From NCBI RefSeq assembly GCF_030148435.1, contig NZ_JASBTN010000024.1, positions 1 to 64,000 of the forward strand: DNA of 64,000 bases. The letters are read 5' to 3'. Shown piece after piece: positions 1 to 64,000 of this stretch. The notes beneath the pieces are model-generated. The model had not been told where the DNA came from, did not search any database, and saw only the letters and a program-made list of their open reading frames with translations. Position numbers and translations under genes: made by a program. This DNA is from Aliiroseovarius sp. (lineage in GTDB: Bacteria; Pseudomonadota; Alphaproteobacteria; Rhodobacterales; Rhodobacteraceae). Positions within the stretch are counted from its first letter, which is position 1; each line of letters begins with the position of its first letter.

Positions 1-2481
1 TGCCGGGCTCTGCTCCGCTGACGCCCCCCCGATGCTGATTACCGGACGGACCCAGCGCAGGCGCAAGGCATTCGACAGGACGAACACGCTGGACAGCGCC
101 ATGGCACCCGCGGCCAGCACCGGCGACAGCAGCAGACCGAACGCGGGATAGAGCACCCCGGCGGCCACCGGGATCAGCAGCGTATTGTAGCTGAAGGCCC
201 AGAACAGGTTCTGGTGGATGTTGCGCATGGTCTTTCCCGAGATGTCGAAGGCGTTGACAACGCCGGTGAGCTCGCCGGACATCAGCACCACATCGGCGGC
301 TTCGATGGCCACATCCGTTCCCGTGCCGATGGCAATCCCCACGTCTGCGGTGGCAAGTGCGGGTGCATCGTTGATCCCGTCCCCGACAAAGGCCAGCTTG
401 CCGTGTTCGCGCAGGTTTTCAAGCGCCGCGACCTTGCCCTCGGGCAACACCTCGGCGACGACGTGGTCGATGCCCAGCTCGCGCGCGATGGCATTGGCGG
501 TTCCCTGGTTATCCCCGGTGATCATGGCAACTTTCAGCCCCAGATCGTGCAAGGCGGAAATGGCGGCAGGCGTCGCCGGCTTGATCGGATCCGATACCGC
601 GATCACAGCCGCGATCTTGCCGTCGATGGCGGCATAAAGCGGCGTGCGCCCCTTCTGGCCCAGTTCGGACCCGGTCTCGGCGAAATCACCCATCGCGATC
701 CCCTCGCGGTCCATCAGGCGGTCTGCACCGATCAGAACCTGATGCCCGTCGACCGTGGCCGAAACACCGAAACCGGTGATCGAGGCAAAATCCTCCACCT
801 TTGGCAGGGACAGCCCCCGACCTTCGGCCGCGCGCATGATGGCCTCGGCGATCGGGTGCTCCGATCCGGCTTCGACAGCGGCGACAAGGCGCAGGACCTC
901 CTCGCGATCGAATTCATCGGCCACGATCAGGTCGGTCAGCTCGGGCCGGCCGGCGGTCAGCGTGCCGGTCTTGTCCAGCGCGACAACCTGCGTTTCGCCC
1001 AGCATTTGCAGCGCATCGCCTTTGCGGAACAACACCCCCAGCTCGGCGGCGCGGCCCGTGCCGACCATGATCGAGGTTGGCGTGGCCAGGCCCATGGCGC
1101 AGGGGCAGGCAATGATCAGCACGGCGACGCCAGCCACAAGAGCATAGCTCAGCGCCGGATCGGGGCCGATGAGGAACCAGGTGGCCACGGTCAGCGCGGC
1201 GATGCACATGACCACCGGGACGAACCATGCGGTGATCTTGTCCACCAGACCCTGGATCGGAAGCTTGGCGCCCTGGGCCTGTTCAACCATCTGGATGATC
1301 TGCGCAAGCATTGTATCCGCACCCACCTTGGTCGCCCGGAAACGAAGCCCCCCCGTGCCGTTCACCGTGGCGCCGACAACATGGGCGCCTTCGGTTTTCT
1401 CAACCGGAATGGGCTCGCCGGTGATCATGCTTTCATCCACATAGGAGCTGCCCGAAATCACCTCGCCATCCACCGCGATCTTTTCGCCGGGGCGCACATG
1501 GATCACATCCCCGACAACGATGGAGTCAATCGCAACCTCGGCGACATCGTCCCCCCGCTCGACCCTTGCGGTCTTGGCCTGAAGCCCGACCAGTTTGCGG
1601 ATCGCTTCGCCGGTGCGCCCCTTGGCGCGCGCCTCCAGAAAGCGGCCCAGCAGGATCAGAACCACGATCACGGCGGCCGCTTCATAGTAGACGTTCACCG
1701 TACCTTCCGGCAGCACTTTCGGGGTGAAGGTGGACACCAATGAGAATCCATAGGCGGCTCCGGTGCCCAGCGCGACCAGAGAGTTCATGTCCGGCGCACC
1801 CTTGAAGAGGGCCGGAAACCCTTTCGTGTAAAACCTCAGACCGGGGCCAAACAGCACGATGGAGGTCAGCACGAATTGCAGCAGGCGGCTGTTCTGCAAA
1901 CCGAAGCTGTTCTCGATCCACATGTGCATGGCCGGGATCAGGTGGCCGCCCATTTCGATCACGAAGACCGGCAAGGCCAGGACCGCAGCCATCAGGGTCA
2001 ACCGTCCCAGGTGTTTGATCTCTGCCAGTTTCCGGGCCGCCTTATCCGGATCGCTGCCGGCCTTGACCTTGGCGGGATAGCCCAGATCGGTCGCAACGCG
2101 CGCCAGGTCGGCGGGGGTCACGGCACCCTCCGCATAACTCACCTGTGCGGTCTCTGTCGCCAGGTTGACCTGCGCACTCAGCACGCCGGGCGTGGCCGAG
2201 AGCGCCCGTTCGACGCGGCCAACGCAACTGGCGCAGGTCATTGCCTCGACCTCCAGAGTGACCTCGGCCTGCCGTGCGGGATATCCCGTCTGGCCCAGCG
2301 TGTCCGTCAACACGTTCAGCGTCACGGGGTCGGTAAACGTAACCTCGGCGCTTTCGGTCGCCAGGTTGACGGCGGCGCCATCGACGCCCGGCAGTGCCTT
2401 CAAGGCCTTTTCGACACGCCCCACGCAGGAGGCACAGGACATGCCGTCAACGGACAGGCGGATTTGCGATTGTTTGGACAT
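1..2481 (-). CDS. copA: Copper-translocating P1B-type ATPase (C-terminus beyond window)
   Basis: Exports Cu(I) from the cytosol across the inner membrane using ATP. Translated leftward from the ATG at 2481, it shows two N-terminal HMA copper-binding domains (GMSCASC at about residues 13-19, AMTCASC at 80-86). The ion-channel motif CPC lies near residue 459 (ACPCAMG), the actuator TGEP near 355, the phosphorylation site DKTGT near 503 and the hinge GDGIND near 699. The frame stays open for 827 codons to base 1, which is about the normal length of this family, so only a few residues should be missing. It is divergent from copZ and has its own CueR-like promoter. A regulator gene often follows copA, but that side is outside the window. 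The assignment is firm. Copper rather than silver as the substrate is inferred from the CPC motif and the neighbours. Confidence 0.97.
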
Positions 2482-2513
2482 ACAGTCCTCCACGATTCTC
2501 ATTCTCGGAACAT

Positions 2514-2544
2514 GGTTGAAGGGTTCCAGTATGGGTAGGGTCAA
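2514..2544 (-). promoter_or_regulatory. CueR-like (MerR-family) promoter of copA
   Basis: On the minus strand a TTGACC -35 hexamer (2544-2539) is followed, after a 19-bp spacer, by TCAACC (2519-2514). The spacer contains CTGGAA in the place where CueR-regulated copA promoters such as that of E. coli carry the right half of the dyad. A 19-bp spacer is typical of MerR-family promoters. The dyad is degenerate (ACCCTACC / GGAACCCT), so this is a resemblance rather than a clear match. No cueR gene is visible in the window. Confidence 0.4.
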
Positions 2545-2571
2545 GCGCGAAATTTCACGCATTGTTGAATA

Positions 2572-2601
2572 TTGACCTTCCCCCATGGGAAGCCATACCT
2601 G
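2572..2601 (+). promoter_or_regulatory. CueR-like promoter/operator of copZ
   Basis: TTGACC at 2572-2577 is followed by the inverted repeat CTTCCC-CCAT-GGGAAG (2577-2592) and by TACCTG (2596-2601) after an 18-bp spacer. A dyad placed between -35 and -10 with an over-long spacer is the hallmark of MerR-family metal promoters, and CCTTCC/GGAAG is the CueR-type half-site. It lies 30 bases upstream of the copZ start. Confidence 0.55.
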
Positions 2602-2631
2602 TGTTGCCGAAATCACAAAAGGACCAGTCCA

Positions 2632-2832
2632 ATGAGCACCTTCAACGTCCCCGACATGAGCTGCGGCCACTGCAAGGCCGCGATCGAAAAGGCCGTCCTG
2701 GCAGAAGACTCGCAGGCGCAGCTGGGTTTTGACCTCGAATCACGCACGGTCAACGTGACCAGCCGCCTCGAAGATACCGACCTGATCGCGCTTCTCGCCA
2801 AGGAAGGTTATCCGGCGACGGTATCCGCATAA
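2632..2832 (+). CDS. copZ: CopZ-like heavy-metal-associated (HMA) copper chaperone
   Basis: A 66-residue cytosolic single-domain metallochaperone, expected to bind Cu(I) and pass it to CopA. The metal-binding motif is MSCGHC near residues 9-14, and the length fits a lone ferredoxin-like HMA domain. The frame is open from 2572, but the ATG at 2632 has a Shine-Dalgarno-like AGGACC upstream and gives the normal N-terminus ([14 protein letters not shown]). It is divergent from copA and followed by an intrinsic terminator. Confidence in the family is high. Copper as the ligand is inferred from the neighbours. Confidence 0.93.
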
Positions 2833-3019
2833 GTCGGGGCGCCGTCGCCCCCGTTGCCAGCCCTGGATGACGGGGCTGGTGACGGTTTCAAACCGTCATC
2901 GGACCTTCGGCATGGGTGCGCAAGATCGCCCATGTCGGTCCGGCGCTGTCACGGGACCGCAATGCTGACCGCTGTCCGCTCCGTCGCGGAATCTACCCGC
3001 AAATTTGTTTTGGTCTCGA
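2833..3019 (+). other. Structured copZ 3' region (possible 3'UTR-derived RNA)
   Basis: No convincing protein is encoded here. The transcript downstream of copZ would fold strongly. GACGGTTT-C-AAACCGTC (2881-2897) is a near-perfect hairpin. It is followed by a longer stem with CGGACC/GGTCCG outer arms and CATGGG/CCCATG inner arms (about 2899-2943). The region ends in an intrinsic terminator at 3020-3050. This may be an untranslated tail or a small RNA. I do not recognise a known RNA family. Confidence 0.3.
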
Positions 3020-3050
3020 ACGGGCGGGGTGAATGCCCCGCCCGTCTTTT
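3020..3050 (+). terminator. Rho-independent terminator downstream of copZ
   Basis: A perfect 10-bp stem ACGGGCGGGG / CCCCGCCCGT with a 6-base loop is followed by CTTTT on the plus strand. It sits between copZ and the convergent DUF411 gene. Confidence 0.8.
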
Positions 3051-3069
3051 GTGGGCTGCAAGGCCCTGA

Positions 3070-3546
3070 TCAGGCCGCTTCGTATTGGCTGAACACCTCG
3101 GTGCTGCCATCCTTGCGGATCAGAAAGACCGTATAGGCATCCCGTTCGTTTTCCGGCCCCATTCCCGGCGCGCCATAGGGCATGCCGGGTGTCGCCAGAC
3201 CGACCGCGTCGGGGCGTTCGTCCAGAAGGCGGCGGATATCGGCCGCGGGCACGTGGCCCTCGACGAAATAGCCGTCAACCAGGCCGGTGTGGCAGGACAC
3301 CATCTCGTCCGGGATACCGTTCGTGGCCTTGTAGCGAGACAGGTTCTCCCAGGTGGTGTCCTGCACCGTCAACTCGAACCCCTCGCGTTGCATGATCTCG
3401 ATCCAGCCGCCACAGCAGCCGCAGTCGGGATCCTTGAGGACCTCTATCAAGGGCTTAGCGGTGGCCAGGGCCGGGGTTGCCAGGCCCATGCCCGAGGCGC
3501 CCAGACCAGCCAAGAAGAGGCGGCGGCGAAGTACGGGGTTGGTCAT
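3070..3546 (-). CDS. DUF411-family periplasmic metal-binding protein
   Basis: A 158-residue exported protein. The N-terminus has twin basic residues and a hydrophobic stretch (RRRLFLAGLGASG...ATPALATA), which suggests a Tat- or Sec-type signal. The mature part carries the DUF411 signature: DCGCCGGW (C42, C44, C45) and, further on, SCHTGLVDGYFVEGHVP. DUF411 proteins are recurrently found beside copper-resistance genes and are thought to bind metal, but their exact role is not established. It is the last gene of the leftward operon, 88 bases after the cytochrome c gene. The family call is strong. The function is inferred from the cysteine-rich motif and the neighbourhood. Confidence 0.9.
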   Translation of the reverse strand: MTNPVLRRRLFLAGLGASGMGLATPALATAKPLIEVLKDPDCGCCGGWIEIMQREGFELTVQDTTWENLSRYKATNGIPDEMVSCHTGLVDGYFVEGHVPAADIRRLLDERPDAVGLATPGMPYGAPGMGPENERDAYTVFLIRKDGSTEVFSQYEAA

Positions 3547-3634
3547 ATCCTTGCCTTTCCATGTAAACTCGGAGGATATGGCTTCTGTGCCAGAAATCCC
3601 GCGCCCGTGTCATGACATGGGTCAAGCCCGGGGG

Positions 3635-4114
3635 TCAGGAGCCGCCCTGCATCTGTTCCGCCTCGGTGCGCGTGGCCTGCATTTCGCGGATACGCTCGGG
3701 CCAGTTGGACTTGATGAACGCGAGGATGTCCCAGATCTCCTGATCGGTCAGGCTGTCGCCAAATCCCGGCATCCCGCTGGTAAACCCGCTCACACCGCGC
3801 GCTTCCAGGGCTGTCTGGCCGCCCTGCTTGGTGTAGTCGAACAACAGGCCATCACCATGGTGCCAGGTATGGCCGGCCTCGTTGTGGGGCGGTGCGGGCA
3901 AGACTCCATCCTCATTTATGGAGCGCCAATCGGCCTGACCTTCCAGATTGGCCCCGTGGCAGGAGGCGCAGGCTTCGGCATACAGGGCCTCGCCCGCCGC
4001 GACGTCGGAGTTCTCGGGTTGTTTCGGCGGTTCGGCATTTGCCGGCACCGAGCTTAAAAGAACGGCAACCGCCACGGCTGCGAGACTGGCAGCGGAAGTT
4101 TGTTTTCTGGTCAT
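3635..4114 (-). CDS. Periplasmic monoheme cytochrome c
   Basis: A 159-residue exported class I-type cytochrome c. It has a signal peptide (residues 1-27, ending near PANA), a heme site CASCH (C49, C52, H53) and a likely axial Met in GMPGFG near M115. The helix DQEIWDILAFIKSNWP is the usual C-terminal cytochrome helix. The frame extends upstream to 4312, but the ATG at 4114 has a GGAGAG ribosome site and starts exactly at the signal peptide. It lies in the multicopper-oxidase operon and may exchange electrons with that oxidase. This role is inferred from position only. Confidence 0.9.
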   Translation of the reverse strand: MTRKQTSAASLAAVAVAVLLSSVPANAEPPKQPENSDVAAGEALYAEACASCHGANLEGQADWRSINEDGVLPAPPHNEAGHTWHHGDGLLFDYTKQGGQTALEARGVSGFTSGMPGFGDSLTDQEIWDILAFIKSNWPERIREMQATRTEAEQMQGGS

Positions 4115-4154
4115 AGGTTGGCTCTCCTTTTTCGGATGCGTAGGGATCTTCTTG

Positions 4155-4340
4155 TCATGATACTCCAACCCGGGTCGCCATGCCGCCCGCACCGTGGCCG
4201 GGCATGTGGCCGAGCATGTGGCCGTGCGCCCTGCCCCGGCACCGGGAAACAGCCGGACCGGCATCCAACGTCCGGGCCTTCGCTTCCTTCCCGGCCAGTC
4301 GCGCCAATTCATGTAACGCAGGGCGCAGGCCAGGGATCAC
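4155..4340 (-). CDS. Small His/Met-rich peptide, candidate copper binder
   Basis: A 61-residue reading frame fills most of the gap between the DsbA-like gene and the downstream cytochrome c gene. It starts at a GTG that overlaps the upstream stop codon (GTGA), which is typical of translational coupling. Third codon positions are GC-rich, as in neighbouring genes. The C-terminal half contains HGHMLGHMPGHGAGGM, alternating His and Met with Gly, a pattern typical of copper-binding peptides. No signal peptide or known domain is visible. It could be a shadow frame, but its position, coupling, codon use and composition all favour a real gene. Confidence 0.5.
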   Translation of the reverse strand: MIPGLRPALHELARLAGKEAKARTLDAGPAVSRCRGRAHGHMLGHMPGHGAGGMATRVGVS

Positions 4341-5068
4341 TCCGCCGCCTTCCGGTTCGTTTCGACGAGTTCGATCAGTTGGGACTGTTCCACGAAGCCG
4401 GGGACAAGGTCGTCTCCGATCACGAAGGAGGGCGTGCCGTTGAACCCGAGCGACTTGGACAGGTCCATTGATGTGACCAGGTGCTCCTGGACCTCGGGCG
4501 CTTCCATGTCCCGGCGCAACTGGCCGACATCCAGGCCGATCTCAGCCGCGATGCGCATGACGCTTGCCTCTTCGGCACGGCCGGACATGCCCATCATCGC
4601 CCAGTGGAACTCCTCGTACTTACCCTGTTTGCGCGACGCCAGCGCCGCCTTGGCCGCAAACACGGACCCTTCGCCGAGAATCGGCCATTCCCGGTAGACC
4701 AGGCGCACGTTCGGGTCGGCCTCGAGAAGCCCCTGAACCTCATCCATGGCCCGGCGGCAGTAGGGACAGTTGTAGTCGAAGAACTCCACGACCGTAACGT
4801 CGCCTTCGGGATTTCCCAGAACCGGCGCATTCGGATCCTTTTCCAGGATGTCCCGATTGTTGGACAGCAGATCGGCGCGCGCCAGCTCTGCCGCCGCGAC
4901 CTGGCGCTGCTCAAGGATGGCGACAGCCTCCATCACGATTCCGGGGTTTTCACGGATGGTTTCGAGCACAAGCTCCTTGATCCTGCTTTCTTCCATGCCA
5001 TCCGCCAAAGCGGCAAACGGCAGCACGGCGCATGCGGCGAAGGCCCAAGTCGTGCGTTTCAGGTTCAT
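4337..5068 (-). CDS. DsbA-family periplasmic thiol:disulfide oxidoreductase
   Basis: A 243-residue exported protein. It has a signal peptide (MNLKRTTWAFAACAVLPFAALA), a helical N-terminal extension of about 50 residues, then a thioredoxin fold with the active site NCPYC (C101, C104) and the cis-Pro loop GTPSFVIGD. The layout matches the Com1/ScsC-like branch of DsbA proteins rather than classical DsbA. An in-frame ATG lies at 5092, but the ATG at 5068 is preceded by AAGGAGAT and begins the signal peptide. It sits 26 bases after the multicopper oxidase. ScsC-like proteins work with a ScsB reductase in copper-stress loci, and a DsbD/ScsB-type gene is present at 10268-12403, so the pair may act together. 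Confidence 0.9.
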   Translation of the reverse strand: MNLKRTTWAFAACAVLPFAALADGMEESRIKELVLETIRENPGIVMEAVAILEQRQVAAAELARADLLSNNRDILEKDPNAPVLGNPEGDVTVVEFFDYNCPYCRRAMDEVQGLLEADPNVRLVYREWPILGEGSVFAAKAALASRKQGKYEEFHWAMMGMSGRAEEASVMRIAAEIGLDVGQLRRDMEAPEVQEHLVTSMDLSKSLGFNGTPSFVIGDDLVPGFVEQSQLIELVETNRKAAE

Positions 5069-5094
5069 GACGATCTCCTTGTGGTGTTTCATGA

Positions 5095-6492
5095 TCAGGT
5101 CACTTCAATCCAGGTTGCCATGCCGGACGCGGTATGCCCCAACATGTGACAGTGGAAAATCCATTTTCCGGCCCCCCCCGCGACGAAGGCGATTTCGCGC
5201 ACCTCGTCCCCGAACAACAAAAAGGTATCCCTGAGCGGGCCCAGTTCGCCGCCGTCCAGCACTTCGCGGAAGTGCATGCCGTGCAGGTGCATCGCGTGGG
5301 GGAACGCCGTGTCGTTGCGTATTTCAACCCTGACGGTTTCCCCGGAGGTCACGGAGGCAAGCGGCGTTTCGGTCATCCCGACGATACCGTTGAACGACCA
5401 GAACTGGTTGGCCTCGGCAAGCTGGCGGGAGCTCATCTGCCCGCCTTCGAATTCGGCTGATTGCAACCGCCCCATCGCCCCACCTTCCATGTGGAGCTCG
5501 ATCCGCCGGGCCTGTTCGATCCCGGGAACCGCCATGTCCGGGTTCGGCGGCAAGGCAACCGGCATGTCGCGGCGCTTGCCGGTCGGGTGCTCGCCGTCGA
5601 CAGGAAACGCGGCCTGAGAGTAGCCCTCTTCGTCCTCGATCTTGATCAGGTGGGCGACCTCGCCCTCGGCGGCGGTGACGTCCACGAACAGATCCACCCG
5701 CTGGCCCGGGGCCAGAAGAAACACATCTTCAACCGTTTGCGGCACATCCAGGGGCATGCCGTCAAAGGCCATGATCCAGCCCTCCAGCCCCGACAGCACC
5801 AGTTGGAAGATCCGGGCATTGGCCGCATTGATCAAACGCAGGCGCAGACGCTCGTGCCGCTTGACCGGCAGTTCGGTTTCCGGGGATCCGTTCGTCGCAA
5901 TATAATTCCCGCGGCGCCCGGCATGGCTGCGGTCGCGCTGGGAGGCAAAGTCCGGATCCAGCTGCACCGTTTCGGGGTTCAGGAGCCAGTCATCAAGGAT
6001 CAGGATTTCGTCGCGGTCCACATCGACGGGTTCGCTTTCCTCGACGATCAACGGCCCGTAGAGGCCGCGCGCAACCTGTTCCATGGACTTGGTGTGCGCA
6101 TGGTACCAATAGGTTCCGGCGTCGCGGGCAACAAAGTCGTAGTCGAAGGTCTCACCGGGGGCAACGGCCTGCTGGGTCAACCCTGCCACCCCGTCCATCG
6201 CGTTTTCGATACGCATCCCATGCCAATGCACCGAACTTGCCTGGGGCAGCTCGTTCACGAACCGACGGGTGATCCGTTCCCCCTGACGCACACGGATCAA
6301 AGTGCCCGGCATCTTGCCGTCATAGCCCCAGATATTCGTCTTCGGGTAGCCCTCCGGCACCAGTTGGACACTCGAGGGTTTCGCCGTGAGCAGAACAGGA
6401 TCAGCAACGCTTGCGCGCAGCCTGGCAGGCGCCAGAACGCCAAAGCCGAAAGCGGCGCTTGTTCCCAGCATCTCTCGTCGGGTCAGGTTCAT
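5095..6492 (-). CDS. Periplasmic multicopper oxidase
   Basis: A 465-residue Tat-exported laccase-like oxidase that is expected to oxidise Cu(I) or another substrate with O2 as acceptor. The signal is TRREMLGTSAAFGFG. All four copper-ligand motifs are present: HWHG (89-92), YWYHAHT (H131, H133), HAMHLHGMH (H402, H404, H407) and HCHMLGHTASGM (H447, C448, H449, H453, M458), the last giving a type 1 site with a Met axial ligand. No Met-rich insertion is visible, unlike CueO. It is divergent from nothing nearby and lies inside the leftward copper operon, after a diheme cytochrome. The family is certain. The cuprous-oxidase role is inferred from context. Confidence 0.96.
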   Translation of the reverse strand: MNLTRREMLGTSAAFGFGVLAPARLRASVADPVLLTAKPSSVQLVPEGYPKTNIWGYDGKMPGTLIRVRQGERITRRFVNELPQASSVHWHGMRIENAMDGVAGLTQQAVAPGETFDYDFVARDAGTYWYHAHTKSMEQVARGLYGPLIVEESEPVDVDRDEILILDDWLLNPETVQLDPDFASQRDRSHAGRRGNYIATNGSPETELPVKRHERLRLRLINAANARIFQLVLSGLEGWIMAFDGMPLDVPQTVEDVFLLAPGQRVDLFVDVTAAEGEVAHLIKIEDEEGYSQAAFPVDGEHPTGKRRDMPVALPPNPDMAVPGIEQARRIELHMEGGAMGRLQSAEFEGGQMSSRQLAEANQFWSFNGIVGMTETPLASVTSGETVRVEIRNDTAFPHAMHLHGMHFREVLDGGELGPLRDTFLLFGDEVREIAFVAGGAGKWIFHCHMLGHTASGMATWIEVT

Positions 6493-6509
6493 GTCTGGTC
6501 CTCGTTGCG

Positions 6510-6532
6510 GGAGGGGGGGGAAGCCCCCCTCC
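6510..6532. other. Intercistronic GC hairpin
   Basis: GGAGGGGGG / CCCCCCTCC arms (9 bp, loop GGAAG) lie between the diheme cytochrome and multicopper-oxidase genes. The T-rich flank follows on the plus strand, opposite to gene direction, so it is unlikely to end the operon transcript. It may tune expression or mRNA stability between the two genes. Confidence 0.45.
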
Positions 6533-6551
6533 GTTTTGGTTTCATTTCGGC

Positions 6552-7451
6552 TTAGCCACCCATGTGTTCATCCATGAGGTAGGTTGCCATGGCGCGCCTG
6601 TCGGCGTCGGACAGGAAGCTCGTGCCGTACATGACAACTTTTCCCATCGACTCGCCAAAGGCGTCACCGTCGGGTTTGATGCCCGTGCGAAGCGCATAGG
6701 CCAGGCTCTCCACCGTCCAGCCGCGCATCTGAAGGGTATCATAGTCGATGCCCGGGGCCTTGCCCCCGCCCGGAAGCGAAGCGCTGCCTTTGAAGTGCTC
6801 GGTGTCGGATTTCCGCGCCCCGGCGAGATTGCGCCCGGTGTGGCAAGCCGCGCAATGCGCGGCCCCCTCGACCAGCTCCCGTCCGCGGTTCCAGACAGCG
6901 TCGTTTCCTTCCACCGGTTCTGTGCTCGGCGGAGACAGGAACGCCGCCCGCCAGAGTTTCAGCCCCCAACGCTGGTTGAAGGGGAAGGCCATCTCCTGGT
7001 CTCTGGAGGGTTCCGCCACGGCGGGAACCGTCTGGAAGGCCGCCCAGAGATCGGCAATGTCCTGATCCGTGAAATTGCTGTAGAAAGGATAGGTGAAGGC
7101 CGGATAGTAGGCCTCGCCGCTTGGCGAAATGCCTTGCCGCACGGCCTTGGCGAACTCGTCGATCGTCCAGTCACCGATCCCATGTTCCGGATCCGTGGTG
7201 AGGTTGGGCGAATAGAGGGCGCCGAACGGCGTATCCAGCTTGACGCCCCCTGCGAGGGGAACGCCTCCTTCTTCGACGTTGGTATGGCAGGCGATGCACC
7301 CGCTTGCGCGGGCCAGGTAGCCCCCCCGGTTCACGTCGCCCGTCAGGGTGATCGACCCGTCAACCTGGCTGATCGGCCATGCGACAAGCGCCCCGACCAC
7401 ACCGGTCCCGAACACCGACGCGACCAGAGCCGTTCTCAATACCCCGCGCAT
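6552..7451 (-). CDS. Diheme cytochrome c (alcohol-dehydrogenase cytochrome-subunit type)
   Basis: A 299-residue exported or membrane-anchored protein. It has an N-terminal hydrophobic segment (residues 5-27) and two cytochrome domains with CIACH (C52, C55, H56) and CAACH (C200, C203, H204). The ATG at 7451 directly follows the cytochrome c' stop codon (one base between), so this start is preferred over an upstream one. Domain order and motifs such as YSPNLTTDP and YYPAFTYP match diheme cytochromes that accept electrons in periplasmic chains. A clear relative lies at 45732-46622, also directly after a cytochrome c' gene. It probably connects the copper-oxidase locus to respiration. The partner is not proven. 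Confidence 0.92.
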   Translation of the reverse strand: MRGVLRTALVASVFGTGVVGALVAWPISQVDGSITLTGDVNRGGYLARASGCIACHTNVEEGGVPLAGGVKLDTPFGALYSPNLTTDPEHGIGDWTIDEFAKAVRQGISPSGEAYYPAFTYPFYSNFTDQDIADLWAAFQTVPAVAEPSRDQEMAFPFNQRWGLKLWRAAFLSPPSTEPVEGNDAVWNRGRELVEGAAHCAACHTGRNLAGARKSDTEHFKGSASLPGGGKAPGIDYDTLQMRGWTVESLAYALRTGIKPDGDAFGESMGKVVMYGTSFLSDADRRAMATYLMDEHMGG

Positions 7452-7452
7452 G

Positions 7453-8019
7453 TTATTTGCCCTCCGCACGGAACTGCGTGTGGCAGGCGGTACAGGCAAA
7501 GGCGAGCATCATGTAGGCACCATCCGCCGGCATTTCCGCGATTTGTTCCGCAGTCATACCGCCGCCCATCATGCCGGCACCGCCCCCCATCATGTCTGGG
7601 CTGCCACCCATCATCGAGCCCGCGGACATCGTGTCGCCAGCGCCCATCAAGCCGTTGTCTGCCGCCCCGGCCAGCCCTTCGGCGTAAACGCCAAGCTGAT
7701 CGGCCAACTCCGAAAACTCTTCCCACCTGGTCCAGACCGTCGCCCTGGCCTCTGACGGCGCGCCGCCGGTGCCCTCGGGAAACAGCTCTGTCATTCTCTC
7801 GCCTGCATGGCGCGAGAATGTGGCAGCGGCCCGTCGAACGGCATCAGCGTCATAGGCTACCTCGCCGCGCATCATCGGGGTGATGGCCTTGACCGCCTTG
7901 CCCATGTCGGCCATGGCATCCATGCGGTCCTTGACGACACCGTTCGCCCCGCCATGGGCGATGGCCGCACCGGCCGTGGAGGTGGCGATTGCTGCCGCAA
8001 TAATCGTGATCTTCTTCAC
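7453..8019 (-). CDS. Cytochrome c' / c556-type (class II) with Met-rich insertion
   Basis: A 188-residue periplasmic four-helix-bundle cytochrome. The signal peptide ends near residue 21 and the heme site CTACH (C176, C179, H180) is close to the C-terminus, as in class II cytochromes. A stretch at about 125-155 contains repeated MMGG(G) units (MMGGSPDMMGGGAGMMGGGM). The related cytochrome at 45252 lacks this stretch. Met-Gly runs of this kind bind Cu(I) in other copper proteins and resemble the repeat protein at 20594. The insertion lies between the third and fourth helices. The family call is firm. Copper binding by the insert is inferred. Confidence 0.92.
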   Translation of the reverse strand: MKKITIIAAAIATSTAGAAIAHGGANGVVKDRMDAMADMGKAVKAITPMMRGEVAYDADAVRRAAATFSRHAGERMTELFPEGTGGAPSEARATVWTRWEEFSELADQLGVYAEGLAGAADNGLMGAGDTMSAGSMMGGSPDMMGGGAGMMGGGMTAEQIAEMPADGAYMMLAFACTACHTQFRAEGK

Positions 8020-8059
8020 AGTTCATTCCTTGATCTATCTTTTGTCTTTCTTGCCTAAA

Positions 8060-8410
8060 TCAGGAATGGAGTCGCGGAGGCGGGATTGTCGAAAGGGGTT
8101 TCCTGCCCTCGCGTTGAAGGGAGGCAACCGGCACGGCCTTCTGCCTGACATACACCGGTTCCGGGAAAACCGGTGACATGAGGAAAGCGTTGGCGGTAAA
8201 GCAATCCAGCGCCGGGTCGCAGTGCCCGGTGATCTCCGCAGACCGATCACCGTGATATTCTGCGATCACAAGGGAGAATTCGGAGCTCTGGGTTTCATGA
8301 GCGCCCGAAGTCGCGCGGGCAGATTCGGGAAACACTCCGATGATCACGAACAGGCCGATGACAGCAACGAAGAGAAGTCGAATCGAAAAAGACCCGCGCG
8401 TTGCCCGCAT
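8060..8410 (-). CDS. Hypothetical exported protein
   Basis: A 116-residue protein of unknown function. The N-terminus is a signal peptide (IRLLFVAVIGLFVIIG, cleavage near ARA). The mature part has two cysteines in HCDPALDCF and ends in a proline- and arginine-rich tail. I recognise no domain. The ATG at 8410 overlaps the stop of the upstream cytochrome gene (TGATG), so it is translationally coupled within the copper operon. The two cysteines in a periplasmic protein may form a disulfide or bind metal. Confidence 0.7.
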   Translation of the reverse strand: MRATRGSFSIRLLFVAVIGLFVIIGVFPESARATSGAHETQSSEFSLVIAEYHGDRSAEITGHCDPALDCFTANAFLMSPVFPEPVYVRQKAVPVASLQREGRKPLSTIPPPRLHS

Positions 8411-8868
8411 CAATTGATCCCGTTCGCGCGCTGCAATTCACGTACATAGCGGGCGATGTATTGAACGTCCCCGCGCGTCAGGCCAGGAACCGGAGGCATG
8501 TTTCCAAAATTCCAATGGTGCGCAACAACGCCGCTTTGTGCAGCACGCTGAAACGCCTCGTCGGAATGGTGGCCGGGTTCGTAGATCTTGAGCACCAGAG
8601 GCGGAGCCACCCCGTTCTGGCCCGCCGCGTTTTGACCGTGACACGCGGCGCATTTGGCCTCGAAGATCCCCTTCCCGATGGTTCCGTCCGGGGTCAGGCT
8701 TGCGGGCAGGATTACCTGCTTGATCGGATCACCCATGGCAATGCCGCTGGTGTCGGGGGGCTCCATGGAGTGCCCTTGCTGTGCCGCCCGGGGCTGAAAT
8801 GCCTGCCACCCGGCGACGGCAACCCCCGCCAGCAATACGCCACCGACAAAAAGTCCCCAATTGCTCAT
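8410..8868 (-). CDS. Membrane-anchored monoheme cytochrome c
   Basis: A 152-residue class I cytochrome c. A single N-terminal transmembrane segment (residues 5-23) probably stays as an anchor. The heme site is CAACH (C73, C76, H77) and NMPPVPGL supplies the likely axial Met near M124. His residues are frequent before the heme site and in HHWNFGNM. It follows the L,D-transpeptidase by 36 bases and overlaps the next gene by one base. It is one of four cytochromes c in this operon and may pass electrons between the multicopper oxidase and the respiratory chain. That role is inferred. Confidence 0.9.
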   Translation of the reverse strand: MSNWGLFVGGVLLAGVAVAGWQAFQPRAAQQGHSMEPPDTSGIAMGDPIKQVILPASLTPDGTIGKGIFEAKCAACHGQNAAGQNGVAPPLVLKIYEPGHHSDEAFQRAAQSGVVAHHWNFGNMPPVPGLTRGDVQYIARYVRELQRANGIN

Positions 8869-8904
8869 GTTCTCATCCTCTGGGTTGAGTGGGTCACACT
8901 ATTC

Positions 8905-9486
8905 TCAGATCAGCTTGACCTGTGCGCCAACCGGAACACGGTCATAGACTTCTTCGATCTGAACATTGTAAAGGCCGATGCAGCCGTTGGAAGACCGGCG
9001 GCCGATCTTGCGCGTGTCCTGGGTGCCGTGAAAGCGATAATACTGCCAGGAAAGGTAAAGGGCACGTGTCCCGAGCGGGTTGGCCGGATCTCCGCCCTTG
9101 ATATAGGCTGGCCACTCGGGATTGCGCTTGCGCATGGCCGGGGTCGGCGCCCAACCCGGGTTCTTTCGTTTCTCCACGACTTCGGTATAGCCACGACGCG
9201 TCAGCTCGTCGCTCAACGGCACCGAGGTCGGATAGATCCGCATCTCGCCATCCGCGGTCCAGTGTTGAAGAACCTTGGTGTTGGTATCGGAAAGAAGGAT
9301 GCCCCGTCCCAGCCTGTCGAAATGGTCCTGCCATTGGTGCAGGACGAAGGAAGATATGTTGCGGCGCACGATCGGCTCGTCGATATTCGACGGAACCTCC
9401 TGGGCCCGGACAATCGCCGGGGTTGCCAAATAGGCCGTCGCTCCGGCCATCATCATGCGTCTGTTGATCGCGTACTTGCCTGCCAT
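8905..9486 (-). CDS. L,D-transpeptidase (YkuD family), exported
   Basis: A 193-residue YkuD-fold enzyme expected to form 3-3 cross-links in peptidoglycan or to attach proteins to it. It has a Tat-like signal (NRRMMMAGATAYLATPAIVRA). The catalytic motif region is HGT (H153) followed by RSSNGCIGLYN with the nucleophile C169. The more common Arg after GC[IV] is Gly here, as in some other members. The ATG at 9486 has GGAGAG upstream and is preferred to an in-frame start at 9555. It is the first gene of the leftward copper operon. A second member lies at 12632. Copper is known to inhibit L,D-transpeptidases in E. coli, so a copy in this island may be a copper-tolerant replacement. Confidence 0.92.
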   Translation of the reverse strand: MAGKYAINRRMMMAGATAYLATPAIVRAQEVPSNIDEPIVRRNISSFVLHQWQDHFDRLGRGILLSDTNTKVLQHWTADGEMRIYPTSVPLSDELTRRGYTEVVEKRKNPGWAPTPAMRKRNPEWPAYIKGGDPANPLGTRALYLSWQYYRFHGTQDTRKIGRRSSNGCIGLYNVQIEEVYDRVPVGAQVKLI

Positions 9487-9574
9487 GTCGCCTCTCCGTT
9501 TTGGTATCGGGCGGATTTGCCAATGCTTACTGGCCCGAAGCGGTGATAGCATCAACCGTTTTCAGGTCCAATAA

Positions 9575-9591
9575 TTGTATCGAAATGTATC
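9575..9591 (+). promoter_or_regulatory. Candidate response-regulator box (direct repeat)
   Basis: TTGTATC-N3-ATGTATC: two half-sites spaced 10 bp apart, as expected for OmpR/PhoB-family regulators. The box ends one base before the TTGACC -35 at 9593 and lies between two divergent copper operons. The same pattern occurs next to the response-regulator gene (20471-20487 and 20502-20518). Confidence 0.5.
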
Positions 9592-9592
9592 C

Positions 9593-9622
9593 TTGACCTT
9601 TGCCAATATGGGGGCTGCATAT
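9593..9622 (+). promoter_or_regulatory. Promoter of the DUF2933/DsbD set
   Basis: TTGACC (9593-9598) and GCATAT (9617-9622) are separated by 18 bp, or CATATG by 19 bp. The long spacer recalls MerR-type promoters, and the adjoining direct repeat points to activation by a two-component regulator. The start codon follows 28 bases later. Confidence 0.45.
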
Positions 9623-9650
9623 GGGGACACATTCTGCAAGGGAACTGCCG

Positions 9651-9968
9651 ATGTACGACGATAACGAAACCCAAGCCGACCCGAAACCCAAATCCGGTCA
9701 CAGTGGTGCGCATCTGGCCATGATGGCCTGCTGCGTTATCATGCTGGTGCCTGTTGCAGGCTTTTTCCTTGCCGGCGGCAAGCTCGGCGCGAGCAGCGCC
9801 AACCTGATCGCCTTCGCCCCGTTGCTTCTGTGTGTGGGGTTGCATTTCGTGATGCACAAGTTCATGGGTAAAAGCTGCCATTCCACTGACAAAAAAGAAG
9901 AAAACACGACGGATGAACAACCGGTCCAGGACGTGGCATCGACGGTGCCAAGCGTAAGTCGGGGCTGA
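9651..9968 (+). CDS. DUF2933-like small membrane protein
   Basis: A 105-residue protein with two predicted transmembrane segments (about 23-41 and 53-68). Cys and His residues cluster at the membrane edges: CC at 27-28, CVGLHFVMHKFMGKSCH near 61-77, and GHSGAH before the first segment. This resembles the DUF2933 family, small membrane proteins common in metal-resistance loci, with no established function. The ATG at 9651 has AAGGGA upstream. It starts a rightward set with a lipoprotein and a DsbD-type protein. Metal binding is inferred from the His/Cys content. Confidence 0.75.
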   Translation: MYDDNETQADPKPKSGHSGAHLAMMACCVIMLVPVAGFFLAGGKLGASSANLIAFAPLLLCVGLHFVMHKFMGKSCHSTDKKEENTTDEQPVQDVASTVPSVSRG

Positions 9969-9972
9969 AACT

Positions 9973-10224
9973 ATGGCAAGGGTCCGCGCCATCCCGGTTC
10001 TTCTTGCCGGAGGAATACTCAGCGGATGTGCAACGGTCCCCAGGCAGTGCGAGATACCGGACCAGACAAGCTATGCTTTCAATGGGACAACCGTCACCGC
10101 CCCGGAGGGTTGCAGGTTTGTCGGCGGAGAATCCGGCGCCGTTCGGACGCTTTCCTGCGAGGACGGGCGACAGGGTCTGGCAATTGCCGACGTAGCGGGT
10201 GTCTCCATCCCGCCCGGTTCGTGA
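9973..10224 (+). CDS. Small lipoprotein, function unknown
   Basis: An 83-residue protein with a lipoprotein signal (VLLAGGILSGC, lipidated C19). The mature part has three further cysteines (RQCEIP, EGCRF, LSCEDG). I recognise no domain. It starts four bases after the DUF2933-like gene and is probably co-transcribed with it and with the DsbD-type gene. The cysteines could be substrates for that reductase or bind metal. Confidence 0.75.
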   Translation: MARVRAIPVLLAGGILSGCATVPRQCEIPDQTSYAFNGTTVTAPEGCRFVGGESGAVRTLSCEDGRQGLAIADVAGVSIPPGS

Positions 10225-10267
10225 TGCCTTGGCTGGCGTCCCGACACACATAAAGGTAGAAACGGCC

Positions 10268-12403
10268 ATGAAGTGCTTCTTTCACCGCGCAGGTATGATC
10301 CTGACATTCGTGCTCGCCTGGGTGCTGTTCAACTCCGGGAGCGGTCTCGCGGCATCTTCGGAGGAATTCACGTCAAAGCCCGTCGCGGCGAGGATCATTA
10401 CGGCCCAGGACGGGGTTCCGCCCGGCGCCGAGACGCTGTCGGCAGGGCTCAGCCTGAAGCTCGCGGACGGCTGGAAGACCTATTGGCGTTCACCGGGCGA
10501 AGTCGGCATTCCGCCCAAAATCGACTGGGCCGGCTCCGAAAATGTTGCCGATGTCGAGATGCTCTGGCCGGCGCCCGAGCGGTTCACGGCCTTTGGAATC
10601 GAGAACTTCGGCTACCACGAAGAGGTCGTCTTCCCGCTGAATATCACGCTGGAGGAACCCGGCAAACCCGTTGATCTGGCGGGCGCGGTCAAGTTGCTGG
10701 TCTGCTCGGAAGTCTGCGTGCCACAGAACTTCGATCTGTCCCTTTCGCTGCCCCTGGGAACGTCGATCGACAGCCTGTCAGCCGGTCGCATCAGCGATTT
10801 TCTCGCACGCGTGCCCCTTGAAGGGGATCAGACCGGGATCACCAGGGCCATCGCCTCGGTGGATGTAGATCAGACCGCCCTCACCCTCGAAATGGAAAGC
10901 ACGACCGCCTTCGAAGCGCCGGATGTCTTTGCCGAACTTGGCGAGGGTACGGCCCTGGGCAAGCCCGACATTCGCCTCGGGGATGGAGGCCGTCGCCTTT
11001 GGGCACAGATCCCGATCCTGACCGTGCTCGAGGAAAAGTATCATGACCCGGTCCTGACGGTGACGGACGGACCCGGGCGGGCGCTGACCCTGACGCCACA
11101 GCTGGATCCCGTCCCGCCAAAGCCGCCGTTCAATCTGGAACAGCTGGTGCCCGGACTGGACCAGCTGGCCTGGATTGCGATCATCGCCTTTCTGGGCGGG
11201 ATGATCCTGAATATTATGCCCTGTGTGCTGCCGGTTCTTTCGATAAAACTGTCGTCCGCAATCAAGGCGCACGGCCGCGATACCGGATCCGTGCGCCGCG
11301 GTTTTCTGGTCGCCGCAGCCGGGGTCATGGTTTTCATGTGGGCTTTGGCCGCCATTCTCTTTGTCCTGCAACAGTTCGGTTTCGCGGTTGGCTGGGGCCT
11401 TCAGTTCCAGAACCCGATTTTCCTGACCCTGATGTTCCTGGTTCTGGCGGTGTTTTCCGCAAACCTGTTCGGCTTGTTCGAGTTTCGCCTGCCTTCCGGT
11501 CTGCAGTCGCGGCTTGCCGGTGCGGGCGGATCGTCCGGCTACGGGGCCGATTTTGCGACCGGCTTCTTCGGCGCGGTTCTCGCCACCCCGTGTTCCGCCC
11601 CGTTCCTCGGGACGGCAATCGCCTTTGCTCTGGCCGGACGCGGTGTCGATATCCTGATCGTGTTCACTGCCCTTGGTCTGGGGCTGGCAGCCCCCTACCT
11701 GTTGGTTGCCGCCTTACCGCGGCTTGTCACGCTGCTGCCCAAACCCGGCCGCTGGATGATCTGGCTGAAACTGGTTTTGGGTTTGCTTCTTCTCGGGACG
11801 TCCCTGTGGCTGGCGTGGGTCCTGGTCGGGGTTGCCGGCCCTCAGGCGGCCGCTGCCGTTATCGGTTCCACATTCATCCTGATGGTGATCCTGAGCTCCC
11901 GGCCGTCCCCTTCCCTCATGCGCCGGGCGTCCGTGCTTCTGTTCATCGCGCTCCCGCTGCTTTCTGCCGCCTATCTGTCGCGTACCGCTCAACCCGCACA
12001 GTCGATTGCGGACAGCGTGATAAACTGGGTCGTGTTTGACCGTGGAGATATCGCCAGAAGGGTCTCGCGCGGGGAGGTGGTGTTCCTTGATGTTACCGCC
12101 GACTGGTGCCTGACCTGCAAGGCGAACAAGGCGCTGGTCCTGGAACGCGATCCTGTTCTGACCGCCCTGCGCGGCGATCGAACCGTGGCCATGCAGGCGG
12201 ACTGGACCCAACCCGATGAGCGCATTGCACGTTTTCTGGAAGCGAACAACCGCTACGGTATTCCGTTCAATGCGGTGTACGGCCCCGGAGCACCGAACGG
12301 CATCGTCCTGTCTGAAATCCTGTCTTCACAGGAAGTACTGGCGGCCCTGGAGACCGCGCGCGGATCCGGTGTGCAATCCAGCACGCTTTCGCTCGGACAG
12401 TGA
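10268..12403 (+). CDS. DsbD/ScsB-type transmembrane protein-disulfide reductase
   Basis: A 711-residue protein that moves reducing equivalents from cytosolic thioredoxin to periplasmic partners. It has a signal peptide (to about residue 30), then a large periplasmic domain with CSEVC (C146, C150). The transmembrane DsbD core has NIMPCVLPVL (C319) and ATPCSAPF, and the C-terminal thioredoxin-like domain carries ADWCLTCK near residue 620. The long N-terminal part and WKTYWRSPGEVGIPP match ScsB (suppressor of copper sensitivity) better than classical DsbD. The ATG at 10268, with AAGG upstream, gives the signal peptide and is preferred to an in-frame start at 10199. Its likely partner is the Com1/ScsC-like protein at 4337. 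Confidence 0.93.
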   Translation: MKCFFHRAGMILTFVLAWVLFNSGSGLAASSEEFTSKPVAARIITAQDGVPPGAETLSAGLSLKLADGWKTYWRSPGEVGIPPKIDWAGSENVADVEMLWPAPERFTAFGIENFGYHEEVVFPLNITLEEPGKPVDLAGAVKLLVCSEVCVPQNFDLSLSLPLGTSIDSLSAGRISDFLARVPLEGDQTGITRAIASVDVDQTALTLEMESTTAFEAPDVFAELGEGTALGKPDIRLGDGGRRLWAQIPILTVLEEKYHDPVLTVTDGPGRALTLTPQLDPVPPKPPFNLEQLVPGLDQLAWIAIIAFLGGMILNIMPCVLPVLSIKLSSAIKAHGRDTGSVRRGFLVAAAGVMVFMWALAAILFVLQQFGFAVGWGLQFQNPIFLTLMFLVLAVFSANLFGLFEFRLPSGLQSRLAGAGGSSGYGADFATGFFGAVLATPCSAPFLGTAIAFALAGRGVDILIVFTALGLGLAAPYLLVAALPRLVTLLPKPGRWMIWLKLVLGLLLLGTSLWLAWVLVGVAGPQAAAAVIGSTFILMVILSSRPSPSLMRRASVLLFIALPLLSAAYLSRTAQPAQSIADSVINWVVFDRGDIARRVSRGEVVFLDVTADWCLTCKANKALVLERDPVLTALRGDRTVAMQADWTQPDERIARFLEANNRYGIPFNAVYGPGAPNGIVLSEILSSQEVLAALETARGSGVQSSTLSLGQ

Positions 12404-12631
12404 AACCGAAGGGCGGTGCCAATATGGACGAGGCGGTATCGGGCGGTTTCAAGCCTACCGACACGGCACCTGCACAGATCTTTTCCAAGGCTTCAGGCCG
12501 TGCAAATATGCCATCATCGGATGTCTACCTGCCCGATTCACAAGGATGTGAGCCACTTGTGACGAATTCAGTCGTATCATGGCAGAACTGCCTCAACCAT
12601 TTGAATGATAAGAAGTGAGGATCTTATACCC

Positions 12632-13297
12632 ATGCTGACCAGACGCCATTTCGTAACCACCGCGACTGCGCTTTTCTCTGCGCCGCTCCCAATGGCCCTC
12701 CAGGCGGCGCCAGTATCCAACAGATCGATGTGGTCGACCTGGGATGCCCAGGTGACTCCGGAAAACTATGATCCGGCCACGTCAAATCCCTGGGGGTTGA
12801 ACCCGCGCTTCCTGCCGCGCCTGGTCGAGGCAAACCCCGACCTGATCCCGGGAGACATCCACGTCGATGCGGTCGCGAGATACCTGTATCACGTCCGCGA
12901 TGACGGCACCGCGATGCGTTATGGCGTGGCGATTGCGCGCGGAAACCTGTACGAACCCGGAACCTATACGATCAGGCGCAAGACAAAATGGCCCACCTGG
13001 ACGCCGACGGCTGCGATGATCAAACGGGATCCGGAGCTTTACGAAGAGCATGCTGAAGGCGTGGACGGCGGCCCCACGAACCCGCTGGGATCGCGCGCCT
13101 TTTATCTGTTTGTAGGCAACCGGGACACCTATTTGCGCATCCACGGATCCCCCGCGCCCCAGTCGATCGGCGGGCGGGCCAGCTCGGGCTGCGTTCGCAT
13201 GGTCATGGCGCACATCATCGACCTCTACGAGTTTGTCTCGATAGGGTCGACGGCCTACCTTTATCCCCCGGAAGACGCGATTGCACCCCACAGCTGA
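12632..13297 (+). CDS. Second exported L,D-transpeptidase (YkuD family)
   Basis: A 221-residue YkuD enzyme with a Tat-like start (TRRHFVTTATALFSAPLP). The catalytic region is HGSPAPQSIGGRASSGCVRM with H171 and nucleophile C187, including the usual Arg after GCV. It shares NPLGSRAFYL and the general layout with the copy at 8905, so the two are paralogues, but the identity is modest. It lies about 230 bases after the DsbD-type gene, so it may have its own promoter. Two such enzymes inside one copper island is unusual and suggests cell-wall maintenance during metal stress. Confidence 0.92.
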   Translation: MLTRRHFVTTATALFSAPLPMALQAAPVSNRSMWSTWDAQVTPENYDPATSNPWGLNPRFLPRLVEANPDLIPGDIHVDAVARYLYHVRDDGTAMRYGVAIARGNLYEPGTYTIRRKTKWPTWTPTAAMIKRDPELYEEHAEGVDGGPTNPLGSRAFYLFVGNRDTYLRIHGSPAPQSIGGRASSGCVRMVMAHIIDLYEFVSIGSTAYLYPPEDAIAPHS

Positions 13298-13324
13298 CCA
13301 TGGGGTGCGGGCCGGGAGCTACGT

Positions 13325-13636
13325 TCAGCTTGACGTGCTCCCGGTGCTCCCGGTGCCCTCGACCTCGGCGCGCTGAGTGCAGATCGGTCGTCCGCGTTTC
13401 GATCGGAGCGGCAGGAAGGTTGTCTCCACCGGCCCAACGTGACGGTAGACGTAGCACCCGTCCTCCGGGTCAATCCGAACCGCCGTCAAATCCTGATTTG
13501 GGGCAACGATCTCCAGCACCGGTTCAGGCAGCTCCATGATAAAGCCGCCGGACATGCTCCCTGCCCCATTCTCGAAATTCTGGCATGAAGCGAGAACTAT
13601 TCCCGCTCCAACCACGATTGCAGTCTTATTCACCAT
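13325..13636 (-). CDS. Small lipoprotein, function unknown
   Basis: A 103-residue protein with a lipoprotein signal (IVVGAGIVLASC, lipidated C18). The mature part has a GGFIMELPEPV stretch and a conserved-looking core (EDGCYVYRHVGPVETTFLPL) with two more cysteines. The tail is Ser/Thr/Gly-rich. I recognise no domain. It is the last gene of the leftward operon that starts with the response regulator, 62 bases after ccmI. Confidence 0.75.
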   Translation of the reverse strand: MVNKTAIVVGAGIVLASCQNFENGAGSMSGGFIMELPEPVLEIVAPNQDLTAVRIDPEDGCYVYRHVGPVETTFLPLRSKRGRPICTQRAEVEGTGSTGSTSS

Positions 13637-13698
13637 TCGCTACTTTCCCTCCTGAGCCGTCCAACACGAGACCAACCTGGCCTGCTTCCCACCATTGC

Positions 13699-14859
13699 CT
13701 ATTTTTCCATCTCTGACAATGCCTTAGCGACGGCATCACGCCGCGGGTCGTCCGGGCTGAGCGACGCCAGCAATGTCTCGGCCTGCTTCAGGGCAGAGAC
13801 GGCGTTGGCCTCTTCGCCCAGAACCGAATAGGCGTTCGCCAATCGCAACCAGCCATCCAGATCCTCCGGGTTCTCCTCCAACCGGACGGCCAAACGGTCC
13901 ACCATGGAACGGATGAACTCGGCCCGATCCTCTACGCTCATTTCACCGGCTGCCGCGACGTCTGCGGCCGTCGGGCCCGCCCCTGCGCCACCAACCTCAG
14001 CGAAGTCAGCAACGGTCACGGCATCACGCCCCAGCTTTTCCCCGATCTGGTTGGCCTGGGCGATGAACGTATCCATCCAGGGTGCATAACCCGGTGCCCC
14101 ATTCAGCATGGACAGCAGCAGATCATGCGCCGTGGCTTCCTCGCCTCTTTGGGCCAATGCCATGGATTTGTAGAAGGACCCGGCCAGGTTGTCCGGATCC
14201 AGTTCGACCGCGCGGTCGATTGCTGCCTCCGCCCTGGGTGTCACGATGCCCTGTTCGGCACTGATCAAAGCCTCCGCAAGCATCGAAAACGTCGCAGACC
14301 TCGCATCCTCGCGCGCCGTGACGGTTTCATAGGCGGCAATGGCCCGCTCGTACTCGCCCAGGCGGTAAAGGGTCTGTCCCAGCAGCTCCCAGCCTTCCGA
14401 TGCGCCCCCATCCGGTTCGGCCATCAACCGCGCGTAGAGCTTTTCAGTCAGATCATAGATTTTCTGCTGCTCGGCGCGCTCGGCTTGCCTGTCCGCGTAG
14501 GCGAGGCTTGAAATCTCAGGTGAGCCCATGAGCATATAGTATCCGATCGCCAGGACCGGGACGAACAGACCGGCGGCCAACATCAAGCCGTTCCCCTTCC
14601 CGGTGGCCGCAGTCTCCTCCGCCGGGGACCGCCTGGACGCCGCCAGGATACGACGTTTGATTTCCAGTTTCGCGGCAGTGGCCTCCGACGCCGAAATGAG
14701 CTTTCGGTCGAGGTCACGCTGCACCTCATTCAACTGATCAATTAGAACTGCGGGCGTGGTATCGGCCGCAACCGGCGCGCCATGTCCCCCTCTGATCAGG
14801 GGAAACACGACAAAGCCGACGGCGATCACCAGCAGCAGGCCCATCCATGCGAAGATCAT
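13699..14859 (-). CDS. ccmI: Cytochrome c maturation protein CcmI
   Basis: A 386-residue apocytochrome chaperone of the System I heme lyase. It has a first transmembrane segment at residues 4-22, a cytosolic loop with a leucine-zipper-like region (VLIDQLNEVQRDLDRKLISA), a second transmembrane segment near 95-113, then a periplasmic TPR domain (GWELLGQTLYRLGEYERAI and later repeats) that binds the C-terminus of apocytochromes. The ATG at 14859 overlaps the ccmH stop codon (ATGA). Here it belongs to a ccmFGHI set in the same operon as a two-component system. ccmABCDE are not in the window. Confidence 0.92.
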   Translation of the reverse strand: MIFAWMGLLLVIAVGFVVFPLIRGGHGAPVAADTTPAVLIDQLNEVQRDLDRKLISASEATAAKLEIKRRILAASRRSPAEETAATGKGNGLMLAAGLFVPVLAIGYYMLMGSPEISSLAYADRQAERAEQQKIYDLTEKLYARLMAEPDGGASEGWELLGQTLYRLGEYERAIAAYETVTAREDARSATFSMLAEALISAEQGIVTPRAEAAIDRAVELDPDNLAGSFYKSMALAQRGEEATAHDLLLSMLNGAPGYAPWMDTFIAQANQIGEKLGRDAVTVADFAEVGGAGAGPTAADVAAAGEMSVEDRAEFIRSMVDRLAVRLEENPEDLDGWLRLANAYSVLGEEANAVSALKQAETLLASLSPDDPRRDAVAKALSEMEK

Positions 14860-15335
14860 GAGATATCTCCCGATTTCTGTTGTTTGATGAACTGTTTGAT
14901 TTCCTGTTCCTCGGTGTCGCTCAAGGCCGTCACCTCGGATTTCTTCCGTCGGCCGATCACGGTCGCGCCTCCAATGCCCAGGGCTGCCAGCAGCAGGGCC
15001 ACCGGCGCCAGCCACAGAACATAGGTCTTTCCGTTGAGAGGGGGCTTCAACAGGACATAGTCCCCATAGCGTGCCCGGATGAAGTCGACAGCTTCTTTGT
15101 CGCTGTCCCCCGCCACCAGACGTTCGCGGAGCAGAATTCGCAGATCACGCGCCACACCGGCATTGGAACTGTCGATATCCTGGTTGAGGCACACCACGCA
15201 GCGAAGCCCCTTCGATATTTCACGCGCCCTTGCCTCCAAAACGGGATCATCGAGCATTTCATCCGGCTCGACCGCAAGTGCGGGCAGCGGCAGCGCAAGC
15301 GCCAGAACAAGGCTCAAAACGAAGTTCCGCAACAT
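14856..15335 (-). CDS. ccmH: Cytochrome c maturation protein CcmH (CcmL)
   Basis: A 159-residue membrane-anchored thiol oxidoreductase that reduces apocytochrome heme-binding cysteines or resolves mixed disulfides. The signal peptide is LVLALALPLPALA. The active site is LRCVVCLNQDI, where the usual Gln after CxxC (CxxCQNQ) is Leu. A single transmembrane helix (VLWLAPVALLLAALGIG) follows, then a charged C-terminal tail. The start used here, ATG 15335, overlaps the ccmG stop (TGATG), with an alternative GTG at 15338. Confidence 0.94.
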   Translation of the reverse strand: MLRNFVLSLVLALALPLPALAVEPDEMLDDPVLEARAREISKGLRCVVCLNQDIDSSNAGVARDLRILLRERLVAGDSDKEAVDFIRARYGDYVLLKPPLNGKTYVLWLAPVALLLAALGIGGATVIGRRKKSEVTALSDTEEQEIKQFIKQQKSGDIS

Positions 15336-15898
15336 CACACACCCTCCTGTTTCAGAGCACCGGCCTGGGTCAGCGCCTCGCGGAATTTCGCGACGGCCAC
15401 CTCACCCACAACCGGGCCCACGTAGCGATAGAGGACCGTTCCATCCGTTCCCACGATGAAAGTTTCCGGCACGCCGGAAAGGCCCCATTCGATCCCGGCA
15501 CGCCCCGACAGGTCGGATCCGATCCGGGCATATGGGTTGCCGAGTTCGGCAAGCCAACGCGCCGCATCATCCGGCTCGTCCTTGTAGTTGATGCCGAACA
15601 GCACAATGCCATCACGCTCCACAAGGCTGGTCAGAACCGCGTGTTCCGCGCGACATGGCACGCACCAGGACGCAAAGACATTCACGACGACCGGTGTCTC
15701 GTTTCCAACGAGGTCCGCGCGCGACAACCCGGGGGTTTCAAGTCCGGCCACCGGCTCCAGAGCGAACTCGGGCGCAGGCTGCGAGATCAGAACGGAGGGA
15801 ACTTCGTTCGGATCCCGTTCGGGGTTCAACCCCCAAAGGAAGAAGCCCCCGAACACCACGGCCACCAGAAGCGGCAGCAAAGCCAACATGCGTGTCAT
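15335..15898 (-). CDS. ccmG: Thiol:disulfide interchange protein CcmG/DsbE
   Basis: A 187-residue periplasmic thioredoxin tethered by an N-terminal helix (MLALLPLLVAVVFGGFFLWG). It keeps apocytochrome CxxCH thiols reduced. The active site is FASWCVPCR, and GVPETFIV is the characteristic cis-Pro loop of this family. It starts three bases after the ccmF stop codon and overlaps ccmH by one base. In the copper context its job may be to protect thiols in apocytochromes that copper would oxidise. Confidence 0.95.
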   Translation of the reverse strand: MTRMLALLPLLVAVVFGGFFLWGLNPERDPNEVPSVLISQPAPEFALEPVAGLETPGLSRADLVGNETPVVVNVFASWCVPCRAEHAVLTSLVERDGIVLFGINYKDEPDDAARWLAELGNPYARIGSDLSGRAGIEWGLSGVPETFIVGTDGTVLYRYVGPVVGEVAVAKFREALTQAGALKQEGV

Positions 15899-15901
15899 GA
15901 T

Positions 15902-17902
15902 CTACTCCGCCGGTGCCGCAACCGCGGGGATTGCGCTTTTTCGTTTCGGTGCACCAATCCGCAACCGTCTGTCGGTCATGGACAGCGCCCCGCCAAGCAT
16001 CAGCATCGCGGAACCGATCCAGATGAAGTTGACGAGAGGTTCGTAGAGAATACGAAGGGTCCACGCGCCGCTGAGTTCGGCATCTTCCGAAGCCGGTTCC
16101 GCGATCGACGCATAGAGGTCGCCGGCCAGTGTGGACCGGATGGCACTTTCGGTCGTCGAGCTTTCGGCGATCGGGTAATATCGCCGTTCGGGATACAGGG
16201 TCGTGACGGGCTCACCGTCGCGCATCACCGCCAATGATCCCCGATCTGCGAAGTAGTTGGCCCCCTTGACGCGTTCCACGCCTTCGAATGTCACATCGAA
16301 CCCCGCAATCTCGATCACGGTCCCGGGGGCGACAAACACGACTTCCTCGGTCTTCCAGGCGCTGGATCCGATGAACCCGAACATTGCCACCGCCATGCCG
16401 GCATGTGCAAGCGTCATGCCATGTGCCGCACGCGGCAGGTTGCGAGCGCGCCGCAGCGACTGGGCAAGCGGGATGTCAAACAGGCGGATGCGCATTGTCC
16501 ACTCGCGCAGGGTGGCAAGGAGCAGCCAGACGGCCAGCAGCACGGAGATATACGCCAGAAGCGGCCCACGTTCCAGCAGGTACCAGACGACCAGCGTGGC
16601 GAAGACCGACAGTCCGATGACGAACTTAACCCGTTGCAGCACCCCGGAAAGATCAGCCCGTTTCCAGCTCAGGAAGGGGCCGGCGCCCATCAGCAAAATC
16701 AGGGGGAACGCCATCGGAATGAACGTGGCGTTGAAGAAGGGTGCGCCGACCGAGATCTTCTCGCCGGTGACAGCTTCAAGGAACAGCGGATACAAGGTGC
16801 CGAACAGAACTGTCCCGGTGGCCGCCCCCAGGATCAGGTTGTTGACCAGAAGCCCGGCCTCGCGGCTGATGGGCCTGAACACGCCGCCGGGTTCCATCAA
16901 CGGCGCGCGCCAGGCAAAAAGTCCCAGCGATCCGCCGATTGACAGCGTCAGCAGCCCCAGAATGTAAAGCCCCCGTTCAGGATCGACAGCGAAGGCATGA
17001 ACCGACGTCAGCAGACCGGAACGCACCACGAAAGTGCCCAGAAGGGACAGCGAGAAAGTCAGGATCGCAAGCAAAATGGTCCAGCTTTTGAACGCATCGC
17101 GCTTTTCGGTGACGATCGCGGAGTGCAGCAGAGCCGTGCCGAGAAGCCAGGGCATGAAGCTGGAATTCTCGACCGGATCCCAGAACCACCAGCCCCCCCA
17201 GCCAAGCTCGTAATAGGCCCACCACGACCCCAGGACGATACCGGCGGTCAGGAACATCCAGGCCGCCAGCGTCCAGGGACGGACCCACCGCGCCCAGGCC
17301 GCATCAACCCGACCTTCGAGCAGGGCCGCGACGGCAAAGGAAAACACGATCGAGAAACCGACATAGCCCAGATACAGGAACGGCGGGTGCAGCGCGAGCC
17401 CGACATCCTGCAGAAGCGGGTTCAGGTCATTGCCATCGGCAGGCGCAGGGAACACGCGGTCGAAAGGGTTGGAAGTGAACAGCATGAACGAGATGAAGCC
17501 GACGCTGATCCAGGCCTGCACGGCCAGGGTACGTGCCTTCATCGATTCGGCAATGTTCGACCCGAAGACAGAGACACCGGCACCGAACAGGGTAAGGATG
17601 AGGACCCAGAGAAGCAGCGAGCCCTCGTGGCTACCCCAGGCGCCCGCGACCTTGAAGAGCATCGGTTTGAGCGAATGGGAGTTTGCCGCGACATTGATGA
17701 CGGTGAAGTCACTGACGACAAAGCTTCTTACAAGAGCGGCAAAGCCGATCGAAACCAGCAGAATCTGGCCGATGGATGTGGTCCTTGCCGAACGCATCCA
17801 AAGCAGCTTGCCGCGGTTGGCGCCCACAAGGGGAACAACGCTTTGGATCAGGGCCAGCGCAAGAGCGAGCGCCAGTGCGAAATGTCCTATTTCGGGTATC
17901 AT
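15902..17902 (-). CDS. ccmF: Heme lyase subunit CcmF
   Basis: A 666-residue polytopic membrane protein that, with CcmH and CcmI, joins heme to apocytochrome c. The heme-handling WWD motif is WGGWWFWDPVENSSFMPWLL, and external His residues (e.g. GSHEGS, LHPPFLYLGY) match known axial ligands. About 14-15 transmembrane helices and a periplasmic C-terminal domain are visible, and the length is typical. It is 80 bases after the SHOCT gene. Rhodobacterales normally carry the general ccm genes elsewhere, so this may be an additional copy. That needs the whole genome to confirm. Confidence 0.96.
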   Translation of the reverse strand: MIPEIGHFALALALALALIQSVVPLVGANRGKLLWMRSARTTSIGQILLVSIGFAALVRSFVVSDFTVINVAANSHSLKPMLFKVAGAWGSHEGSLLLWVLILTLFGAGVSVFGSNIAESMKARTLAVQAWISVGFISFMLFTSNPFDRVFPAPADGNDLNPLLQDVGLALHPPFLYLGYVGFSIVFSFAVAALLEGRVDAAWARWVRPWTLAAWMFLTAGIVLGSWWAYYELGWGGWWFWDPVENSSFMPWLLGTALLHSAIVTEKRDAFKSWTILLAILTFSLSLLGTFVVRSGLLTSVHAFAVDPERGLYILGLLTLSIGGSLGLFAWRAPLMEPGGVFRPISREAGLLVNNLILGAATGTVLFGTLYPLFLEAVTGEKISVGAPFFNATFIPMAFPLILLMGAGPFLSWKRADLSGVLQRVKFVIGLSVFATLVVWYLLERGPLLAYISVLLAVWLLLATLREWTMRIRLFDIPLAQSLRRARNLPRAAHGMTLAHAGMAVAMFGFIGSSAWKTEEVVFVAPGTVIEIAGFDVTFEGVERVKGANYFADRGSLAVMRDGEPVTTLYPERRYYPIAESSTTESAIRSTLAGDLYASIAEPASEDAELSGAWTLRILYEPLVNFIWIGSAMLMLGGALSMTDRRLRIGAPKRKSAIPAVAAPAE

Positions 17903-17982
17903 GGTATGGTCCAGTCAGTTATCCGAGTGGGGGCGCCAAGACCGCTCCCGCCCGACGGTCGGGTGAGAGCAGATTGGCGGGT

Positions 17983-18303
17983 TCAGTCTTCGAGTGCAGC
18001 CTTGCGTTTGCGGAACTCTTCTTCGTCAAGTTCCCCTCTGGCAAAGCGGGATTTGAGGATGTCCATCGCCTCCGTGGATTTTCCTCGGCCTTGTCCGTCG
18101 CCGGACAACCAGCGGACGGCTATCACGATCAGGGCGATGATCACACCCCAAAACACCAGCATCATGAGTCCGCCGAATATTCCGTAGCCTGCGCCCCAGC
18201 CCATATGGCCATATCCCCGGCTCCAATCGCTCGCCGGATCAGCATATGCGATTGTTGAACCCAGAAGCACAGCGGCACCGGTTATTGCGAGTCTCAACGC
18301 CAT
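17983..18303 (-). CDS. SHOCT-domain membrane protein
   Basis: A 106-residue protein. It has a signal-like N-terminus (LAITGAAVLLGSTIAYA), a Gly/Trp/His-containing linker (GYGHMGWGAGYGIFGG), one transmembrane helix (LMMLVFWGVIIALIVIAV) and a C-terminal SHOCT domain (AMDILKSRFARGELDEEEFRKRKAAL). SHOCT proteins of this shape are frequent beside copper resistance genes, with unknown function. It starts one base after the histidine kinase stop codon, so it is in the same operon. Confidence 0.88.
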   Translation of the reverse strand: MALRLAITGAAVLLGSTIAYADPASDWSRGYGHMGWGAGYGIFGGLMMLVFWGVIIALIVIAVRWLSGDGQGRGKSTEAMDILKSRFARGELDEEEFRKRKAALED

Positions 18304-18304
18304 A

Positions 18305-19708
18305 TCAGTCTCCTTTCAGTGACTGGCTGTCGGCGAAGGGGATCACGATTGTCGCGCGCAGCCCCCCTTCGCCTCGGTTGGACAGAGATATTTCTCCGCC
18401 ATGAGCCCGAATGATCGTCCGGGCGATAGAAAGACCGAGGCCATGCCCCCCCGTTTCCAGGGAGCGTGACTTTTCAAGGCGAAAGAACGGATCGAACACC
18501 CGCTCGAGCTCGGGTGCCGGGATGCCGGGGCCTTCGTCCTCAACGGAAATCACGAACTCGTCCCTGCGCGCGCGGTGCGCGACCAGGGTGGCCCCGCCGT
18601 ACCGATGGGCATTCTCGATCACGTTCCGCAAGGCACGGCGCAGGGCTTTGGGGCGAATTCGGGCCTCGTATGAGTTTTCACCCTCGAGCTGAAAGGGAAC
18701 GACCATGTCGGATTTCAGCTCTTCCAGGAAGTCTCCGACGTTCAGAACCTCGGGTTCCTCCGAACCCGCCAGGCCACGCGCGAAAGTCAGTGTGGCTTCG
18801 ACCATCGACTGCATTTCCTCGACCGACGCGACGAGGCTTTCACGCGTCTCGTCGTCGTCCACCATTTCCGCGCGGACGCGCATCGCGGTAAGGGGGGATC
18901 GTATATCATGTCCAAGCGCGGCAAGCAACCGGGTTCTATCGGCCACAAACCGCGTCAAGCGGTCCTGCATCCGGTTGAACGTCGATGTCAAATCCCTCAC
19001 CTCGGCCGGTCCGATCATTGGCAAAGCCGCGACATCCTCGCCGCGCCCCAATCGGTCGGCCGCTCCGACCAGTCGACGTAACGGGCCGGTCAATCGGGTC
19101 AACAGGAACCAGAAAACGACGATCAGGATGGCGGCGGCCGACAGGGCAAAGGTCAGCATCGAATAGAGCGGCCACTGTATGGGGGGGCGTTCGAACCGTG
19201 TCCCGACGTTCAGCCAGCGGCTTCCCTTGACGGCAATCGACAGGTTCATCTCCAATGCCGAAAGCCCGCCCTGCATCATGGCCAAATGCAGATCGGCCAT
19301 TTCCTGGGACAGGTACGGCAGAGGCAGGATCTGCTCTTCGATCTCATGCAACTCGACCCGGATATCACGGCTGAAATTGTCATTCAGCAGCGTCCGTATG
19401 TGGGATTCCACCAGCCCGCCGTCGGAATGGTTCGTTTGTTCCACGTTCGCGACTTCGGACAAATCGAACCGAACAAGAGGGGAATTTGCGGCGCGCAGGA
19501 TGGACGGGTGAAGCTCGTCCGGCGCTTCCTCGATCAGCCTGGCAACATTGGCCGCCCGACCTGCCGCCTCGAACCCAAGCGCGGCGCGAACGGCCAGGCT
19601 GCGTTCATCGGCAAAAAGCCACAGGCTGATCATCTGCGCCGCAGCAAGGGCTGCCACGGTCAACAGCACCAGCTGGAACCGCAAAGTGCCAAGAACTGGC
19701 AGAGTCAT
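18305..19708 (-). CDS. Sensor histidine kinase (copper-island two-component system)
   Basis: A 467-residue inner-membrane kinase. Two transmembrane helices flank a periplasmic sensor region of about 150 residues. These are followed by a HAMP-like linker, a HisKA domain with the phosphoacceptor in ALGHDIRSPLTAMR, and an HATPase domain with NVIENAHRYGG, DEGPGIP and GGHGLGLSIA. The ATG at 19708 overlaps the response-regulator stop codon (ATGA). The sensor region has few Met or His clusters, so the signal is not evident from sequence. Metal or envelope stress is inferred from the operon. Confidence 0.94.
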   Translation of the reverse strand: MTLPVLGTLRFQLVLLTVAALAAAQMISLWLFADERSLAVRAALGFEAAGRAANVARLIEEAPDELHPSILRAANSPLVRFDLSEVANVEQTNHSDGGLVESHIRTLLNDNFSRDIRVELHEIEEQILPLPYLSQEMADLHLAMMQGGLSALEMNLSIAVKGSRWLNVGTRFERPPIQWPLYSMLTFALSAAAILIVVFWFLLTRLTGPLRRLVGAADRLGRGEDVAALPMIGPAEVRDLTSTFNRMQDRLTRFVADRTRLLAALGHDIRSPLTAMRVRAEMVDDDETRESLVASVEEMQSMVEATLTFARGLAGSEEPEVLNVGDFLEELKSDMVVPFQLEGENSYEARIRPKALRRALRNVIENAHRYGGATLVAHRARRDEFVISVEDEGPGIPAPELERVFDPFFRLEKSRSLETGGHGLGLSIARTIIRAHGGEISLSNRGEGGLRATIVIPFADSQSLKGD

Positions 19709-20427
19709 CCCGTCACCTCCACGTCCACCGAAAGGCAATAGCCCCCGTTTCGGATCGTCTTGATGATTTTCGGGCGTAGGATATCGGGTTCGATCTTGCG
19801 CCGCAGACGGCTGATCTGGTTGTCGATGGTTCGGTCGAGCGGACCTGCCGACCGACCCGCTGCAAGGTCCAGAAGCTCGTCGCGGCTGAGAACCACCCGG
19901 GGCCGTTCGAGCAGGACGACCAGCAGCTTGAAGTCCGCATTGGTCAAGGCCGTTTCGCTTCCGTCTTCACAGACCAGCACCTGCCGGTCTGCGTCCAGCA
20001 CGAGATGGGCGAAACGGACATGCTTGCCGGCAAAGTCACCGGCCACGGTTTCCGACTGGGGAATACGCCGCAGCACGGCCTTGATACGGGCGAGCAGCTC
20101 CCGCGGGTTGAACGGTTTTGCAAGATAATCGTCCGCGCCGATCTCGAGCCCGACAATGCGGTCGGTTTCCTCGCCGAGCGCCGTCAACATGATGATCGGC
20201 ATGACCTTCTCTGCCGACAGGCGCTGGCATACGGACAGACCGCTTTCGCCGGGCATCATCACATCCAGAACCATCAGGTCGAAATGCCCCTTGGCCAGTT
20301 TCGCATCCATGTCGGTCGCGTCCTTGGCCGATGTCGCGCGCAGCCCGTTCTTCTCGAGGAAGCGGGTCACGCTGTCACGAATCTGCTGGTGATCGTCAAC
20401 AACAAGGATATGCGGCGGGTTCGTCAT
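19705..20427 (-). CDS. OmpR-family response regulator
   Basis: A 240-residue DNA-binding response regulator. The receiver domain has the acidic pocket D11-D12, the phosphorylation site D55 (VLDVMMPGESG) and K104 (AKPFNPRE). The winged-helix effector domain ends with RTIDNQISRLRRKIEP and IIKTIRNGGYCL. It is the first gene of the operon with the kinase, SHOCT and ccmFGHI. TTGTATC-type direct repeats in its own upstream region and between the two other copper operons are plausible binding sites, and suggest autoregulation and control of the whole island. Confidence 0.95.
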   Translation of the reverse strand: MTNPPHILVVDDHQQIRDSVTRFLEKNGLRATSAKDATDMDAKLAKGHFDLMVLDVMMPGESGLSVCQRLSAEKVMPIIMLTALGEETDRIVGLEIGADDYLAKPFNPRELLARIKAVLRRIPQSETVAGDFAGKHVRFAHLVLDADRQVLVCEDGSETALTNADFKLLVVLLERPRVVLSRDELLDLAAGRSAGPLDRTIDNQISRLRRKIEPDILRPKIIKTIRNGGYCLSVDVEVTG

Positions 20428-20470
20428 GATTTCTTTCTATGTCAACTCCAGGGGGCGGTCAGACCCATTT

Positions 20471-20487
20471 TTGTCACCGATTGTATC
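20471..20487 (+). promoter_or_regulatory. Candidate response-regulator box, left
   Basis: TTGTCAC-N3-TTGTATC, a 10-bp-spaced direct repeat on the plus strand between the divergent response-regulator and EF-hand genes. It shares half-site and spacing with 9575-9591. Confidence 0.45.
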
Positions 20488-20501
20488 AAGCTCCGGGGAT
20501 T

Positions 20502-20518
20502 GCGACACACGGATACAA
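20502..20518 (-). promoter_or_regulatory. Candidate response-regulator box, right
   Basis: On the minus strand TTGTATC-N3-GTGTCGC, again with 10-bp spacing. With the left box it forms a larger inverted arrangement (TTGTATC 20481-20487, GATACAA 20512-20518, 24 bp between), suited to divergent control. Confidence 0.45.
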
Positions 20519-20593
20519 ACCGCCGGATGCGCGCTCTTCCGTTCCGGTTTCTTATGCCGATGTGTATGACGCAACGAAACACGGAGAGCCATA

Positions 20594-21427
20594 ATGTCCA
20601 GAACACTCAATACCACACTTGCCCTCGTCCTGTCGGTCGGTACGGCAGGCATTGCGCAGGCGGATGCCGGGCATCAGGGCGCAAAACCCTCCGATAGTTC
20701 CGAGGCGCCCGCGCATAGACAGACCGACGGGGCCAACGCGGGCCGGATGGGCGGGCAGGCTGGCATGATGGGCCAGTCGGGCATGATGGGCGGCTCCGGC
20801 ATGATGGGCCACCCGGGCACGAAGGGTGGCGCTGGAATGATGGGTGGCGCTGGAATGATGGGCGGCTCAGGCATGATGGGTGGCTCCGGCATGATGGGCG
20901 GCTCAGGCATGATGGGCCAGCCCGGTATGAAGGGCGGCGCTGGAATGATGGGCGGCGGCCATCCCGCCATGATGCAGGGCATGATGAAGATGATGATGCA
21001 GATGCACGGGGGCATGATGGGCGGCGGCATGGGCATGGCTGGTGCCCCGGCGCGAATGGGCATGATGGATAAAGACATATTGAGCCTCATGCGCCGGTCG
21101 ATGATGGGCGCCCCCGACGCCGACATGAACGGTGATGGAACGGTTTCACCCGACGAGGCACAGGGGCGCATGCAGGCACTGCACGCCGACGCCGACGCGG
21201 ACGGTGACGGGACGCTCTCGCTGGCCGAATTCGAAGCCCTCCATACCCGGCTGATCCGCGACATTATCGTGGACCGGTTCCAGCATCTGGACGAAGATGG
21301 AGATGGCCAGGTCACGCTTGGAGAAATGACCGCACCGGCTGACCGCATGCAAATGCGCCCGACCAGCCCGACGAGCCCGATGAGCCCCGGCATGATGAAC
21401 ACCGACGCGGGCGCCCAGGACAACTGA
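20594..21427 (+). CDS. Exported Met-repeat EF-hand protein, candidate copper sponge
   Basis: A 277-residue periplasmic protein. It has a signal peptide (residues 1-24) and a region with eleven hexapeptides of the form x-[A/S/P]-G-M-M-G (residues 55-120, two units degenerate to TK or MK). This is followed by another Met/His-rich stretch (HPAMMQGMMKMMMQMHGGMM). Three canonical EF-hand loops follow at D177-E188, D201-E212 and D233-E244, and the tail is Pro/Ser/Thr-rich. The Met-Gly repeats are well suited to Cu(I) and the EF-hands to Ca(II). I know of no defined role for this combination. It is the first gene of a rightward operon divergent from the response regulator. Confidence 0.9.
   Translation: MSRTLNTTLALVLSVGTAGIAQADAGHQGAKPSDSSEAPAHRQTDGANAGRMGGQAGMMGQSGMMGGSGMMGHPGTKGGAGMMGGAGMMGGSGMMGGSGMMGGSGMMGQPGMKGGAGMMGGGHPAMMQGMMKMMMQMHGGMMGGGMGMAGAPARMGMMDKDILSLMRRSMMGAPDADMNGDGTVSPDEAQGRMQALHADADADGDGTLSLAEFEALHTRLIRDIIVDRFQHLDEDGDGQVTLGEMTAPADRMQMRPTSPTSPMSPGMMNTDAGAQDN
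20756..20953 (+). repeat. 18-bp tandem repeat encoding Met-Gly hexapeptides
   Basis: Eleven in-frame copies of a GGC-x-GGC-ATG-ATG-GGC-like 18-bp unit, coding for x-x-G-M-M-G. Synonymous differences between copies (for example ggcatgatg versus ggaatgatg) show that the repeat is kept at the protein level. Copy number is likely to vary between strains. Confidence 0.85.
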
Positions 21428-21532
21428 ACCATTCGAATGGACGCGGGTTCTCACCGTAAGCGTCCGTGCCCCGACCGGAAACAAACCATCCCCGGGAACC
21501 GGTCGGGGCCATCAGACACGAGGATATTGACT

Positions 21533-21919
21533 ATGAGTTACACCCACAACCGCATGCTTTCCGGGGTTTCCCTGGACGATGCAGACGCGCGCGTCCGCAG
21601 CGCACTTGGGGAACACGGTTTTGGGGTTCTGACCGAAATTGACGTGTCGGCGACCATGAAACAGAAGATCGACGTCGACATGGACGGCTACCGCATTCTC
21701 GGAGCCTGCAACCCGAACATGGCGCATCAGGCGATCGGCCTTGAGCCGCGCATCGGTGCGATGCTACCGTGCAATGTGATCCTGCGCCAGGTGGAGGGCG
21801 GGACCGAGGTCAGCGCGATCGACCCCGTCGCGTCAATGGCGGCGGTTGACAACGACGCGCTGCACATGGTGGCCGGCGAGGTACGCGACATGTTGCGCGC
21901 CGCGATCGATACTGCATGA
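21533..21919 (+). CDS. DUF302-domain protein
   Basis: A 128-residue cytosolic protein that consists of one DUF302 domain. It has the usual pattern: an N-terminal region ending in an EIDVSATMKQKI segment, then GYRILGACNPNMAHQAI, GAMLPCNVILRQ and a C-terminal helix. The function of DUF302 is not established. It is often near metal or redox genes. The ATG at 21533 has a GAGG site and is preferred to an in-frame start at 21437. It is 105 bases after the EF-hand gene and 22 bases before the rhodanese gene. Confidence 0.9.
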   Translation: MSYTHNRMLSGVSLDDADARVRSALGEHGFGVLTEIDVSATMKQKIDVDMDGYRILGACNPNMAHQAIGLEPRIGAMLPCNVILRQVEGGTEVSAIDPVASMAAVDNDALHMVAGEVRDMLRAAIDTA

Positions 21920-21941
21920 GACCAACACAGGAGCCTCTGAA

Positions 21942-22412
21942 ATGACACTCGACCGACGACACATCCTGGCCCTTCTCGCCGCCCTTCCGGCCCAGGTCAT
22001 GGCGAACTCGGCCCTTGCGGCCAGCGATGACGTCTGGTCCGCAACCCGGGCATTCGATGCCCTGTTGCAGGATCGCCTGCGGATGCTCGACATCCGTACC
22101 CCCGAGGAATGGCGCGAAACCGGTGTCGCACAAGGGGCATGGCCCGTGAACCTTTATGACGAGCGTTTTCCCGAGCGTCTGTTCAAGGCCCGCGAGCTGG
22201 CCGAAGGCCGCCCGGTAGCGCTGATATGCCGGACCGGTGGCCGTTCCGGCGGCGTGATGGCAAGCCTGCGCGAGTCTGGCTTTCCGGGTTTCGTCGACGT
22301 GTCCGAAGGAATGCTCGGTTCGGCCGCGGGGCCGGGATGGATCAAGACGGGGCTGCCGGTCGTCACGGCGCAAGAAGCCCTGTCCTCCCTGCCCGAGGCC
22401 CTGAAAACCTGA
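21942..22412 (+). CDS. Exported rhodanese-like sulfurtransferase
   Basis: A 156-residue single-domain rhodanese with a Tat-type signal (DRRHILALLAALPAQVMANSALA). The active-site loop is ICRTGGRS with the catalytic C96, and DIRTPEEW is the typical N-terminal motif of the fold. It probably binds or transfers sulfane sulfur in the periplasm, or acts as a thiol sensor. It belongs to the EF-hand/DUF302 operon. The substrate is unknown. Confidence 0.92.
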   Translation: MTLDRRHILALLAALPAQVMANSALAASDDVWSATRAFDALLQDRLRMLDIRTPEEWRETGVAQGAWPVNLYDERFPERLFKARELAEGRPVALICRTGGRSGGVMASLRESGFPGFVDVSEGMLGSAAGPGWIKTGLPVVTAQEALSSLPEALKT

Positions 22413-22703
22413 GGGGCACGCGATGAACCGTCGCCCTTTCCCGGATGGCCCGGCAACCACGGCTTCTGCGGAAGGGCCCGCGTCCCCGGCGCTTGCGCTG
22501 ACCGGTATCCAGCCACGTGCGACGCCGGGATATCTGGCTGGCGCGTCATTCGGGAGCGAGTTTCCAAAGGCGCAGACAGGGCGAACAGGCTTGCCTGGTC
22601 CGTCCCGCGCCGATGCATGACAACCCGGTCGACCTGACCGCCCCGCACCGAAAAGGCCCACGGGTTCGGAAGGAAGACGATTGGGGTATGCAAGGACAGA
22701 TTT

Positions 22704-23459
22704 ATGCCCGTTGAAAACCTTCGCCCCTTGCACGGCGACGGGAGTGTCGAGATGAGCCAGGGAAACAATGCCCGAAGGGCCAGGCGAATTCTGGCGGTCG
22801 GGGGGGGGCTCCTCCTGTTTCTTGTTGCCGTCTATTGGTTTGCCCCGATGCCGGACTGGGCCCGATTGGACCCTGAAAAGCTCACCCCCTGGATCGCCGG
22901 GCTGGGTCCGATCGGCCCCCTCGCGGTCATCGGCCTGATGACCCTTGCCGTGGTTGCCAGCCCGATCCCGAGTGCTCCGATCGCAATCGCCGCCGGGGCC
23001 GCGTTCGGACAGGTTGCCGGGTCGATCTACGTGGCCATCGGGGCGGAAACCGGTGCCCTCGTTGCCTTCATGATTGCCCGGAAAGGCGGACGCCGGGCCG
23101 TCGAGCGAATGCTGGCAGGCCGCGCGACATCCGGTCTGCTGGGCTCGCAGAATGCGCTGACCCTGGTGGTCTTTGTAAGCCGCCTTATGCCGTTCATTTC
23201 CTTCGATGCGATCAGCTACGCCGCCGGGCTGAGCCGCATTCACCTGTGGCGGTTCCTGCTGGCAACGCTTGCAGGCATTCTTCCCGCCAGTTTCGTGCTT
23301 GCATTTCTGGGGGCCGAGGCCATGGCGGGCCGGTTCGGCATGGCCGCCTGGGTTGCGATCGGCCTGGGACTAATGACTGCCATTCCGCTTCTGGCTGCGG
23401 CTCTGCGCCCCAGGTCCGGCCCCTCCAACCTCCCCCCTTCCGAGAAGGATCCAGAATGA
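22704..23459 (+). CDS. VTT-domain (TVP38/TMEM64, DedA-like) membrane protein
   Basis: A 251-residue inner-membrane protein with about six hydrophobic segments. The VTT signature is visible: an [17 protein letters not shown] re-entrant segment, then [10 protein letters not shown], and [21 protein letters not shown]. Family members are thought to move lipids or ions across the membrane. Two starts are plausible: ATG 22704, with AAGGAC upstream (used here), and ATG 22752, with GGGAG upstream. It overlaps lgt by four bases. The 291 bases before it (22413-22703) contain no gene I can support. Confidence 0.88.
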
Positions 23460-24379
23460 TTCTCGCCGCCCTCCCCTTCCCGAACATCTCTCCCGAGCTC
23501 TTTTCGATCGAGCTTGGCTCCTTCACCTTTGCCCTGCGCTGGTATGCGCTTGCCTATATCGCGGGTTTCCTCCTGGGATGGCGTCTTTGCACCTGGCTGA
23601 TCGGACAACCGCGTCTTTGGGCCGGGCAGGCGCCGCCGGCGTCCCCGCGGCAGATAGAAGACCTGCTGACCTGGCTCGTTGTCGGTGTGATCCTTGGCGG
23701 GCGTCTGGGCTACGTGGCCTTCTATCAGCCCGGCTACTATGTCGCGAACCCCTGGGAAATCCTGAAGGTCTGGCAAGGCGGCATGTCCTTCCACGGCGGC
23801 TTTCTGGGGGTTGTCGTCGCGACTGCGGTATTTGGCAGCTATCACCGGCTTTCCTTGCCGGGTCTGGCCGACCTCCTGGCTCTGGCGGCACCGATCGGGC
23901 TGTTCCTGGGGCGGATCGCAAACTTCATCAATGGCGAGCTCTGGGGCCGGCCGACCACCCTTCCCTGGGGCGTGATTTTCCCCGGCGATGCGGCGCAGGC
24001 CTGCGCAGGTCTCGTCGGACCCTGTGCACGGCATCCGTCGCAGCTGTACGAAGCCCTGCTCGAAGGACTGCTTTTGGGAACCGTCCTGCTGATCCTTGCG
24101 CTGCGGCGGGGCTGGCTCCGCACGCCCTGGGCGATTACAGGCACTTTTCTTGTGGGCTACGGCCTCGCCCGCGGCATCGTCGAGTTCTTCCGCCAACCCG
24201 ACCTGCAATTCGTCACCGAAGCAAATCCCATCGGCCATGCCCTGCATTTCAATGGCATGGGGCTGACCATGGGACAGCTTCTGTCCCTGCCAATGATCCT
24301 GACCGGGGCAGCACTGATCTGGTGGGCACGGAAGGGTCGTGCCGACGCAAAAACGGCAGCCGGCCCCGAAACGCCGTGA
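23456..24379 (+). CDS. lgt: Prolipoprotein diacylglyceryl transferase Lgt
   Basis: A 307-residue inner-membrane enzyme that moves diacylglycerol from phosphatidylglycerol to the lipobox cysteine of prolipoproteins. The Lgt signature is [24 protein letters not shown] (essential His) and [12 protein letters not shown] are also present. The ATG overlaps the stop of the VTT gene (ATGA). Lgt is normally a single-copy gene with other neighbours, so the copy in this island may be an extra one that serves the island lipoproteins (9973, 13325). Confidence 0.96.
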
Positions 24380-24437
24380 CCCGCCCCTGCGAACGGCCGG
24401 CCCGCCGCCGGGACGGCCTCGTCGCAGGTTTTTCGGG

Positions 24438-24692
24438 CTAGGACTTGTCGATCTCACTCAACAACCAACGCGCGCGTTCCTGTTGCTCACGAACAAGTTT
24501 CAGCTTTCCTTCAAGGCGCTGTTTCTTCTCTGGTTTTTCGGTGTCCGCCAGATCGGCCTGCAAGCTCTGCGCCTTCGCTTCCAGCTTCCCGACAATCTTG
24601 TCGACATGGGACGGCTTGATTTTTCGGGCCTTTCCCATCTTGAGGCGCTGGAAATACTTGTCGAGCTTCCCGGTCGCGCTTTCAAGTCCCAT
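24438..24692 (-). CDS. Small coiled-coil protein, function unknown
   Basis: An 84-residue highly charged protein, almost entirely helical, with heptad-like leucine and lysine patterns (VDKIVGKLEAKAQSLQADL and RLEGKLKLVREQQERARWLL). There is no signal peptide or known domain. The ATG at 24692 is preceded by GGGGAAG. It stands alone, convergent with lgt and 69 bases downstream of the Na/Pi cotransporter gene on the same strand. Confidence 0.7.
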   Translation of the reverse strand: MGLESATGKLDKYFQRLKMGKARKIKPSHVDKIVGKLEAKAQSLQADLADTEKPEKKQRLEGKLKLVREQQERARWLLSEIDKS

Positions 24693-24761
24693 GACTTCCC
24701 CTTTTCTCCGATGGCACAAGATGCATCGTGGTTGTATTTGCATTATGACATAATCGGCGGG

Positions 24762-26582
24762 TCACGGCTGCTTTCTCGTAGCTGATCGCGGCGCCAGTTC
24801 TTCCAGTTCCTCGTCCTCAAGTGTCAGAATGCGCTCGACCTCGGCCATCGCATCACCGCTTTCGATGTAGTAGGCGCGCGCCGCTTCCAGCAGGTCGCGC
24901 ATCGCCGCGTAGGCATAGCTGGAGTCGTTCAGGAAAGAGGTCGCGCTTCTGGCGTCGATTTCGCGTTCGCGGATCAGCACGTCGATGCGATTGTTGGTCG
25001 CCTGTGCGTCACTGATAACCTGAAGCCGTTCCTGATCAAGCCACAGGCTGGAGCGGTCCTCGGGGTCGGTCAGGTCGAGCTTGTTGATTTCGACCAGAAT
25101 CCGCGCGACCTCCGTGCGCAGCTGGTCGTACAGGTCGGTGATCTTTCCCTGCGGCGTCTGGGTGTAGCGCGTCGCATTGCGCCTGAGGTGCTTGATCGAT
25201 TTCACCGCGCGCACGATCCGGTCCGACACATCGCGCAGGGCGTAGATGTTGTCCATGACCCGTTCAGGCATGTCCTGTGGGCCGATCCGCGTGGAGAACT
25301 CGACAATCGCGGAATACAGCGTTTTCACCCGCGCCTCGTAGCGTTCGTCGATATCGAACTCGACAGGTTGCCGGCTGCTGGCAACCGTGGCTGCGATGTC
25401 CCTGCTTGCAAATAGGTCATGGCGGTGCAGATTGAGGCCGTGCACGATCAACTCGACGGCGTTGTCGTAAAGGTGTTTCACCTCCTGTCGCATGGCATGT
25501 TCAACGGTTTGCGGAAAGGCATCCACCGCGATCGAAAGGTAGCGCGGTTTGCTCAGGTCTTCTTCCGGTTGGGCAATGGCGCGTTCGAGAAAGGCGATCA
25601 GGCGCTTCATCAGGGGAAGCATGATCACCACCCCCAGGGTGTTGAAGATCGTGTGGAAAACCGCAAGCTTCAGCGCATAGTCGTTGTCGGGGATGCCCAC
25701 GCTGCCCGAGATAACGTCGACAGCCACCCGTAATGGTCCGATGAAGACCAAGGCCACGCCGGCGGTTATCACGTTGAAGACCAGATGCGCCAGTGCCAGG
25801 CGCTTTCCCTGAAAATTGGCCGTTACCGCCCCGATGATCGCCGTGATTGTCGTGCCGATATTCGCGCCGATCGCCAGGGCAAGCGCGTTTTCATACGAGA
25901 TTTGTCCAGCGGCCAGCGCCGTGATGATCAGTGTCAGCGTGGCGTGGCTCGATTGCATGACCACGGTGGCGGCCGCACCAATCAACGTGTAGACAACCAA
26001 CCCGGTCACTCCGGTCATCGCGAAACGGCTGAGATCGAACTGGTCGTTGAAGGCTTCAAAGCCTTCTTTCATGTGGTGGATGCCAAGAAACAGAAAGCCA
26101 AGCCCTGCCAGGACAAGCCCCGCGCCGCGCAGGTATTTGTTCCTCTGAAAGACCAGAACGATCGAAAAGGCCAGCATCGGCAGCGCGTAGGCGGAGATAT
26201 TGACCTTCAACCCGAAACCCGCGACCAGCCAGGCCCCGGTCGTGGTGCCGATATTGGCGCCGAAAATGATCCCGACCCCGGCCAGAAGGGACACCAGCCC
26301 CGCAGAGAGGAACGAGATGGTGATCACCGACACGAGGGAGCTGGACTGCATGATCGTGGTGGTCAGGATGCCGAACCCAAGGGACTTCGCCACCGAGCCG
26401 GTGGCCTTTTCCAGCAGGGATTCAAGAAATCCGCCGCTGAACAACCGGAACCCGTCTTCCAGCATCAGCATGCCGAACAGGAAGATGGCGACACCCGCCG
26501 CGATCTCCTGAAAATCCTTGCTGGCCCAGAACCCGAGGGTCAGGATCAACAGGATAACCGGCAGAAGAAGTTTTTTCATCAT
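24762..26582 (-). CDS. Na/Pi cotransporter family protein with PhoU-like C-terminus
   Basis: A 606-residue membrane protein. Two inverted repeats of the NptA/PNaS fold are visible, each with a QSSS/QSSH and GANIGTT motif (TTTIMQSSSLVSV, FGANIGTTTGAW; TVVMQSSHATL, IGANIGTTITAI). About eight transmembrane helices end near residue 330. The rest is a helical, PhoU-like cytosolic domain. It is expected to import or export phosphate or a similar anion with sodium. The gene starts with two consecutive ATG codons (26582, 26579). It is monocistronic and divergent from the glutamate-dehydrogenase-type gene. Confidence 0.93.
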   Translation of the reverse strand: MMKKLLLPVILLILTLGFWASKDFQEIAAGVAIFLFGMLMLEDGFRLFSGGFLESLLEKATGSVAKSLGFGILTTTIMQSSSLVSVITISFLSAGLVSLLAGVGIIFGANIGTTTGAWLVAGFGLKVNISAYALPMLAFSIVLVFQRNKYLRGAGLVLAGLGFLFLGIHHMKEGFEAFNDQFDLSRFAMTGVTGLVVYTLIGAAATVVMQSSHATLTLIITALAAGQISYENALALAIGANIGTTITAIIGAVTANFQGKRLALAHLVFNVITAGVALVFIGPLRVAVDVISGSVGIPDNDYALKLAVFHTIFNTLGVVIMLPLMKRLIAFLERAIAQPEEDLSKPRYLSIAVDAFPQTVEHAMRQEVKHLYDNAVELIVHGLNLHRHDLFASRDIAATVASSRQPVEFDIDERYEARVKTLYSAIVEFSTRIGPQDMPERVMDNIYALRDVSDRIVRAVKSIKHLRRNATRYTQTPQGKITDLYDQLRTEVARILVEINKLDLTDPEDRSSLWLDQERLQVISDAQATNNRIDVLIREREIDARSATSFLNDSSYAYAAMRDLLEAARAYYIESGDAMAEVERILTLEDEELEELAPRSATRKQP

Positions 26583-26760
26583 CGGTCAACAGGGGCAAAG
26601 TGGGCGCCGGAATGGAAGAATTCCCGCAATAAGAAGAGGATGGCGGCTCCCGGGCACAAGATCAACATGTATGAAGCAGTCATTGTGAAACGGCGGCAAC
26701 AGGAACTCACCGGCGCTGCATGGGCGAAAAACCTCTCGCCCTTTGCCATTGGCATGACCG

Positions 26761-26775
26761 ATGCAATATCCGCAT
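26761..26775. promoter_or_regulatory. Candidate LysR-type site (ATGC-N7-GCAT)
   Basis: The 15-base palindrome fits the T-N11-A rule for LysR-type regulators and lies 74 bases upstream of the glutamate-dehydrogenase-type gene, which is followed by a LysR gene. It is a single short site, so support is weak. Confidence 0.3.
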
Positions 26776-26848
26776 TGGACTGTCCCGCCGCAATGGCGTT
26801 TCCCTGCGCCCATGTCCCGGCTGGCGGGACGCAAGGAATGAAAGAGAC

Positions 26849-28249
26849 ATGAAACAGCAAGAGTTTCTCGACAGTGTCGAACACTTCATCGACACCGCAG
26901 CCGCACGCGTGGACCTGCCCGAAGGGCTGGCCGAGCGGATCGCCCAGTGCAACTCGACCTACTCCGTACGATTCGGCGTCAAGCTGCGCGGTCGGGTGCA
27001 CAGTTTCGAAGGCTGGCGTTCGGTGCACAGCGAACACATCGAACCGGTCAAGGGCGGTATCCGCTACGCCCCCGACGCCAGCCTGGACGAGGTCGAGGCG
27101 CTGGCCACGTTGATGAGCCTGAAATGCGCTCTGGTGAACGTGCCCTTCGGCGGCTCCAAGGGGGCGCTGAAGATCAACCCGGCGGATTGGACCGAAGACG
27201 AGTTGGAGCGTATCACCCGCCGTTTCACCCAGGAACTGTCGCGCCGTGACCTGATCCATCCGGGCCGCAACGTGCCCGCCCCAGACATGGGCACCGGTGA
27301 ACGCGAAATGGCCTGGATGGCGGACGAGTTTCGCAAGACAGGGCGTTCGGATGCGATCAACCAGGCCGCCTGTGTGACCGGCAAGCCAGTGGCGCGCGGC
27401 GGCATCGAAGGCCGGGTCGAGGCCACCGGGCGCGGCGTGCAATACGCGCTGAACGCTTACCTGACCCACCCCGACACCGCACCGATTGCCGGCCAGAAAT
27501 CCGTGAAGGGCCTGACCATCGTTGTCCAGGGGTTCGGCAACGTGGGCTTCCACGCCGCCAAGTTCCTGGCCGAGGACGGCGCCCTGATCACCGGCATCGT
27601 GGAACACGACTGCGCCATTTTCGATCCCGCGGGCCTTGAGGTCGAAGCGGTCGCCGCCTGGCGTGTGGAAACCGGATCCATCGCCGAATTCCCCGGCGCC
27701 GAAACCGTGCCCAGCGACCTGGGGCTGACCCATACGGCTGCGGATGTGCTGATCCCGGCCGCCAAGGAAAACGCCATCACCGCGCAGAACTGCGAGGACA
27801 TGAAATACGAGCTGATCGTCGAGGCCGCCAACGGTCCGGTCACGGCCGAGGCCGAGGACTGCCTGACCCGGCGGGGCATCGTGGTTCTGCCCGACCTCTA
27901 CGTGAACGCGGGCGGGGTCGTCGTTTCCTATTTCGAATGGGTCAAGAACATCACCCACCTGCCCTTCGGCCTGATGGACCGGCGCCGCAACGCCAATGCG
28001 GGCACGGCGGTTCTTTCCGCGCTGGAGGAAATCGCCGGGCGCCCCCTGAAAGACGATCAGCGCGCCGAGATTGCCCGCTCGACCAGCGAGATCGACCTGG
28101 TGCGGTCGGGGCTGGAAGAGATCATGATCCGCGCCTTCGAGGACATCATGGACCGCAAGGCAAACCTCCCCGACGCCACTTTGCGCGTCGCCGCCTATGT
28201 GGTAACGATCGCGCGTATTGCCGACTACTACAGGGCCATTGGCCTCTAG
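26849..28249 (+). CDS. Glu/Leu/Phe/Val dehydrogenase family protein (glutamate dehydrogenase-like)
   Basis: A 466-residue cytosolic amino-acid dehydrogenase. The N-terminal dimerisation/substrate domain has VKGGIRYAP, LMSLKCALVNVPFGGSKG (catalytic and substrate lysines) and PAPDMGTGEREMAWM. The Rossmann domain has VVQGFGNVGFHAAKFL. This order and length match glutamate dehydrogenase, which interconverts glutamate and 2-oxoglutarate plus ammonia. The ATG at 26849 has AAGGAA upstream. It is followed by a LysR regulator 11 bases later, probably its own. The exact substrate within the family is not certain. Confidence 0.93.
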   Translation: MKQQEFLDSVEHFIDTAAARVDLPEGLAERIAQCNSTYSVRFGVKLRGRVHSFEGWRSVHSEHIEPVKGGIRYAPDASLDEVEALATLMSLKCALVNVPFGGSKGALKINPADWTEDELERITRRFTQELSRRDLIHPGRNVPAPDMGTGEREMAWMADEFRKTGRSDAINQAACVTGKPVARGGIEGRVEATGRGVQYALNAYLTHPDTAPIAGQKSVKGLTIVVQGFGNVGFHAAKFLAEDGALITGIVEHDCAIFDPAGLEVEAVAAWRVETGSIAEFPGAETVPSDLGLTHTAADVLIPAAKENAITAQNCEDMKYELIVEAANGPVTAEAEDCLTRRGIVVLPDLYVNAGGVVVSYFEWVKNITHLPFGLMDRRRNANAGTAVLSALEEIAGRPLKDDQRAEIARSTSEIDLVRSGLEEIMIRAFEDIMDRKANLPDATLRVAAYVVTIARIADYYRAIGL

Positions 28250-28260
28250 GGAGACACAAC

Positions 28261-29163
28261 ATGGACGTTCGGTGGCTCGAGGATTTCCTGGCTCTCGTGG
28301 AGCTGAGAAATTTCACCCGGGCCGCCGACTTCCGGAATGTCAGCCAGGCCGCGTTTTCCCGGCGCATTCAATCGCTGGAGCAATGGGTGGGCACCGATCT
28401 TGTCGTCAAGGGGGCGGTGCCCGTGCGTCTGACCGAGGCCGGTGAACAATTTCGCGAGGACGCCAAGATCGCCGTCGATCGCCTGTTCGAGGCGCGCAGT
28501 TCGATCCGTTCGAACCAGTTCGACGTCATGTCCCAGGCGCGCATCGCCATGCCGCAGGTGCTGGCGCGTTCGGAATTCAAACGCGTTCTGGACGTGATCG
28601 GGCAGAAGCATAAAAGCTCCTTCTCGGTCATCGTCGGCAATACAAATGACGTGGTGGCCCGGTATCTTGCGGGTGATGCGGACATCCTCTTTTCCCATGA
28701 CTGCGCGGCGATCCCGACCCATGACAAGCTGGACCGGCACGACCGCCTCGTGATCCGGCAGGACCGGTTCATGCCCTATGCAACCCGTGACCCGGTCAAA
28801 CGCGAAAAATTCGGATTTCCAGGGCAGCAGAAATCCCCATTCCCCCTGATCGCCTATTCCCAGCGGGCCTATTTCTCGCGCCTGTTCGAACATGTTCTGG
28901 AACGCGCAGGACACCCCCTGCCCTACAAGCTGCGGGTGCAATGCGACATGTCCGACGTGCTGAAAGAGGTGATCGTGGCGGGCTATGGCGTGGGCTGGCT
29001 GCCACGAAGCGCCGTCGATCGGGCCGCAGCCGAAGAAATTTCTCCCGTCGGCGGGCCGGAATGGGGGATGGACATCGACATCTGTGCCTTCCGCCCTTCG
29101 GGCCGGGACGATCCGAAGATCACCGCGATCTGGAAAGCTCTGGCCCCTGCCTCCGCGTCCTGA
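28261..29163 (+). CDS. LysR-family transcriptional regulator
   Basis: A 300-residue regulator with an N-terminal winged helix-turn-helix (VRWLEDFLALVELRNFTRAA and VSQAAFSRRIQSLEQWVG) and a LysR substrate-binding domain. It starts 11 bases after the glutamate-dehydrogenase-type gene, so it is probably co-transcribed and could regulate nitrogen or amino-acid use. A short hairpin (CGGGCCA-C-TGGCCCG, 29165-29179) directly follows the stop codon, but without a T-run. Confidence 0.93.
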   Translation: MDVRWLEDFLALVELRNFTRAADFRNVSQAAFSRRIQSLEQWVGTDLVVKGAVPVRLTEAGEQFREDAKIAVDRLFEARSSIRSNQFDVMSQARIAMPQVLARSEFKRVLDVIGQKHKSSFSVIVGNTNDVVARYLAGDADILFSHDCAAIPTHDKLDRHDRLVIRQDRFMPYATRDPVKREKFGFPGQQKSPFPLIAYSQRAYFSRLFEHVLERAGHPLPYKLRVQCDMSDVLKEVIVAGYGVGWLPRSAVDRAAAEEISPVGGPEWGMDIDICAFRPSGRDDPKITAIWKALAPASAS

Positions 29164-29258
29164 CCGGGCCACTGGCCCGCGCCGCCTTGGCGAATATCAT
29201 TGAGACGTTGCACCAGAACCGGGGCGCGGAGGCGGCCAGCGGGCATTCCCGCGATCCT

Positions 29259-30224
29259 TCAGACAACCGATGCCAATAACGCCTTGACATGCGCCGGGCC
29301 CTCCGGCCGAATTCCGTTCGGGTTCAGGGCTTTGATCGAGTAGTAACCACGTGTGATATGGTCCATGTTCACCGTGCCGGCAATCCCGGGCAGATGGAAG
29401 ATACGCCGCATGTAGGCCGATAGGCGCGGGTAGTCTGCAATCTGGCGGCGGTTGGTCTTGAACAACCCGTGGTAGGCCGCATCGAACCGGATCAGGGTAA
29501 CGAATGTTCGAATGTCCGTCTCGGTCAAACGATCGCCGAACAGGTAATCTCCGGTCAGACGTTCTTCCAACGCGTCCAACGTGGTGAATACACCCTCGAC
29601 GGCCTCGTCATGGGCCGCCTGTGTCGTGGCGAAACCCGCGCGGTAGACACCGTTGTTGAGCGTCTCGTAGATCCACGCATTCAACGCATCGATTTGAGGT
29701 GTCAGATCGGCGGGGCACAGGCGAAGGCTGGACGGGACAATCCCTTCAAAGGCAGTGTCCAGCATCCGCAGGATGTCGGCGCTTTCGTTGTTCACCATCA
29801 CATTCCGTTTCATGTCCCACAGAACCGGCACGGTCGCGCGGCCGGTATAGGAGGCATCGGCGCGGGTATACAGCTCATGCAGGTAGCGGGCACCGAACAG
29901 TTGATCCTCGTCCGCGCCCGGATACCCCCCAAAGGTCCAGCCCTGGTCCGTCAGTTCCGGATTGACAACCGTCACCGGGAGGAGTTTGTCCAACCCTTTC
30001 AGCTTGCGGACCATCAAAGTGCGCGAGGCCCAGGGGCAGATCAGCGCGACATAGAGGCGATAGCGCCCCGCCTCGGCCCTGAAGCCCGCGTCACCGGTCG
30101 GCCCGGCGCTGCCATCGGGTGTGATCCAGTTGCGAAACTCCGAAACCTGGCGGACGAACCGGCCCGCTTCGTCGGCTTTCTGAACCGGCTGCCAGTCATC
30201 AGCCCATTTTCCGTTCACAAGCAT
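29259..30224 (-). CDS. Glutathionyl-hydroquinone reductase (Xi-class GST, YqjG/ECM4 type)
   Basis: A 321-residue cytosolic enzyme that removes glutathione from glutathionyl-hydroquinones. The N-terminal thioredoxin-like domain carries the active site ICPWASRT (C63). The conserved NNESADI and PADLTPQIDALNAWIY segments and the long C-terminal helical domain match the family. It is 14 bases downstream of the extradiol dioxygenase gene, so the two are in one operon with DoxX upstream. Confidence 0.94.
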   Translation of the reverse strand: MLVNGKWADDWQPVQKADEAGRFVRQVSEFRNWITPDGSAGPTGDAGFRAEAGRYRLYVALICPWASRTLMVRKLKGLDKLLPVTVVNPELTDQGWTFGGYPGADEDQLFGARYLHELYTRADASYTGRATVPVLWDMKRNVMVNNESADILRMLDTAFEGIVPSSLRLCPADLTPQIDALNAWIYETLNNGVYRAGFATTQAAHDEAVEGVFTTLDALEERLTGDYLFGDRLTETDIRTFVTLIRFDAAYHGLFKTNRRQIADYPRLSAYMRRIFHLPGIAGTVNMDHITRGYYSIKALNPNGIRPEGPAHVKALLASVV

Positions 30225-30238
30225 GGTGTTGCCCTTTC

Positions 30239-31060
30239 TCAGGTGTGAAAGACGAAGGACCGCATCGAGACGGAGCCCAGATCAAAACTGTCGTTCAGGA
30301 AGCTCAGCGCGTCCCGGTCGTCGGAGGCCCCGGCAATGGTCAGGGCTGGCACGTAATGTTCTGCGGTCGGATGTGCCTGGCGCAGCAGGCTGCCCATGCG
30401 CTTTCGATCAGTCAGAGCCCCGAAGTCGCGTTCCGTCAGACGGTCGGTGAACATCGTGTCAAACGCCTGTGCAAAATCGGGTGGCGGGCCTGCCGGGCGC
30501 AAGGCATGCAGGTTGTGCACGATGTTGCCCGACCCCAGGATCAGCACCCCGCGGTCGCGCAGCTCCGACAGGGTCCGGCCGATCTCCAGGTGCCACTCGA
30601 AATCCTGCGTCATGTCGATCGACAGCTGGAACACGGGCACATCCGCTTTGGGAAACAGGAACTTCAGGACCGTCCATGAGCCATGATCCAGCCCCCAGGT
30701 CTCATCCTCCTGCGCCTTGTGGCTGGACAGCAGCGACACCACCTCGCGCGCGACCCCGGGGGCCCCCGACGCAGGGTAGTCCTGATCATAGAGCGCCTTC
30801 GGGAACCCGTAGAAATCGTGAATGACCGAGGGCAGATCCGAGACATCGACCAGGGTCGTGCCGCTTGTCACCCAATGGGCCGACACCACCAGGATCGCCT
30901 GCGGGCGCGGCAACTGGCGGCCAAGTTCGGTCCAGCCGCGGCTGTAAGCGGTATCCTCGATGGCATTCATCGGGGATCCATGTCCCAGAAAGACGAGCGG
31001 CATCCGTGCGGAAGCGGCAAAGCGGTCACGCAGGGACTGGAGGGAACTTAGGGCTTTCAT
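30239..31060 (-). CDS. Class III extradiol dioxygenase (4,5-DOPA dioxygenase, YgiD type)
   Basis: A 273-residue metal-dependent ring-cleavage enzyme. Typical motifs are LGHGSPM, SAHWV, HDFYGFP, and WGLDHGSWTVL, which supply the metal-binding His residues and the catalytic base. The ATG at 31060 is used. The reading frame extends upstream, but the usual N-terminus begins just before LGHGSPM. With the hydroquinone reductase and DoxX it suggests handling of catechols or quinones. The natural substrate is unknown. Confidence 0.92.
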   Translation of the reverse strand: MKALSSLQSLRDRFAASARMPLVFLGHGSPMNAIEDTAYSRGWTELGRQLPRPQAILVVSAHWVTSGTTLVDVSDLPSVIHDFYGFPKALYDQDYPASGAPGVAREVVSLLSSHKAQEDETWGLDHGSWTVLKFLFPKADVPVFQLSIDMTQDFEWHLEIGRTLSELRDRGVLILGSGNIVHNLHALRPAGPPPDFAQAFDTMFTDRLTERDFGALTDRKRMGSLLRQAHPTAEHYVPALTIAGASDDRDALSFLNDSFDLGSVSMRSFVFHT

Positions 31061-31084
31061 CTCGCGGCTCCTGAAAGGGACGGG

Positions 31085-31104
31085 GTGCCGCCCAAAGGCG
31101 GCAC
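31085..31104. other. Intercistronic hairpin
   Basis: GTGCCGCC-CAAA-GGCGGCAC, a perfect 8-bp stem between doxX and the dioxygenase gene. There is no T-run on the transcribed strand, so it may reduce read-through or stabilise mRNA rather than terminate. Confidence 0.45.
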
Positions 31105-31112
31105 TGGTTTGG

Positions 31113-31535
31113 TCAGGCGTATTGGCCCAGGGCTTTGTCGACAAACGGCAGTTTCAGCGCGAAGGCACCATTGCCGAGCAGCATAAGCGAGGCTTGTGCA
31201 ATGGCCCAGAACAGCGGGAACTCCCAGCCGCCGCCTTCATTCGTGAACATCCAGCCTGCACCGGAATGGGCCCAGATGGCGCCCAGCAGCACCGGCAGCA
31301 CCGCCAGCGACACCAGGCGGGTGGCGACACCCAGGATCAGGGCAACACCGCCACCGATCTCGGCAATGATGGTCAGGTAGGCGAGTATGGCGGGCAGGCC
31401 CAGGCTTTCGAAGAAGCCGACGGTGCCGGGGATGGTGAACACCAGCAACTTGGTCAGCCCATGAGCCAGGAACAGGCCGCCGGTCACAAGGCGCAGCGCA
31501 AGGGCGGCATAGGGAGCAGTTTTTTGGTCGATCAT
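31113..31535 (-). CDS. DoxX-family membrane protein
   Basis: A 140-residue protein with four transmembrane helices and the DoxX pattern (ALRLVTGGLFLAHGLTKL, AEIGGGVALILGVATR, GAIWAHSGAGW). Family members are linked to quinone or thiol redox reactions at the membrane. The ATG at 31535 follows AAAGGACC. An upstream in-frame start at 31577 is less likely. It heads the leftward operon with the dioxygenase and hydroquinone reductase, divergent from a LysR gene. Confidence 0.9.
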   Translation of the reverse strand: MIDQKTAPYAALALRLVTGGLFLAHGLTKLLVFTIPGTVGFFESLGLPAILAYLTIIAEIGGGVALILGVATRLVSLAVLPVLLGAIWAHSGAGWMFTNEGGGWEFPLFWAIAQASLMLLGNGAFALKLPFVDKALGQYA

Positions 31536-31611
31536 GGTCTTGGTCCTTTGGTCGGATGCTCCTTTGGTCTCTGCCATCGGAGCTGTTGTTTCGATGGGTA
31601 CAATCTAGGAC

Positions 31612-31637
31612 TTGCCAACAATCAACAAAATGGCGAA
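31612..31637. promoter_or_regulatory. Candidate LysR operator
   Basis: An imperfect inverted repeat TTGCCA-N13-TGGCGAA in the 148-bp region between the divergent doxX and LysR genes. The position suits control of both. There is no experimental or comparative support. Confidence 0.35.
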
Positions 31638-31683
31638 TTTATGGAATGACTACCCACACAACGTTCCTAATGGAAAGTCCCGC

Positions 31684-32625
31684 ATGGACCTGATCGATGG
31701 GTTGAGAGCCTTTGTAGCCACCGCCCAGACCGGCTCTTTTACCGCTGCAGCAGAGCAGATGGGCATATCGAACCGGCTGACTTCGAAATATGTTGCTGCA
31801 CTTGAGGATCATTTGGGCGTGCGGCTGTTCCAGCGCACCACGCGCAAGGTCGGGCTTACGGCGGCGGGTGCGGACCTGATCGCCCGCGCGCCTGGCCTGA
31901 TGGACGAGCTGGAGGACATGCTGGCTGAAGTGACCGAGGACAGGCGCGGCTTTTCCGGAACCATCCGCATCTCGGCGCCCGTGACCTTTGGCGAAATCTA
32001 CGTGAATGGCATGCTGGGCCGTTTCGCCGCGCGCCACCCGGACCTGTCCATTGACCTGCGCCTGACCGACAGCTTCTCGGACCTCGCCTCCGACGGGATT
32101 GACCTGGCTTTTCGCATCGGCAAGTCGGACCGGCTTTCCGTGAAAACACGCAAACTTGGGGCCTTTCCAACCTACGCGGCGGCAAGCCCGGCGTATCTGG
32201 CCGACCACGGCCTGCCGCAGCACCCGCAAGATCTTGACCGGCACATCTGTATCCTGGACACCAACCGCCGGGCCGCCAACCGCTGGGTATTCCGCAAGGA
32301 TGGTGCCGAAGAGGTCGTGAATGTCTCCGGGCGGTTCATGGTCAATTCGGCCCGGGCCGCCTGCGAACTGGCTGCCGCCGGCCACGGGATTGTCTACGGT
32401 CCGGGATTTGCCCTGAATGACGCGATTGCCGACGGCAGGCTGATCCGCCTGCTGGCGGGATATGAGGGGGAGGAAAGCCCGATCTCGGCCGTCTACCTCG
32501 AAGGTCGCAGCCTGCCCCGCAAGCTGCGTAGCCTGATCGACTTCGCGCAGCAGGATATGAGCCGGGCAAACCTTCACCAGGCGAAAGAGCCAGGGCCGGT
32601 CGCCCCCCGACAGTCCACCGCCTGA
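31684..32625 (+). CDS. LysR-family transcriptional regulator
   Basis: A 313-residue regulator. The helix-turn-helix is at the N-terminus (FVATAQTGSFTAAAEQMGI, LEDHLGVRLFQRTTRK) and the effector domain follows, with GTIRISAPVTFGE marking the CrgA/DsdC-like branch common to quinone- and redox-responsive LysR proteins. It is divergent from the doxX-dioxygenase-hydroquinone reductase operon and probably regulates it. Confidence 0.93.
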   Translation: MDLIDGLRAFVATAQTGSFTAAAEQMGISNRLTSKYVAALEDHLGVRLFQRTTRKVGLTAAGADLIARAPGLMDELEDMLAEVTEDRRGFSGTIRISAPVTFGEIYVNGMLGRFAARHPDLSIDLRLTDSFSDLASDGIDLAFRIGKSDRLSVKTRKLGAFPTYAAASPAYLADHGLPQHPQDLDRHICILDTNRRAANRWVFRKDGAEEVVNVSGRFMVNSARAACELAAAGHGIVYGPGFALNDAIADGRLIRLLAGYEGEESPISAVYLEGRSLPRKLRSLIDFAQQDMSRANLHQAKEPGPVAPRQSTA

Positions 32626-32682
32626 AAACAATTCCGCAATATCCGGGTTTGTCTGCGGTTTCCCAACCGGACCCGGCGCCCC

Positions 32683-33147
32683 TCAAGGCAATCGGTGGCG
32701 ATTGATGAACTTGCGCAGCGCAAACCGGGATTTGACATTCCTGAGCCCCGCGAAGCGCATCAGTTTCGTTTGCAGAAAGGCGTCAAACTCCTCAAGGCTT
32801 TCCACCGCGACTTCAAGAAGAAAATCCTGTGCACCGGTCATGAGCGTTCCGGCAACCACCTCGTCGAACAGGGCGACATGGCGTTGGAAATCCGCGATCT
32901 GATCGGCGCTGGTGCGGTCCAGCTCGACAGAGACAAAGGCGGTGATGCCAAACCCGGCGACGCTTCGGTCGATGGCAACCGAATAGCCCGAGATCAAACC
33001 GGTCTCCTGAAGCCGTGCCACGCGACGCTTGCATGGCGTCGCCGAAAGACCAATCCGCTCGGACAGCTGCACCAGCGAAATGCGACTGTCCTCCTCCAAT
33101 GCCCGCAAAATCTCCCGATCCAGATGATCAATGGTGATTGAAGCCAA
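32683..33147 (-). CDS. Lrp/AsnC-family regulator, probable BkdR
   Basis: A 154-residue regulator with an N-terminal helix-turn-helix (LVQLSERIGLSATPCKRRVARLQ is the recognition region) and a C-terminal RAM effector domain. It is divergent from the branched-chain oxoacid dehydrogenase operon, the usual place for BkdR, which activates that operon in response to branched-chain amino acids. A perfect palindrome in the shared control region is its likely binding site. Confidence 0.92.
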   Translation of the reverse strand: MASITIDHLDREILRALEEDSRISLVQLSERIGLSATPCKRRVARLQETGLISGYSVAIDRSVAGFGITAFVSVELDRTSADQIADFQRHVALFDEVVAGTLMTGAQDFLLEVAVESLEEFDAFLQTKLMRFAGLRNVKSRFALRKFINRHRLP

Positions 33148-33174
33148 GAAAAACCCCTATCCGTAGTGTATTTC

Positions 33175-33195
33175 GCTAATTTGGGTCAAATTAGC
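33175..33195. promoter_or_regulatory. Operator for the Lrp-type regulator
   Basis: GCTAATTTG-GGT-CAAATTAGC, a perfect inverted repeat with 9-bp AT-rich arms. It is AT-rich against a GC-rich background, 28 bases from the regulator start codon. A weaker related half (CCAAATC / GATTAAGC) follows at about 33198-33214. Confidence 0.6.
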
Positions 33196-33249
33196 TGCCA
33201 AATCGGGATTAAGCAACTCCCACCTTTCTGATAGTCTGGAAGACATTGA

Positions 33250-34599
<1,350 letters not shown>

Positions 34600-34602
34600 G
34601 CC

Positions 34603-35616
34603 ATGGCACATATGACAATGATCGAAGCCATCCGCGACGCCCATGACGTGGCCATGGCCGCCGATGACCGGGTTGTGGTCTTTGGCGAGGATGTGGGCTT
34701 TTTCGGCGGCGTGTTCCGCTGCACCGCAGGCCTGCAGGAAAAATACGGCAAGAGCCGCTGCTTTGACGCACCGATCAATGAAAGCGGTATCGTCGGCACC
34801 GCCATTGGCATGGCCGCCTACGGTCTGAAACCGGTGATCGAGATTCAGTTCGCTGATTACGTGTATCCGGCCTATGACCAGATCGCCTCCGAGGCCGCCC
34901 GGTTGCGGCACCGCTCCAACGGTGATTTCACCTGCCCGCTGGTCATCCGCATGCCCACCGGCGGCGGAATTTTCGGCGGCCAGACCCACAGCCAGAGCCC
35001 CGAGGCTCTGTTCACCCATGTGTCGGGCCTAAAGGTCGTGCTGCCCTCCAACCCGATCGATGCCAAGGGGCTGCTGCTGTCCGCCGTGGCCGATCCCGAT
35101 CCGGTGATCTTTCTGGAACCCAAGCGCCTGTACAATGGCCCCTTTGACGGTCATCACGACAAGCCGTTGACCTCGTGGAAAAACCACCCGCTGGGGGATG
35201 TGCCTGACGGTGACAATGCGATCCCGCTTGGCAAGGCGACGATCACCCGGGACGGCGCAGACGTCACCGTGCTGGCCTATGGCACCATGGTCTATGTGGC
35301 CGAAGCCGCCGCAGAAGAAACAGGCGTCGACGCCGAGATCATCGACCTGCGCAGCCTGCTGCCGCTGGATCTGGACGCAATCAGCGCCTCGGTCCGGAAA
35401 ACCGGCCGCTGCGTGATCGTGCACGAGGCCACCCGCACCAGCGGTTTCGGAGCCGAACTGATGAGCCTGGTGCAGGAAACCTGTTTCTATCACCTGGAGG
35501 CGCCGGTCATCCGAGTCACTGGATGGGACACGCCCTACCCGCACGCCCAGGAATGGGAGTATTTCCCCGGCCCCGCCCGCGTTGGCGAAGCGCTGAAAAA
35601 AGTCATGGAGGATTGA
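34603..35616 (+). CDS. bkdA2: Branched-chain 2-oxoacid dehydrogenase E1 beta subunit
   Basis: A 337-residue transketolase-type subunit, partner of E1 alpha. Key segments are VVVFGEDVGFFGGVFR, PINESGIVGTAIGMA, IQFADYVYPAYDQI and HSQSPEALFTHVSGLKVV. The C-terminal transketolase domain has LAYGTMVYVAEAA and IIDLRSLLPLD. It is separated from its neighbours by three bases on each side. Confidence 0.96.
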   Translation: MAHMTMIEAIRDAHDVAMAADDRVVVFGEDVGFFGGVFRCTAGLQEKYGKSRCFDAPINESGIVGTAIGMAAYGLKPVIEIQFADYVYPAYDQIASEAARLRHRSNGDFTCPLVIRMPTGGGIFGGQTHSQSPEALFTHVSGLKVVLPSNPIDAKGLLLSAVADPDPVIFLEPKRLYNGPFDGHHDKPLTSWKNHPLGDVPDGDNAIPLGKATITRDGADVTVLAYGTMVYVAEAAAEETGVDAEIIDLRSLLPLDLDAISASVRKTGRCVIVHEATRTSGFGAELMSLVQETCFYHLEAPVIRVTGWDTPYPHAQEWEYFPGPARVGEALKKVMED

Positions 35617-35619
35617 CCC

Positions 35620-36882
35620 ATGGGCATTCACGCAATCCGCCTGCCCGACATCGGCGAGGGCATCACCGAAGCCGAACTGACCGAATGGACGGTCAAGCCC
35701 GGCGACATCGTCAAAGAAGACGACGTTCTGGCCATCGTGATGACCGACAAGGCCGCGGTCGAAGTGCCGTCGTCGGTTGACGGAAAGGTCATCGAACTGG
35801 GAGGCGAAATCGGCACTTTGATGGCGGTCGGTGCGGTGCTGATCCGCATCGAAGTCGAGGGTGAGGGCAATGAGGCGCAAGCCCCCGTCGACACACCCGC
35901 CCCCAAGACCGCAGCGGAGCCGGAGGCCGAGCTTGCCCCGCCCGTTGCCCCTGCCCCGGGGCCGGTCGCCCCATCGGATCCCACCCCCGTACCCGTTGCG
36001 CGGACCCTGGGCAGCAAGCCGCTGGCCGCGCCCTCGGTCCGGGCCCGGGCCCGCGAAGAGGGGATCGATCTGCGTCAGGTCCCCGGCTCCGGCCCCGCCG
36101 GAAGGATCAGCCACACGGATCTGGATCACTGGGTTGCTTCCGGTGGCATCCAGCAGGGCGGCGTCACCCGCGCAGCCAATACCGGCATCGAGGAAATCCG
36201 CGTCATCGGGATGCGCCGCAAGATCGCAGAAAAGATGCAGCTGTCCAAACGCCAGATCCCGCATATCACCATCGTCGAAGAGGTCGAGATGGAGGCGTTG
36301 GAGTCTCTGCGCGCCGCGCTGAACGCCAAACACATGGGCGAGCGCCCCAAGCTGACGCTCCTGCCATTTCTGATGCGGGCAATCGTCGAGGCAGTGCGGG
36401 AACAGCCCGGGCTGAACGCGCGCTATGACGACGAAGCCGGCGTGATCCACCGCCATGGCGGGGTGCATGTCGGCATCGCCACCCAAACCCCGAACGGCTT
36501 GAACGTCCCGGTGGTCCGCCACGCCGAAGCGGGCAGCCTTTGGGACAATGCCGCCGAACTCTCCCGTCTGGCCGAAGCCGCGCGGGAAGGCACGATCCGG
36601 ATAGACGAACTGCAAGGTGGCACGATCACGATCACCTCTCTGGGGCCGCTCGGGGCCCTGGCCACCACGCCGATCATCAACCACCCGCAGGTGGCCATAG
36701 TTGGCGTCAACAAGATGCAGGTGCGCCCGGTCTGGGATGGACAGCAGTTCCGGCCACGCAAGATGATGAACATCTCCTGTTCCTTTGACCACCGGGTGAT
36801 CGATGGCTGGGACGCGGCGGTGTTCGTGCAGAAACTGAAAACCCTGCTGGAGTCACCGGCCATGCTGTTTGTGGAGGACTAA
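35620..36882 (+). CDS. bkdB: Branched-chain 2-oxoacid dehydrogenase E2 (dihydrolipoyl acyltransferase)
   Basis: A 420-residue core protein with three domains. The lipoyl domain (residues 1-85) has the lipoyl lysine in VMTDKAAVEVPS. After a Pro/Ala-rich linker comes a peripheral-subunit-binding domain (APSVRARAREEGIDLRQVPG...GRISHTDL). The catalytic acyltransferase domain ends with FDHRVIDGWDA (active-site His and Asp). It transfers the branched acyl group to CoA. Only one lipoyl domain is visible. Confidence 0.96.
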   Translation: MGIHAIRLPDIGEGITEAELTEWTVKPGDIVKEDDVLAIVMTDKAAVEVPSSVDGKVIELGGEIGTLMAVGAVLIRIEVEGEGNEAQAPVDTPAPKTAAEPEAELAPPVAPAPGPVAPSDPTPVPVARTLGSKPLAAPSVRARAREEGIDLRQVPGSGPAGRISHTDLDHWVASGGIQQGGVTRAANTGIEEIRVIGMRRKIAEKMQLSKRQIPHITIVEEVEMEALESLRAALNAKHMGERPKLTLLPFLMRAIVEAVREQPGLNARYDDEAGVIHRHGGVHVGIATQTPNGLNVPVVRHAEAGSLWDNAAELSRLAEAAREGTIRIDELQGGTITITSLGPLGALATTPIINHPQVAIVGVNKMQVRPVWDGQQFRPRKMMNISCSFDHRVIDGWDAAVFVQKLKTLLESPAMLFVED

Positions 36883-38241
36883 ATGACCGATCTGACCTGC
36901 AAGTTGCTGATTATCGGTGCCGGTCCCGGCGGCTATGTCTGCGCCATTCGCGCGGGCCAATTGGGCATAGACACCATCGTGGTGGACGAGGCCGCGCCCG
37001 GCGGCACGTGCCTGAATATCGGCTGCATCCCCTCCAAGGCGCTGATCCATGCCGCCGAGGAATTCCACCGCATCGCCACCGTCGCCGATGGACCGCTGGG
37101 CATTTCCGCGGCGCAGCCCAGCCTCGACCTGGCCAAAACCGTTGCGTGGAAAGACGGTATCGTCACCCGTCTGACAGGCGGTGTCGCAGGCCTGATGAAA
37201 CGGGCGGGCGCGCGCTTCGTCGAAGGGCGCGCGCGGTTTATCGACGGCAAGACCATCTCGGTTTCGAAGGGTGAGGAAGTGCTGGAAATCCGCGCCGAAC
37301 ATGTGGTGATCGCCTCGGGTTCGGCGCCGGTGGAGCTGCCCTTCCTGCCCTTTGGCGGCGATATCCTGTCCTCGACCGAGGCGCTATCGCTGACCGAGCT
37401 GCCGAAAAGCCTCGCCGTCATCGGCGGTGGCTACATCGGATTGGAGCTGGGCACGGCATTTGCCAAGATGGGAAGCAAGGTGACTGTCGTCGAGGCGACC
37501 GATCGCATCCTGCCGACCTACGACAAGGCCTTGACTACACCGGTCGCCGACCACCTGTCGACACTTGGCGTAACGGTCATGACCGATACGACGGCGCAGG
37601 GTTTCGAGGCAGGCCGTCTTGCAACCGACAAGGGGCGTATCGACGCCGAAAAGGTGCTGGTCACGGTTGGCCGCCGCCCCCGCACCCATGGCATCGGTGT
37701 CGAGGAACTGGCCCTGACCCTGGACGGGCCGTTCATCCGCATAGATCACACCTGCCAGACCTCGATGCGCGGCATCTATGCAATCGGCGATGTGACCGGA
37801 GACCCGATGCTGGCCCATCGCGCCATGGCGCAGGGTGAGCTGGTGGCCGAACATGTCGCGGGTCACGCGGTCGAATGGGACAAGCGTGCCATACCGGCGG
37901 TCTGTTTCACGGACCCTGAAATCGTCACCTGCGGAGCCCTTCCCGGTGAGGTCGAAGGGACCAAGGCAAGCGACTTTCCTTTCCTGGCCAATGGCCGTGC
38001 CATGACCTGCGCGCGCGAAGATGGGTTTGTTCGCGTGGTTTACCGGGAAAGCGACCGGGCCGTTGTCGGGCTGCAAGCGGTCGGGGCCGGCGTTTCGGAA
38101 CTCTCCGCCGCCTTCTCGCTGGCAATTGAAATGGGCGCCTGCCTGGACGATATCGGCGCGACCATCCATGCCCATCCAACCCAGTCGGAAGCCTTGCAGG
38201 AGGCCTGCCTCAGAGCGCTGGGGCATGCGCTCCATATCTAG
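36883..38241 (+). CDS. lpdV: Dihydrolipoyl dehydrogenase (E3 of the branched-chain complex)
   Basis: A 452-residue FAD-dependent enzyme that reoxidises the lipoyl group with NAD+. The FAD motif is IIGAGPGGYVCAIRAGQLG, the redox disulfide GGTCLNIGCIPSK, the NAD motif VIGGGYIGLELG, and the C-terminal catalytic pair HAHPTQSE. It starts directly after the E2 stop codon (TAAATG) and completes the operon. Confidence 0.96.
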   Translation: MTDLTCKLLIIGAGPGGYVCAIRAGQLGIDTIVVDEAAPGGTCLNIGCIPSKALIHAAEEFHRIATVADGPLGISAAQPSLDLAKTVAWKDGIVTRLTGGVAGLMKRAGARFVEGRARFIDGKTISVSKGEEVLEIRAEHVVIASGSAPVELPFLPFGGDILSSTEALSLTELPKSLAVIGGGYIGLELGTAFAKMGSKVTVVEATDRILPTYDKALTTPVADHLSTLGVTVMTDTTAQGFEAGRLATDKGRIDAEKVLVTVGRRPRTHGIGVEELALTLDGPFIRIDHTCQTSMRGIYAIGDVTGDPMLAHRAMAQGELVAEHVAGHAVEWDKRAIPAVCFTDPEIVTCGALPGEVEGTKASDFPFLANGRAMTCAREDGFVRVVYRESDRAVVGLQAVGAGVSELSAAFSLAIEMGACLDDIGATIHAHPTQSEALQEACLRALGHALHI

Positions 38242-38318
38242 GCCAGGGCCATCCGGGGCAATTGCATTCCGCGTCGAAACCGGGGCAGAAAGGGGGCAGC
38301 ACCACCCGGAGACCCCCC

Positions 38319-39518
38319 ATGCAGCCGCAGCCTTTCAACATCATGACCAAACCCATCGGGCCGCGCTGCAATATCGACTGCACCTATTGCTACTACCTTG
38401 AAAAGGAAAAGCTCTACCCGTCCGAGAAGAAGTTCCGCATGTCGGATGAGGTGCTTGAAAGCTACATTCGCCAGACAATCGATGCGTCGATCGAGGCCGG
38501 GATGCCCGAGGTGAATTTTGCCTGGCAAGGGGGCGAGCCGACCATGTTGGGCGTCGACTATTTCCGCAAGATCGTGTCCTTGCAAACGCAGATGGCACCG
38601 GCAGGTACGCGGGTGACAAACGCCTTTCAGACCAACGGGATCCTGCTGGATGATAACTGGGGGGCCTTTTTGGCCGACAACGGGTTCCTGGTCGGGATCA
38701 GCATCGATGGCCCCAAGGCGGTTCACGACCGCTATCGCATTGATCGGGCCGGGCGCCCGACCTTTGACGCGGTGATGCGCGGGCTGGAGGTGTTGAAACG
38801 CCACGACGTGGAGCATAACGCCCTGACCACGGTTCACCGCGCCAATGGCGGCAAGGGGCGCGAGGTCTACAGGTTCCTCAAACAGCAGGGATTCGAGTTC
38901 ATCCAGTTCATCCCGATTGCCGAACGCAGCGGCATTGATGGCTTGGCCGGGGCGCCACAGGTGGACATGGCCCCGGGCAATTCGGTCACGGAATGGAGCG
39001 TCGCCCCACGCGCCTATGGCAAGTTTCTGTGCGATGTGTTCGACGCCTGGTTCAAATCGGACATCGGCCGCGTTTTCGTGCAGCATTTCGACGTGCAGGT
39101 TGCCCTGTGGATGGGGCGCCCGTCACCGCTGTGCGTGTTCGCCGAGACCTGCGGAATGGGGCTCGCGCTGGAACATGACGGCAGCCTTTACAGCTGCGAC
39201 CACTACGTATACCCGGAATACCGCCTTGGAAACATTACCGAAACCCCGCTGCGCGAGATGCTATGGACGGATCGGCAAGCCGAGTTCGGCCAAGACAAGC
39301 TGACCGGCCTGACCGCACAGTGCCAAGCCTGCCAGTTCCGGTTCGCCTGCAACGGGGGCTGCCCGAAACACCGCTTCGCCAAGGCGCGTGACGGCGAGGC
39401 CGGGCACAATTACTTCTGCGAAAGCTACACGATGTTCTTCCATCACGCCGGTGCGCGTGTGCGCGAAATGGCCCGGCTGGTGGCACAGGGACGCCCCGCA
39501 ACCGACGCCATGCGCTGA
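38319..39518 (+). CDS. Anaerobic sulfatase-maturase-type radical SAM/SPASM enzyme
   Basis: A 399-residue enzyme that would oxidise an active-site Cys or Ser of a sulfatase to formylglycine. The radical SAM cluster is CNIDCTYCYY (C17, C21, C24). WQGGEPTMLG is the family motif, and the C-terminal SPASM region has LYSCDHYVYPEY and CQACQFRFACNGGCPKHR for two auxiliary clusters. The ATG at 38319 has CGGAGA upstream. It follows the bkd operon by 77 bases and could be part of it, but no sulfatase gene is in the window. Confidence 0.93.
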   Translation: MQPQPFNIMTKPIGPRCNIDCTYCYYLEKEKLYPSEKKFRMSDEVLESYIRQTIDASIEAGMPEVNFAWQGGEPTMLGVDYFRKIVSLQTQMAPAGTRVTNAFQTNGILLDDNWGAFLADNGFLVGISIDGPKAVHDRYRIDRAGRPTFDAVMRGLEVLKRHDVEHNALTTVHRANGGKGREVYRFLKQQGFEFIQFIPIAERSGIDGLAGAPQVDMAPGNSVTEWSVAPRAYGKFLCDVFDAWFKSDIGRVFVQHFDVQVALWMGRPSPLCVFAETCGMGLALEHDGSLYSCDHYVYPEYRLGNITETPLREMLWTDRQAEFGQDKLTGLTAQCQACQFRFACNGGCPKHRFAKARDGEAGHNYFCESYTMFFHHAGARVREMARLVAQGRPATDAMR

Positions 39519-39548
39519 CCTGCCGCGCACGTGCCGGAAACAGGCGCG

Positions 39549-39917
39549 TCAGCGCCGCGCGAAGGCCCGGATGATGCCGTAGATTATCAGACCGAAGACG
39601 AGGTAGAGCAGAACGGCAAGCGGCTCAAACGGGTCGATCGGGCCCATGTTCGGTTCCAGGAAATTGACGATCACGAAGCCGGCAGCCGCGAACCCGGCGG
39701 CCAGGGAGACGATCATCGTCAAAAGCTTGGCGAATACGGACCCGCCCCTGGGCTTGTCGTCGGACTGGCCGGTTTCGATGCGAATGTCCTCGTCATTGTT
39801 GACGATGACGATCCGGGTGCCCTCGTCGTCACGCTTGCGGCGACGGCGTGCACCATTTCCGAAAATCCCCAGAACGGCGACCGCGACGACCATGATGACG
39901 ATGACTTCGATGGACAT
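39549..39917 (-). CDS. Small membrane protein, function unknown
   Basis: A 122-residue protein with an N-terminal transmembrane helix (residues 2-20), a charged cytosolic stretch (ARRRRKRDDEGTRIVIVNND) and two further helices (LLTMIVSLAAGFAAAGFVIV and a C-terminal one). No domain is recognised. It is the last gene of the operon led by the RyR/SLOG gene, 22 bases after the preceding gene. Confidence 0.75.
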   Translation of the reverse strand: MSIEVIVIMVVAVAVLGIFGNGARRRRKRDDEGTRIVIVNNDEDIRIETGQSDDKPRGGSVFAKLLTMIVSLAAGFAAAGFVIVNFLEPNMGPIDPFEPLAVLLYLVFGLIIYGIIRAFARR

Positions 39918-39939
39918 GTTTCGTGCCTTTCAGAAAACC

Positions 39940-40245
39940 TCAGAAAACCCAGGCGATCAGCACCCAGATCAGGAGGAAGAAGACGAAGAAGGCCGGCAGG
40001 GTGAACTGGATCTCTCCGATCAGCCCGTCACCGGCGGTGAGCATCAGCACGACGATCACCACCAGCGTCACCAGGAATGCCGAGATCGCCGCCCCCTTCA
40101 GCCCCACCCCGGGCGCCAGGGCGGCGGATACGGACGGGGCAACAAAGACCAGAAGGACCACCACCAGCGCTACGACGACGATCGCAATGATCAGGAACAG
40201 CCGGGTCGTTGACTTGCGCTCTTCCAGGTCTCTGTTCGATGGCAT
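39940..40245 (-). CDS. Small membrane protein, function unknown
   Basis: A 101-residue very hydrophobic protein with three predicted transmembrane helices (FLIIAIVVVALVVVLLVFVA, AISAFLVTLVVIVVLML and a C-terminal FFVFFLLIWVLIAW). A short charged N-terminus (SNRDLEERKSTTR) precedes them. No domain is recognised. It is in the same operon, 12 bases after the PH-like gene. Confidence 0.72.
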   Translation of the reverse strand: MPSNRDLEERKSTTRLFLIIAIVVVALVVVLLVFVAPSVSAALAPGVGLKGAAISAFLVTLVVIVVLMLTAGDGLIGEIQFTLPAFFVFFLLIWVLIAWVF

Positions 40246-40257
40246 GGCGATTGGCTC

Positions 40258-40671
40258 CTACCCGTCAACGATTTCGCGGATGAGATGCGGATCCGGCATG
40301 CCCGCAACGCGGATTTCCGGCTGGTCGCCAGCCGAATAGAACGCGACCTCCGCCACCCCCAGAATCCTCTGAAGAAAGCTCTGGTCGATGCGAATGGACC
40401 GGATCGAGGCGAGGCTCATTTCGGTACGGTCCTTCGCCAGCAAACCGTTTACATAGCGCACTTCGTTATCCGTGATCGTCAGGCGGTGTGCCTTTGACAG
40501 GACAAAAAGAACGAGCCACCCGAGGATGAGCAAAGCCAGAACCAGCAGGATCAGCTGCGGGGCCTGCCCCGACAGGATCAGCGCCAGCGCGACCGCTATG
40601 ACGCTGATCACGAAGACCGCGGGATTGTTGCGCAGCACCGGCGGATTCGCGTCATACCTGACCGATTGCAT
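40258..40671 (-). CDS. Bacterial PH-like membrane protein
   Basis: A 137-residue protein. Two close transmembrane helices (VFVISVIAVALALIL and LILLVLALLILGWLVLFVL) are followed by a PH-like domain (HRLTITDNEVRYVNGLLAKDR, SLASIRSIRIDQSFLQRILG, VAEVAFYSAG). This is the layout of YdbS/YdbT-type bPH2 proteins, which may sense or assemble at the membrane. It lies between the RyR/SLOG pair and two small membrane proteins. Confidence 0.82.
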   Translation of the reverse strand: MQSVRYDANPPVLRNNPAVFVISVIAVALALILSGQAPQLILLVLALLILGWLVLFVLSKAHRLTITDNEVRYVNGLLAKDRTEMSLASIRSIRIDQSFLQRILGVAEVAFYSAGDQPEIRVAGMPDPHLIREIVDG

Positions 40672-40740
40672 CGTGCGATTACCCCCATTGCTTCCCTGAT
40701 CGAATGCTACCCGATTTCGTGCGGGTTTCAAAACTCCGCG

Positions 40741-41727
40741 TCAGAATGGCCACCAGTCGGGCTCGACAATCCAGAACGGGCCTTCCTGGTTGTCAAAGCC
40801 CAACATGCCATTGGCCCAGTAAACGTAGCCGAAAAGCCCGACAACAGCAGCGACGATCAGGATGAGAAACAGGTAGAAACGCAAGATCTTGAAGTAAATC
40901 AGCGTGACGGACCGACGCGGCCGTTCCACATTCACTCCCAGATCGCCGTAGATTTCCGACAGGGCCACTGCGCTCTGAGCGGCCGTATCGGACGCGGCCA
41001 GCCCGGCCCCCACGGCACGGGTGGTCTTCTTGGGAAGGGGTTTGAAATACGGATTCCACTGATTGTCGAAGAACAGAAAACCGACCACCCCCGGGGAGGC
41101 GTAGCGCGCCAGGCGGCCCGTCGGCATCGGTGGCAGGTTGAGATCGGCGTTCTCTTGGGCAAGGGCACGAAACCGCTCCCAGGCCTCCGGATCATTGGGC
41201 ACCATGATCGTCAGGCGGCTGGGGTGCAGGCGGTCACGCACCTGGCGGAGCTCCCAGCCCAGCCCGGGTGTATCGCCACCATAGATCAGGACCAGCCGGG
41301 CTTGCCCCAGCAGATCCAGAACGCATTCATGCCAGTTGTCGTCCTCGAGATAGAGCCGCGCCGCGCCAAGCGGAGGCAGCCGTTCGCCTGGCTGACCGAT
41401 TGCGACAAGCGGTCCGGTGGGGGCGAACATGTCGGCAAATCCCCGTTCCTCGTCGAAAACCGCGGCCTCGTTGGTAAAAGACCTCAGATAGAGGATCGGC
41501 GGGCGGGGGTCGTTGGCCATGACCTCCTGGGCCAGAGGCTGCAGATGCCGGCTGCCCCAGCCCCAGAACCAGAACGCCAGCAAGGCCCCAAGGAGCAGAG
41601 CGGCCCGCCCCGCGTTGTCGCTGTTCGGGTAGAATTCCTGGGCGGCCACGAAGATCGCGAAACCCGATACGATCCCGACCACACGCAGGAAATACCCGAA
41701 GGCTCTGCTTTGTCGCGGTTGCGTCAC
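40741..41727 (-). CDS. Three-TM membrane protein with unassigned alpha/beta domain, partner of the RyR/SLOG protein
   Basis: A 328-residue protein. Two N-terminal transmembrane helices (about 13-29 and 41-57) are followed by a cytosolic domain (about 75-225) and a third helix near the C-terminus (281-303). The domain starts with RPPILYLRSFTNEA and contains ARLVLIYGGDTPGLGWELRQV. The alternating hydrophobic strands and the GL-WE motif recall TIR- or SLOG-like nucleotide-handling folds, but I cannot assign it. The GTG start at 41727 overlaps the stop of the upstream gene (GTGA), so the two proteins are probably made together and interact. Confidence 0.8.
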   Translation of the reverse strand: MTQPRQSRAFGYFLRVVGIVSGFAIFVAAQEFYPNSDNAGRAALLLGALLAFWFWGWGSRHLQPLAQEVMANDPRPPILYLRSFTNEAAVFDEERGFADMFAPTGPLVAIGQPGERLPPLGAARLYLEDDNWHECVLDLLGQARLVLIYGGDTPGLGWELRQVRDRLHPSRLTIMVPNDPEAWERFRALAQENADLNLPPMPTGRLARYASPGVVGFLFFDNQWNPYFKPLPKKTTRAVGAGLAASDTAAQSAVALSEIYGDLGVNVERPRRSVTLIYFKILRFYLFLILIVAAVVGLFGYVYWANGMLGFDNQEGPFWIVEPDWWPF

Positions 41728-44087
41728 GTGGCCCTCCCCGCTTCCCGAGTGTTTTGCGAAATCGTCCTGTTGCGCTCGAAGGGCAGGACATGCGCCTGCG
41801 CGCGCACAGCGCCGGTCCCGGCCCAGCGGTATTCTTGCGGGACCGATCCGCGCCTGGCCCATGCGGCGACATCGCCTGTTCCGCCCGGCCCGGCAGCAGG
41901 CGCACCGTCCCAGACAAGGACAATGTGGTCACAATGCTGCAAAAGCCACGCCCCCAGCGCCGAGAACTGTCGCTGACGTCCTGTTTCTGTCTGGTTGGCG
42001 GGATCGAGAAGCGGCAGCTCAAAGACCTGTTCGGCCTCGTTCAACAACTCGTGAAACTCTTTCAGAGAGTTTCGCCGAGCAGGGTCCGCGGCTGCATTGG
42101 CTGGCGGAAGGAAATCCGCGCGGTAGATATCGAGCGCAAAGGGCAGCGGCACGATCAAACGCGCGCCCAGGCGCGACATGGACCGTTGCGCCACCACCCT
42201 GTCCGCCCCTTCCGCAAGCGGCGAGACCAGTTCGAACACATGTCCCGGGTGGGTGCGGCGGATCTCGTCCAGCGTGGCGTCAATCTTCGAGACCAGCGCC
42301 CGGTTCTTCAGCGAAATCCCCGTGTCGCGATGACCGGAAACGCCCAGCCGTGTCACCCGGGCGATCCGCTTGCCCACGCTTTCCACCAGCGCCGGGATTG
42401 CCCGGACAAGCGCCATGTCATAGGCCCGGACGGCCTCGGGAAGATCCTGCCATGGCAGAAGGTCCGGGTGGAGCTTGCGTTGATCGTCGCGTGATTCGTC
42501 AGGCTGCCACCCCAGGACCAGACGTTCGGCCACCCAGCGATCGTGCTCTGCCCGGGCCATCAGCGCGAACTCGTCCTCCGAAAGCTCCGCAGGCGCATGC
42601 GCGGCATTTTCGGACAGGGTGCAGCCGATCAGGTCCAGCTTGGCGCTGATGTGATCGACAAAGGACCTGTTGGAATAGCGGTACTGTTCACCAAGGTCGG
42701 CCCAGGGCCGGGCAGCAGGCTTTGACATGGTATCCGGCGAACCGGATCGGGACGCCTCGGCGACATAGGTCTGATGGTTGATGCGCGCCATCCTGTCCTG
42801 TTGCTGAGCGACAACCTGGTGCCAGCCAAGCACATTGGGGGAGACGCCGAATGCGGTCACGAGGGTAGATGGATAGGGCCGCGCCGACCCGGCCGTTTCG
42901 CTCCATGTCCACCCCATCATCTGCGGGGAGCAGAAGATGGGGGCACAGCCGCCGGGGCGTGACCTGGTGGCCTCGCGCAGCCGCAGGACGAAATCCACGG
43001 CCACCCAGTCGTCCTCCATGCAAACGACATATTGGCTGAACGGTTCCGCGCCCGCCACAAGGGTATCCGCGAACGCCGTCTCACCGCGAAAATCGGCAGG
43101 GACATGGCCAATCTCGCAAACGGATGCCAGCCGTTCGGCAATCGGAGCAACCCAGGCGGCGTTTTCACAAATCACCGAGATCGCGGGGATCGGTCCGTCG
43201 ACGGTTTGCGCGTGAATGGCGATCTGATGAATGATCTCCCTTGCAAGAGGCCCCTCCCCGAACAGGGCGATATTGGGCCGATGGCGTCCAAGCCATTTCG
43301 CATATCGCCAAGGCGGAAAGCGCAGCACAAACTGCCGCGCGGCCGCCTCTTCCGGGCTGTAGAATTCGATCTTCGGGGCGGGATCTACCGCCAGGGACTG
43401 ATCTTCGATGACCTGATCGCGAAAGTGCGACGCATTGGCATGGCAAATGATCCGCGGCTGTTTCGCCGTGGCGGAAACGTCCGCTCCGATCTGCGCGGAG
43501 ATCAGACGCGAGATCGCGATATTCTCGTGATCCCCGCCACAGAACACAATGATTTCCGACGCTCTGGCTGCGCCGGCCTGCCGCAGGGGTTCCGCTGCCC
43601 CGGCGTCTCCACCAACGAAGAAAAACCGTCGTGGCCGCGGCACGAACACCCGCGCCATGGTTTCGCCCCGGTCAATCGCAACCACCCGCTTGCCCTGCGC
43701 CAGGCTGTCACGGATCAGCGCCTGGCCGCGCGCGCCCATGCCGACCACCACGGTGTGCCCCCTGACCAGACGGCGATGAAAGAAGCGGCTGGCAGCGTCG
43801 GCAAGATCACTCCAAACGAGCTGAAGGAACGCAAATATCGTGACAACCGGCGCAAGGAATGCCGCGCTCAACAACGCCCAATGCGCAGAGCCCGGACCAC
43901 CGGGCAGTTGTTCCAACACGCGCCCCTCGACCACGAACAGCTGAACCACGCCGTAAAGGTCATCCACGAATTCCCTGTCGCCGATGAAGTCGGTCCAGCT
44001 GCGCGCGCCTTTCAGCCCGAACAGAGCCATGCCGCTGACAAAGCAGAACAGCAGGATAAGCCATAGCCAGACCGGAAATCTCCGCAT
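41724..44087 (-). CDS. Membrane RCK-RyR-SLOG multidomain protein
   Basis: A 787-residue protein with a rare domain set. Two transmembrane helices (about 5-24 and 68-92) are followed by a TrkA/RCK-like Rossmann domain (HTVVVGMGARGQALIRD, 111-127), then a second Rossmann motif (NIALFGEGPLAREIIHQ, 272-288). A prokaryotic RyR domain (about 430-570) contains the typical AEHDRWVAERLVLGW and HPDLLPWQDLPEAVRAYD. The C-terminal SLOG-like domain (580-770) has LGVSGHRD, SPLAEGADRVVAQ and CDHIVLVWDG. The ATG at 44087 has GGGAGGGG upstream. SLOG and RyR domains are predicted to bind nucleotide-derived signals in conflict systems, and RCK domains gate ion flow or sense NAD-type ligands. It is the first gene of a five-gene operon. 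Confidence 0.9.
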   Translation of the reverse strand: MRRFPVWLWLILLFCFVSGMALFGLKGARSWTDFIGDREFVDDLYGVVQLFVVEGRVLEQLPGGPGSAHWALLSAAFLAPVVTIFAFLQLVWSDLADAASRFFHRRLVRGHTVVVGMGARGQALIRDSLAQGKRVVAIDRGETMARVFVPRPRRFFFVGGDAGAAEPLRQAGAARASEIIVFCGGDHENIAISRLISAQIGADVSATAKQPRIICHANASHFRDQVIEDQSLAVDPAPKIEFYSPEEAAARQFVLRFPPWRYAKWLGRHRPNIALFGEGPLAREIIHQIAIHAQTVDGPIPAISVICENAAWVAPIAERLASVCEIGHVPADFRGETAFADTLVAGAEPFSQYVVCMEDDWVAVDFVLRLREATRSRPGGCAPIFCSPQMMGWTWSETAGSARPYPSTLVTAFGVSPNVLGWHQVVAQQQDRMARINHQTYVAEASRSGSPDTMSKPAARPWADLGEQYRYSNRSFVDHISAKLDLIGCTLSENAAHAPAELSEDEFALMARAEHDRWVAERLVLGWQPDESRDDQRKLHPDLLPWQDLPEAVRAYDMALVRAIPALVESVGKRIARVTRLGVSGHRDTGISLKNRALVSKIDATLDEIRRTHPGHVFELVSPLAEGADRVVAQRSMSRLGARLIVPLPFALDIYRADFLPPANAAADPARRNSLKEFHELLNEAEQVFELPLLDPANQTETGRQRQFSALGAWLLQHCDHIVLVWDGAPAAGPGGTGDVAAWARRGSVPQEYRWAGTGAVRAQAHVLPFERNRTISQNTREAGRAT

Positions 44088-44258
44088 CGCCCCTCCCCGC
44101 AGGTCCGAACCCTTCGGCCCTATAGCCGATAAACTCACATTATCAGCTTCCTGGCGGACGGTTGAAAATTTTTCCCGGACGGAAACGGGGCGGACCGGTG
44201 GGCCGGCTTGAAGCGAAATCGGGACGGCGGTACGCCGGTTGGAAAGGCGATCTCCGGT

Positions 44259-45161
44259 TCACCGATTGTCCGGCGACCCATTCCCCCGGGAGGGCTCGGA
44301 GGACCGACGCTGTTTCAGCCGCTCGAACGCGGATTGCATTTCCTCGGCGATGAAGTTCTGAACCATCTGGATGCGGACATTTCGGCCAACCTCTTCCTGG
44401 ATGGCGCTCCAGATCGGAACCGAAAGCGCTGGCACGTCTTCGCGAACGCTCTGAATTCGACTGTCCGGGTCTCCCAGGAACCTTGGCAGGAAGGCCCTTC
44501 CCAACCCGGCGGCAACCATCTCGCGGACCACAAGAAAACTGTCGGCTTCACAGAGAATACGGCTGTTCGGTATGTTTCTGCCCATCCATTTGGCCGCTGC
44601 CGACCGGGTCAGGCCGGCACCAAGACCTATCCACACCTCGGTCCGGGGATCGGCGGTATAGACGCCGAATTCCAGGTCCCCCGCGAAAACGCCAAGCATC
44701 CCCTCTTCCAGGCGTGGCGTCGGCCGGATCGCGACATCCGCCGCCAACCGGGACAGGTCATGGTGGGTATTCGCGCTCAACAGGCGGAGTGACAGTTCGG
44801 GATAGGTTGCCCGGATTGTCTTCAGAATCGGCGGCAGCACGACCTGAGAAATACTGTCCGTGGACGTAATACGCACCGTTCCCGACAGGGTCTCGTCAGA
44901 GCCAAGCACGGCACGATCCACGGAATACACCGCGTCCTCGACATTGCGCGCGGCCAGCAGGATCGCTTCCGCTTCGGGCAGGACGCTATAGCCGGACTGC
45001 GACTTGCGAAACACGGGCCGCCCGCAGCGCTGTTCGAAAGCCGCGACACGGCGCATCACCGTCGCATGGGTGACGCCCAGCCGACGCGCGGTCGCGTTCA
45101 GCGATCCCTCGTCCGCGACCGCCAGTACGAACTTGATATCATCCCAGTTGCTCTTGTTCAT
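44259..45161 (-). CDS. LysR-family transcriptional regulator
   Basis: A 300-residue regulator with an N-terminal helix-turn-helix (FVLAVADEGSLNATARRLGV, THATVMRRVAAFEQRCG) and a LysR effector domain. It is divergent from the cytochrome c'/diheme cytochrome pair, with 90 bases between the starts, and may regulate it. It is downstream of nothing in the same direction, and 171 bases separate it from the RyR/SLOG operon start. Confidence 0.92.
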   Translation of the reverse strand: MNKSNWDDIKFVLAVADEGSLNATARRLGVTHATVMRRVAAFEQRCGRPVFRKSQSGYSVLPEAEAILLAARNVEDAVYSVDRAVLGSDETLSGTVRITSTDSISQVVLPPILKTIRATYPELSLRLLSANTHHDLSRLAADVAIRPTPRLEEGMLGVFAGDLEFGVYTADPRTEVWIGLGAGLTRSAAAKWMGRNIPNSRILCEADSFLVVREMVAAGLGRAFLPRFLGDPDSRIQSVREDVPALSVPIWSAIQEEVGRNVRIQMVQNFIAEEMQSAFERLKQRRSSEPSRGNGSPDNR

Positions 45162-45251
45162 TTTTTAACAGATATCCAAAATTTTCTGCCAGTTGAACGA
45201 AAAATTGGGCGTGCTAGGCTCGGCTGCAGTTTTCGTACCAAGGAGTTCTTC

Positions 45252-45719
45252 ATGAAAACCTCTGCCATCCTGTCCGCCGTGAGCCTCGCCGCAACCCTTG
45301 TCGCCGGGACCGCTTTTGCCGACGACAGCCGCCACGCGGCCGTAAAGGCCCGCACGGCCATCATGGGGCTCTATGCCAACAACCTTGGCCAGCTCGGCGC
45401 CATGGCGAAGGGCGAAGCCGACTACAATGCCGAAGCCGCAACCAAGGCCGCCAACAACCTGGCGCTTCTGGTGCAGCTCGACCAGTCCACCCTGTGGCCA
45501 CAGGGCTCTGACAACGGCGCCATGGACGGAACACGCGCCCTGCCCGACCTGTGGCAGAATTTCCCCGACGTGATGGCGAAGGGCGAAGCCCTTGGCAAAG
45601 CCGTGACCACGATGCAGGGCGCGGCGGGCACCGATCTGGCCTCGCTTCAGGCGGCCATGGGCGGACTCGGCGGAGCATGCAGCGCCTGCCACAAGGCCTA
45701 CCGCGCGCCCGAGAACTGA
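45252..45719 (+). CDS. Cytochrome c' / c556-type (class II)
   Basis: A 155-residue periplasmic cytochrome with a signal peptide ending near residue 23 (AGTAFA) and a C-terminal heme site CSACH (motif GACSACHKAYRA). Four-helix-bundle features and length match class II cytochromes c. The ATG at 45252 has AAGGAG upstream. It lacks the Met-rich insertion of the relative at 7453. It precedes a diheme cytochrome by 12 bases, the same gene order as in the copper island. Confidence 0.93.
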   Translation: MKTSAILSAVSLAATLVAGTAFADDSRHAAVKARTAIMGLYANNLGQLGAMAKGEADYNAEAATKAANNLALLVQLDQSTLWPQGSDNGAMDGTRALPDLWQNFPDVMAKGEALGKAVTTMQGAAGTDLASLQAAMGGLGGACSACHKAYRAPEN

Positions 45720-45731
45720 TCCGGTCCGGTC

Positions 45732-46622
45732 ATGCGTAGATTTTTAGGGGTGGTCCTGATTGCCGGGGCCATCTCCGCAATCACCGGATGGGTTCTCACC
45801 GCCCCGGTATCCCTGGATAAAACGGCCCTTGCCGGAATTACGCCCGACCCCGAACGAGGGCGTGCAGTGTTCTTTGCCGGGGGCTGTGCCGCGTGCCATT
45901 CCGCCCCCGAAGCCAGCGGAGAGGACAGGCTGCTCCTGGGTGGCGGACGCGGTTTCGCCACGGATTTCGGCACGTTCTATGCGCCCAACATCTCCCCCCA
46001 CCCGGAAGCGGGGATCGGCCAATGGTCCGTTCTGGAGCTGGCCAATGCGCTGTTGTACGGCACCAGCCCGAACGGGCAGCATTATTATCCCGCCTTTCCC
46101 TACACATCCTATGCGCAGATGACGCTTGAAGACGCGGTTTCGCTGCATGCCTTCCTGGGCACCCTGCCCCTGGTCGATACACCGAACCGACCGCATGACG
46201 TCAGTTTTCCCTTCAACATCCGGCGCACGCTGGGGGGGTGGAAGCTGCTGTTCAACCGGGGGGGATGGGTCGTGGAAGGCGAACTGACCGAACAGCAGGC
46301 GCGCGGGCGCTACCTGGTCGAGGGGCTTGGACATTGCGGTGAGTGCCACACCGCGCGCAACCTGTTGGGAGGGGTCCGTCTTGGCGCCTGGCTGGCCGGT
46401 GCACCAAACCCCAATGGCAAAGGGCGCATTCCGGATATCACCGCTGCCGGGCTCGACTGGTCCGAGAGCGACATCGCCGAGTATCTCAAATCCGGCTTCA
46501 CCCCCGAATTCGATACCGCAGGCGGCGAAATGACCGATGTGATCGAGAACACAAGCCAACTGACCGATGAGGACCGCGCGGCCATTGCAGCCTATCTGAA
46601 ACGCGTGCCCGGGCTGCCCTGA
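45732..46622 (+). CDS. Diheme cytochrome c
   Basis: A 296-residue exported or anchored protein with an N-terminal hydrophobic segment and two heme sites: CAACH near residue 52 and CGECH near 202. Motifs (FYAPNISPHPEAGIG, YYPAFPYTSYAQM, RYLVEGLGHCGECH) align with the diheme cytochrome at 6552-7451. It probably receives electrons from, or gives electrons to, the upstream cytochrome c'. The electron donor is unknown. Confidence 0.93.
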   Translation: MRRFLGVVLIAGAISAITGWVLTAPVSLDKTALAGITPDPERGRAVFFAGGCAACHSAPEASGEDRLLLGGGRGFATDFGTFYAPNISPHPEAGIGQWSVLELANALLYGTSPNGQHYYPAFPYTSYAQMTLEDAVSLHAFLGTLPLVDTPNRPHDVSFPFNIRRTLGGWKLLFNRGGWVVEGELTEQQARGRYLVEGLGHCGECHTARNLLGGVRLGAWLAGAPNPNGKGRIPDITAAGLDWSESDIAEYLKSGFTPEFDTAGGEMTDVIENTSQLTDEDRAAIAAYLKRVPGLP

Positions 46623-46687
46623 CAAGGCCGCAATACCGGCTGCCCTGTAACGGAGCTGCCGACGTGTGCCGACCGCGGCCGGTGGGC

Positions 46688-48694
46688 TCAATGCGCGATG
46701 CGTGGACGCCCGGCGGCTTCGACATCGACGCGCGCGTCGATGAACATTTCCGCGCCCTCGATCTCTGTCAGTCGCACATCGCGGTCGGCGCGGACGCGGA
46801 TGCCTTCGGCTCCGGCAGCGCGCGCCTCGAGCTCGGCCTGGCCGCGCAGCGCCGTTTCCAACCTGTCCAGCGCCGGATCAAGCGCCGGGAAATCCTCGGG
46901 GCCCTCCTCCAGATGCACCCGGTAAACACCGTTCGAAGGGCTTGTGACCGTGCCCGAATGGCGGATCGTGACCCGCCCCACCACGGCCCCGATCGCATTG
47001 GCGACACCGGCATGTTCGGGCAGTTTCATCGGGCAGTGCAGCCTCTCCCCAATCGCCGGGTAATAGGTCGGAGCCGATGCGCCCAGGCCGATCACCGCCA
47101 GGTCAAGCCCGGCGTCCAGGCGCATCAGGCCGCGATGCCCGGCAAGCCCCTGCCAGGTCAGAACATGACGGGCAAGCTCCTCGGGGGGCAGGCCGAACCG
47201 GTCCTCTGGCTCGGCGGCAAAGGCGGCTTCCAGCAGGGCGACGGCGGTCTGCTTGGTCAGCTGGTCGATCACCTTGCGCGCCATTTCACTGGCACCTGTC
47301 GCCAGGAGATGCCCGGATCCCGTACGCTGGTTTGCAAACAATTCCAAGGCCTTGCGCGCAGCTTCGGCGTCCCAACTGTCGCTAAGCCCCAATGCATGCG
47401 CCGCGTCCGAGGGCGTTACCCCCGAGACCTGGACCAGCCCGCGGTCCACCAGCCGCGCCAGGGCCAGACGGTCCAGCCGCGTGGTCAACACCGCGCCAAG
47501 CGGACGCAGATCGCCTCCGATGCGCTCCAACAGCGCCAGGTCCCGCCCACTGACCCCATGGCGCGCCAGACCCGGCACCGCCTGCACGAAACGTGCATGG
47601 TTCTCGTCCCAGATGCCGGTGCGCAACTGATGGTCCAGCACGTCATGCACGACTTCGCGCGCCTGGGCCGCAACCAGAGACACCGGCAGCACCCGGCGCG
47701 GACCAAGGCGAATGCTGCCCTCCAGCCCGGCGGCCTCGAAATGCAGCTCGCTGTCGCCGCCCAGACCCGTGGTGCGCATTGCCACGGCCTCGACCATGGT
47801 GCGGAACGGGCCGACCCGGGCACCGTCGGGATCAATCGCTGGCCGCCCGTCGCGCAGCACGGCCACATCGGTCGTGGTGCCACCGATATCGCTGACCAGC
47901 GCATCGCTCGCCCCGGTCATCCAGCGCGCCCCGACGATCGAGGCCGCCGGGCCGCTCAGGATGGTTTCGATCGGCCGCTCCAGCGCGAAGTCGGCCGAGA
48001 TCAGCGCACCATCCCCGCGCACCACCATCAGGGGCGCATGCACACCGAGCTCCCCCAGACGGGTTTGCGCGCGTGTGATCAGACGGTTGATCATGCCGAT
48101 GAGCCGCGCGTTCAGGATCGCCGTGATCGCCCGCTTCGGCCCGTTCAGCTTGGCCGACAGGTGATGCGAGGCACTGACCGGGCGGGCGGTGGCCCGGTGA
48201 ATGATCTCGGCCACGCGGCGTTCATGTGCGGCGTTGCGGGTGGCGAATTGCGCGGCGACGGCGAAACCCGAGACCTCGCCGCCATGGGCATTGAGCCATG
48301 TGCGCAGGCTGTCTTCGTCCAGCGGGTGTTTCTGTTGTCCGGCGTGATCATGACCGCCCGCAATGCAGAGCACCGGATCCCCCGCCATCGCCTCGTCCAG
48401 CCCGTGTTTCGCCAGGTCTGCTTCGGAAAAGCCCACCAGCACCAGCGCGACGCGCTCCCCCTGCCCCTCGATCAGCGCGTTGGTCGCAAGCGTGGTGGAG
48501 AGCGACGCAAGCGTGACCTCCCCGGGATCGACCATTGCCTCTTCCAGAACCGCCTCGACCGCGCGACCGATGCCCAGCGCCAGATCCTGGCGGGTCGTCA
48601 GGGATTTGGCGGAGGCGATCACAACCTCCTCGTCACGGATCAGCACCGCATCCGTATAGGTCCCGCCGGTATCCACCCCAAGCGAAAGCGTCAT
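46688..48694 (-). CDS. Hydantoinase/oxoprolinase family subunit A (HyuA-like)
   Basis: A 668-residue cytosolic protein of the ATP-dependent hydantoinase/5-oxoprolinase/acetone-carboxylase family. The two ATPase motifs are VDTGGTYTDAVL at the N-terminus and SDIGGTTTDVAVL near residue 270. SLSTTLATNALIEGQG and SGPAASIVGARW are also family features. Members usually work with a HyuB subunit encoded next to them, but none is found here. It stands downstream of the mod genes on the same strand, with 95 bases between. The substrate is unknown. Confidence 0.9.
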   Translation of the reverse strand: MTLSLGVDTGGTYTDAVLIRDEEVVIASAKSLTTRQDLALGIGRAVEAVLEEAMVDPGEVTLASLSTTLATNALIEGQGERVALVLVGFSEADLAKHGLDEAMAGDPVLCIAGGHDHAGQQKHPLDEDSLRTWLNAHGGEVSGFAVAAQFATRNAAHERRVAEIIHRATARPVSASHHLSAKLNGPKRAITAILNARLIGMINRLITRAQTRLGELGVHAPLMVVRGDGALISADFALERPIETILSGPAASIVGARWMTGASDALVSDIGGTTTDVAVLRDGRPAIDPDGARVGPFRTMVEAVAMRTTGLGGDSELHFEAAGLEGSIRLGPRRVLPVSLVAAQAREVVHDVLDHQLRTGIWDENHARFVQAVPGLARHGVSGRDLALLERIGGDLRPLGAVLTTRLDRLALARLVDRGLVQVSGVTPSDAAHALGLSDSWDAEAARKALELFANQRTGSGHLLATGASEMARKVIDQLTKQTAVALLEAAFAAEPEDRFGLPPEELARHVLTWQGLAGHRGLMRLDAGLDLAVIGLGASAPTYYPAIGERLHCPMKLPEHAGVANAIGAVVGRVTIRHSGTVTSPSNGVYRVHLEEGPEDFPALDPALDRLETALRGQAELEARAAGAEGIRVRADRDVRLTEIEGAEMFIDARVDVEAAGRPRIAH

Positions 48695-48789
48695 GTCGTC
48701 ATCCTCCTGTCGCGCCTGACAGAGGTAAACACCCCGCGCAGACGCCGCCCACCTGTTTTCGACCTGACCATGTCGCTTTCACGCGAATG

Positions 48790-49878
48790 TCACGCCCCGC
48801 CGCCCACATCCCCCGGCGCGATCGAGACCGTCTTGACGATGGCGTGGCAGGCCAGCCCCGGCTTGAGATCCAGCGCGGCAACGGATCGACGCGTCACCCG
48901 CGCCAGAACCCGGCCCGCGGGCGTTTTCATCGCAACAACCGCGCCCGGCCCATCCCCGGCCTGCACCTCGTCCACGGTCCCTGACAACACGTTCAGCGCC
49001 GAAATCCGACCCGGTGCATCCAGCGACAAGGTCACATCCTGCGCGGCAATACGGACACGAATGGGATGACCCGGCGGTTCGGAAATATGCGGCAGGAACA
49101 GGGGCACACCCCCTGCGTCCAGTTCGGTCAGACCGTCGTCGTGATGCAGCCTGACCCGCGCCTCCAGAACCGCACCGATGGCCCGGGGTCCGGCGGGGCG
49201 AAACCCCGGATCACTGAACAGTTCGCCCGGCGTCGCCATGCGCGCGACCCGCCCGCGCTCCAGGGCCACGACAGTGGTTGCCAGGCGGGCCACCTCGGCG
49301 GGAGAGTGGCTGACATAGAGGATCGGAATGCCCGCCTCGTCCCTGAGACGTTCGAAATAGGGCAGGATCTCTGCCTTGCGCGCCTCGTCCAGCGCCGCCA
49401 GGGGCTCGTCCGCCAGGATCAGTCGTGGCTTGGCCAGCAGGGCGCGGCCAATGGCAACCCGCTGCTTTTCCCCGCCCGAAAGCGCCCCCGGGCGGCGGTT
49501 CAGCAGCGCGCCGATCCCCAGCATCTCGACCACGCGCGCCATGTCCTCGCCGGGGCCGTGACGACGGGTGAACCAGGCGCCGTAGTGCAGGTTCTGGCGC
49601 ACGGTCAGATGGGGAAACAAGCGCCCCTCCTGGAAAATGTAGCCAAGGCGTCGTTTGTGTGGCGGCAGGTGCAGGCGCTGCCCGGTATCGCACAGCGCCC
49701 AGTCGCCCACCGCGATCCGCGCCCGGTCGGGGCGCGACAGGCCCGCGACCGCATTGACGACCGAGGTCTTGCCGGTCCCCGAAGCGCCGAACAGCGCGGT
49801 CAGACCGGGCGGCGCGTCAAAATCGACCTCCAGGTCGAACCCTTCCAGACGCTGGCGTATGTGGACGGACAGGCTCAT
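48790..49878 (-). CDS. modC: Molybdate ABC transporter ATP-binding protein
   Basis: A 362-residue ATPase that drives molybdate import. The Walker A motif is GASGTGKTS, the Q-loop FQEGRLFPHLTV, the ABC signature LSGGEKQRVAIGR and the Walker B LILADEPLAALD. The C-terminal third holds a molybdate-binding TOBE domain (SALNVLSGTVDEVQAGDG...RVLARVT). The ATG at 49878 overlaps the modB stop codon (ATGA). The reading frame continues far upstream, but that part is antisense-like read-through of modB and not coding. Confidence 0.95.
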   Translation of the reverse strand: MSLSVHIRQRLEGFDLEVDFDAPPGLTALFGASGTGKTSVVNAVAGLSRPDRARIAVGDWALCDTGQRLHLPPHKRRLGYIFQEGRLFPHLTVRQNLHYGAWFTRRHGPGEDMARVVEMLGIGALLNRRPGALSGGEKQRVAIGRALLAKPRLILADEPLAALDEARKAEILPYFERLRDEAGIPILYVSHSPAEVARLATTVVALERGRVARMATPGELFSDPGFRPAGPRAIGAVLEARVRLHHDDGLTELDAGGVPLFLPHISEPPGHPIRVRIAAQDVTLSLDAPGRISALNVLSGTVDEVQAGDGPGAVVAMKTPAGRVLARVTRRSVAALDLKPGLACHAIVKTVSIAPGDVGGGA

Positions 49879-50570
49879 GCCCCACCCACCCGTTTCGCCA
49901 GCCGCCGCGCCAGCAGCTCCGAGGCCAGAAGCGCGCCCATCGCCACCACGACCGAGATCAGCACAAGGCGCAGCGCCGCCCCCTCGCCGCCCGGGACCTG
50001 AAGGAAGGCATAGATGGCCGAAGGAAGCGTCTGGGTCTGTCCGGGGATGTTCGAGACAAAGGTGATCGTCGCGCCAAACTCGCCCATCGCCTTGGCAAAG
50101 CCCAGAATCGCGCCCGCCAACACGCCGGGCAGGATCAGCGGCAGGGTCACGGTGAAAAAGACCCAGATGCGAGAGGCGCCAAGCGTGGCGGCGGCCTGTT
50201 CCAGCTTCGGGTCCACCGCCTCGATCGACAGGCGCATCGCGCGCACCATCAGCGGAAAGCCCATGACACCCGCCGCCAGCGCCGCGCCGGTCCAGCGGAA
50301 GGCGAATGTTATGCCGATGGCGTTCAATGCGTCCCCCACAGGCGCTGTCGGATTGAAGGTGAGCAGAAGCAGATAGCCCGTGACCACCGGCGGCAGGACC
50401 AATGGCAGATGCACAAGGCCGTTCAGGATCTGCTTGCCGGGAAACTGCCAGCGCGCCAGTGCATGGGCCACGAAGAGCCCCAGGGGCAAAGCCGCCAGCG
50501 TCGCCCAGGTTGCGACCTTCAGGGACAGGGCCAGGGCCTGCCATTCCTCGGGGCCGAGCCAGCCGCTCAT
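49875..50570 (-). CDS. modB: Molybdate ABC transporter permease
   Basis: A 231-residue permease with about five transmembrane helices. The EAA-loop motif that contacts ModC is EQAAATLGASRIWVFFTVTL...LAGAILGFAKAMGEFGAT. VHLPLVLPPVVTGYLLLL is also typical of ModB. It overlaps modA and modC by four bases each. Confidence 0.96.
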   Translation of the reverse strand: MSGWLGPEEWQALALSLKVATWATLAALPLGLFVAHALARWQFPGKQILNGLVHLPLVLPPVVTGYLLLLTFNPTAPVGDALNAIGITFAFRWTGAALAAGVMGFPLMVRAMRLSIEAVDPKLEQAAATLGASRIWVFFTVTLPLILPGVLAGAILGFAKAMGEFGATITFVSNIPGQTQTLPSAIYAFLQVPGGEGAALRLVLISVVVAMGALLASELLARRLAKRVGGA

Positions 50571-51313
50571 TCGGGCACCTCGGTAAAGCCTTCTTCGCGC
50601 AGGATGGCCCGCGCTTCCGGGGATTGCAGCCAGGCAAGGAACGCCGCTGCCTCGGGACCGGCATTGGTGGTCAGTGCGGCCGGATAGGTGATCGGCGGAT
50701 GGCTGTCCGCCGGAAAGGTCGCGATCACGTTGACCCGAGGATCGGCCATGGCGTCGGTCGCATAGACCAGGCCCAGGGGAGCGGCGCCCGCTGCAACCAA
50801 GGCCAGCGCCGTGCGCGCATTGTCGCTTTGCGCGACCTGCGGGGCGACCGTGTCCCAGAGCCCCAGCCGTTCCAACGCCGCCTTGCCATAGATACCGACC
50901 GGAACGGCCTTGACCAGAGCCATGGCGAGGCGGCCATCGCCAAGCCGGGTCAGAAGGTCGAATTCCGGGGAGATTTCAACAGGTTCCCCTGCAACTCGCC
51001 CGACCAGAACCAGGCGATTGCCGACCAGGTCGAACCGGCTTTCCGCATCGATCAACCCGCCCTTTTCCAGCGCATCCATCCATCCGGGATTGGCCGAGAT
51101 GAAGACATCCGCCGGTGCGCCCAACTGTATTTGCCGGGCAAGCACCGAGCTGCCCGCGTGGGAGCGCGTCACACGATGGCCCGTGGCCGTTTCGAACCCG
51201 CCCGAGAGGCGATCCAGCGCGGTTTTCATCGAGGCGGCGGCGAAGACCGTGATCTCTCCCGCCCAGAGAGGCGTGGCGAGGCAGATCAGCAGAAGGGCGA
51301 GCAGGTTACGCAT
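50567..51313 (-). CDS. modA: Periplasmic molybdate-binding protein
   Basis: A 248-residue substrate-binding protein with a signal peptide (LLALLLICLATPLWAG). Family motifs are VFAAASMKTALDRL, HAGSSVLARQIQLGAPADVFISAN, and VPVGIYGKAALERLG. The ATG at 51313 begins the signal peptide. It is the first gene of modABC. Two molybdate-operator-like palindromes lie just upstream. Confidence 0.95.
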   Translation of the reverse strand: MRNLLALLLICLATPLWAGEITVFAAASMKTALDRLSGGFETATGHRVTRSHAGSSVLARQIQLGAPADVFISANPGWMDALEKGGLIDAESRFDLVGNRLVLVGRVAGEPVEISPEFDLLTRLGDGRLAMALVKAVPVGIYGKAALERLGLWDTVAPQVAQSDNARTALALVAAGAAPLGLVYATDAMADPRVNVIATFPADSHPPITYPAALTTNAGPEAAAFLAWLQSPEARAILREEGFTEVPE

Positions 51314-51320
51314 GGCAGGT

Positions 51321-51346
51321 CCGTTATTCCCCACAGGACATAACGG
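51321..51346. promoter_or_regulatory. ModE (Mop) box 1
   Basis: CCGTTAT-N12-ATAACGG, a perfect 7-bp inverted repeat with the CGTTAT/ATAACG ends of known ModE operators, 8 bases upstream of the modA start codon. Confidence 0.7.
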
Positions 51347-51366
51347 ACAGGCTCGGGGGCATGCAA

Positions 51367-51392
51367 GCGTTATTCCCCATCGGAAATATCGC
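51367..51392. promoter_or_regulatory. ModE (Mop) box 2, imperfect
   Basis: GCGTTAT-N12-ATATCGC, with one mismatch in the central hexamer arms. It shares TTATTCCCCA with box 1 and is centred 46 bp from it. It overlaps the end and stop codon of modE. Confidence 0.45.
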
Positions 51393-51738
51393 CCAGCATC
51401 TGTTGCAGCCGCGCAATATGGTCGGCGCCTGCCTCCTGCGCCACCTCCTCCAGGGCCCGGAACTCGGTCAGCACCACCTGGCCCTCGTCCGTCACCACCG
51501 CGCCGCCGCCCCTGGCCCCACCACGGCTGGAGACCACCAGCGGCACGCGGAACATGGCGTTCATTGCCTCGACCAACTGCCAGGCGCGCTTGTAGCTCAT
51601 GCCCATCTCGCGCCCAGCCGCGGCGATCGAGCCGGTGCGGTCGATACGCTCCAAAAGCTCGGCCTTTCCCGGACCCATCCAGTCGTCGGGGCCGAACACC
51701 AGGCGCAGGCGGAAACGGGGATCGGGGGGCGTGCTCAT
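51370..51738 (-). CDS. modE: ModE-type molybdate-responsive regulator (DNA-binding domain only)
   Basis: A 122-residue protein equal to the N-terminal winged helix of ModE (LLERIDRTGSIAAAGREMGM, SYKRAWQLVEAMNAMF, GGARGGGAVVTDEG). The C-terminal molybdate-binding Mop domains of full-length ModE are absent, as in many alphaproteobacterial short ModE proteins. It is upstream of modA and on the same strand. The operators downstream of it suggest control of modABC. Confidence 0.9.
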   Translation of the reverse strand: MSTPPDPRFRLRLVFGPDDWMGPGKAELLERIDRTGSIAAAGREMGMSYKRAWQLVEAMNAMFRVPLVVSSRGGARGGGAVVTDEGQVVLTEFRALEEVAQEAGADHIARLQQMLGDISDGE

Positions 51739-51956
51739 GGGTCGACTGTGCCCTGTGCGCCCGCTGATCTCAAGCGCCACTTCGCGGGCGTTCAGCATGG
51801 TTCTGGCGGCAATTGAGTCCCCTACCGGGGATCACGGGCAAGCCGCGACGAAAGCCACCCCTGCGGGCCAAAGCCCGGGCGCCCGCCGCGAACAAGCATA
51901 GGCCAGAACGGTTCCGGGGCTGGGCGCGCATGCGGGCCTGCGCTAGACTGAGGGCC

Positions 51957-52286
51957 ATGAGCGCCCCGGTTTCCTCCATCCGCAATCTCGGCCCTGCCTC
52001 CGATACAGCCTTTGCCCGCGCCGGCATCCACACGGCCGAAGAGCTGCGTGCACTGGGGGCGGACAAGGCCTATGCCCGCCTGCTGGAAACCGGCACGCGC
52101 CCGCATTTCATCGGGTATTACGTGCTGGTCATGGGGCTGCAGGGGCGGCCGTGGAACGACTGCAAGGGCAAGGAAAAGGCCGCGCTGCGGGTAAAGTTCG
52201 ACGCGCTGAAGGTGGCGCACCAACCCGCGCAAAAGCCTGATTTTGAACGAATACTCGACGAGATTGGCATTCGCGCGGCCGAATAG
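51957..52286 (+). CDS. TfoX C-terminal-domain protein
   Basis: A 109-residue protein made of the TfoX/Sxy C-terminal domain (SIRNLGPASDTAFARAGI, AEELRALGADKAYARL), a helix-hairpin-helix-like fold. The N-terminal domain of full-length TfoX is missing. Competence regulation is not implied. The function of stand-alone domains is unknown. The 218 bases upstream (51739-51956) hold no gene I can support. Confidence 0.85.
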   Translation: MSAPVSSIRNLGPASDTAFARAGIHTAEELRALGADKAYARLLETGTRPHFIGYYVLVMGLQGRPWNDCKGKEKAALRVKFDALKVAHQPAQKPDFERILDEIGIRAAE

Positions 52287-52334
52287 GCCCTCGCTGGCCT
52301 TCCCATTTTCCGCGACTATCCCCATATCAATGTT

Positions 52335-52754
52335 ATGGATGTTAACATTGAAGCCCGCCTGCAGAGGCTCGAAACGCTGGCCTACAGGCTGGAGAACCTG
52401 CTGCCCATACCAGGCACGGATCTGCGCTTTGGCGTGGATGCGATATTGGGGTTGGTTCCGGTGGTGGGCGACGTCGTGGCGGTGATCCCGGGCGCCTATA
52501 TCATGGTCACAGCCCATGACATGGGGGCACCGCGCCGGTTGCTGATCCGCATGGGGCTGAACCTGGCCGTGGACGTGGCGATCGGTCTGGTCCCCGCGAT
52601 CGGTGATCTGTTCGACATTGCCTGGAATGCAAACACACGCAACGTGGCGCTCCTGCGCCGTCACCTTGAAACGCAAACCGCCCACGCCGAATGGGCGCGG
52701 GCGGCAGTAACTTTCGATCCGGCCCCCGTTCGGGACGCCGAAGGGGCGGTTTAG
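52335..52754 (+). CDS. DUF4112-family membrane protein
   Basis: A 139-residue protein with two membrane-embedded stretches and the repeated DUF4112 motif: [18 protein letters not shown] near residues 40-57 and [17 protein letters not shown] near 84-100. The function is unknown. Its TAG stop overlaps the TAA stop of the convergent ndk gene (52751-52754). Confidence 0.9.
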
Positions 52755-53173
52755 CCCACCAGCTCGAGGCCGGAGAAGAAGAAGGCGATTTCCACGGCGG
52801 CGGTTTCCGGGGCGTCGGACCCGTGCACCGAGTTCTCGCCGATCGACAGGGCGAACTCCTTGCGGATGGTGCCCTCGGCGGCTTCAGCCGGGTTGGTGGC
52901 GCCCATCACTTCGCGGTTTTTCGCGATGGCGTCTTCACCTTCCAGAACCTGAACCACGATCGGCTCCGAGATCATGAACTCGCACAGTTCGTCGAAGAAG
53001 GGACGTTCCTTGTGCACGCCGTAGAATTCCTGCGCCTGGGCCAGGGTCAGCTGGATACGCTTGGAGGCGACGATACGCAGGCCGGCCTCTTCGAATTTTG
53101 AAGCGATGACGCCGGTCAGGTTACGCTTGGTGGCGTCGGGTTTGATGATCGAGAAGGTGCGTTGAATGGCCAT
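52751..53173 (-). CDS. ndk: Nucleoside diphosphate kinase
   Basis: A 140-residue enzyme that balances NTP pools by phosphate transfer. The signature with the catalytic His is [12 protein letters not shown], and [13 protein letters not shown] is the N-terminal motif. The ATG at 53173 has AGGAGG upstream on the minus strand. The length is normal for the bacterial enzyme. Confidence 0.97.
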
Positions 53174-53424
53174 TTGGGCCTCCTGTCTAGCATGTGTCGT
53201 TGGGTTCAGAATTTGGCGCCCCACTAACACGCGTCCACTGTTTTGAAAAGCATCGATTGCATCATGACGACGGCAGCCTTGCCCTCCGCTTCGCAGGGCG
53301 TTGGGGCTGGCCGCCTGATGGCACATTAGTATCCGATTATTTTTGTCAGCTTTTTTGGTTGAAGTTTATTCCGAGTCTTTTTATAGGCCTTTACAGACTC
53401 AACCTGCCAACTCGGAGCTTCACG

Positions 53425-53718
53425 ATGACCCCTCACTTTTTACACGCAACCGCGTTGACCTTGGGAACCTTGTTCGCAACATCCGCCGCACTGGCGGAGC
53501 CGGCCGGATTTCCGTTCACCTACGAAATGTTCGAGCACTCGGTTTCGCACCTGGATCTCGAAGCCTGCCCGGACAGCCTGCCACAGAAAGACACATTCTG
53601 CCGAGCCGCCATCCAAAACGAGCAGTTCCATGTTTTCGCCTTTTCCTACGAGGGCGACAGCCCAATGGTGGGCTTTGCGACATTCGAGGCCGAAGGGCTC
53701 GACACCCTCCTGAAATAG
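53425..53718 (+). CDS. Hypothetical periplasmic protein
   Basis: A 97-residue exported protein with a signal peptide (ATALTLGTLFATSAALA) and two cysteines in the mature part (EACPDSLPQKDTFC). No domain is recognised. It lies between ndk and an ABC-F gene. The upstream 250 bases include an AT-rich stretch and a GAGTCT/AGACTC inverted repeat (about 53374-53402), perhaps its promoter and 5' leader. Confidence 0.75.
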   Translation: MTPHFLHATALTLGTLFATSAALAEPAGFPFTYEMFEHSVSHLDLEACPDSLPQKDTFCRAAIQNEQFHVFAFSYEGDSPMVGFATFEAEGLDTLLK

Positions 53719-53780
53719 GCCAGTGGGCGCCGGACGGTTGCTTCTGGCGCCACGCCTGCAGCTCTGGTATGCGCAGGCCC

Positions 53781-55631
53781 ATGTTGCGCATATCCGATAT
53801 CACCTACGCGGTCGAAGGCCGCCCGCTGTTCGAAGGCGCCGGCGCCACCATCCCCGACGGGCACAAGGTCGGCCTGGTCGGCCGCAACGGCACCGGCAAG
53901 ACCACGCTCTTTCGCCTGATCCGGGGGGAGCTCAGCCTGGAATCGGGCGATATCACGGTCCCGAAAGGCGCGCGGATCGGCGGCGTGGCGCAAGAGGTGC
54001 CGGCCTCCGAGACCTCGCTTCTGGACACGGTGCTGGCCGCCGACACGGAACGCGCCTCGCTGATGGCCGAAGCCGACACCGCCACCGATCCCGCCCGCAT
54101 TGCCGATATCCAGACGCGGCTGGCCGATATCGACGCCTGGTCGGCGGAGGCGCGCGCCTCCTCGATCCTGAAGGGTCTGGGCTTCGACGACGAACAACAC
54201 GCCATGCCCTGTTCCGCCTTCTCGGGCGGATGGCGCATGCGGGTCGCCCTGGCCGCCGTTCTGTTCGCGCAGCCCGACCTGTTGCTGCTGGACGAGCCGA
54301 CCAACTACCTCGACCTGGAGGGGGCGGTGTGGCTGGAACAGTATCTGGTGCGCTACCCGCACACGGTCATCATCATCTCGCACGACCGGGGCCTGCTGAA
54401 CCGGTCCGTGGGCGCGATCCTGCATTTGGAAGACCGCAAGCTGACGCTCTACCAGGGGCGCTATGACACTTTCGCCGAAACCCGCGCCGCCCGGCTGGCG
54501 GTGGCGGAGGCCGAGAACAAGTGTATCGAGGCCCGCCGCGCCCATCTGCAAAGCTTTGTCGACCGGTTCCGCTACAAGGCCTCCAAGGCGGTGCAGGCGC
54601 AGTCACGCCTGAAGATGATCGAGCGGTTGAAGCCGATCACCACCCCACAGGAAGCTGCGTTGAGAGCGTTCTCCTTCCCCTCGCCCGAAGAACTGTCGCC
54701 GCCGATCATTGCCATCGAAAGCGCGGCGACGGGCTATGACGGAACGCCGGTGCTCTCACGCATGACCCTGCGCATCGACCAGGACGACCGCATCGCACTT
54801 CTGGGCAAGAACGGTCAGGGAAAATCCACCCTTTCCAAGATGTTGTCCGGCCGCCTTGAAGTGCTTTCCAGCGGCATGACAACCGCGTCGAAGCTGCGCA
54901 TCGGGTATTTCGCCCAGCACCAGATGGACGAGCTCTACCCGGATGAAACGCCCATCGACCACCTGCGACGCCTGCGCCCCGGCGAGACCCCCGCCCAGCT
55001 GCGCTCGCGCCTGTCGGGCTTCGGGTTGAACGCGGATCAGGCGGAAACGCTGGTCGCGAAACTCTCGGGCGGGCAGAAGGCGCGGCTGACGCTGCTGATC
55101 GCCACGATCGACGCGCCGCACCTCTTGATCCTCGACGAACCGACCAACCATCTGGACATGGAAAGCCGCGAGGCGCTGGTCGAGGCGCTGACCGCCTATT
55201 CCGGCGCGGTCGTTCTGGTCAGCCACGACATGCACCTGCTGTCGCTTGTGGCCGACCGTCTGTGGCTGGTGAACAAGGGTCGTGTGACACCCTATGAACA
55301 GGATCTCGAGGCCTACCGCGCCGAGCTGCTGACCCGGGACGCGGCGGACAAACCGGCCAAGCCCGCCGCTCCCAGGGCAAAACGCCCCGACCGCGACAGG
55401 ATCCTTGCCCTGCGCGCCGATCTGCGCAAATGCGAAGCCCGGGTCGAGAAGCTGACCGAGATGCGCGAGAAGCTGGATGCGAAACTGGCGGACCCGGCGC
55501 TCTATGAGCCCGGCAAGGCAGGCGAAATCGCCCAATGGCAGAAGAAACATGCCGAGGTGATGGAAGGGCTGGACCGCGCCGAAACCCTGTGGATGGATGC
55601 CCAGGAGAAGCTGGACGCGGCGGAGGCCTAG
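53781..55631 (+). CDS. ABC-F family ATPase (Uup/EttA-like)
   Basis: A 616-residue soluble protein with two ABC ATPase domains. Walker A motifs are GRNGTGKTT and GKNGQGKST. ABC signatures are FSGGWRMRVALA and LSGGQKARLTLL, and the Walker B motifs are LLLDEPTNYLD and LILDEPTNHLD. A linker of about 80 residues joins the domains, and a C-terminal coiled coil (ALRADLRKCEARVEKLTEMR) is visible. Family members act on ribosomes. The exact subgroup is not certain. An alternative start lies at 53769. Confidence 0.94.
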   Translation: MLRISDITYAVEGRPLFEGAGATIPDGHKVGLVGRNGTGKTTLFRLIRGELSLESGDITVPKGARIGGVAQEVPASETSLLDTVLAADTERASLMAEADTATDPARIADIQTRLADIDAWSAEARASSILKGLGFDDEQHAMPCSAFSGGWRMRVALAAVLFAQPDLLLLDEPTNYLDLEGAVWLEQYLVRYPHTVIIISHDRGLLNRSVGAILHLEDRKLTLYQGRYDTFAETRAARLAVAEAENKCIEARRAHLQSFVDRFRYKASKAVQAQSRLKMIERLKPITTPQEAALRAFSFPSPEELSPPIIAIESAATGYDGTPVLSRMTLRIDQDDRIALLGKNGQGKSTLSKMLSGRLEVLSSGMTTASKLRIGYFAQHQMDELYPDETPIDHLRRLRPGETPAQLRSRLSGFGLNADQAETLVAKLSGGQKARLTLLIATIDAPHLLILDEPTNHLDMESREALVEALTAYSGAVVLVSHDMHLLSLVADRLWLVNKGRVTPYEQDLEAYRAELLTRDAADKPAKPAAPRAKRPDRDRILALRADLRKCEARVEKLTEMREKLDAKLADPALYEPGKAGEIAQWQKKHAEVMEGLDRAETLWMDAQEKLDAAEA

Positions 55632-55726
55632 CCCCTCGCGGCGAAACCCCGGCGAGGGATTAATTCTGTCGGTGGCTCGCCTCACCGCCTCTTGCCCTGG
55701 CCCGCGGCTCCCGCTAACCAGCGCCC

Positions 55727-56356
55727 ATGACCGATCTGCCCGCCCTCATCTCGGCTTTTGCCACGCTTTTCGTAATTATTGACCCGATCGGGCTGATGCC
55801 GATCTTCGTGGCCCTGACCAAGGGGGCGACACCCCGGCACCGCCGCACGATCGCCATCCGCGCGCTGGGTATTGCCGCCCTGCTGCTCACGCTCTTCGGC
55901 CTGTTGGGTGAGGCGGTGCTGGGCTTTCTCGGCATCTCCATGCCCGCCTTCCGCATCGCCGGCGGGCTGCTTCTGTTCCTGACCGCGCTCGACATGCTGT
56001 TCGAACGGCGCACCCAGCGCCGCAAGGACCAGTCCGAGACCGCCATGGATCCCGCCGACGACCCGTCGGTCTTCCCCTTGTCGACCCCGCTGATCGCCGG
56101 GCCCGGGGCAATTGCGGCGATGATCCTGCTGACCGGCCAGGCCGAGGGCGCGCTGGGGTTGGCGGCGGTTCTGGGCGTCATGCTGGCGGTGCTGGCCGTG
56201 GTCATGGTGTTTTTCCTTGCCGCCGGCGTGCTGGAACGACTATTGCGCGAGACCGGGATCAACGTGCTGACCCGCCTTCTGGGCATGCTGCTGGCGGCCC
56301 TCGCCGTCCAGTTCGTACTGGATGGTCTGGCGGATTTCGGCTTCATCACCGGGTAA
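55727..56356 (+). CDS. MarC-family integral membrane protein
   Basis: A 209-residue protein with about six transmembrane helices. MarC/UPF0056 motifs are FATLFVIIDPIGLMPIFVAL and FPLSTPLIAGPGAIAAMILL. The function is unknown despite the multiple-antibiotic-resistance name. Confidence 0.93.
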   Translation: MTDLPALISAFATLFVIIDPIGLMPIFVALTKGATPRHRRTIAIRALGIAALLLTLFGLLGEAVLGFLGISMPAFRIAGGLLLFLTALDMLFERRTQRRKDQSETAMDPADDPSVFPLSTPLIAGPGAIAAMILLTGQAEGALGLAAVLGVMLAVLAVVMVFFLAAGVLERLLRETGINVLTRLLGMLLAALAVQFVLDGLADFGFITG

Positions 56357-56430
56357 ACCCGTGACATGCCACCGCATTGTAGCAATCCCCTCCTGAACCC
56401 CTATATCCTTGTCAGAACACGGGAGTTTCC

Positions 56431-57009
56431 ATGAGCGGCAACGACTACGGACAATTGATCTACCTTGCACTGCTGGGGGCAGCCATTGTCGGATACTTCA
56501 TCGCCGACAACCGGCAATCGCTGGGCAAGAACCTCCGCATGGCGATCGTCTGGGGGCTGCTGTTTCTGGGGCTGATCGCTGCCTATGGGCTGTGGGACGG
56601 TATCAGGTCCGAGGTAATGCCGCGCCAGACCCTGACCTCTTCGGGCCAGATCGAAGTTCCCCGCGGTCTCGGCGGCCATTTCTACCTGGTCCTGCGCCTG
56701 AATGGCGAACCGGTCGAATTCATTGTCGACACCGGCGCTTCGGACGTGGTGCTGAGCCGCCAGGACGCTCTGCGTGCCGGCATTGACCTGAACAGCCTTG
56801 CCTATCTGGGCCGCGCCTATACTGCAAATGGAGAGGTCCGCACGGCCCCGGCCCGCATCGACACCGTCGAGCTTGGGAATTTCACAGACCATGACCTGCG
56901 CGTGGTGGTGAACGAGGGTGAGATGGAGGGATCGCTCCTGGGCATGACCTACCTGCGCCGTTTCGAAAGCCTGGAGATCCGGGGCGACCGGCTGATCCTG
57001 ACCCGGTAG
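56431..57009 (+). CDS. Membrane-anchored retropepsin-like aspartic protease (clan AA)
   Basis: A 192-residue protein with two N-terminal transmembrane helices (LIYLALLGAAIVGYFI and MAIVWGLLFLGLIAAYGLW) and a single periplasmic retropepsin-like domain with the active site EFIVDTGASDVVLS. The flap region NGEVRTAPARID and GSLLGMTYLRRF follow. It resembles the TIGR02281 family of alphaproteobacterial proteins, which presumably act as dimers. The substrate is unknown. Confidence 0.88.
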   Translation: MSGNDYGQLIYLALLGAAIVGYFIADNRQSLGKNLRMAIVWGLLFLGLIAAYGLWDGIRSEVMPRQTLTSSGQIEVPRGLGGHFYLVLRLNGEPVEFIVDTGASDVVLSRQDALRAGIDLNSLAYLGRAYTANGEVRTAPARIDTVELGNFTDHDLRVVVNEGEMEGSLLGMTYLRRFESLEIRGDRLILTR

Positions 57010-57050
57010 ACGCAGGTCATATCGGGACCGGCACCCGGACGCGGATTAAG

Positions 57051-57219
57051 TTGGGGGCCAGCCCCCAAACCCCCGGGATATTTCAGGAAAGATGAAAAAA
57101 AGGCAGGCACGAGGCCCGCCGGGGCCACAACCTGCCCTTACCTGCGAAAATGTATCCAGCTTTCAGCTTTCCGCAAATATCCCGGGGGAGCGGGTGAAAC
57201 CCGCGGGGGCAGCGCCCCC
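57051..57219. repeat. Extragenic inverted-repeat element with terminal hairpins
   Basis: The outer arms CCCCCGGGATATTT (57070-57083) and AAATATCCCGGGGG (57175-57188) are a perfect 14-bp inverted repeat. Beyond them lie short GC hairpins: GGGGGccaGCCCCC-like (57053-57066) on the left, CGGGT-GAA-ACCCG (57191-57203) and GGGGGCagcGCCCCC (57205-57219) on the right. It lies between convergent genes, where it could end transcripts from both sides. Similar GC-rich elements occur between genes in Rhodobacterales. Confidence 0.75.
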
Positions 57220-57274
57220 ACGCGAGCACATCAAGCGTCGCGCAGCGACACAACCTGGCAACACCGGGGGCCAT

Positions 57275-57736
57275 TCACCTGCTTTCGGCCTTCATTTCCC
57301 AGTGTCCGCTTTCCTGGCTCCAGTACTTGGCCTTCACGCCCGCCCCGGTGAGTGCCTTCCACTGGGCCCGTGCGTGATCCACAGCCTGGGGATCATTGCC
57401 GTCGAACAGGATCATCGCCCGGGTCAGCCCCGCGAGTTCCTCGGCGGTCACATCGGCACCATCAATCGACACCAAGGCCGCCGCGTCATTGGGCAGCGCA
57501 TCATCTGTGGTCAACAGGATGGGCTGATCCAGGTCATGCGGACCGCCCGCGCGGCCGTGTGGCAGGAACCCCTCTTCGGGCCCAAGCCACAGCTTCTCGT
57601 CCAACCAGGCGATGCGCCGCGCCTCCCGCCCCCGAACCACCACCTGCCAGCCGGCCTCCAGCGACTTGCCCAGAAGAAAGGGCAATGTCGCCTCCAGCGG
57701 CGCGTGGGTCATGTGGTAGAAGAAAACTTCACTCAT
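57275..57736 (-). CDS. holC: DNA polymerase III chi subunit
   Basis: A 153-residue clamp-loader accessory protein that contacts SSB. The N-terminus (VFFYHMTHAPLEATLPFLLGK) and AWLDEKLWLGPEEGFLPHG are conserved in HolC. It follows pepA by 10 bases, the usual proteobacterial arrangement. Confidence 0.94.
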   Translation of the reverse strand: MSEVFFYHMTHAPLEATLPFLLGKSLEAGWQVVVRGREARRIAWLDEKLWLGPEEGFLPHGRAGGPHDLDQPILLTTDDALPNDAAALVSIDGADVTAEELAGLTRAMILFDGNDPQAVDHARAQWKALTGAGVKAKYWSQESGHWEMKAESR

Positions 57737-57746
57737 CGCCCGATTT

Positions 57747-59222
57747 TCAGCCTTCCTGCAGGTCGGCGATCAGCCGGTTCAGTGCCAGCACGCCCCAGCC
57801 GGTGGCGCCCTTTGGCGCCAGCGGCGTACCCGAGGCCGCCGTGGCGGTGCCAGCGATGTCGAGGTGGATCCAGGGCGTGCCCTCCTTGACGAAGCGCTGC
57901 AGGAACTGCGCCGCGGTGATCGACCCGGCCGTCCGGCCGCCCACGTTCTTCATATCCGCCTTGTCCGATTTCAAGAGCTTGTCATAAGCCGCCCCCAACG
58001 GCATGCGCCAGGCGCCCTCGCCCTCGACTTCGGCGGCCTTGAGGAAGCTCTTGCACAGCGTGTCGTCGTTCGAAAAGACTCCGGTGTTCTCGTTGCCGAG
58101 GCCAATGATGATCGCACCTGTCAGGGTGGCCAGGTCGATCATGCCGGTCGGGTCGAATTTCTCCTGCGCGTACCACATGATGTCACAGAGCACCAAGCGG
58201 CCCTCGGCATCGGTATTGATCACCTCGATCGTGTCGCCCTTCATCGAGGCGACGATATCACCGGGACGCTGGGCGCGGCCGTCGGGCATGTTCTCGACCA
58301 GGCCAACGATGCCGACCACATTGGCCTTGGCCTTGCGCAGGGCAAGCGCCTTCATTGCCCCGGAAACGGTGCCCGCGCCGCCCATATCCATCGTCATGTC
58401 TTCCATGCCGCCCGCCGGTTTCAGGCTGATGCCGCCGGTGTCGAAGACCACCCCCTTGCCGATCAGCGCAAAAGGCCGCGCGCCTTCCTCGCCGCCCTTC
58501 CATTCCATCACCACGACTTTGGACGGGCTTTCCGAGCCCTGCCCCACACCCAAAAGCGCACGCATGCCCAGCGCTTCCAGCTCTGGTTCATCCATCACGG
58601 TGACGTCCAGCCCGATCGCCTCCATCTCCTTGAGACGGCGGGAAAATTCCGTAGTAGTCAGCACGTTCGACGGTTCGTTTACCAAGTCGCGGGTCATGAA
58701 TACACCTTCGGCCAGCGCGGCCAGGGTGTCGGCCTTTGCGCTGGCCTCCTCGGGCTTGTTGACGGCCAGGGTCAGGCTGCCCTCCTTGACCTCGCCCGCC
58801 TCGCCGGTGCGGTGCGGATTGAACCTGTAGGCGCGCAGCATGGCGCCCAGGGCGAGTTCCTCGCCATGGCGGATGGTGTTGGCAACGACCAGCACCGGTT
58901 TGCCCGCCCCCGCCTTGCCGATCACGCCGCCCGCCTTGCGCGCGTCCAGCACCGAGGCGCGGCGATCCAGGCGCACCACCTGCACCGCTTCGGCGGCCAT
59001 GCCCGACGGCCAGGGCAGTTCGACCGCGTCGCCCGGCTTCATCTTGGCGAAGCCCTCGCTGTCGCGCACCCGCTCCAGCGCGCCGCGGGTCAGCCGGTTC
59101 ACCCGGCGCGCGCCCTTGTCCAGAGGACCGTCGCCTGACAGGAACACCACCACGCGCCCGGGGGCGGTGGCCAGTGCCTCCAGGTCCAGCTCGACAAACT
59201 TGGCTTGGGTCACGGTGGTCAT
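57747..59222 (-). CDS. pepA: Leucyl aminopeptidase (M17 family)
   Basis: A 491-residue two-metal aminopeptidase. The signature NTDAEGRLVLCD and the metal-binding/catalytic segment GKGVVFDTGGISLKPAGGM are present. The catalytic domain is C-terminal, after a variable N-terminal domain. The ATG at 59222 has GGAGAG upstream and is preferred to an in-frame start at 59255. It is divergent from lptF, as in many Proteobacteria, with 253 intergenic bases that contain no gene. Confidence 0.96.
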   Translation of the reverse strand: MTTVTQAKFVELDLEALATAPGRVVVFLSGDGPLDKGARRVNRLTRGALERVRDSEGFAKMKPGDAVELPWPSGMAAEAVQVVRLDRRASVLDARKAGGVIGKAGAGKPVLVVANTIRHGEELALGAMLRAYRFNPHRTGEAGEVKEGSLTLAVNKPEEASAKADTLAALAEGVFMTRDLVNEPSNVLTTTEFSRRLKEMEAIGLDVTVMDEPELEALGMRALLGVGQGSESPSKVVVMEWKGGEEGARPFALIGKGVVFDTGGISLKPAGGMEDMTMDMGGAGTVSGAMKALALRKAKANVVGIVGLVENMPDGRAQRPGDIVASMKGDTIEVINTDAEGRLVLCDIMWYAQEKFDPTGMIDLATLTGAIIIGLGNENTGVFSNDDTLCKSFLKAAEVEGEGAWRMPLGAAYDKLLKSDKADMKNVGGRTAGSITAAQFLQRFVKEGTPWIHLDIAGTATAASGTPLAPKGATGWGVLALNRLIADLQEG

Positions 59223-59475
59223 GAATACTCTCCTGTCAGACGGGTCTGCCGCCATTGGTAGCGGTCACGGGCGGATTTGACCAGATGCGCCGGGCGGCCC
59301 GGCGGTCGGCAATTTGTCGCCCAGCACCGGGGGCTTTGACACACCTGTTTTGCAAGGAACAACGCCGCCCGGGCAAAATGCCCCGCATATCGGGGGAATT
59401 CCGGGCAAAAGCAGTTTTCCCCACACCGTCGATCCGCTAGAACCGAAACACTGCAAAAGCGCTTTGGGGGAAGCA

Positions 59476-60621
59476 TTGGCCAGATTCGACAGATACCTGC
59501 TGTCTCAACTGACGGTGCTGTTCGGCTTCTTTGCGCTGGTGCTGGTGCTGATTTACTGGGTGAACCGGGCCGTGCGCCTGTTTGACCAGCTGGTCGCGAA
59601 TGGTGAGAGCATTCTGGTTTTCCTTGAGTTCACGGCCCTGACCCTGCCGTCGATGATTGCAGCCGTCGTGCCCTTTGCCGCCCTTGCCGCCGCGGTTTTC
59701 GTCACCAATCGGCTGAGTTCGGAAAGTGAACTGGTTGTGGTCGAAGCGGCGGGATATTCCCCCTTCCGCCTGGCCCGCCCGGTGCTGGCCTTTGGCCTGA
59801 TCGCCGGGTTGTTCGTGGCGCTTCTGACCCATGTGCTGGTGCCCTCAAGCCAGCAACGGCTGGCCGAACGCCAGGCCGAGATCGCCCAGAACATTACCGC
59901 GCGCTTCCTGTCCCAGGGATCGTTCGAGCACCCGGCGAACGGGATCACGCTCTACATCCGCGAGATTACCCCCGAGGGCGAGCTGCGCGACCTGTTCCTG
60001 ACCGATACGCGCGACGTCGCACGACATGTGACCTATACCGCCCAGCGCGCCCTTGTCGTGCGGTCCGAAACCGGGCCGAAACTGGTCATGTTCGACGGGC
60101 TTGCCCAGGTCCTTTCGACCGGTGACAGCGACCTGATCACCACCACATTCGAGGATTTCACCTATGACCTCGGCGCGCTGATCGATCAGGGCATGATACC
60201 GGCGTTGACGCTGCGCACCCTCTCGACCGCAGATCTGTTGGCCGCCACACCGGCGATGCAGCGCGTGCTGAACGCGCCGCGCGCGGTCTTTCTGGCCGAG
60301 GCGCATGAGCGCACCGGCCAGGCCGCCATGGTGGTGGTCGCGTCCCTGGTCGGCTTTTCGGTCCTGATGCTTGGCAGCTTCAGCCGGTTCGGACTTTGGC
60401 GCCAGATGCTGGGCGCCGCGGTGCTGTTCATCCTGCTTCTGACACTCGACAATACGATGGTGGACACGGCCCGGAGCGATGACAGGGGCTGGGTGTTGAT
60501 CTATCTGACACCGCTTGTCGGGCTGGTGGTCTGCGCCGCCGTTCTTTGGGTTTCGGCCCGCCCCGCACTGTTTGCCCGCCGAAGCAAGCTGCCCGCTCCC
60601 CCCGTGGAGGTGCCGGCATGA
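59476..60621 (+). CDS. lptF: LPS export ABC transporter permease LptF
   Basis: A 381-residue inner-membrane permease (YjgP/YjgQ family) that with LptB and LptG extracts lipopolysaccharide. It has two helices before, and several after, a periplasmic beta-jellyroll domain (ITLYIREITPEGELRDLFLTD). The start is a TTG at 59476 with GGGGGA upstream. It gives the normal N-terminus ARFDRYLLSQL. The frame extends upstream without a better start. It overlaps lptG by four bases. Confidence 0.93.
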   Translation: MARFDRYLLSQLTVLFGFFALVLVLIYWVNRAVRLFDQLVANGESILVFLEFTALTLPSMIAAVVPFAALAAAVFVTNRLSSESELVVVEAAGYSPFRLARPVLAFGLIAGLFVALLTHVLVPSSQQRLAERQAEIAQNITARFLSQGSFEHPANGITLYIREITPEGELRDLFLTDTRDVARHVTYTAQRALVVRSETGPKLVMFDGLAQVLSTGDSDLITTTFEDFTYDLGALIDQGMIPALTLRTLSTADLLAATPAMQRVLNAPRAVFLAEAHERTGQAAMVVVASLVGFSVLMLGSFSRFGLWRQMLGAAVLFILLLTLDNTMVDTARSDDRGWVLIYLTPLVGLVVCAAVLWVSARPALFARRSKLPAPPVEVPA

Positions 60622-61712
60622 CGCTGCATTTCTACATTGCGCGCAGGTTCCTGCGGTCATTCGTGATCACCGCGGTGCTTCTGGCCTGTATCTTCATGTT
60701 GATGGATATGCTGGAACAGGTGCGCAAGTTTGACAGCACCGAGGTCGGTTTCAGGGAACTTCTCGAGCTGGTCGGCACCAACATGCCGGAATGGATGTAC
60801 CGGATTCTGCCACTGGTGGTGATCCTGTCGACCCTTGCGATGTTCCTGGGTCTGGCGCGCAGTTCGGAAATGGTGGTCACGCGAGCCGCGGGGCGCTCTG
60901 CCCTGATGACGCTGGCCTCGCCGGTGCTGACGGTATTTGCGATCGGCCTTCTGTCGCTGGCGGTGTTGAACCCCTTCGCCGCAGCCACCGCCAAGCAATA
61001 CGACCAGCTGGAAGCGAAATATGCCGGCACCAGAAGTCAGATCCTGTCGATCTCGGAGGAGGGGCTGTGGCTCAGGCAGGGCAGCGACGCCGGCCAGACC
61101 GTGATCCGCGCCCAGCGCTCGGGCGTCACCGGTACGCAGCTTTTTGACGTGACCTTCTACGCATTTGATACGCAGGGGCTCCCGCTGACCCGCATCACCG
61201 CGGCCGAGGCCCGGCTGGACGTGGGCCGCTGGGCGTTGCGCGACGCCAAGGTCTGGGATCTGACCCTCGAGAATGCGGAAAGCAAGGCGATCACGCATCG
61301 CGTCTACTGGGTCGCCTCGAACCTGACCCAGACCCAGATCGAAGACAGTTTCGGCAACCCGTCGACCATTTCGATCTGGGAGCTGCCCGGCTTTATCGAT
61401 CAGCTGGAGCAGGCCGGGTTCACCGCGCGGGCGCACCAGGTCTGGCTGCAGATGGAACTGGCCACACCGTTGTTCCTGATCGCCATGGTGCTGATCGGCG
61501 CGGGGTTCACCATGCGCCACACGCGGTTCGGCCACACCGGGCTGATGGTGCTGCTGGCGCTGATTTTTGGTTTTGGCATCTATTTCATCCGCAACTTTGC
61601 GCAGATACTGGGTGAAAACGGCCAGATTCCGGTCATGGTCGCAGCCTGGACACCTCCGGTGGCGGCTATCCTGATGTCGCTTGGCATCCTACTGCATCTG
61701 GAGGACGGATGA
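60618..61712 (+). CDS. lptG: LPS export ABC transporter permease LptG
   Basis: A 364-residue paralogue and partner of LptF. Transmembrane helices at the N- and C-terminal thirds surround a periplasmic jellyroll domain. The ATG at 60618 overlaps the lptF stop codon (ATGA). The N-terminus (LHFYIARRFLRSFVITAVLL) is typical. Confidence 0.95.
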   Translation: MTLHFYIARRFLRSFVITAVLLACIFMLMDMLEQVRKFDSTEVGFRELLELVGTNMPEWMYRILPLVVILSTLAMFLGLARSSEMVVTRAAGRSALMTLASPVLTVFAIGLLSLAVLNPFAAATAKQYDQLEAKYAGTRSQILSISEEGLWLRQGSDAGQTVIRAQRSGVTGTQLFDVTFYAFDTQGLPLTRITAAEARLDVGRWALRDAKVWDLTLENAESKAITHRVYWVASNLTQTQIEDSFGNPSTISIWELPGFIDQLEQAGFTARAHQVWLQMELATPLFLIAMVLIGAGFTMRHTRFGHTGLMVLLALIFGFGIYFIRNFAQILGENGQIPVMVAAWTPPVAAILMSLGILLHLEDG

Positions 61713-63850
61713 TGGCATTGCGTCTGCGTTCCCTTCTGGCGACCCTGTCACTGTGCGTGGCCCTGCCGCTAGCCGCCCCCGCCCTGTCGCAAAGCGCGCC
61801 CGCCACTCTGGTGGCCGACAGCATGCGCGCCACCGGCCCCGGCCGGATCGAGGCGTCCGGCAATGTGGTGGTGCTCTACCAGAACATGCGCCTTTCCGCC
61901 GCGCGTGTCAGCTACGACCGGGCCACGGACAGGCTGGAGATCGAGGGACCGATCACGCTGACCCAGGCCGATGGCTCGATGATTGTTCTCGCCGACTCAG
62001 CGGAGCTGTCGACCGACATGGCGGACGGGATCATGCAAAGCGCCCGTGTGGTGCTGGATCAGCAGTTGCAGATCGCCGCGGCCGAACTGAACCGGGTTGG
62101 CGGGCGATATACCCAGGCTTCCAAGGTCATCGCGTCATCCTGCGAGGTCTGCCTGGCCCGCCCAACCCCCCTGTGGGAAATCCGGGCCCGCGAGGTGGTG
62201 CATGATGCGGTGGAGCGGCAGCTCTATTTCACCAACGCGCAGTTCCGTGTCATGGGCGTGCCGATTTTCTGGCTGCCCCGTCTGCGCCTGCCGGATCCCA
62301 CCCTGGACCGCGCCACCGGCTTTCTGGCCCCGCGCCTGTCGACCTCGACACGTCTGGGCAAGGGGCTGCGCACCCCCTATTTCATCCGCCTGGGTGATCA
62401 CGCCGACCTCACCGTGACCCCCTTCCTCACCTCGAAGACGAACACGGTGGAGCTGCGATACCGCCAGGCCTTTACCAAGGGCCGTATCACCCTGAACGGC
62501 GCGATCAGCGATGACGAACTGCTGCCCGGCCAGACCCGCTGGTATCTGTTCGGTTCGGGCCAGTTCGAAGTCGGGCGTGATTTCCAGCTGGAGTTCGGCA
62601 TCGAGCAGGTCTCGGACGCGAGCTACCTGACCGACTACAACTATACCGACGCCGACCGGCTGGAAAGCCACCTCACCCTGTCGCGCACCCGGCGTGACGA
62701 GTTCATCCTGGCCGGGCTGACCCAATACGAGACCCTGCGCGCGGACGAAATTGCGAACTCCGGCGAATTGCCTTTTGGCCAGGCCGAGTTTCTCTACGAA
62801 CGACGCTTCGACGGCGCCCTGGGTGGCGGTGGTTTCTGGCAGGTCTTCGGGGACAGCTATTGGCGAGAAAGCGACAACCCGGTTGGCGGCGCTGGCCGGG
62901 ATGGCGCGCGGTTGAGCCTTGTCGGCGAATGGCGTCGCGACTGGGTGCTGTCCGGCGGGATCGAGGCAGAACTGCGCGGACGCCTTGACGCGGACAGCTA
63001 CTGGATCTGGCAGGATGACAGCTTTGACACGAACAACACCCATGTGACCCCCGCTGCCGGGCTGACCCTGCGCTATCCGATGTCGCGCACCACGGGTTCC
63101 GGTGCGCTTGAGGTGCTGGAACCGGTGGCGCAACTCGCCTGGTCCGACCGCGTGGGCGCGGGTGTCCCCAACGAGGACAGTACGCTGGTCGAATTCGACG
63201 AGACCAACCTGTTCGCGCTGGACCGATTCCCCGGCCAGGACGCCCATGAACGTGGCACCCGGGCGGCGCTTGGCGTGACCTGGACCCGGTTCCTGCCCGG
63301 AGACTGGACCTATGCGCTGGCAGCCGGACGGGTCTGGCACCAAAGGGATCTGGGGCAATTCAGCACGGTGTCCGGCCTGTCGGGCAACACTTCGGACTGG
63401 CTGGTGGCCGGGCAGGTACAGTTGGCGGACAGGTTTGCGCTGCAAGCCCGTACGCTTCTGGGCGATGACAGCAAGCTTAACAAATCCGAAGTGCTTGCAA
63501 TGTTCCAAAACGACCGCGTCGCCTTTGCAACCGGACATATCTGGGTCGCCGCCGACCTGGCCGAGGACCGCGACGCGCCGGTAAACGAATGGAGCTGGGA
63601 TTCGACCTTCCAGATCAACGACAACTGGCAGGCCAGCGCCGATTGGCGCTATGACCTTGGCCTTGATAATTTGACCAAGGCGGGGTTTGGCCTGGAATAC
63701 AGCAATGAATGCGTGACCATCGACCTTTCCCTCTCGCGTCGCTTCACCTCATCGACTAGTGTGAAGCCGACCACGAATATCGGTTTCGGCGTCTCGCTGA
63801 ACGGTTTTGGTGGCCGACGCGGGACCCAGAGGTCGACATGCGTGCGATAG
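61712..63850 (+). CDS. lptD: LPS-assembly protein LptD
   Basis: A 712-residue outer-membrane protein that inserts lipopolysaccharide into the outer leaflet. It has a signal peptide (LATLSLCVALPLAAPALS), an N-terminal OstA/jellyroll domain (ATLVADSMRATGPGRIEASG) and a long beta-barrel domain (WLPRLRLPDPTLDRATGFLAPR...). The C-terminus lies near GVSLNGFGG. Two ATGs (61709, 61712) overlap the lptG stop. The second has better spacing to GGAGG. Confidence 0.95.
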   Translation: MALRLRSLLATLSLCVALPLAAPALSQSAPATLVADSMRATGPGRIEASGNVVVLYQNMRLSAARVSYDRATDRLEIEGPITLTQADGSMIVLADSAELSTDMADGIMQSARVVLDQQLQIAAAELNRVGGRYTQASKVIASSCEVCLARPTPLWEIRAREVVHDAVERQLYFTNAQFRVMGVPIFWLPRLRLPDPTLDRATGFLAPRLSTSTRLGKGLRTPYFIRLGDHADLTVTPFLTSKTNTVELRYRQAFTKGRITLNGAISDDELLPGQTRWYLFGSGQFEVGRDFQLEFGIEQVSDASYLTDYNYTDADRLESHLTLSRTRRDEFILAGLTQYETLRADEIANSGELPFGQAEFLYERRFDGALGGGGFWQVFGDSYWRESDNPVGGAGRDGARLSLVGEWRRDWVLSGGIEAELRGRLDADSYWIWQDDSFDTNNTHVTPAAGLTLRYPMSRTTGSGALEVLEPVAQLAWSDRVGAGVPNEDSTLVEFDETNLFALDRFPGQDAHERGTRAALGVTWTRFLPGDWTYALAAGRVWHQRDLGQFSTVSGLSGNTSDWLVAGQVQLADRFALQARTLLGDDSKLNKSEVLAMFQNDRVAFATGHIWVAADLAEDRDAPVNEWSWDSTFQINDNWQASADWRYDLGLDNLTKAGFGLEYSNECVTIDLSLSRRFTSSTSVKPTTNIGFGVSLNGFGGRRGTQRSTCVR

Positions 63851-63881
63851 AGGACGGACAGATAACGTGGGTAGTTTGAAG

Positions 63882-64000
63882 ATGAAGGCCATTGTTTCTT
63901 CGCTGACGCACCGGGCCGGGGCCTGGATCGTTTCAGGGGCGCCGGCGCTCTGCCTGGCATTGGGCTTTGGCCTTGGAACGCCGGCCGCTGGCGTGGCGCA
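63882..64000 (+). CDS. Start of an exported protein, probably SurA (cut by window end)
   Basis: From the ATG at 63882 (or GTG 63867 in the same frame) an open frame runs to the last base. It encodes a signal-peptide-like N-terminus with a hydrophobic core (GAPALCLALGFGLGTPAAG). SurA, the periplasmic chaperone and peptidyl-prolyl isomerase for outer-membrane proteins, normally follows lptD in this group. No SurA domain is visible in this fragment, so the name rests on gene order. Confidence 0.6.
   Translation, partial: MKAIVSSLTHRAGAWIVSGAPALCLALGFGLGTPAAGVA

What the first reader, a model, noticed from the sequence alone, without database searches (positions are those of the whole stretch)
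39549..44087. Five-gene membrane operon with an RCK-RyR-SLOG protein: candidate undescribed nucleotide-signalling or defence system
Seen in sequence: a 787-residue protein joins two membrane helices, two Rossmann motifs, a RyR domain (AEHDRWVAERLVLGW) and a C-terminal domain with SGHRD, SPLAEGADR and a CDHIVLVWDG strand typical of SLOG folds. Its stop overlaps the GTG of a three-TM protein with an unassigned domain (RPPILYLRSF, GL-WE). A PH-like protein and two tiny membrane proteins complete the operon. Established: SLOG, RyR and TrkA-N domains have been grouped by comparative genomics as parts of predicted nucleotide-centred conflict systems. Inference: the large protein senses a nucleotide signal and the partner acts at the membrane, for example by altering ion flow or membrane integrity.
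Basis: partly seen in the sequence, partly recalled or inferred. Interest (0 to 1): 0.82.

Follow-up and report, generated by a model that had tools for sequence, protein, structure and literature searches.

The report
Membrane RyR-SLOG protein with TIR-like partner
Two overlapping bacterial genes encode a channel-shaped membrane protein carrying two nucleotide-sensor-type domains (one also found in animal ryanodine receptors) and a new membrane-anchored partner that may make the signal; they look like a Thoeris-type immune pair that kills or stalls the cell through its membrane, though no function has been tested.

Summary
The observation largely holds. Gene E (787 aa) has two TM helices, an RCK/TrkA-N region, a Pfam-significant RyR domain and a C-terminal Rossmannoid domain best matched to LOG (SLOG). 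Gene D starts inside E's stop (GTGA) and belongs to a family with no Pfam or PDB sequence match: membrane-anchored, predicted Rossmannoid core, invariant WE motif, faintly TIR-like. The five-gene operon is not supported: the E-D pair recurs in Psychromarinibacter, but no homologues of genes C, B or A turned up there. Context supports signalling or conflict. D-family genes sit beside the same SLOG family and/or small membrane proteins (8xMP, SLATT) in other phyla; E-type proteins lie near TIR, DUF4062, nSTAND, patatin, caspase and SLOG-SLATT genes at 10 of 11 further loci. E keeps the four cADPR-contacting residues (H, W, H, D) reported for phage RyDEP, at identical spacing. No scanned E relative has the K+ channel filter. 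Best reading: D makes or senses an NAD-derived signal and E answers it at the membrane, like Thoeris with a channel-shaped effector. D's enzymatic nature and the defence role are inferred. New variant of a known kind.

The parts
41724..44087 (-). Gene E: 787-aa membrane protein TM2-RCK-RyR-SLOG (stop codon included)
   Evidence: Translation; Pfam; homologues
44001..44081 (-). E transmembrane segment 1 (aa 3-29)
   Evidence: Hydropathy
43800..43889 (-). E transmembrane segment 2 (aa 67-96); the pore-helix-like DLYGVVQLF lies between TM1 and TM2; no TxGYG filter
   Evidence: Hydropathy; filter search; profile match of aa ~75-195 to GsuK 4gx0 inner helix plus RCK
43461..43751 (-). E RCK/TrkA-N Rossmann domain (aa ~113-209)
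   Evidence: Pfam PF02254 E=1.9e-8
42918..43280 (-). E second Rossmann-like region (aa ~270-390, motif GEGPLAREI)
   Evidence: Sequence motif; two-stretch matches of the family profile to TrkA/GsuK
42384..42563 (-). E RyR domain (aa ~509-568), with H515, W518, H540, D557
   Evidence: Pfam PF02026 E=3.4e-9; residue table; RyDEP residues from PMC13232231
41772..42350 (-). E C-terminal SLOG-type domain (SGHRD ... SPLAEGADR ... LVWDG ... GGTGD)
   Evidence: AlphaFold2 model; Foldseek LOG 5its_C prob 0.95; family alignment
40741..41727 (-). Gene D: 328-aa membrane-anchored protein with Rossmannoid core, start codon inside E's stop
   Evidence: Translation; model; family alignment
41023..41511 (-). 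D core domain (aa ~73-235): LYLRSF strand, PGE-LP loop, DDxW, invariant W158-E159
   Evidence: Alignment of 39 relatives; model; hhalign with TIR
40258..40671 (-). Gene C: bPH_2 protein, downstream; not shown to belong
   Evidence: Pfam; not detected beside E-D of L047; homologues elsewhere without E/D
39940..40245 (-). Gene B: small membrane protein, downstream; not shown to belong
   Evidence: Hydropathy; not detected in L047
39549..39917 (-). Gene A: small membrane protein, downstream; not shown to belong
   Evidence: Hydropathy; not detected in L047

Best explanation
E and D form a two-gene, membrane-based nucleotide-signalling system that works like Thoeris, most likely for anti-phage defence. 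D is a membrane-anchored Rossmannoid protein, probably a diverged member of the TIR-DrHyd-SLOG class, whose invariant Glu159 sits in the helix after strand 3 where TIR domains carry their catalytic Glu. When triggered it makes an NAD-derived signal of the ADPR/cADPR type. E binds that signal through its SLOG and/or RyR domain and passes the change through its RCK module to a 2TM channel-like membrane part, which depolarises or permeabilises the membrane and stops the infected cell. RyR may instead, or also, hydrolyse the signal as an off-switch, since the glycosidase dyad residues are kept. Shown: domains, pair conservation, coupling of start and stop, gene contexts, residue conservation, lack of a K+ filter. 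Inferred: D's catalysis, the ligand, pore opening, and the defence role.
For: Pair conserved in a second genus: E 50% identical overall, D 55%, D 78 bp downstream of E on the same strand. D-family genes in Streptomyces and one proteobacterium (L046) lie within 2 kb of the same SLOG family in 9 other loci of about 44, never farther off within the fetched flanks, and near 8xMP membrane genes in about 15. TM-RCK-RyR relatives elsewhere lie adjacent to or near TIR (L030, L095, L128), DUF4062 (L028, L098), SLOG plus SLATT/DUF4231 and/or patatin (L028, L031, L032, L093, L094), nSTAND1-FGE (L096). TIR beside 3 of 12 by chance is about 5e-8 on a rough background. SLOG is a separate neighbouring gene in L028, L031, L032, L093 and L094 but fused in window and L047. 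HWHD of RyDEP is kept in E and 10 of 14 relatives. D vs TIR profile: score 23.2 against 0 of 150 block shuffles (max 22.0), and Glu159 aligns with the TIR Glu. SLOG of ThsA senses cADPR isomers in Thoeris (PMC11204291; fold in PMC7272460).
Against: HHalign probability for D versus TIR is only 5-8%, no Pfam TIR match, and Foldseek with the D model finds no confident relative and no TIR among the top 50. D's WE differs from the usual TIR WxxxE. No selectivity filter, so a pore is not proven. The window holds no other recognised defence gene (by inspection). The intact E-D pair is known from two genomes only. No experiment.
Confidence: 0.5

Rival explanations
1. E's SLOG domain is the signal-making enzyme or E is self-contained, and D is a non-catalytic membrane partner or second effector that senses the trigger.
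For: SLOG/LOG domains include nucleotide-cleaving enzymes (PMC9503650); E's SLOG keeps its GGT and LAEGAD-type motifs nearly invariant across 17 relatives. D's likeness to TIR is weak.
Against: D has invariant W132, W158 and E159 across 39 relatives from several phyla, typical of an active site; in ThsA-type systems SLOG is the sensor.
Confidence: 0.2
2. E-D is a housekeeping ion-homeostasis or redox-sensing module: RCK binds NAD(H), E regulates ion flow, D tunes it; no role in defence.
For: RCK domains of TrkA, KefC and GsuK regulate K+ transport (profile matches); window neighbours are metabolic genes.
Against: Very patchy occurrence (1 of 397 sampled genomes of the family has the E architecture), no K+ filter in the relatives scanned, and relatives lying among TIR, nSTAND, caspase, patatin and SLATT genes.
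Confidence: 0.15
3. RyR in E is mainly a signal-destroying domain (as in phage RyDEP), so E is a self-limiting sensor whose RyR resets the system.
For: Catalytic dyad residues H75/D117 of RyDEP correspond to H515/D557.
Against: The other tested RyDEP homologues did not hydrolyse; six of eight bound the signals. D557 is replaced in L028, L094 and L098.
Confidence: 0.15
4. The first reader's five-gene operon acts as one system, with C, B and A as accessory membrane parts.
For: Same strand, gaps of 69, 12 and 22 bp.
Against: No A/B/C homologue detected at the E-D pair in Psychromarinibacter; C homologues elsewhere lie apart from E/D; promoter-like site before C.
Confidence: 0.1

Closest known systems
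Thoeris type I (ThsB TIR + ThsA SIR2-SLOG)
   Same: Putative NAD-processing Rossmannoid protein next to a SLOG-containing effector; a TIR with a ThsB_TIR match precedes a TM-RCK-RyR gene in relative L128.
   Different: D is not a recognised TIR; the effector is a 2TM-RCK-RyR membrane protein, not SIR2; this SLOG family has no Pfam model.
SLOG-SLATT nucleotide-centred conflict systems (Burroughs et al. 2015, not held; cited in PMC7272460, PMC7159879)
   Same: Same SLOG family, here found fused to or beside SLATT/DUF4231 2TM proteins in relatives.
   Different: The membrane part is an RCK-RyR channel-like module instead of SLATT; a D-family gene is added.
Phage RyDEP (PMC13232231)
   Same: PF02026 RyR domain with H-W-H-D ligand residues at identical spacing.
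   Different: RyDEP is a phage anti-defence protein without a membrane module; E is a large cellular membrane protein.
GsuK-type multi-ligand 2TM-RCK K+ channels (4gx0)
   Same: Inner helix followed by RCK; profile match E=6.9e-13.
   Different: No TxGYG filter in E or in the scanned relatives; RyR and SLOG added.
Animal RyR and TRPM channels
   Same: RyR repeat (PDB RyR matches down to 8e-27 with the family profile); TRPM channels carry a SLOG-type domain (from general knowledge, not tested).
   Different: Only the domains are shared; E has a 2TM-RCK scaffold.

Membership tests
RyR domain (PF02026) | Pfam score above curated cut-off | tested here: met
   37.3 bits against cut-off 27.4
RyR domain (PF02026) | Ligand-binding H, W, H, D residues of RyDEP/RyR R12 | tested here: met
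   H515, W518, H540, D557; spacing +3, +25, +42 as in H75, W78, H100, D117
RCK/TrkA-N | PF02254 above cut-off | tested here: met
   35.1 bits against 23.8
K+ channel | TxGYG selectivity filter | tested here: not met
   Absent from E (sequence) and from all 14 profile hits scanned, 11 of them TM-RCK-RyR proteins
SLOG superfamily | Rossmannoid fold similar to LOG/DprA/MoCo carrier | tested here: inconclusive
   Good model; top-probability Foldseek hit is LOG 5its_C at 0.95, but no E-value below 0.001; no Pfam match
TIR domain (for D) | Pfam TIR or significant profile match | tested here: not met
   No TIR family among 45 D relatives; HHalign probability 5-8%
TIR domain (for D) | Catalytic Glu in helix after strand 3 | tested here: met
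   E159 invariant in 39 of 39, in helix 154-166 after strand 145-149, aligned to the TIR Glu
TIR domain (for D) | TIR-like fold against solved structures | tested here: inconclusive
   Foldseek gives only generic Rossmannoid hits, none confident
Thoeris | Recognisable ThsB TIR plus ThsA effector genes | tested here: not met
   PADLOC no match; D not a Pfam TIR
Thoeris | cADPR-type signal and anti-phage activity | not testable with these tools
   Needs biochemistry and plaque assays
Anti-phage defence system | Location in a defence island | tested here: not met
   Window neighbours look metabolic; relatives lie in conflict-type loci

The most novel reading that the evidence does not exclude
E is a cADPR-gated, channel-like immune effector that unites the two nucleotide-sensing domain types of animal Ca2+-signalling channels (RyR repeat and TRPM-type SLOG) in one bacterial protein, and D is a member of an undescribed membrane-bound branch of signal-making TIR-like enzymes, found across several phyla. 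It would give a bacterial counterpart of cADPR-RyR signalling.
Probability: 0.3. Interest if true: 0.88.

Novelty: new variant of a known kind. Interest (0 to 1): 0.68.

Why it matters
Whether cADPR acts through the RyR repeat is an old open question for animal RyRs. A compact bacterial protein with an RyR domain carrying the complete ligand site, a SLOG domain and a channel-like scaffold, beside a candidate signal-making gene, makes it testable by simple reconstitution. D also defines a family without a Pfam model that travels with SLOG sensors in more than one bacterial phylum, a likely missing piece of SLOG-based conflict systems. The 2TM-RCK-RyR proteins next to TIR genes look like an effector class of TIR-type immunity; no description of it was found in the open-access library searched, although the founding comparative-genomics paper and the December 2025 TIR survey were not held.

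Tried and rejected
Scanning genome contigs with E alone found no confirmed relative, and an eight-row D alignment was too diverse to scan with; a four-row one worked. Viral contigs: no D relative; phage records: no E relative. PADLOC and NCBIfam gave nothing useful. PDB profile searches with D and SLOG gave chance-level hits, apart from a weak DprA hint. Foldseek of D found only generic Rossmann folds, so D is not called a TIR domain. D versus SLOG and versus RCK profiles scored lower than D versus TIR. A greedy ORF choice picked antisense frames in these high-GC genomes; a third-position GC criterion was used later, and it still preferred an antisense frame over E-D in L047, so blastp placement was used there.
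Full report
What is in the sequence. Gene E (41727-44087, minus) encodes 787 residues. Pfam recognises TrkA_N (E=1.9e-8) and RyR (E=3.4e-9), each above its cut-off. Hydropathy shows two membrane segments before the RCK region. Searching the PDB with a profile of seven E relatives gives ryanodine receptors for the RyR stretch, and TrkA, KefC and GsuK for the RCK stretch, the GsuK match including the inner helix. The K+ filter motif is absent from E and from all 14 profile hits scanned (a further relative, L128, came later and was not scanned), so E has a channel-like layout but is not a K+ channel by its defining motif.

The C-terminal domain has no Pfam match. Seventeen relatives share GH...(S)xLAEGAD...WDG...GGT. 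AlphaFold2 gives a confident Rossmannoid model (pLDDT 85, pTM 0.83). Foldseek has no match at E<=0.001, but its highest-probability match is LOG 5its_C at 0.95, and further LOG-type entries appear. The same family is fused in other genomes to DUF4231/SLATT 2TM domains, the known partner of SLOG.

Gene D (40741-41727) starts with GTG inside E's TGA. It belongs to a family found by scanning one genome for each of 84,980 species with a four-row alignment: 38 loci, mostly Streptomyces and relatives, but also desulfobacterial, verrucomicrobial, alpha- and gammaproteobacterial, bacteroidete and Atopobiaceae genomes. In 39 aligned members F84, P113, G121, W132, W158 and E159 are invariant. No Pfam family and no PDB sequence matches it convincingly. 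The model (pLDDT 86, pTM 0.79) shows two N-terminal helices, an alternating a/b core and a C-terminal TM helix. Foldseek gives only generic Rossmann hits. Profile-profile comparison with a TIR alignment scores 23.2, above RCK (14.1), SLOG (17.3), reversed controls (11-13) and all 150 block shuffles (mean 12.7, max 22.0), and puts E159 on the TIR catalytic Glu; the probability is nevertheless only 5-8%. I read D as a probable but unproven member of the TIR-DrHyd-SLOG class described in PMC9503650.

Is it one system? The closest relative, Psychromarinibacter sediminicola (Rhodobacterales), has E (50%) and D (55%) adjacent in the same order. No homologue of C, B or A was detected in that 21-kb locus. 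C homologues in three other genomes of the family are not near E or D, and a promoter-like site lies between D and C. The unit is E-D. It is rare: one of 397 sampled genomes of the family has E's full architecture, the window's own.

Gene context of relatives. SLOG genes of E's family lie within 2 kb of D-family genes in L043, L046, L054, L061, L062, L063, L073, L075 and L083, never farther away within the fetched flanks, and are fused to E in window and L047. 8xMP (PF24838) membrane genes lie within 1.4 kb of D in about 15 loci. Streptomyces loci are related to one another, so these counts are not independent events; the Rhodobacterales, Streptomyces and L046 cases are separate lineages.

TM-RCK-RyR genes without D, 11 loci besides the window and L047: L030 beside a TIR-WD40 gene; L128 overlapping, in the same direction, a gene with TIR_2 and ThsB_TIR matches; L095 near TIR-nSTAND1-WD40 and caspase-FGE-sulfatase; L028 beside DUF4062-AAA-TPR, with SLOG and patatin near; L098 near DUF4062-STAND-WD40; L096 near nSTAND1-FGE; L031 in an operon-like row with SLATT and SLOG; L032 with patatin and SLOG-DUF4231; its sister L093 with SLOG-DUF4231; L094 with patatin and SLOG-SLATT; L033 without an evident partner. 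On a rough background of 22 TIR hits in 41 genomes, three TIR neighbours in 12 loci has a chance of about 5e-8; that is an estimate, not a controlled test.

Ligand logic. [quoted passage not shown] the other tested homologues bind without cleaving or do neither (PMC13232231). E has H515, W518, H540 and D557, with identical spacing, as do 10 of 14 relatives. ThsA's SLOG domain is a sensor of cADPR isomers (PMC7272460, PMC11204291). E thus carries two domains of types known to bind cADPR isomers, on a membrane module, next to a gene that takes the place TIR genes hold in some relatives.

Mechanism. Most likely (0.5): a trigger activates D, which makes an ADPR-type signal; E binds it by SLOG and/or RyR, and its TM part opens or disrupts the membrane. 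Shown here are domains, adjacency, conservation and contexts. Catalysis by D, the ligand, pore opening and phage defence are inferred. The window neighbourhood is ordinary, so defence rests on the relatives.

Novelty. Not a recognised Thoeris system (PADLOC no match; D not a Pfam TIR), but it probably works like one. New relative to what could be checked: the D family, the fused TM-RCK-RyR-SLOG architecture paired with it, and the recurrent TIR/SLOG company of TM-RCK-RyR genes. Two key papers were not held, so priority cannot be claimed.

Noticed in passing
L128:9667-14684 (G878): In another genome of the window's family, a gene with TIR_2 and ThsB_TIR matches overlaps a TM-RCK-RyR gene in the same direction: a possible two-gene Thoeris-like system with an RCK-RyR effector.
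   Followed up: partly
L095:8266-17490 (G515): TM-RCK-RyR next to a caspase-FGE-sulfatase gene and a TIR-nSTAND1-WD40 gene.
   Followed up: partly
L032:3327-8742 and L093:8051-13427: Cluster of TM-RCK-RyR and SLOG-DUF4231, with a patatin-like phospholipase gene between them in L032: two membrane-directed effectors with one SLOG sensor.
   Followed up: partly
L054:9368-11933 and similar Streptomyces loci: D-family gene, 8xMP octameric membrane protein and stand-alone SLOG gene in a row, in some loci with DUF4328; looks like an undescribed actinobacterial system.
   Followed up: partly
L097:7041-9563 (G569): An 840-aa protein with a C-terminal RyR domain; the N-terminal part resembles RelA/SpoT (by eye only), and the search reported an in-frame TAG.
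   Followed up: no
L038:6967-9894 (G303): Two divergent RyR-domain genes side by side, one of 112 aa and one of 795 aa, both with the H-W-H-D residues.
   Followed up: no
window 6552-8019 and 45066-46622: Two apparently similar pairs of a cytochrome c'-type gene and a cytochrome c gene at different places in the window, a possible duplication (by eye).
   Followed up: no
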